From NCBI GenBank assembly GCA_023262125.1, contig JALRDT010000098.1, forward strand, positions 1 to 18,437: 18,437 nt of DNA, written 5' to 3'. Below are positions 1 through 18,437 of the stretch, one piece after another (the first letter of the stretch is position 1; each line of letters begins with the position of its first letter). Source of the stretch: Candidatus Nanopelagicaceae bacterium. Lineage in GTDB: Bacteria > Actinomycetota > Actinomycetes > Nanopelagicales > Nanopelagicaceae. Position numbers and translations under genes: made by a program. Under the pieces are notes generated by a model that saw only the letters and a program-made list of their open reading frames with translations, had not been told where the DNA came from and ran no database searches.

Positions 1-351
1 ACCACCACGCAAGTTTTAACTATTGGAAATGGTGAAATCGAATCAGGTCTTATCGACCCACCTAATTTCGGTTTTGAATATTCACCTATTGAAAAATTAG
101 TCGGCGGTGAGGCATCAGATAATGCCAAGATTGCACTTGCGGTCTTTGCAGGAGAAAAGGGCGCTCCACGAGATGCAACAATTTTAAATTCAGCTGCGGC
201 TATAGCGGCCTATAACAATGATGCAGAATTGGATTTGGCGACTCGTTTCGAAGAGGGGATAGCTGCTGCCAAAGAAGCAATCGATTCTGGTGCGGCACTT
301 GATCTATTAAATCGCTGGGTTAAATTGACTCAAGCAATCGCAAAATCATAA
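1..351 (+). CDS. trpD: Anthranilate phosphoribosyltransferase, C-terminal part (5' end outside window)
   Basis: Partial gene, open from the first base in frame 1 (116 codons plus TAA). TrpD transfers phosphoribosyl from PRPP to anthranilate, the second step of tryptophan synthesis, in the cytosol. The visible part matches the C-terminal region of the family: a stretch with DPPNFGF followed by SPIEKLVGG, then the 'N-A' segment GAPRDATILNSAAAI that is characteristic of the TrpD/nucleoside phosphorylase class II C-terminal domain, then a helical tail with AIDSGAALDLLNRW. The PRPP- and anthranilate-binding glycine-rich motifs would lie upstream, outside the window. Its 3' end overlaps the convergent exonuclease gene by 22 bp, so no terminator can lie between them outside coding sequence. 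Assignment is from motif recognition and is fairly secure. Confidence 0.9.
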   Translation, partial: TTTQVLTIGNGEIESGLIDPPNFGFEYSPIEKLVGGEASDNAKIALAVFAGEKGAPRDATILNSAAAIAAYNNDAELDLATRFEEGIAAAKEAIDSGAALDLLNRWVKLTQAIAKS

Positions 352-2036
352 TTTGAAATACGAGCGGCTTGCGAGTTCGGTCCGAAAAGAGCGAATGAGT
401 ATTCGCCCTCAACTTTTACCAATCTGACGCCTTCGCTTTCTAAATAATTAAGTATTAACTCAACCTCTTCATGATTTACTTGTTGCAGAAATCCACTATT
501 TGGTACCTTTTCAGCGATTATTTCAAGAGTTTCAATGGCAGCAGAGACGGAAGTAGTTGGAGTAGAGATGTTGGTTGCCGCCAATCGACCATATTTGATC
601 GAGGCAAATTCCCATTGGTCACCCAAAGGTTTAGCAACAATTAATTCTGGAATTTTGGCGATTGAATGTAATCTTTCAATTCGGGCTGCTGCACGCAGTA
701 AGTACGAATACCGGTCCCGAACCTCAATTGCTTCTTCAAATTTCTCAGCTAGCGAAAGTTCCGTCATCTTTGAATTTGAGAAGTCGTGCATTACTCGAAA
801 GTCATTTTCTAGAAGATTTTGATAGTTATAGATCAGCTCGTTGTACGAAGCGATAGATTGATTTCCGATACAAGGTGCGCCACATTTATTAATCTCAAAG
901 AGAATGCAAGGGGCAGCAGTTTTGATACTTTTTTCAGTTATTATGGGTTTGCATTGGCGAATTGGTAAATACTCGTGAATTGCAGCAATAGCCGATTCAA
1001 TGGCAGCGCCGCCTGATATTGGCCCGATAACTCCAGCTGGATCAATGGGTGCACCTTTTGAAATAACCAATCTTGGGAATGTTTCATCGGTTAATTTGAT
1101 CCAAGCAACTCTTTCCGGATTTCGCGATCGCCGGTTATATCTAGGTTGCGCACCTTGGATCAATCGAAGTTCTCGAACCTGAGCCTCAAGTGCGGTCGGG
1201 GTGAGTATGCAATCAATGCTCTCAGTTATTTGAATCATCTCTCTGATACGTTTACGTGTTTCATTAGAAGTGAAATATGTTCGAACTCGAGACCTGAGAT
1301 TCTTTGAAGTTCCAACGTAGAGTGGATCACCTTTGGCATCTTTGAAAATGTATACGCCAGGAGAAGCGGGGATGTTTGCGGCTAAATGTTTCTTTGCAGC
1401 TTGCGCTTTAGTAATTCGATTTGAAAACTCTTTAAGCTCTTCAAGAGTAAAGATGCCAAATGAACCTAATCTCTCAATGAGCCCATGAAATACAGAAACT
1501 GTAGCTCGAACATCATCCAAAGCTCTGTGAGTGGGCGCAGTATCGGTATGGAAAAAATGGGAGAGCGACTCTAATTTGTAATTTCGAACTTCATCCTTAG
1601 TTAATACTTGGCGAGCGATTTTCACTGTATCCAACACTTGAAATTTTGGGAAGTTATATCCCAGAGCGTTAGCAGCGGCCTTTAAGAAACCTATATCAAA
1701 TGGCGCATTATGTGCGACTAAAACCGTCTCAGTTTCATTACCGAGAAATTCAAGAAGTTGCGGGAAGACTTCTTCGATCCTTGGGGCTGGCAATAACATC
1801 GCTTCAGTTATTCCAGTTAATACAGTAATGAAAGGCGGCAACGGCACGCCTGGGTTAATTAAGGTTTGGAATTCGCCAATTACTTGGCCACCGCGGACCT
1901 TTTGGGCACCTATCTCTGTTATTGCATTTAAACCTGGCGAACCTCCGGTTGTTTCGAGGTCAACAATCACGAAGGTGGTGGCAGAGAGATGGCGCCCTAA
2001 ATCTTCAAAGCTTGCCTGCCATGACACCTCATTCAC
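330..2036 (-). CDS. DEDDh 3'-5' exonuclease fused to UvrC-like GIY-YIG nuclease region
   Basis: Two-nuclease fusion of 568 residues. The N-terminal domain (about 20-190) is a Pol III epsilon-type DEDDh exonuclease: ExoI D26/E28 in VDLETTGG, ExoII HNAPFD with D114, ExoIII H170-RALDD with D174/D175. The second half resembles the UvrC/Cho N-terminus: GVYIF at 227-231, LYVGTSK at 239-245, R251, and a candidate catalytic Glu in the LEAQVRE stretch (E289). Four cysteines follow at 362, 377, 385 and 389; their C-x14-C-x7-C-x3-C layout is close to the iron-sulfur cysteines of UvrC. A UVR-like helix (MTELSLAEKFEEAIEVRDR) lies near 424-442. The C-terminal RNase H-like nuclease and HhH domains of full UvrC are absent. 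Fusions of this type occur in actinobacteria (Rv2191-like); a role in DNA repair or processing is inferred. Start GTG at 2036; no SD. Confidence 0.9.
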   Translation of the reverse strand: MNEVSWQASFEDLGRHLSATTFVIVDLETTGGSPGLNAITEIGAQKVRGGQVIGEFQTLINPGVPLPPFITVLTGITEAMLLPAPRIEEVFPQLLEFLGNETETVLVAHNAPFDIGFLKAAANALGYNFPKFQVLDTVKIARQVLTKDEVRNYKLESLSHFFHTDTAPTHRALDDVRATVSVFHGLIERLGSFGIFTLEELKEFSNRITKAQAAKKHLAANIPASPGVYIFKDAKGDPLYVGTSKNLRSRVRTYFTSNETRKRIREMIQITESIDCILTPTALEAQVRELRLIQGAQPRYNRRSRNPERVAWIKLTDETFPRLVISKGAPIDPAGVIGPISGGAAIESAIAAIHEYLPIRQCKPIITEKSIKTAAPCILFEINKCGAPCIGNQSIASYNELIYNYQNLLENDFRVMHDFSNSKMTELSLAEKFEEAIEVRDRYSYLLRAAARIERLHSIAKIPELIVAKPLGDQWEFASIKYGRLAATNISTPTTSVSAAIETLEIIAEKVPNSGFLQQVNHEEVELILNYLESEGVRLVKVEGEYSFALFGPNSQAARISNYDFAIA

Positions 2037-2045
2037 AATCTGAAG

Positions 2046-2051
2046 AGTAAA
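2046..2051 (-). promoter_or_regulatory. Candidate -10 element (TTTACT) for the exonuclease fusion gene
   Basis: On the minus strand TTTACT lies 9 nt before the GTG start at 2036, which would give an mRNA with only a few leader bases. It overlaps the plus-strand -10 candidate of the divergent hydrolase (2048-2053) in a 23 bp shared intergenic region. No -35 was recognised, and the match is weak. Confidence 0.3.
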
Positions 2052-2053
2052 TT
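2048..2053 (+). promoter_or_regulatory. -10 element (TAAATT) for a leaderless hydrolase mRNA
   Basis: TAAATT is followed by exactly six bases (AAAGCC) and then ATG at 2060. This places the expected transcription start at or within a base of the start codon. There is no Shine-Dalgarno motif, which supports leaderless initiation. No clear -35. Confidence 0.55.
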
Positions 2054-2059
2054 AAAGCC

Positions 2060-2812
2060 ATGACAACTGCACCTCATGGATGGTTATCGGATTTTGCTGC
2101 TGACGGAAGTGGTCCAAATGCAAAAACAGGAATTGTGCTTGTACATGGTTTTACCGGCTCTCCTGCTGCGATGCGCCCCTGGGCACATTTCTTGAATGAT
2201 CGAGGCTACACAGTGCGCGTACCTCGTCTTCCAGGTCATGGCACCAAATGGCAAGATTTAAATGAAGTTTCTTGGCAAGAGTGGCCAGATCGTGCAAGTA
2301 AAGATGTTGAAGAGCTTCTCGCAAAATGCGATCGCGTTTTCGTTTTCGCGCTCTCAATGGGTGGAGCTACGTCAATTCAAGTTGCTCATCGTTTCGGTGA
2401 GAAAATTTCTGGGCTAGTTTTTGTTAACCCAATGATCACTATTAAAGGTCCGGCGCAATATTTTCTTCCATTAATTTCCAACTTTGTACCAAAATTAAAA
2501 GCAGTAGGTGGAGATATTAAGCGCCCCGGTTCCAGCGAATGGTCTTACGATGCTTTGCCACTAAAGGGTGTTGTTCAGCTAAGAAAATTGCTCAAAGATT
2601 CAAGAGCTAAACTTCCTGAAATCAAGGCTCCTTTCATGATTTTTCACTCTAAAGATGATCACGTGTTACCGGTTTACAACACTGATATCTATATGAATGA
2701 GATTGGCTCTTCGCAAAAACAGCGGATTGAGTTAATCAATAGCTTTCACGTAGCAACTGTTGATTATGATGCTGACATAATTTTTGAAAATTCATTATTG
2801 ATGTTGGCTTAG
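2060..2812 (+). CDS. Alpha/beta-fold hydrolase (carboxylesterase / monoacylglycerol lipase type)
   Basis: Cytosolic serine hydrolase of 250 residues, normal for compact esterases. HGFTGS at 29-34 supplies the oxyanion-hole region. The nucleophile elbow is FALSMGGA, with S99 in G/A-x-S-x-G form (here A-L-S-M-G). The acid is D200 (or D199) in SKDDHVLP, and the histidine is H230 in NSFHVAT. The GHGTK segment after strand 3, LPGHGTKWQDL, is typical of Est30-like carboxylesterases and bacterial monoglyceride lipases. No signal peptide is visible. The substrate is unknown, probably a short acyl ester or monoacylglycerol. The gene stands alone between a divergent nuclease (23 bp gap) and a convergent DUF3046 gene (4 bp overlap). 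The ATG at 2060 is supported by the -10 placed for leaderless expression. Confidence 0.88.
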   Translation: MTTAPHGWLSDFAADGSGPNAKTGIVLVHGFTGSPAAMRPWAHFLNDRGYTVRVPRLPGHGTKWQDLNEVSWQEWPDRASKDVEELLAKCDRVFVFALSMGGATSIQVAHRFGEKISGLVFVNPMITIKGPAQYFLPLISNFVPKLKAVGGDIKRPGSSEWSYDALPLKGVVQLRKLLKDSRAKLPEIKAPFMIFHSKDDHVLPVYNTDIYMNEIGSSQKQRIELINSFHVATVDYDADIIFENSLLMLA

Positions 2813-3000
2813 TTCCAACGATCATCAATTCCTGGATCTCGACGAACTAAAATTTTCCAAATTTCATCAGGTTCAAAACCGGTAGCAAGTGCTGCTTCAA
2901 TGGTCATCGAGCCGAGTTCGGTAATAGAGACATCTTTGGCGAAAGTTTCTGCATTCGGGTAGACCTGATTAAGTCGGTTCCAAAACTCACTAATTCGCAT
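2809..3000 (-). CDS. DUF3046 family small protein
   Basis: Short protein of 63 residues. It begins MRISEFWNRLNQVYP and has the central ITELGSMTIEAALATGFEPDEIWKIL. This matches the DUF3046 pattern: MRLTEFW at the N terminus, ELGG.T..EAL..G.DP..VW in the middle. The family is actinobacterial and of unknown function; in other actinobacteria it often sits near recA/recX, and no such gene is in this window. The gene overlaps the 3' end of the LysE-type gene by 11 bp (start ATG at 3000), so the two are probably co-transcribed and translationally coupled. Its 3' end overlaps the hydrolase stop by 4 bp. Function cannot be inferred from the sequence. Confidence 0.8.
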   Translation of the reverse strand: MRISEFWNRLNQVYPNAETFAKDVSITELGSMTIEAALATGFEPDEIWKILVRRDPGIDDRWN

Positions 3001-3628
3001 TTGTCAGCGCCAATCCAATTGCAAGTATTGCTATGCCAACCGCGCTAATCGCCGTAAGTGCCCGCCTAATTCCGGGTTTTTGGATCCATTTGGAAGACTT
3101 ATCAACCACGGTAATCATTAGCGAATACCAGGACATAGAAATTACTGCCCATACGCATGAAAGAATAAAAATTCCCCAACCAAGGTTGAAATTTTGAGGC
3201 ACAAATTGTGGGACCAAGCCGACGCTAAATACCGCAGCTTTGACATTGGTTAAATTAGTGGTAATTCCAATTCGAAAAGCAGGACCAAAAGTTTTTGCCT
3301 TTTCACCGGATTCATATTCAAACTTTCCAGCCTGATTCTTTAATTGCAATAGCGTTTGAATTGATAGCAAAGTCAAATAGGCAACTCCTGCCCACTTTAA
3401 AATATTGAAGGCAGTTTCTGAAGCTTGGAAAATTGCAGATAATCCGACGCTACTTAGGATTCCCCAGATAAATAAGCCTGTGGTGTTTCCAATCACTGAA
3501 TAGAAAGCTGCTTGCTTGCCGCTTAGAATCGATTGACGTAAAACCATTGCAACTCCCTGACCAGGTACCGCAACGATTACAAGTACCGTAAGCGCATACG
3601 CGGGAAGGACTTGAAGTAAATCAATCAT
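2990..3628 (-). CDS. LysE/RhtB family amino-acid exporter
   Basis: Integral membrane protein of 212 residues with about six hydrophobic segments, the usual size for LysE/RhtB/CadD-type efflux permeases. The first segment ends in the family's N-terminal motif, here AVPGQGVAMVLRQSILSGKQAAFYSVIGNTTG-like: a P-G-x turn followed by a G..A....G...G helix, with VPGQ replacing the usual PGP. A charged cytosolic loop (KNQAGKFEYESGEKAKTF) separates the first three segments from the last three, as in the family. Substrate is probably an amino acid or related metabolite but cannot be fixed from sequence. It is first in a two-gene minus-strand unit with DUF3046. It is divergent from the 75-aa membrane protein across 32 bp. 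Confidence 0.88.
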   Translation of the reverse strand: MIDLLQVLPAYALTVLVIVAVPGQGVAMVLRQSILSGKQAAFYSVIGNTTGLFIWGILSSVGLSAIFQASETAFNILKWAGVAYLTLLSIQTLLQLKNQAGKFEYESGEKAKTFGPAFRIGITTNLTNVKAAVFSVGLVPQFVPQNFNLGWGIFILSCVWAVISMSWYSLMITVVDKSSKWIQKPGIRRALTAISAVGIAILAIGLALTNAN

Positions 3629-3637
3629 GCGGCCGAA

Positions 3638-3643
3638 AGTATC
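3638..3643 (-). promoter_or_regulatory. Candidate -10 element (GATACT) for the LysE-type gene
   Basis: GATACT on the minus strand lies 9 nt before the ATG at 3628. This would give a leader of about two or three bases. It abuts the plus-strand -10 of the next gene in a 32 bp divergent gap. The first base deviates from consensus. Confidence 0.35.
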
Positions 3644-3648
3644 AGGTT

Positions 3649-3654
3649 TAAGAT
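3649..3654 (+). promoter_or_regulatory. -10 element (TAAGAT) for the 75-aa membrane protein gene
   Basis: TAAGAT is followed by six bases (AAGAAA) and the ATG at 3661, the spacing expected when transcription starts at the start codon. No SD motif precedes the ATG. Confidence 0.5.
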
Positions 3655-3660
3655 AAGAAA

Positions 3661-3888
3661 ATGAGAAAAGGTAAGGCTTTCGAATGGATGGGCGTAGTTA
3701 CCGCCATCGCCTATTCCTTATTAGTGGCATCTAATACCGGACTTGAATTTATTGGTTTTACGCTCTTACTACTGAGTTCTTTTTTGATCGGGATCTGGGC
3801 CTATCTAGGTAAGCATCGAGGAATTCTTTTCTTGCAATTCTTTTATGCCACAGCAGGCGTAATCGGAATGATCCGTTGGTATAACTAA
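3661..3888 (+). CDS. Small conserved-type membrane protein, 75 aa, function unknown
   Basis: A 75-residue protein with three closely spaced hydrophobic segments (about 10-24, 29-47, 53-70). Notable residues are WMGVVTAIAYSLLVASNTGLEF at the first segment, split by S/N/T polar residues, and the C-terminal HRGILFLQFFYATAGVIGMIRWYN. I recall similar short proteins of unknown function in other bacteria, with the same 'ASNTG.EF.GF' and 'HRGI..LQ.FY...G..G..RW' patterns; the layout faintly recalls half of a PnuC/SWEET-type three-helix unit. That resemblance is an impression, not an assignment. It is transcribed alone and ends 15 bp before the convergent alcohol dehydrogenase. Its reality is supported by the promoter placement and by the helix-like pattern of the protein. 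Confidence 0.72.
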   Translation: MRKGKAFEWMGVVTAIAYSLLVASNTGLEFIGFTLLLLSSFLIGIWAYLGKHRGILFLQFFYATAGVIGMIRWYN

Positions 3889-3903
3889 ATTGAAGTAATT
3901 TCT

Positions 3904-4926
3904 TCAAGGAATAATGATGGTGATTCCATCTTGTATTTGGCTATCCATCTCTTGAAGGGCCCTTGGAACTTCCTCAAGAGTAATACTCTTCTTAATAAAC
4001 TTACTTGGGTTCAACTTGCCGCGCTCAATCATCGAAAGCATCGCTGGATAATCTTTTGCGGCCATACCATGTGAACCGATAATTTCAAGTTCCCATGCAA
4101 TTACTCGAGCCATGGCAATTGGTGTTAATCCGGATTCTGACAGTAAGAGGCCCAATTGGATGTGCTTGCCAAGACGCCGTAATGATTTAATTGAAAGTCC
4201 GGCGGTCACTTGGCTGCCCAGTGCATCAACAGATATGTCGGCGCCACCAAGTGATTGAATTTCAGATACTGCGACTTCGCTTTGAAAAAGAAAATCCGCA
4301 CCAAGTTGACGCGCATTTTCTAGAGCAATTTCATTAACATCAACGGCCGCAACCTTTGCGCCAAAAGCTTTTGCAATGGTTATTGCAGATAAGCCAACGC
4401 CACCACAACCATAAATTGCCACTAAATCATTAGATTTCAATTCACCTCTAGCAGTTAATCCTCTAAATGCGGTTGCAAAACGACAACCCAGAGCTGCGGC
4501 AGTTTCGAAAGTAATGGAATCGGGCAATTTGATTAGATTGAAATCGGCATTTCTGATCTCCACAAATTCTGCAAAGCTGCCAAAATGAGTAAATCCAGGC
4601 TGCGTTTGTACTTCACAAACTTGCGCATTTCCTGACTTGCACCATTGACATGTTCCGCAACCATTTACAAAGGGAACTGTTACTCGATCACCAATTTGGA
4701 AACCTTTAACTCGGCTACCTATCTGTGCAATAGTGCCAGCAAATTCATGACCGGGTACGTGAGGTAATTTGATATCCGAATCGTGCCCAACATATCCATG
4801 CCAATCACTTCTGCACAACCCAGTCGCCGCCACCTTTACAAGGACTGAATTTGGCGCAGGGTAAGGGATTTCAAGATCACGAATCTCAATCGGACCTTTA
4901 AAAGTTTCGAAATAAACGGCGCGCAT
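3904..4926 (-). CDS. Zinc-dependent medium-chain alcohol dehydrogenase
   Basis: MDR-family NAD(P)-dependent alcohol/polyol dehydrogenase, 340 residues from the start chosen here. Catalytic zinc ligands are C38 (GLCRSDWHG), H60/E61 (PGHEFAG) and C148 (GCRFATAF). The structural zinc lobe has C90, C93, C96 and C104. The Rossmann dinucleotide motif GCGGVG is at 173-178, and D196 ends the second strand (AAVDVN), favouring NAD over NADP. An upstream in-frame ATG at 4986 would add 20 residues (MTVSTLGVCA...). I reject it because those residues lie beyond the family N-terminus (MRAVYFETFKGPIEI) and would overlap the divergent MOSC gene. Also, a perfect-spaced -10 (TATACT, 6 nt) precedes the ATG at 4926. 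Substrate unknown; zinc ADHs of this subgroup act on various primary or secondary alcohols. Confidence 0.92.
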   Translation of the reverse strand: MRAVYFETFKGPIEIRDLEIPYPAPNSVLVKVAATGLCRSDWHGYVGHDSDIKLPHVPGHEFAGTIAQIGSRVKGFQIGDRVTVPFVNGCGTCQWCKSGNAQVCEVQTQPGFTHFGSFAEFVEIRNADFNLIKLPDSITFETAAALGCRFATAFRGLTARGELKSNDLVAIYGCGGVGLSAITIAKAFGAKVAAVDVNEIALENARQLGADFLFQSEVAVSEIQSLGGADISVDALGSQVTAGLSIKSLRRLGKHIQLGLLLSESGLTPIAMARVIAWELEIIGSHGMAAKDYPAMLSMIERGKLNPSKFIKKSITLEEVPRALQEMDSQIQDGITIIIP

Positions 4927-4932
4927 AAAGGG

Positions 4933-4938
4933 AGTATA
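4933..4938 (-). promoter_or_regulatory. -10 element (TATACT) for the alcohol dehydrogenase, half of a bidirectional promoter
   Basis: TATACT read on the minus strand differs from TATAAT by one base. It is followed by six bases (CCCTTT) and ATG at 4926, giving a leaderless mRNA. It faces the plus-strand TATACC at 4941-4946, with two bases between them. Confidence 0.65.
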
Positions 4939-4940
4939 TG

Positions 4941-4946
4941 TATACC
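4941..4946 (+). promoter_or_regulatory. -10 element (TATACC) for the MOSC operon, half of a bidirectional promoter
   Basis: TATACC is followed by eight bases (TTTCTCTC) and ATG at 4955, so the leader would be zero to two bases. Together with the minus-strand hexamer it forms the inverted repeat GTATA-TG-TATAC (4934-4945). Confidence 0.5.
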
Positions 4947-4954
4947 TTTCTCTC

Positions 4955-5587
4955 ATGGCGCAAACACCTAAAGTGCTAACAGTCAATGTCGCAGCAGTGG
5001 TACATGAAGGAGCGTGGACCGGAAGCGAAGGAAGAACTGGAATTGATAAACGTCCCGTTAATGGCGCTATTAGATTTACGGAGAATGGATTGGCCGGCGA
5101 TGTAATAGTTGATAAAAAACATCACGGCGGTTTTGATAAAGCTGTTTATGCATACGCATCTGAAGATGCAAGGTGGTGGGAAGATCAAATTGGCACCAAG
5201 ATTACTAATGGTGCTTTTGGTGAGAATTTAACCACTGAAGGTATTGATGTAAATGGTGCGCTGATTGGCGAACGCTGGAGGATTGGCAAAGTGCTTTTAG
5301 AAGTTTCTGAACCAAGAATTCCATGTCGAGTTTTTGCCGGTTTTTGGGATCGTCCAACATTGATTAAGGATTTTACCGCTGCCTTAAGACCAGGTTCATA
5401 TCTAAGAATCATCGAAGAAGGTGAAATTGAAGCAGGGGATTTGATTCATGTGGAGTTTAAACCACAACACGAAGTAACAATCAGGGATTTATTCGCTGCC
5501 AAATCTGGTGAGCGTGGGAAGATTACGCAGTTAAAGGAAGTCACGCAGCTCTCAGAATCGTATAAAGATTGGTTAGCTAAACTATAA
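4955..5587 (+). CDS. MOSC domain-containing protein (YiiM-like)
   Basis: A 210-residue MOSC (molybdenum cofactor sulfurase C-terminal) domain protein. Family marks: LAGDVIVDKKHHGGFDKAVYAY (46-67, the conserved D.. .HGG..KAV.AY), GAFGENLTTEG (87-97), IGERWRIG (104-111), and PRIPCRVFAG, with C124 the invariant cysteine thought to contact the cofactor sulfur. Stand-alone MOSC proteins of this type bind molybdenum cofactor or move sulfur, or (YiiM) reduce N-hydroxylated compounds. No molybdopterin gene lies nearby to decide between these. It is first in a run of five plus-strand genes. The next gene starts 8 bp downstream, behind a strong SD that overlaps this gene's stop. Start ATG 4955 is supported by the divergent promoter. 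Confidence 0.88.
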   Translation: MAQTPKVLTVNVAAVVHEGAWTGSEGRTGIDKRPVNGAIRFTENGLAGDVIVDKKHHGGFDKAVYAYASEDARWWEDQIGTKITNGAFGENLTTEGIDVNGALIGERWRIGKVLLEVSEPRIPCRVFAGFWDRPTLIKDFTAALRPGSYLRIIEEGEIEAGDLIHVEFKPQHEVTIRDLFAAKSGERGKITQLKEVTQLSESYKDWLAKL

Positions 5588-5595
5588 GGAGCCAG

Positions 5596-6237
5596 ATGAG
5601 CAAAAAGATTTTTGCAGAATTCCTAGGAACATTCACTTTAATATTCTTAGGAGCTGGAGCAATAGTTTCTGGTAAAGCGGATTTGATTGGAGTGGCTTTT
5701 GCTCACGGTCTTGCCATCTTTGTTATGGTATCTGCGCTAGCTGGAATTACTGGCGCTCATTTCAATCCAGCAGTCTCAACTGCGATGCTTATGACAAAGA
5801 AAATTGATATAAAGGAATTTCTAATTTTCGTGGCATCGCAAATGTCTGGTGCCGCAGCTGCCTCGCTTGCGCTTTGCTATATTTATGGCAAAGAAAACGG
5901 TTATGGCCTACCTGCAATTGCATCTGAAACTACCATTGGCGCCGGTTTCCTAGCTGAAGTAATCGGCACCGCATTTTTACTTTTTGTAATTTTTGGCGTT
6001 GCAGTAGATAAGAGAAGTAGCGTTGCCAAAATAGCGGGTTTACCAATTGGGTTGACAATCACGGCAATTATTTTCTCAGTTGGTCCAATTACAGGAGCGG
6101 CGCTCAATCCAGCGCGTTGGTTCGGTCCAGCTTTAATTTCCGGAGATTGGAGCAATGCGTGGCTCTATATCTTTGCCCCAATTTTAGGTGGCGTCATAGC
6201 AGCAGTTACCTACCAAAGCATTGCAAAGCCAGAGTAA
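5596..6237 (+). CDS. Aquaporin / MIP family channel
   Basis: Six-helix major intrinsic protein of 213 residues, slightly short for the family (AqpZ about 230). NPA box 1 is GAHFNPAV (N57-A59); box 2 is AALNPARWFGPAL (N171-A173), with R174 the constriction arginine. By hand alignment to AqpZ (AFGL / LTLIHL / TNTSVNPAR) the aromatic/arginine filter is H37, I159, A168, R174. AqpZ has F, H, T, R. His in helix 2 and Ile in helix 5 is the pattern of plant tonoplast aquaporins (TIP), which pass ammonia, urea or peroxide besides water. Passage of such solutes here is inference. AAGGAG at 5586-5591 sits 4 nt before ATG 5596, a clear SD. It lies 8 bp after the MOSC gene and 6 bp before the YqhA-type gene, so is probably co-transcribed with both. 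Confidence 0.92.
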   Translation: MSKKIFAEFLGTFTLIFLGAGAIVSGKADLIGVAFAHGLAIFVMVSALAGITGAHFNPAVSTAMLMTKKIDIKEFLIFVASQMSGAAAASLALCYIYGKENGYGLPAIASETTIGAGFLAEVIGTAFLLFVIFGVAVDKRSSVAKIAGLPIGLTITAIIFSVGPITGAALNPARWFGPALISGDWSNAWLYIFAPILGGVIAAVTYQSIAKPE

Positions 6238-6243
6238 GGAAAG

Positions 6244-6777
6244 ATGATGAATAAAGTTGTACACCTAATCGAAATTATTCTTTTTAGATCAAGATGGCTA
6301 TTGGCGCCACTTTATGTTGGGTTAGTTGGAGCGCTTGGATTACTTGGTTATCGATTCATCATGGAATTTTGGCATCTGGTTACTGATATTGGTGACATGG
6401 ATTCACATCAATTCACGCTCGCGCTTTTAGCGCTGCTTGATCTAACGTTGCTATCAAATCTTATTTTGATGGTGATTTTTGCTGGATATGAAAATTTTGT
6501 CTCCCGCATAGATGAAGCCAGAAATTCAAATGATCGTCCACACTGGATGGGAACAATTGATTTCAGTGGATTAAAGATCAAATTAATTGGCTCACTAGTA
6601 GCAATATCGGTCATCGAATTATTGAAAGATTTCATCGAACTGTCGGGAAAAGATATGGTCCATGACGGTACCAAATGGAGAATTTACATACACCTCACCT
6701 TCGTAATCTCAGGTGTGCTTTTTGCTCTTATGGATTGGTTGGCAGAGCAGCGTAAATTCGAAGGAACACACAAGTAA
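6244..6777 (+). CDS. YqhA family (UPF0114 / TIGR00645) membrane protein
   Basis: A 177-residue protein with about four hydrophobic segments. It opens with IIEIILFRSRWLLAPLYVGL-like residues (LIEIILFRSRWLLAPLYVGLV at 8-28), a hallmark of UPF0114/YqhA: ..E..L..SRWLLAPLYLGL. It continues with ALLDLTLLSNLILMVIFAGYENFVSR (62-87), another strongly conserved block of that family. The C-terminal part has IKLIGSLVAISVIELLKDF and a last hydrophobic span ending in MDWLAEQ. Function unknown in any organism I can recall. It may form channels or be stress-related, but nothing here shows it. Start ATG 6244 follows an AAGGAAAG purine run; the second ATG at 6247 is equally possible. It is the third gene in the MOSC-aquaporin run. 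Confidence 0.88.
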   Translation: MMNKVVHLIEIILFRSRWLLAPLYVGLVGALGLLGYRFIMEFWHLVTDIGDMDSHQFTLALLALLDLTLLSNLILMVIFAGYENFVSRIDEARNSNDRPHWMGTIDFSGLKIKLIGSLVAISVIELLKDFIELSGKDMVHDGTKWRIYIHLTFVISGVLFALMDWLAEQRKFEGTHK

Positions 6778-6782
6778 TTCAA

Positions 6783-7952
6783 TTGCTTAATTCGAGAAAT
6801 AAAATAGGCCTGCCAATTTATTTGGCTGCTTTGAATATGCGCGCTGGCCTTGTTTTAATAGGGCCATTAATTCCAATTCTAAAAAACTACTTCAATTTAA
6901 GTAATTCGGCTTTATCGATTTTGGCAGGGCTGCCAATTCTCTGTTTTGCAGCGACTAGCTTAGTAATGTCGAGAGTTGCCAAACTTGGTTCCAGCAATCG
7001 AATTATTAAATTAGCACTAACTGCCCTGACGTTAGCAATGATCGGAAGAGCGACCACTGGCTTGATTGGGCTTTATCTCTTTGCGCTATGCATGGGCTTA
7101 GCGATTGCGGTGATGAATTACGAATTACCCGCTTGGGTAAAAGAGCATGCACCGAATGATTCAGGATATTTGACAGGGGTTTATGTCACCATAATGGGAT
7201 TAGCAGCTGCAGTGTCAGTTGCAATCTCAGTTCCTTTGGCAGAAATAAATTCACTTTCTTGGCGTATGTCTATGGTCCCATGGATTGCAATTTCAGTATT
7301 AACCACTATTTATTGGTGGATTAAGAAAGATACAAAAGTTCTCAATGATAATTTCGTTGCTCCTGCATTTTGGCGTTCGAAAGCTTTCAAAAATCCTATA
7401 GCGTGGGCTTTGGTTTTCTTCTTCGGACTAGAGTCAATGACTTTCTACGCGACTGCTACTTGGTTTCCAACCATTCTTACGACTAAAAATTTCACACTAA
7501 GCAGCGCAGCGATTGCGCTATCGTTATCAGGAATTATTGGCTCGGCAGTCGGAGTAATTTTTCCCCATTACTTTGAAAAGTCAGGTAGTCAAAGAGCAAT
7601 CCTTATCTTAACTTCGCTATTTACCGCTTTCTCTTTCTTTATGGTCACCGTTCAAACTGGATGGGTAATTTTCATCTGGCTCTCACTTTCGAATATTGGT
7701 ATATCAATTGCATTTCCATTGGCGTTAATGATGGCTGGTCTAAAATCCAATAGTCCCGAAGCTACCCGAAATCTTTCAACGATGATGCAAGCATTTGGTT
7801 ATTCGCTAAGCGCTACCGGTCCCTATTTCATGGCTAAACTCCATGACATTTCAAATAGTTGGGATATCGCGATGTATGGCGTAGTAGTGATTTGCTTGTT
7901 ACAAGCTGGTGCAAGTTATATCGTTGGCAAACCAAGCAAGATTGATTATTAG
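6783..7952 (+). CDS. MFS transporter of the CynX/NimT type
   Basis: Twelve-helix major facilitator permease of 389 residues. The first block, LNMRAGLVLIGPLIPIL, followed by LSNSALSILAGLPILCFAATS, matches the CynX/NimT family (cyanate or nitroimidazole permease type: 'R.....GPLLP.I......S.. .G.LT.LPVLCFG'). The helix 2-3 region VMSRVAKLGSSNRIIKLAL takes the place of the classic MFS loop, and a cytosolic loop near residue 180 (KKDTKVLNDN) divides the two six-helix halves. The substrate is unknown; nothing in the neighbourhood (no cyanase) supports cyanate. Start is TTG at 6783, five bases after the upstream stop. The first downstream ATG (residue 19) would cut into helix 1, so TTG is preferred though no good SD is seen. 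Confidence 0.85.
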   Translation: MLNSRNKIGLPIYLAALNMRAGLVLIGPLIPILKNYFNLSNSALSILAGLPILCFAATSLVMSRVAKLGSSNRIIKLALTALTLAMIGRATTGLIGLYLFALCMGLAIAVMNYELPAWVKEHAPNDSGYLTGVYVTIMGLAAAVSVAISVPLAEINSLSWRMSMVPWIAISVLTTIYWWIKKDTKVLNDNFVAPAFWRSKAFKNPIAWALVFFFGLESMTFYATATWFPTILTTKNFTLSSAAIALSLSGIIGSAVGVIFPHYFEKSGSQRAILILTSLFTAFSFFMVTVQTGWVIFIWLSLSNIGISIAFPLALMMAGLKSNSPEATRNLSTMMQAFGYSLSATGPYFMAKLHDISNSWDIAMYGVVVICLLQAGASYIVGKPSKIDY

Positions 7953-7963
7953 CGGAGGCGTTC

Positions 7964-8524
7964 TTGAAATACGATCATATATTTGTGCTAAGTCCTGGTC
8001 GTTCTGGTTCCAAAACCTTTGCGGAAGCCTGTAAGTATCTAACTAATTACACTGCTGCGCATGAATCACGCGGTGGAAAGATTGGTGAAGAGCGTTTCAA
8101 TTTCCCGACTTCGCATATCGAAGCTGACAATAGATTAACTTGGTTTTTAGGAAGCATGGCTGAACGTTTTGATGACAAGAACGTTTTATATGTTCATCTA
8201 AGTAGAGATTTCAATCAAACTGTCGATAGCTTCGTACATCGTTTAAGAAATAGCGATTATCGATCTTCTATCATTAGAGCTTTCGCTCATGGAATTTTGA
8301 TGAAGCCTGGGGATTGGACACCAGAAGAAGAGGTAGAGCTCTGTCGTTTGTATGTACAAACTATTCATTCAAACATTAATGAATTCGTAAAGAATCGACC
8401 GCATCAATTAGTTCAACTTGGAGATAGTGGCACTTCGTTTAATTCCTTTATAGATTCAATATCACCTGAAGGAGATATTGATCGCGTTAAAAGTACTTGG
8501 TTAGAAGTTCATAACGCTAGGTAG
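7964..8524 (+). CDS. Small sulfotransferase-like P-loop protein
   Basis: A 186-residue protein with features of PAPS-dependent sulfotransferases. An N-terminal strand and P-loop-like 5'-phosphosulfate motif (VLSPGRSGSKTFAEA, about 8-22) is followed by VLYVHLSRDFNQTVDSF (74-90). In that segment R81 and S89 fit the R-x8-S pattern of the 3'-phosphate-binding motif. It is shorter than typical enzymes (about 250-300), ends soon after a conserved-looking LV.L.D segment, and lacks a recognisable KxxxGxxGxW tail. It could therefore be a minimal sulfotransferase or a divergent P-loop protein with another substrate. TTG start at 7964 is set by a GGAGG SD at 7954-7958, 5 nt upstream; residue 1 is followed directly by the first beta strand. 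Last gene of the plus-strand run. Only 3 bp separate it from the convergent ABC permease. Confidence 0.75.
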   Translation: MKYDHIFVLSPGRSGSKTFAEACKYLTNYTAAHESRGGKIGEERFNFPTSHIEADNRLTWFLGSMAERFDDKNVLYVHLSRDFNQTVDSFVHRLRNSDYRSSIIRAFAHGILMKPGDWTPEEEVELCRLYVQTIHSNINEFVKNRPHQLVQLGDSGTSFNSFIDSISPEGDIDRVKSTWLEVHNAR

Positions 8525-8527
8525 ATT

Positions 8528-9319
8528 TTAACCAAACGATTTACGATATTTGCGAAGAGCTAATGGCACGAATATTGCAGATATCAAGAGAATATAAATC
8601 AAGGATGTAATCAATGGTTGCTCGCTTGGGAATGATCCTGCAGTTACTCCAAACTGATTCTCTACTCCGAATAGCTCTCGACATGCTGCAACCATCGTAG
8701 AAACCGGATTCCACTCTGCAACATATTGCAGCGGTTTTGGCATTCCAGTTGTTGGAGCAAAAGCATTCGATAAGAAGGTCAGCGGGAAAGTTACTAAGAA
8801 ACTTACGTTTTGGACTACTCGAAAATCGCGCGCTGACAATCCAACGATAGCGCCAATCCAAGATAAGGAGTATCCAAAGAAGAGTAAGAATAGAAAACCT
8901 AGAAAAACTTGAAATCCACCGCTACTTGGTCGCCAACCAACAATAAATCCAGTAATACCCATAACTGTTAAAACAACTACGTTAAGTAATGCATCACCCA
9001 AAGTTCTTCCAACTACAAATGCGGATTGTGAAATTGGCAAAGACCGGAACCGATCAATCAATCCCTTTTGCATATCTTCAGCGATACCCGATGCGGTACT
9101 CGCAAGTGTAAATGCAACTGTTTGAACAAAGATACCTGGCATTAGAAGTTGAACATAACCTCCAGGTTGCCCAGTATCGATTGAACCACCGAATACGTAG
9201 CGAAAGAGAAGCACGAACATGACTGGCTGAATTGTTGAGAAAATTAGAACTTCAGGAACTCTAGTTAAAAGTCGGAGTTGTCTTTGGGTAATTATCAGGG
9301 CATCAGAGATTGCGCTCAT
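8528..9319 (-). CDS. ABC-2 type transporter permease, DrrB-like
   Basis: Membrane subunit of 263 residues with about six hydrophobic segments, typical of DrrB/ABC-2 permeases. The N-terminal amphipathic stretch DALIITQRQLRLLTRVPEVLIFSTIQPVMFVLLFRYVFGG is the standard ABC-2 entry (RN/R..P......QP..F...F..VFGG). A later segment, AEDMQKGLIDRFRSLPISQSAFVVGR, is the conserved cytosolic loop with RFRSLP that couples to the ATPase. The C-terminal NAFAPTTGMPKPLQYVAEWNPVSTMV (N.F.P...MP.....+...NP.S) is also diagnostic. ATG 9319 overlaps the ATPase stop in an ATGA, so it is translationally coupled. Together with DrrA it forms an exporter of a hydrophobic compound or lipid; the substrate cannot be read from the sequence. 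Confidence 0.92.
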   Translation of the reverse strand: MSAISDALIITQRQLRLLTRVPEVLIFSTIQPVMFVLLFRYVFGGSIDTGQPGGYVQLLMPGIFVQTVAFTLASTASGIAEDMQKGLIDRFRSLPISQSAFVVGRTLGDALLNVVVLTVMGITGFIVGWRPSSGGFQVFLGFLFLLFFGYSLSWIGAIVGLSARDFRVVQNVSFLVTFPLTFLSNAFAPTTGMPKPLQYVAEWNPVSTMVAACRELFGVENQFGVTAGSFPSEQPLITSLIYILLISAIFVPLALRKYRKSFG

Positions 9320-10266
9320 TTATTTTCCTCCGCCTTGTGTCCAGTTAGTGCTAAGAAAACATCATCTAGAGAAGGCCGCTTAAGAGCAATATCAAGGGGA
9401 TTAATTCCGACGGCACTTAGCGCGCTAATTACCTCGACAAGAGCGGCGGTACCAGTTGAAACTGGAGCTGCAATGGAATTTAAAGACTCATCTAGGTCTA
9501 CCTTGGTGTTGACAACTCGTTCAACAATTGATTTTGCATCATTTAGCTCTTTAGCTTGAACCACAATCTCTAAATGCTCTCCACCGATTCTCCGTTTTAA
9601 TTCATCTGCAGTGCCACGTGCAATTACCTTTCCGGTATCGATTACTGCAATCTCATTTGCTAGATGATCTGCCTCTTCAAGATATTGCGTAGTTAATAGG
9701 AGAGTGGTTCCGTCCTGTACTAACTCTTTAATGACTCCCCACATATCCTGGCGACCTCTTGGATCCAATCCAGTAGTTGGTTCATCAAGAAAGAGCACTT
9801 TAGGTTTTACGATTAATGATGCTGCTAAATCTAGACGTCTGCGCATACCACCTGAATAAGTTTTTATTGGGCGTTTAGCAGCTTCAGTTAAATTGAATCG
9901 CTCAAGTAATTCATCGGCTCGTTTCACTGACGAATTAGCGCCAAGGTGGTAAAGCTTTCCAAACATCACCAAGTTGTCGTATCCGGTAAGAATTTCATCT
10001 ACAGCTGCATACTGGCCAGATAAACCAATGACTTTTCGAACTTCATCTGGTTTTGAAAGTACATCAATTCCACTCACGGTTGCTTTGCCAGAATCAGGTT
10101 TTAATAAAGTAGCAAGTATTCGAACAGTTGTTGTCTTACCGGCTCCGTTAGGACCAAGTATTCCAAGTACGGTTCCCTCTTCAACATCTAATGAAAGTCC
10201 ATCAAGGGCGCGGACTTTTCCGTTGTTATAAGTTTTTACTAAGTTTTCGGCAACGACTGCTTTCAT
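9316..10266 (-). CDS. ABC transporter ATP-binding protein, DrrA-like (daunorubicin-resistance family)
   Basis: ATPase subunit of 316 residues. Walker A GPNGAGKTT at 38-46, Q-loop Q85 (GLSGQYAAVD), signature YSGGMRRRLDLA at 137-148, Walker B VLFLDEPTTGLD at 157-168 with E162 as catalytic base. The switch position holds Q194 (TTQYLEEAD) instead of histidine, a known feature of the DrrA subfamily. After the ATPase core (to about 220) comes the C-terminal DrrA-type domain that ends in DVFLALTGHKAEE. It partners with the permease that overlaps it by 4 bp. ATG 10266 has AGGAG at 10273-10277 with 6 nt spacing. The gene lies only 26 bp downstream of tRNA-Val on the same strand with no terminator between them, so it probably shares transcription with the tRNA. 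Confidence 0.93.
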   Translation of the reverse strand: MKAVVAENLVKTYNNGKVRALDGLSLDVEEGTVLGILGPNGAGKTTTVRILATLLKPDSGKATVSGIDVLSKPDEVRKVIGLSGQYAAVDEILTGYDNLVMFGKLYHLGANSSVKRADELLERFNLTEAAKRPIKTYSGGMRRRLDLAASLIVKPKVLFLDEPTTGLDPRGRQDMWGVIKELVQDGTTLLLTTQYLEEADHLANEIAVIDTGKVIARGTADELKRRIGGEHLEIVVQAKELNDAKSIVERVVNTKVDLDESLNSIAAPVSTGTAALVEVISALSAVGINPLDIALKRPSLDDVFLALTGHKAEENK

Positions 10267-10292
10267 CGAAAACTCCTAGCTTTTCTTAGATG

Positions 10293-10364
10293 TGGACGAT
10301 ACTGGGATCGAACCAGTGACCCCTTCCATGTCAAGGAAGTGCTCTACCGCTGAGCCAATCGTCC
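10293..10364 (-). tRNA. tRNA-Val (anticodon GAC)
   Basis: Full cloverleaf on the minus strand, 72 nt. The acceptor stem GGACGAT/ATCGTCC is perfectly paired; D arm GCTC/GAGC; anticodon stem CTTCC/GGAAG around loop TTGACAT, which gives anticodon GAC; T arm ACTGG/CCAGT with loop TTCGATC. Discriminator is A. The bases after it are CAT, so the 3' CCA is not encoded, unlike the two neighbouring tRNAs. It lies between the cupin gene and drrA. Confidence 0.96.
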
Positions 10365-10383
10365 GGGTCGGGGCAGGAACGAA

Positions 10384-10389
10384 ATAATA
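10384..10389 (-). promoter_or_regulatory. Possible -10 element (TATTAT) for tRNA-Val and drrAB
   Basis: TATTAT on the minus strand, 19 bp before the tRNA-Val 5' end and just past the cupin stop. It could give tRNA-Val (and the downstream drrAB) its own promoter with a leader of about 12 nt. No convincing -35 is seen, so read-through from the cupin promoter is equally possible. Confidence 0.3.
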
Positions 10390-10395
10390 TCCTAA

Positions 10396-10743
10396 TTAAT
10401 CGTGGCGACCGTAATCGTCCTCTAAGCGCTCAATGTCATCTTCGCCGAAGTAAGTACCGGTTTGAACTTCAATGAATAACATCGGTACTTTGCCACTATT
10501 ACCAATGCGATGTAGCTGATTTGCTTGAACAGTAACGGTATCGCCAGCTTCAATAGTGATGATCTTGTCATCAATTTGAACTTCTGCAGTTCCGTAAACA
10601 ACATACCAATGTTCGCTTCTAAATTTGTGACGTTGTAGTGAGAGACGTTTGCCTGGATCTACCCAGATTGATTTAACTTTATGAGTTGGAAGATCTTGAA
10701 GTACTTCGTAGCGACCCCAAGGTCGGTTCGGTCCATCTGTCAT
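10396..10743 (-). CDS. Stand-alone phosphomannose-isomerase-type cupin (type II PMI C-terminal domain)
   Basis: A 115-residue single-domain cupin matching the C-terminal isomerase domain of bifunctional ManC/type II phosphomannose isomerases. Diagnostic segments: RPWGRYEVL (7-15), the metal motif QRHKFRSEHWYVV (37-49, ligands Q37, H39, E44 and later H79 in NQLHRIGNS), GTAEV, and the C-terminal TGTYFGEDDIERLEDDYGR (95-113). Such proteins interconvert mannose-6-phosphate and fructose-6-phosphate, or are annotated merely as cupins. The nucleotidyltransferase half is absent. Supplying mannose for the PIM lipids made by the downstream pgsA-patA-pimA genes is a plausible inference. It sits between tRNA-Cys and tRNA-Val. 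ATG 10743 is preceded by TAAACT at 6 nt, and an AGGAG is 15 nt away, too far for a normal SD. Confidence 0.87.
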   Translation of the reverse strand: MTDGPNRPWGRYEVLQDLPTHKVKSIWVDPGKRLSLQRHKFRSEHWYVVYGTAEVQIDDKIITIEAGDTVTVQANQLHRIGNSGKVPMLFIEVQTGTYFGEDDIERLEDDYGRHD

Positions 10744-10749
10744 AGTTGA

Positions 10750-10755
10750 AGTTTA
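10750..10755 (-). promoter_or_regulatory. -10 element (TAAACT) for a leaderless cupin mRNA
   Basis: On the minus strand TAAACT is followed by six bases (TCAACT) and ATG at 10743, the same geometry as several other first genes in this window. It lies after the terminator-like hairpin, so the cupin can be transcribed apart from the tRNA-Gly/Cys unit. Confidence 0.5.
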
Positions 10756-10763
10756 TTTCTCCT

Positions 10764-10795
10764 AAAGAAAAAAGTATGTAGCCATTTTTACATAC
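10764..10795 (-). terminator. Terminator-like hairpin after tRNA-Cys
   Basis: Arms GTATGTA (10774-10780) and TACATAC (10789-10795) pair perfectly around an 8 nt loop. On the minus strand the hairpin is followed by TTTTTTCTTT. Its position, 8 bp beyond the encoded CCA of tRNA-Cys, fits an intrinsic terminator of the tRNA-Gly/tRNA-Cys transcript. The stem is AT-rich (two G-C pairs), so termination may be leaky. On the plus strand there is no U run after the hairpin. Confidence 0.5.
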
Positions 10796-10803
10796 CGAAA
10801 AAA

Positions 10804-10877
10804 TGGAGGTGGAAACGGGATTTGAACCCGTGTAGAGGGATTTGCAGTCCCTTGCCTCGCCTCTCGGCCATTCCACC
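10804..10877 (-). tRNA. tRNA-Cys (anticodon GCA)
   Basis: Minus-strand tRNA, 71 nt plus encoded CCA. Acceptor GGTGGAA/TTCCACC; D arm GCC/GGC with a 9 nt loop; anticodon stem AGGGA/TCCCT around CTGCAAA, giving GCA; T arm ACGGG/CCCGT with loop TTCAAAT. Discriminator U, as is universal for tRNA-Cys, then CCA at 10804-10806. It is 33 bp downstream of tRNA-Gly and probably in the same transcript. Confidence 0.96.
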
Positions 10878-10910
10878 AATGGTAAAAAATAAAAGTGCTT
10901 CAGAAATAAT

Positions 10911-10986
10911 TGGAGCGGACGACGGGGTTCGAACCCGCGACCTGAACCTTGGCAAGGTTCCGCGCTACCAACTGCGCTACGTCCGC
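10911..10986 (-). tRNA. tRNA-Gly (anticodon GCC)
   Basis: Minus-strand tRNA, 73 nt plus encoded CCA (10911-10913). Acceptor GCGGACG/CGTCCGC; D arm GCGC/GCGC; anticodon stem GAACC/GGTTC around TTGCCAA, giving GCC; T arm GCGGG/CCCGT with one G-U pair and loop TTCGAAC; discriminator U. First gene of the minus-strand tRNA cluster, divergent from pabB. Confidence 0.96.
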
Positions 10987-11001
10987 AAACTTGCGAGGGA
11001 A

Positions 11002-11031
11002 AATCTAGCCTAAGAGGCTAGGGCAGCGCAA
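11002..11031 (-). promoter_or_regulatory. Candidate promoter of the tRNA-Gly/tRNA-Cys unit
   Basis: On the minus strand TTGCGC (11026-11031) and TAGATT (11002-11007) are spaced 18 bp apart, and the -10 lies 15 bp before the tRNA-Gly 5' end. This is the only place in the window where both promoter hexamers are recognisable, as might be expected for a strong stable-RNA promoter. A 7 bp inverted repeat occupies the spacer and overlaps the -10. Confidence 0.45.
11005..11021. repeat. Perfect 7-bp inverted repeat between tRNA-Gly and pabB
   Basis: CTAGCCT and AGGCTAG separated by AAG. It is short, but perfect and placed inside the putative tRNA promoter spacer, 29 bp upstream of the pabB -10. It could be an operator for either side; no further copy was noticed in the window. 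Confidence 0.6.
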
Positions 11032-11049
11032 AAAGAGTTGCAAAGGCGC

Positions 11050-11055
11050 TAAATT
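11050..11055 (+). promoter_or_regulatory. -10 element (TAAATT) for leaderless pabB-pabC mRNA
   Basis: TAAATT followed by seven bases (CACCTGC) and ATG at 11063. No SD motif precedes the ATG. The nearby TTGCAA is too close to serve as its -35. Confidence 0.45.
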
Positions 11056-11062
11056 CACCTGC

Positions 11063-12064
11063 ATGGAGAGCGGTTATTTCTGGATGGGAGGGCAATTAGC
11101 AACCGAATTAATTGCCACCACAAATAATCCCGCAGATATCGATGATGGTTTTTGGGCAATCTCAACTACATTTGATGGCACCTTTACTGGAGCAAAATTT
11201 GGCAATGTAAAAATAGCCGATTGGCATAATGAATATCGTCCTCTAAAAGCTTTCGCAAATGGCAATTTAAAAGAGTGGAAATCCAGCCACACTAAAGATA
11301 CTTATTGCCAACTAGTCGAAAATCTTCGCAATGAAATTGCGTTAGGAAATGTTTATCAAGTCAATGCTTGTCGCGTGCTTACATTAGAAGCCGAAGAAAG
11401 TATCGAAGGCCTGGTGGCAGGATTTCTTGCTAGCAACCCTGCTAGATATGCCGGATATTTAAAAGTTCCAGGACTAGAGATTGCATCGGCTTCGCCGGAA
11501 ACTTTTTTGCAAAGAAACGGAGATCTCATTAAAACTTCTCCTATTAAAGGCACGCGAAAGCTAGGCAGCACAGGTTCTTTTCCAGATAAAGATGAATCTG
11601 AAAATATTATGATTGTAGATTTAATGCGTAATGATTTAGGACGTATCTGTATAAAAGATTCAATTACTGTACCTAGACTTTTAGATATAGAAGTTCTACC
11701 TGGCTTAGAGCATCTAGTAAGCGATGTAGAGGGCACCTTAATTCCAGGAATATCCTGGAATGAGATCTTTAAGGCGACTTTGCCGCCTGGTTCAGTAAGC
11801 GGCGCTCCTAAAAGCTCTGCTATTAAATTAATTAAGAAATATGAGGCTATCGACCGTGGCCCATATTGCGGTGCATTTGGGTGGATTCATGGTGATAGAG
11901 CAGATTTAGCAGTTGCAATTCGAACTTTTTGGAGCGATGGAACAAAAATAAAATTTGGGACTGGCGCTGGAATTACTTGGGCAAGCGATCCTCAAGCTGA
12001 ATGGGAAGAGACTGAATTGAAAGCTGCCAGATTAATGGCGATTGCAGGGGGCCAATTGGTATGA
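11063..12064 (+). CDS. pabB: Aminodeoxychorismate synthase component I
   Basis: Chorismate-utilising enzyme of 333 residues that makes 4-amino-4-deoxychorismate, the precursor of the p-aminobenzoate ring of folate. The signature SPIKGTRKLG at 159-168 contains K162; PIKGT is the PabB version of this motif, where TrpE has PIAGT. Others: YQVNACR near 98-104 (chorismate fold entry), IVDLMRNDLGR at 184-194, LEHLVSDVEG with H217, GSVSGAPK at 243-250, and GAGI..ASDPQAEWEET at 301-317 (magnesium-binding glutamates). The N-terminal beta domain is short compared with the roughly 450-residue E. coli protein, so it is a compact form. It overlaps pabC by 4 bp (ATGA). The glutaminase partner PabA is not in the window; it may be shared with tryptophan synthesis (TrpG), but this is a guess. 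Confidence 0.92.
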   Translation: MESGYFWMGGQLATELIATTNNPADIDDGFWAISTTFDGTFTGAKFGNVKIADWHNEYRPLKAFANGNLKEWKSSHTKDTYCQLVENLRNEIALGNVYQVNACRVLTLEAEESIEGLVAGFLASNPARYAGYLKVPGLEIASASPETFLQRNGDLIKTSPIKGTRKLGSTGSFPDKDESENIMIVDLMRNDLGRICIKDSITVPRLLDIEVLPGLEHLVSDVEGTLIPGISWNEIFKATLPPGSVSGAPKSSAIKLIKKYEAIDRGPYCGAFGWIHGDRADLAVAIRTFWSDGTKIKFGTGAGITWASDPQAEWEETELKAARLMAIAGGQLV

Positions 12065-12774
12065 AGAATATTGGCGATAACTGGGCTTCTGGAAGTGGAA
12101 TCTTTGAAACTATCAGAGTAGAGGATGGTCAAATTTTTGCGCTACATAGACATCATTGTCGAGCGAAAGAAACTGCCGAAAAATTAGGTTTTCAGATACC
12201 CTCAGAAGAGTTTGTGGCGACTGAAAGCTATCAAGTAGTGCGTGCGGAGGATTTTAATCTTGGGCGACTACGTTGGCACTTTGATAAGTCAGGTAATTTC
12301 TCAATCTCATATGTGAAATTTGAAGATCCAACGGTGTCCGCGCGTTTGAAAGTTATCGATGCGCGTTCTTCTGATTATGAGATTAAAAATAAGGAGTACC
12401 CGTATAAAAATTTGGAGCTGCTAGATGCGGTCAAGTCAGAAGGATTCGACGACGGAATATTAGTTACTTCTGATGGACAGTTGGCAGAGACCACAATCGC
12501 CACTTTACTTTTGAAAATCAATGGTGATTGGGTTACGCCACCTTTATCAAGTGGAATTTTAAACGGAGTAGTTCGAGCTTTGGTTTTGGAAGCTGGTTTA
12601 GCAAAGGTTAGACGGATCGAGTTTTCTGAACTTGAGAATGTTCAATCGGGCTTGTTGCTTACTTCTTTGAGAAATGCCCAAAATATTGGAGAAATTAGTG
12701 GACGGAAATTATCAATTGATCCTGAAAAGTGCGCTCAGATACATAAATTGATGAACGAATTTCGAGGGCGTTAG
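12061..12774 (+). CDS. pabC: Aminodeoxychorismate lyase / class IV aminotransferase
   Basis: PLP fold-type IV enzyme of 237 residues, slightly shorter than the usual 260-290. It cleaves aminodeoxychorismate to p-aminobenzoate and pyruvate if it is a true PabC. Motifs: GSGIFETIRVEDG at 11-23 (start of the class IV fold), R30/H31 region, PYKNLELLDA with the likely PLP lysine K116, DGQLAETTIATLL (138-150, with E143), and SSGILNGVVRALVLE (163-177), which binds the cofactor phosphate. It lies immediately behind pabB with a 4 bp overlap, which favours the folate role over branched-chain or D-amino-acid transamination. The start ATG at 12061 is set by that overlap. The stop lies 13 bp before the thrS start. 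Confidence 0.87.
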   Translation: MKNIGDNWASGSGIFETIRVEDGQIFALHRHHCRAKETAEKLGFQIPSEEFVATESYQVVRAEDFNLGRLRWHFDKSGNFSISYVKFEDPTVSARLKVIDARSSDYEIKNKEYPYKNLELLDAVKSEGFDDGILVTSDGQLAETTIATLLLKINGDWVTPPLSSGILNGVVRALVLEAGLAKVRRIEFSELENVQSGLLLTSLRNAQNIGEISGRKLSIDPEKCAQIHKLMNEFRGR

Positions 12775-12775
12775 G

Positions 12776-12781
12776 TAGACT
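12776..12781 (+). promoter_or_regulatory. -10 element (TAGACT) for leaderless thrS mRNA
   Basis: TAGACT begins one base after the pabC stop codon and is followed by six bases (TTCACT) and ATG at 12788. So thrS probably has its own promoter although it follows pabC by 13 bp. A leaderless message also leaves no room for a T-box or other leader control. Confidence 0.5.
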
Positions 12782-12787
12782 TTCACT

Positions 12788-14785
12788 ATGTCTGAAATCT
12801 CCATAAAGGTTGATGGTCAAGCTAAAAGTATTGCTTCGGACCAAAAGCCAACCCATATTTTCGCTGACAACAAGGAAATCGTGGTCTGCCGAATAAATGG
12901 AGAGCTAAGAGATCTATGGACCGACTTAAAAAATGGGGATGAACTAGAAGGTGTTTCAATCTCTTCGCCAGATGGATTAAACGTTCTACGACATTCAACA
13001 GCCCACGTGATGGCGCAAGCAGTTCAACAAGTTTTCTCTCAGACACGTCTTGGTATTGGCCCGCCGATAAAAGATGGTTTTTATTATGACTTTGACCCGG
13101 AGCGTCCATTTAATCCTGATGACTTAGAGAAACTTGAAAGTGCGATGCGGAAAATCATCAAAGATGGCCAGCGTTTTCGACGTCGCGTCACTAATGAAGC
13201 AGATGCACTCAAGGAATTAGCGCACGAACCTTATAAGTGCGAACTTATTGGGATCAAAGCAAATCCAGATGATGAAGTAGATGAATCTTCAGTAGAAGTT
13301 GGTGGATCAGAACTAACTATTTATGACAATCTAGGCCGTGACGGACAGCCTGTTTGGTCAGATTTATGTCGCGGTCCGCATTTACCTTCCACGAAACATA
13401 TTCCAGCGTTTAAGTTGATGCGTACTGCAGCTGCATACTGGAGAGGCTCCGAGAAGAATCCAATGTTGCAGAGAATTTATGGAACGGCTTGGTCTTCCCA
13501 AGAAGAGTTACAGTCTTATTTAGATTTATTAGCAGAGGCAGAAAAACGTGATCATCGCCGTCTTGGAAATGAATTAGATCTATTTTCGTTTCCTGATGAA
13601 ATTGGATCAGGATTAGCTGTCTTTCACCCCAAAGGCGGGGTTATTCGTATGGCGATGGAGGATTACTCTAGAAAACGTCATACTGAAGAGGGTTACCAAT
13701 TTGTTTATTCACCTCATTTGACGAAATCAACTCTCTTTGAAGTATCTGGCCATTTGGATTGGTATTCAGAGGGTATGTATCCGCCAATGATTATGGATGA
13801 AGAACTCCATGCAGATGGCACAATCAAGAAACCTGGCCAGAAGTACTACATGAAGCCAATGAATTGTCCGATGCATATTTTGATTTACAAGTCGCGCGGT
13901 CGTTCCTATAGGGAGTTACCGCTTCGCGCATTTGAATTCGGCACAGTTTATCGATACGAAAAATCAGGTGTAGTGCATGGCTTAACTCGCGCCCGTGGAT
14001 TTACCCAAGACGATGCTCATATTTTCTGCACCAAGGAGCAGATGGCAAATGAATTAGATTCACTGCTTACCTTTGTACTTAACTTATTGCGTGATTATGG
14101 TTTGGAAGATTTCTATCTTGAACTTTCAACTAAGAATCCAGAGAAATATGTTGGTTCGGATGAAGATTGGGATGCAGCCACAGAAACGTTGAGAAAAGCC
14201 GCCGAAGCACAGAATCTAGAATTGGTAATGGACCCGGGTGGCGCCGCCTTTTATGGCCCAAAGATTTCAGTACAAGCAAAAGATGCGATTGGTCGCACTT
14301 GGCAGATGTCTACTATTCAAGTTGATTTCCAATTACCTCAACGATTTGAAATGGAATATCAGGCTAGTGATGGATCTCGTCAACGTCCGGTGATGATCCA
14401 CCGAGCACTTTTTGGTTCTATTGAAAGATTCTTCGGAGTTTTAACAGAACATTATGCGGGAGCCTTCCCACCTTGGTTAGCTCCAGTTCAAGTAATGGCA
14501 ATTCCAGTGGCTGATGCTTTCGCTCCGTATTTACAAGAGATTGTTTCAAAGATGCGCACTGAAGGAATTAGGGCAGAAATTGATTTATCTGATGATCGCA
14601 TGCAGAAGAAAGTTCGAAATGCGCAGATGGAGAAAATCCCTTTCATGTTAATTGCCGGAGAAGAAGATCAAGCAAACAGCGCTGTCTCTTTCCGTTTCCG
14701 AGATGGTTCTCAGAAGAACGGTATTCCAGTGGATCAAGCAATTTCTGAAATTCTGCAAACTATCATAGATCGCAAGCAGGTTTAA
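12788..14785 (+). CDS. thrS: Threonyl-tRNA synthetase
   Basis: Class II synthetase of 665 residues that charges tRNA-Thr in the cytosol. An N-terminal TGS-like domain spans about 1-62. The editing domain (about 64-225) has HSTAH with H69/H73 and CRGPH with C194/H198, the site that hydrolyses Ser-tRNA-Thr. The catalytic core has motif 1 around 283-310, motif 2 [15 protein letters not shown]...[17 protein letters not shown] (380-414), and motif 3 [20 protein letters not shown] (537-556). Zinc ligands by position are C360 (NCPMH), H411 (DDAHIF) and H538. The anticodon-binding domain fills about 565-665. All expected catalytic and editing residues are present. The first residues are slightly longer than the E. 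coli start. The TAA stop is directly followed by the ATG of the HIT gene. Confidence 0.97.
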
Positions 14786-15313
14786 ATGGAATATTTGGAG
14801 GGCGGCGTAGGTATGCCAGATGCTTGGCAACGCCTATGGGCTCCTCATCGCTTAGGTTATATTCGTGGTGAAAATAGACCTTTAGATTCAAATGATGTCC
14901 CGTGTCCGTTCTGCGAAATTCCAAAAAAAGAAGATCGTGATGGTTTGGTAGTTTTTCGTGGCAAAGAGGCTTATGTTGTCATGAATCTTTATCCTTACAA
15001 CCCTGGCCATCTATTAATTTGTGCTTATCGACATGTTTCTGATTTAACTGATTTGACTGATTCAGAACGAAATGAAATCTCATATTTAACTGCTCACGCA
15101 ATGAAGACTTTGCGCAATGTCTCTAATCCTGCTGGATTCAATTTAGGTATGAATCAAGGCGCGATAAGTGGTGCTGGAGTTGCCGCACATATCCATCAAC
15201 ATGTAGTGCCGCGTTGGTCTGGGGATGCGAATTTCATGCCAATAATCGGACAAACAAAAGTGCTACCACAATTATTAACAGATACCAGAGATGCTTTAGC
15301 CCAAGCTTGGTAA
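14786..15313 (+). CDS. HIT family hydrolase / AP4A-phosphorylase-like protein
   Basis: Histidine-triad nucleotide-binding protein of 175 residues. The triad HIHQHVV is at 135-141, with H137 the predicted nucleophile. C40/C43 in CPFCEIP form half of a zinc site, and NLYPYNPGHLLICAYRHVSDL (67-87) and FNLGMNQG (118-125) are core HIT strands. By family, it cleaves dinucleoside polyphosphates or nucleotide conjugates. Start: ATG 14786 directly follows the thrS stop. An internal ATG at 14813 lies behind a GGAGG, but the residues between (EGGVGMPDAWQRLW) contain the GVG-x-x-D-x-x-QRLW stretch that I recall from mycobacterial and streptomycete homologues, so the longer form is kept. The thrS-HIT-pgsA order is usual in actinobacteria; here an extra minus-strand gene interrupts it. 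Confidence 0.9.
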   Translation: MEYLEGGVGMPDAWQRLWAPHRLGYIRGENRPLDSNDVPCPFCEIPKKEDRDGLVVFRGKEAYVVMNLYPYNPGHLLICAYRHVSDLTDLTDSERNEISYLTAHAMKTLRNVSNPAGFNLGMNQGAISGAGVAAHIHQHVVPRWSGDANFMPIIGQTKVLPQLLTDTRDALAQAW

Positions 15314-15880
15314 TTGGTTTAGATACTTTTTTACAATATCAACACCTAGTTCGAATTCTGGATTATTAATCAAAACCGGAATGGCAGGGAAGAATATTCC
15401 AGAAGAAAATCCATCGGGTCCAGCTGCTTCTAGCTGCGCTAAGAACTCTTCGCGAAATTCTGAAACTAATTCAAAATGTTCGGGTTCAGCATCAATAATT
15501 TGGCCGGTTCGGTAATTATTTATTCTCATAGTTTCCAAATCAATCAGTGCGCATGGAGAGCCATCATCGTCATGCAAAACCAGATAAGGTGTAGCAACAT
15601 CATCTAGTAATCTCTTTGCAAGCATCACTGCATCATCAAAATCTTGTAGTCCTTCATCAAATCCTGTAACAACTAGAATTCTTGGCATAAGCAATTCATC
15701 ATAGGCATGCCATAACTCGATTGTGTTTTGGTCTAGTCCAGAACTAGCATTTATAACAAATATCGCAGCAGTTATTTCAGCTTCGACTTCCTTGGAAACG
15801 CTCGCGCTCAATGCCTGTGAAAGTGCAGTAGTGGCAGCACTTGGGTGACCATATAAGCGCCAGTGGTTTCCGTTTTCCAT
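15296..15880 (-). CDS. Degenerate EF-G2-like G-domain protein (putative pseudo-GTPase)
   Basis: 194 residues that read as a shrunken N-terminal GTPase domain of an actinobacterial EF-G-like protein (EF-G2). The P-loop position reads GHPSAATTAL (11-20), where a GTPase has G/A-H-x-x-A-G-K-T-T: the glycine and invariant lysine are lost. After a large gap (no switch I, no DTPGY G3) the rest aligns by eye: ITAAIFVINASSGLDQNTIELW (36-57), then MPRILVVTGFD, where NKxD has become TGFD (72-75), then DFDDAV, ALIDLETMRINNY, AEPEHFELVSEFREEFL and GIFFPAIPVL. So GTP binding is probably lost, while the fold may persist. It is not a recent pseudogene: the frame is intact. Function unknown; a ribosome or translation link is only inferred. 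It overlaps the HIT gene by 18 bp at the 3' end and is divergent from pgsA. The ATG at 15880 fits a leaderless -10. Confidence 0.68.
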   Translation of the reverse strand: MENGNHWRLYGHPSAATTALSQALSASVSKEVEAEITAAIFVINASSGLDQNTIELWHAYDELLMPRILVVTGFDEGLQDFDDAVMLAKRLLDDVATPYLVLHDDDGSPCALIDLETMRINNYRTGQIIDAEPEHFELVSEFREEFLAQLEAAGPDGFSSGIFFPAIPVLINNPEFELGVDIVKKYLNQLPSLG

Positions 15881-15887
15881 AGGCGAA

Positions 15888-15893
15888 AGCCTA
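15888..15893 (-). promoter_or_regulatory. -10 element (TAGGCT) for the EF-G2-like gene
   Basis: TAGGCT on the minus strand, seven bases before ATG 15880. It overlaps the plus-strand hexamer of pgsA by two bases in a 23 bp divergent gap. Confidence 0.4.
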
Positions 15894-15897
15894 CGAT
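15892..15897 (+). promoter_or_regulatory. -10 element (TACGAT) for leaderless pgsA mRNA
   Basis: TACGAT followed by six bases (GTACCT) and GTG at 15904. The spacing supports GTG 15904 rather than the in-frame ATG at 15919 as the start. Confidence 0.45.
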
Positions 15898-15903
15898 GTA
15901 CCT

Positions 15904-16500
15904 GTGATTAGTGCGCGAATGAAACCTTCTGTAGTCAAAATGATTACGCCATTCTGTCGAGGATTACTCAAACTGGGTGTTACCCCTGACATGATGACCA
16001 TATTCGGCACTTTCATCGTTGTACTTGGTTCATGGTTGCTACTGGCGCAAGGAAAATTAGTTGCAGCGCTTTTTGTAATTGGTTTGGCGCTACTTACTGA
16101 TTTGCTTGACGGAACGATGGCGCGAATTTCCGAACAAGGAGCAAGTAAATGGGGCAACTTTCTTGACTCCACATTAGATCGAATTTCTGATGCTGCGGTT
16201 TTATTAGGCCTTTCCTATTATTTATACTCACAAGGCGACGAGCTTTTTATCGTTTGCATGGTCACGGTTGCGGTTTCATCAATAGTTCCATATGCAAGAG
16301 CCAAAGCTGAAAGCTTGAATATCGAATGTAAGGGTGGTTTTGCAGAGCGAACTGAGAGACTAGTAATGCTTGCCTTCTTTGGAGTCTTACATCTATTTGG
16401 ATTTAGTTGGGCGCTCGATGTAGGAATCTGGATACTTCTTATTCTCTCTATTTTCACGATTTACCAACGCATGGCAATAGTTTGGAGAGCAACTAGGTGA
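15904..16500 (+). CDS. pgsA: CDP-alcohol phosphatidyltransferase (phosphatidylinositol phosphate synthase type)
   Basis: Membrane enzyme of 198 residues with about six hydrophobic segments. It carries the full CDP-alcohol phosphotransferase motif D-x2-D-G-x2-A-R-x8-9-G-x3-D-x3-D: D66, D69-G70, A73-R74, G84, D88, D92. Those aspartates bind two metal ions, and the last is the catalytic base. In actinobacteria the protein at this locus joins CDP-diacylglycerol to inositol-3-phosphate, making phosphatidylinositol phosphate, the base of PIM lipids. That role is inferred from the neighbouring acyltransferase and mannosyltransferase. The alternative, phosphatidylglycerophosphate synthase, is less likely here. 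GTG start is favoured by the -10 position. The stop TGA overlaps the next GTG by 4 bp. Confidence 0.9.
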   Translation: MISARMKPSVVKMITPFCRGLLKLGVTPDMMTIFGTFIVVLGSWLLLAQGKLVAALFVIGLALLTDLLDGTMARISEQGASKWGNFLDSTLDRISDAAVLLGLSYYLYSQGDELFIVCMVTVAVSSIVPYARAKAESLNIECKGGFAERTERLVMLAFFGVLHLFGFSWALDVGIWILLILSIFTIYQRMAIVWRATR

Positions 16501-17312
16501 GTGCATACGCCTATTTAATAGGTTGGCGCTTAGTTCGTCTTTTGCCAGAAAAATTGGCATACACAATATTTCAAGCAATTGGGGATTATGTTTATGCAAA
16601 GAATGGCAAAAGTATCAAGCGATTACGAAGCAATATGTCATTAGTTTCAAATCTTGACGGAGAGGCCCTCGAGATTCTGACAAAAGATGCTATGCGCTCA
16701 TATATGCGCTATTGGTGTGACACATTTAGATTGCCTGATTGGAGTAAAGAAAAAATAATTCGCAATGTCGAATTAGTCAATTCAGAGATTCTCACAAACC
16801 CTTTAGATAAAGGCCAGGGAGTGGTTGTTGCGTTACCACACTCCGGCAACTGGGATCATGCCGCAGCTTATTTTCTAGAGTGTGGATATAAAGCAGTTAC
16901 GGTTGCTGAAAGATTAAAGCCGGAAAAAGTATTTCAAGCTTTCCTGAAGTATCGAGAAAAAATAGGGTTAGAAGTTCTCTCAACTGATATGCGCACTCTT
17001 CCCTCTTTGGTCGAACGAGCAAAAAACGGATATATTGTTGCGCTAGTAGCAGATAGAGATTTAAGTAGCAGTGGACAAGAAGTTAATTTTTTTGGGAAAG
17101 TTGCCAAAATGCCTGTCGGACCTGTTGCAATTGCTAAAAAAGCTGACGTGGATTTAGTCGGTGCATTTATCGAATATACGCCTACTGCAATTCGGATTCA
17201 TTTTGAAAAATTGAATCTCTCTGTTCAATCCCAAGCAGACTTTTTTGAAAGGCAAATAAAGCGTACTCCTGTGGATTGGCACATGCTTCAGAGGATTTGG
17301 ATTAATGATTGA
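16497..17312 (+). CDS. patA: LpxL/HtrB-type acyltransferase (phosphatidylinositol mannoside acyltransferase)
   Basis: A 271-residue lysophospholipid-type acyltransferase. The catalytic H-x4-D is LPHSGNWDHAAAY with H115 and D120, in the same sequence context as actinobacterial PatA. Other family traits: an N-terminal hydrophobic/amphipathic segment (YAYLIGWRLVRLLPEKLAYTIF), MRSYMRYWCDTFRLP (66-80) before the active site, GYIVALVADRDLSSSGQEVNFFG (conserved R-D...G..V.FFG strand that shapes the acyl pocket) and FMPVGPVAIAKK-like KMPVGPVAIAKKA. By family it acylates a mannose of PIM at the cytosolic face of the membrane. It is translationally coupled to pgsA (GTGA overlap) and overlaps pimA by 8 bp. 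Slightly shorter than the approximately 300-residue mycobacterial enzyme. Confidence 0.88.
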   Translation: MSAYAYLIGWRLVRLLPEKLAYTIFQAIGDYVYAKNGKSIKRLRSNMSLVSNLDGEALEILTKDAMRSYMRYWCDTFRLPDWSKEKIIRNVELVNSEILTNPLDKGQGVVVALPHSGNWDHAAAYFLECGYKAVTVAERLKPEKVFQAFLKYREKIGLEVLSTDMRTLPSLVERAKNGYIVALVADRDLSSSGQEVNFFGKVAKMPVGPVAIAKKADVDLVGAFIEYTPTAIRIHFEKLNLSVQSQADFFERQIKRTPVDWHMLQRIWIND

Positions 17313-18372
17313 AAAGCCCTTAAACATTGGAATTGTTTGTCCATATGGTTGGGATGCACCGGGTGGAGTACAGGCCCACATCTCGGATTTAAGACAATTT
17401 TTAGTCAGCAAAGGACATAAAGTTTCAGTTCTCGCTCCAACAGCAGATGAACAATCGTTGCCGGAATGGGTAGTAGATGCTGGCAAACCCTTGGCAATTC
17501 CATATAACGGCGCAGTTGCTCGAGTACTTTTTGGACCAATTGCGTTTGCAAAAGTTAAGCAATGGATATCTGAGAATGAATTTGATCTACTTCATTTGCA
17601 TGAGCCAGCTATTCCAAGCATCTCGCTACTTGCATGTTGGGCGGCGGAAGGACCGATGGTGGGAACTTTCCATGTATCTGCCAAGAAGCAGAAAGCTAGC
17701 TTTGCAATTGTGCCAATTCTCGAACCAGTAATTGAAAAATTATCAGCACGCATTGCGGTAAGTGAAGCAGCCCGAGAGACATTAAAAGCTCATTTAGAAA
17801 CTGACGCAGTGGTAATTCCAAATGGAATCTATACAAAAAAAATGCTTGGAAAAGTTCGTAGGGAATGGAGCGGTGAAACGCTTGGGTTTATGGGACGTTT
17901 TAACGAACCTAGAAAAGGCTTGAAAGTACTTATTGATGCACTTCCTATTATCAGTAGGTTTATGCCTAATGTCAGAGTATTAGTAGCAGGCCCAGGTAAC
18001 CCTGAGGAATTCTTAGAGGATATCAATCCACAATTGCGAAATCGAATTGAATTTCTTGGCAAGTTAAGTGAAGAAGAGAAGGCTGATTTCATGACTTCGG
18101 TCGGTGCATACATTGGCCCAAATACCGGTGGTGAATCATTTGGAATTATTTTGGCTGAAGCTTTGGCCGGAGGTGCGGCGGTTGTCGCATCTGATATCCC
18201 CGCCTTCGAAGCAGTATTAGAAAATGGAAAGTATGGAAAGCTTTTTCAATCTGAAGATTCGACAGATCTGGCAAAGGTAGTAATTGAATTACTAAGAGAT
18301 AGAAAGTCAAGAGATCAAATGGCGCTTTCTGGTCAGCTATATGCGCAGAAATTTGATTGGGAAGTTGTTTGA
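17305..18372 (+). CDS. pimA: Phosphatidyl-myo-inositol mannosyltransferase (GT4)
   Basis: GDP-mannose-dependent GT-B glycosyltransferase that adds the first mannose to phosphatidylinositol. The N-terminal Rossmann domain has VCPYGWDAPGGVQ (11-23, the glycine loop), LHLHEPAIPS (96-105) and GTFHVSA with H123. The C-terminal domain has MGRFNEPRKGL with R198 and K204 (donor phosphate binding) and GGESFGIILAEALAGG (275-290), the EX7E motif with E277 and E285. The 355 residues are about 20 fewer than mycobacterial PimA. The frame stops right after KFDWEVV, where family members continue with an A..IM.VYE-type helix, so the tail seems lost or interrupted (see findings on the window's 3' edge). ATG 17305 has an AGAGGA purine run 9 nt upstream inside patA. 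It is last in the pgsA-patA-pimA operon. Confidence 0.9.
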   Translation: MIEKPLNIGIVCPYGWDAPGGVQAHISDLRQFLVSKGHKVSVLAPTADEQSLPEWVVDAGKPLAIPYNGAVARVLFGPIAFAKVKQWISENEFDLLHLHEPAIPSISLLACWAAEGPMVGTFHVSAKKQKASFAIVPILEPVIEKLSARIAVSEAARETLKAHLETDAVVIPNGIYTKKMLGKVRREWSGETLGFMGRFNEPRKGLKVLIDALPIISRFMPNVRVLVAGPGNPEEFLEDINPQLRNRIEFLGKLSEEEKADFMTSVGAYIGPNTGGESFGIILAEALAGGAAVVASDIPAFEAVLENGKYGKLFQSEDSTDLAKVVIELLRDRKSRDQMALSGQLYAQKFDWEVV

Positions 18373-18437
18373 GGGCGGTGCAGCCTTTGCGCGCCTTTGG
18401 TTGGAGCTTAGAGGCTGGCGATTGGCAGGTCGCGTGT
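18373..18437. other. GC-rich edge sequence of uncertain origin
   Basis: The last 65 bases are clearly richer in G+C than the rest of the window (about two thirds by hand count). The plus-strand frame shifted by one from pimA is open and reads GGAAFARLWLELRGWRLAGRV-like residues. These resemble the N-terminal part of a YraN/UPF0102 protein (A..LW.RLKGWRI..R.). The stretch is too short for a firm call. A foreign segment or an assembly chimera would explain both the composition step and the early stop of pimA. Confidence 0.4.

Follow-up and report, generated by a model that had tools for sequence, protein, structure and literature searches.

An actinobacterial EF-G2 reduced in place to a stand-alone predicted pseudoGTPase beside pgsA

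Introduction

EF-G2 is a paralogue of EF-G whose purpose is unclear, and the small-genome bacteria of the order sampled in this work are abundant in freshwater. The negatively charged region of G' that contacts L7/L12 is described, in passages of one report, as conserved in EFG II (PMC3150367). Passages of another give E221, E225 and E228 of Mycobacterium tuberculosis EF-G1 as L7/L12 contacts that are mostly conserved in EF-G2, and state that conservation of G' as a whole is not very high between EF-Gs and M. tuberculosis EF-G2 (PMC8446442). PDB entry 9k0z carries the title of an EF-G2 bound 70S ribosome complex of M. smegmatis. Among the literature matches listed, none dealt with this M. smegmatis EF-G2-ribosome structure or with EF-G2 in Nanopelagicales. 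PseudoGTPases are already known and include CENP-M, as described in passages of PMC10211241. A bacterial stand-alone pseudoGTPase derived from a translational GTPase was found in none of the literature matches listed, and the matched passages of PMC4342817 mention none.

The window analysed here is a whole stretch of 18,437 nucleotides from a Candidatus Nanopelagicaceae bacterium (contig JALRDT010000098.1). An earlier note had read one of its genes, here called pGTP, as a stand-alone pseudo-GTPase derived from the G domain of EF-G2 and inserted between two genes that are normally adjacent. Position, orientation and homology make the gene almost certainly the counterpart of actinobacterial EF-G2. 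In the sampled order EF-G2 has shrunk in place to its G domain, switch I, switch II and the nucleotide motifs have been lost, and the remnant is maintained by selection.

The gene and its neighbours

The pGTP coding sequence (15296..15880, minus strand) runs from an ATG at 15880 to a stop codon ending at 15296 and encodes 194 aa; its assignment as an EF-G2 reduced in situ combines profile, homologue and model evidence. The product is acidic, with a net charge of -22 and a pI of 4.2. Convergent with it lies a gene for a HIT-domain protein (14786..15313, plus strand; PF01230), of which, by the coordinates, 18 bp overlap the 3' end of pGTP. On the other side, and divergent from pGTP, lies a pgsA-like CDP-alcohol phosphatidyltransferase gene (15904..16500, plus; PF01066), followed in the same operon by an LpxL-type acyltransferase (16497..17312, plus; PF03279) and a glycosyltransferase (17305..18372, plus; PF13439/PF13692) that we take to be PimA-like. 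Ahead of HIT lies a threonyl-tRNA synthetase gene (thrS; 12788..14785, plus), named by reading the sequence, and synteny around the slot is conserved. Farther off in the window, tRNA genes for Val(gac), Cys(gca) and Gly(gcc) are grouped at 10292-10986 on the minus strand, and an ORF at 330-2036, also minus, appears to resemble a fusion of a DnaQ-type exonuclease and a GIY-YIG/UvrC-like part.

Homology, predicted fold and nucleotide motifs

A homologue search with pGTP returned 686 proteins at E<=1e-3, and nearly all of the 120 listed are about 194 aa long, with 74-99% identity. Residues 38-147 match the NCBIfam model of EF-G2 (NF009377, fusA2) with an E-value of 1.1e-14; the score, 53.8 bits, lies far below the EF-G2 whole-protein threshold of 890 bits. 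Similarly, the Pfam GTP_EFTU model (PF00009) gave 18.8 bits, under its gathering score of 26.5. No named family reached its cut-off in the Pfam and NCBIfam searches, which agrees with the earlier remark that no described family fits. The nearest sequences with a solved structure are those of EF-G and EF-G2. The predicted structure of pGTP is an ordinary globular EF-G-type G domain with a G' insert, and the 194-aa model spans the G domain only of the five-domain (I-V) EF-G2 architecture. The EF-G2 origin that had been proposed is thus borne out by the NF009377 match, the common slot and the EF-G-type fold in the model, with no different fold predicted. This fold match speaks for the origin of pGTP and not for its function, and the lack of other folds in the VIA lists does not count as evidence.

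The P-loop (G1) is represented by the relic GHPSAATT (residues 11-18; 15827..15850, minus), in which, by sequence and EF-G2 alignment, the lysine is lost. In place of the [NT]KxD of EF-G2, the G4 relic reads TGFD (residues 72-75; 15656..15667, minus). Among 95 aligned relatives, the G1 pattern [AG]xxxxGK[ST] and the G3 pattern DxPG were found in none, and the G4 pattern [NT]Kx[DE] in a single one (L012, with TKIE). As controls, 31/31 full-length EF-G2 (L025-L054 and L085) and 3/3 canonical EF-G contained these G1 and G3 patterns, and T[KH]x[DE] stood at G4 in 27 of the 31. A narrower motif run on 30 more loci (L055-L084, 8 of them from genomes already in L001-L012) again gave zeros for the nucleotide motifs; its G1 pattern missed 3/3 canonical EF-G, whose P-loop begins with A. 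The 29 EF-G2 of that run had been selected partly by a motif adjoining the P-loop, which left out 2 of the 31. A contracted GK[ST] P-loop relic occurs in 18 of 48 non-redundant relatives (L103, L089, L011 and their kin). The description of a GTPase shell devoid of nucleotide motifs therefore stands, and no short homologue with an intact GKT plus NKxD turned up among the 95 aligned. A GTPase fold in the model combined with lost canonical nucleotide motifs corresponds to the descriptive criterion of a pseudoGTPase. pGTP is accordingly classed as a pseudoGTPase predicted to be nucleotide-free, and we infer the absence of nucleotide binding from the motifs.

Reduction in the HIT/pgsA slot

In 12 loci from related genomes (L001-L012), the order was HIT, pGTP on the opposite strand, pgsA, LpxL-like and PimA-like genes; thrS was visible ahead of HIT in 11 of them, the stretch of L004 ending first. 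The slot between HIT and pgsA, with pGTP on the opposite strand, was found in 12/12 of these loci and in 16/16 of a further set (L089-L104), as expected of same-position orthologues. In a sample of the class, EF-G2 was above cut-off in 95/148 genomes. Thirty of these EF-G2 loci, taken with flanks of up to 1.5 kb, had pgsA in 24 cases, HIT in 11 and at least one of the two in 27; where both neighbours were in reach, EF-G2 lay between them on the opposite strand (8/8). In a second order, pgsA adjoined full-length EF-G2 in 9/9 loci, and the HIT/pgsA arrangement held in the 7/7 with both neighbours. Since full-length EF-G2 occupies the same slot elsewhere, pGTP is an EF-G2 that was reduced where it stood. 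The suggestion that pGTP had been inserted between normally adjacent HIT and pgsA genes is ruled out by these same loci, in which EF-G2 fills the position.

The order sample comprised 151 genomes of the order of G006, which was equated with that of the window by homology. The family profile matched 145 of them. For 5 of the 6 genomes lacking a match, pgsA was not matched at E<=1e-15 either, in keeping with incomplete assemblies; in the sixth the start of the pGTP gene was present at the edge of the retrieved stretch. Full-length EF-G2 exceeded the cut-off in 1/151 genomes (G276; locus L085), in a screen at E<=1e-160 that fragments would escape. This gene has intact G1, G3 and G4 motifs, and the pGTP-like core LVLHADDGSPTALINL is already present in it. 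The other matches, apart from a longer form, were short forms or contig-end fragments as judged by the reported frames; sequences were read from 50 of those genomes (L001-L012, 22 non-duplicate loci of L055-L084, and L089-L104).

The longer form, of 323-329 aa, occurs in 3 genomes of the order (G181, G206 and G254). It lacks G1, G3 and G4, its G' is longer, and it has an additional region at the C-terminus. Its loci are L086 2721-3689, L087 3941-4927 and L088 3541-4509, and its proteins P0241-P0259. Of 20 homologues found in the database, 18 were 316-332 aa long and covered end to end, so that this form is, on sequence grounds, a second stable EF-G2-derived pseudoGTPase family. For its C-terminus hhalign weakly favoured domain V (nominal E 0.018, probability 2.5%), and Pfam gave no EFG_C match on this form. 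The model (pLDDT 59) predicts a C-terminus of beta-alpha-beta-beta-alpha-beta order. With presumed boundaries for EF-G domains III and V, the VIA rows reaching this C-terminus fell mostly in the domain III region, at an rmsd of 10-13, and one in the domain V region. The region may be ferredoxin-like and correspond to domain III or domain V of EF-G.

None of the 12 genomes of L001-L012 had an EF-G2 above cut-off. A 701-aa EF-G-type match with an adjoining second GTPase match was found in 5 of them, the others having partial matches only. The second GTPase, presumably EF-Tu, is 400-406 aa long in four genomes and contig-cut in one. Judged by the 701-aa matches in 5/12, canonical EF-G remains in these genomes.

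Number of origins

The second order is that of G333, G149 and G309, and none of the 151 first-order genomes is in its samples. Twenty of its 30 sampled genomes matched the profile and 10 did not. The matches comprised 12 frames of >700 aa, 7 reduced genes (open frames of 262-391 aa) and 1 contig-cut gene (G341) with G1 and G3 intact. The reduced genes (L106, L107, L110 and L119-L122) occupy this slot as well and are without G1 and G3; L110 keeps TKLD at G4 and has a P-loop-like GSAGSGRSS in which K is replaced by R. L108 (G364) resembles them and has a sub-threshold match to domain II. The degenerate genes in the EF-G2 slot at L106, L107, L108, L110 and L119-L122 (about 260-410 aa) are absent from the G006 order sample.

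In the tree, whose bootstrap had not settled, pGTP formed one group at 91/89, and L107 and L108 lay inside full-length EF-G2 under starred branches. L106 fell within pGTP in a first tree and, with fuller sampling, grouped with L119-L121; thirteen rows of the first tree were left out of the second. None of three groupings was rejected by the AU test: one of every degenerate form (p 0.287), one of pGTP and the 323-aa forms (p 0.372), and the latter plus L085 (p 0.364). The case for repeated loss is that the second order has both full-length and reduced genes and that the leftover domains differ. These sequences suggest that EF-G2 was reduced repeatedly, the AU test being compatible with a single degenerate clade too (p 0.287).

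Selection and conservation

The NG86 dN/dS ratio of pGTP was 0.018-0.080, with a median of 0.067, in 6 usable pairs; saturated pairs were left out (one for pGTP, L003-L004), the window-L001 pair has a dS of 2.08, near saturation, and three pairs share L006. The medians of the neighbours were 0.070 for pgsA (7 pairs), 0.044 for HIT (6), 0.040 for the LpxL-like gene (6), 0.028 for thrS (6) and 0.026 for the PimA-like gene (7). The values for pGTP lie far below 1 and speak for purifying selection, the outcome that the earlier reading of a new function called for.

In 48 non-redundant rows, the information per column was lowest of eight segments in the P-loop relic (2.04 bits) and peaked in the G' strands, residues 98-124 (3.39 bits). 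The next-highest segments were 76-97 (3.21), helix 133-153 (3.07) and 154-170 (3.06 bits). The G' strand stretch TPYLVLHDDDGSPCALIDL (residues 97-115; 15536..15592, minus) lies within this most conserved segment by information content. The acidic helix (residues 133-153; 15422..15484, minus), a helix in the model, is equivalent by alignment to EF-G helix A of G'; its net charge is -5 in the window and on average -3.6 in the 48 relatives. When the reduced forms are compared as six groups, 5 or 6 of the groups agree at 37 positions, of which 14 fall within residues 98-153; agreement in 5-6 of the 6 extends to the motifs DFD[DE] and [DE]-x-[DE]-H where helix A begins. Many of the positions belong to the hydrophobic core, so the pattern may reflect the fold; agreement across the reduced forms is not confined to G'.

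Promoter region shared with pgsA

The ATG of pGTP and the GTG of pgsA are 23 bp apart (15881-15903). A -10-like box of leaderless type, TAGGCT, lies 7 nt ahead of the pGTP ATG (15888..15893, minus; read from the sequence). Another, TACGAT, lies 6 nt ahead of the pgsA GTG at 15904 (15892..15897, plus) and is marked by conservation of the nonamer GCCTACGAT. The two boxes overlap by TA. With its intact frame and this promoter-like box, pGTP fits the earlier description of an intact gene with its own promoter. Of 29 short-form loci, 25 contain the nonamer GCCTACGAT and 28 have, ahead of pgsA, a -10-like box with leaderless spacing. At 4-9 nt ahead of the chosen start, a TAnnnT box was found in 32/32 reduced genes and not in full-length L085; this loose pattern was counted without a shuffled control, and the spacing is partly circular because several start codons were placed by the analyst, which leaves the GCCTACGAT count unaffected. 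As a regulon motif, CATCGTAGGC was rejected, with 2 copies in G006 and 4 in G012, against 0 and 3 for the reversed control. Because the -10 boxes overlap, RNA polymerase could presumably occupy only one promoter at a time. Overlapping leaderless-type promoter boxes probably link the supply of pGTP to the pgsA lipid operon.

Proposed function and alternatives

It is proposed that pGTP is a binding protein that works without nucleotide and whose working surface would be the G' face that it has kept, made up of strands 98-124 and the acidic helix at 133-153. The G' face contacts L7/L12 in EF-G, so that pGTP would most likely dock on the L7/L12 (bL12) stalk of the ribosome, where it could compete with translational GTPases or modulate their recruitment. 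The two promoters with overlapping -10 boxes would couple its supply to the pgsA lipid operon in a mutually exclusive manner. This reading, of a G'-face binding protein most likely on the stalk, is tentative and has somewhat less than an even chance. Counter to stalk docking, the alignment shows that pGTP has lost the outer G', some 25 aa that follow helix A. In the window, A148 and A152 align with the L12-contact glutamates, whose placement on pGTP assumes E. coli numbering; acids stand at residues 148, 151 and 152 in 65%, 73% and 67% of the 48 non-redundant relatives. The stalk-contact acids are thus only partly retained. Also, G' is conserved in full-length EF-G2 too and thus need not mark a site specific to pGTP. 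The wider scenario, in which a translational GTPase was converted in place, probably more than once, to a GTP-free stalk adaptor or brake wired against the phosphatidylinositol operon, is doubtful.

The main rival takes pGTP off the ribosome and gives it a scaffolding or regulatory role in the lipid operon of PI/PIM type (pgsA, LpxL-like and PimA-like genes). The pgsA slot is kept in the reduced forms examined (12/12, 16/16 and 3/3) and in 8/8 outside the order (three of them, L106, L119 and L122, by ORF positions), the -10 boxes overlap with those of pgsA in 25/29 loci, and full-length EF-G2 already adjoins pgsA in 24/30 class-sample and 9/9 second-order loci. However, common promoters need not mean a common function, such a box was not found at the full-length L085 of the same order, and the model is that of an ordinary globular G domain; a lipid-operon role is considered unlikely. 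Chances are slimmer still that pGTP remains a switch, with a rebuilt pocket for residual or unconventional binding of nucleotide or another ligand. The persistence of the contracted GK[ST] relic in 18/48 non-redundant relatives and the TKIE kept at G4 in L012 would suit such a switch, but [AG]xxxxGK[ST] and DxPG occur in 0/95 relatives, and the N-terminal relic is the least conserved segment (2.04 bits), the opposite of what a pocket would lead one to expect.

The convergent overlap with HIT and the divergent overlap of promoter boxes with pgsA would also be expected if the ORF were kept mainly for effects in cis, by antisense transcription against pgsA or HIT. This is very improbable for a frame with a dN/dS of 0.018-0.080 (6 usable pairs) whose relatives still align at similar length down to 34% identity. 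That pGTP is a pseudogene in decay is hardly credible. Domains and catalytic motifs have been lost, and one internal TAA was reported in 5/148 matches (G126, G247, G248, G265 and G277), representing either real breaks or assembly errors; yet the family is present in 145/151 sampled genomes of the order, and the low dN/dS (median 0.067) excludes decay for the lineages compared.

An EF-G2 shed to its G-domain shell under strong selection amounts to a natural deletion experiment. As the shell alone is retained, whatever function these cells still need can do without GTP, domain IV and translocation, and the reduction of EF-G2 draws attention to the G' face. The bacterial case is that of a whole translational GTPase turned into a stand-alone pseudoGTPase nearly throughout the sampled order, while full-length and longer degenerate forms persist in the pGTP slot. 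If the stalk adaptor or brake reading were true, it would link ribosome engagement to membrane-lipid synthesis in freshwater actinobacteria, and the lineage would have discarded the motor and kept the docking face.

Comparison with known systems

Actinobacterial EF-G2 (EFG II; NF009377, fusA2) has its slot, orientation and G-domain fold in common with pGTP, as well as the G' signature DFD[DE], DDG, DYS and PEH. Unlike EF-G2, pGTP lacks the G1, G3 and G4 motifs, the switches and domains II-V. The 323-aa form (L086-L088) shares with pGTP the slot and the absence of G1, G3 and G4, and differs in its longer G' and additional C-terminal region. Among eukaryotic pseudoGTPases, those of the CENP-M type, as described in passages of PMC10211241, have a GTPase-type fold without working nucleotide motifs that serves as a protein-binding part, as is likewise proposed for pGTP; unlike that of eukaryotic CENP-M, the ancestor of pGTP is a bacterial translational GTPase. 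Septin pseudoGTPases (PMC10731463) are a further instance in which a GTPase has degenerated to a conserved pseudoGTPase, as in pGTP, although septins, unlike pGTP, are a polymerising eukaryotic cytoskeletal family.
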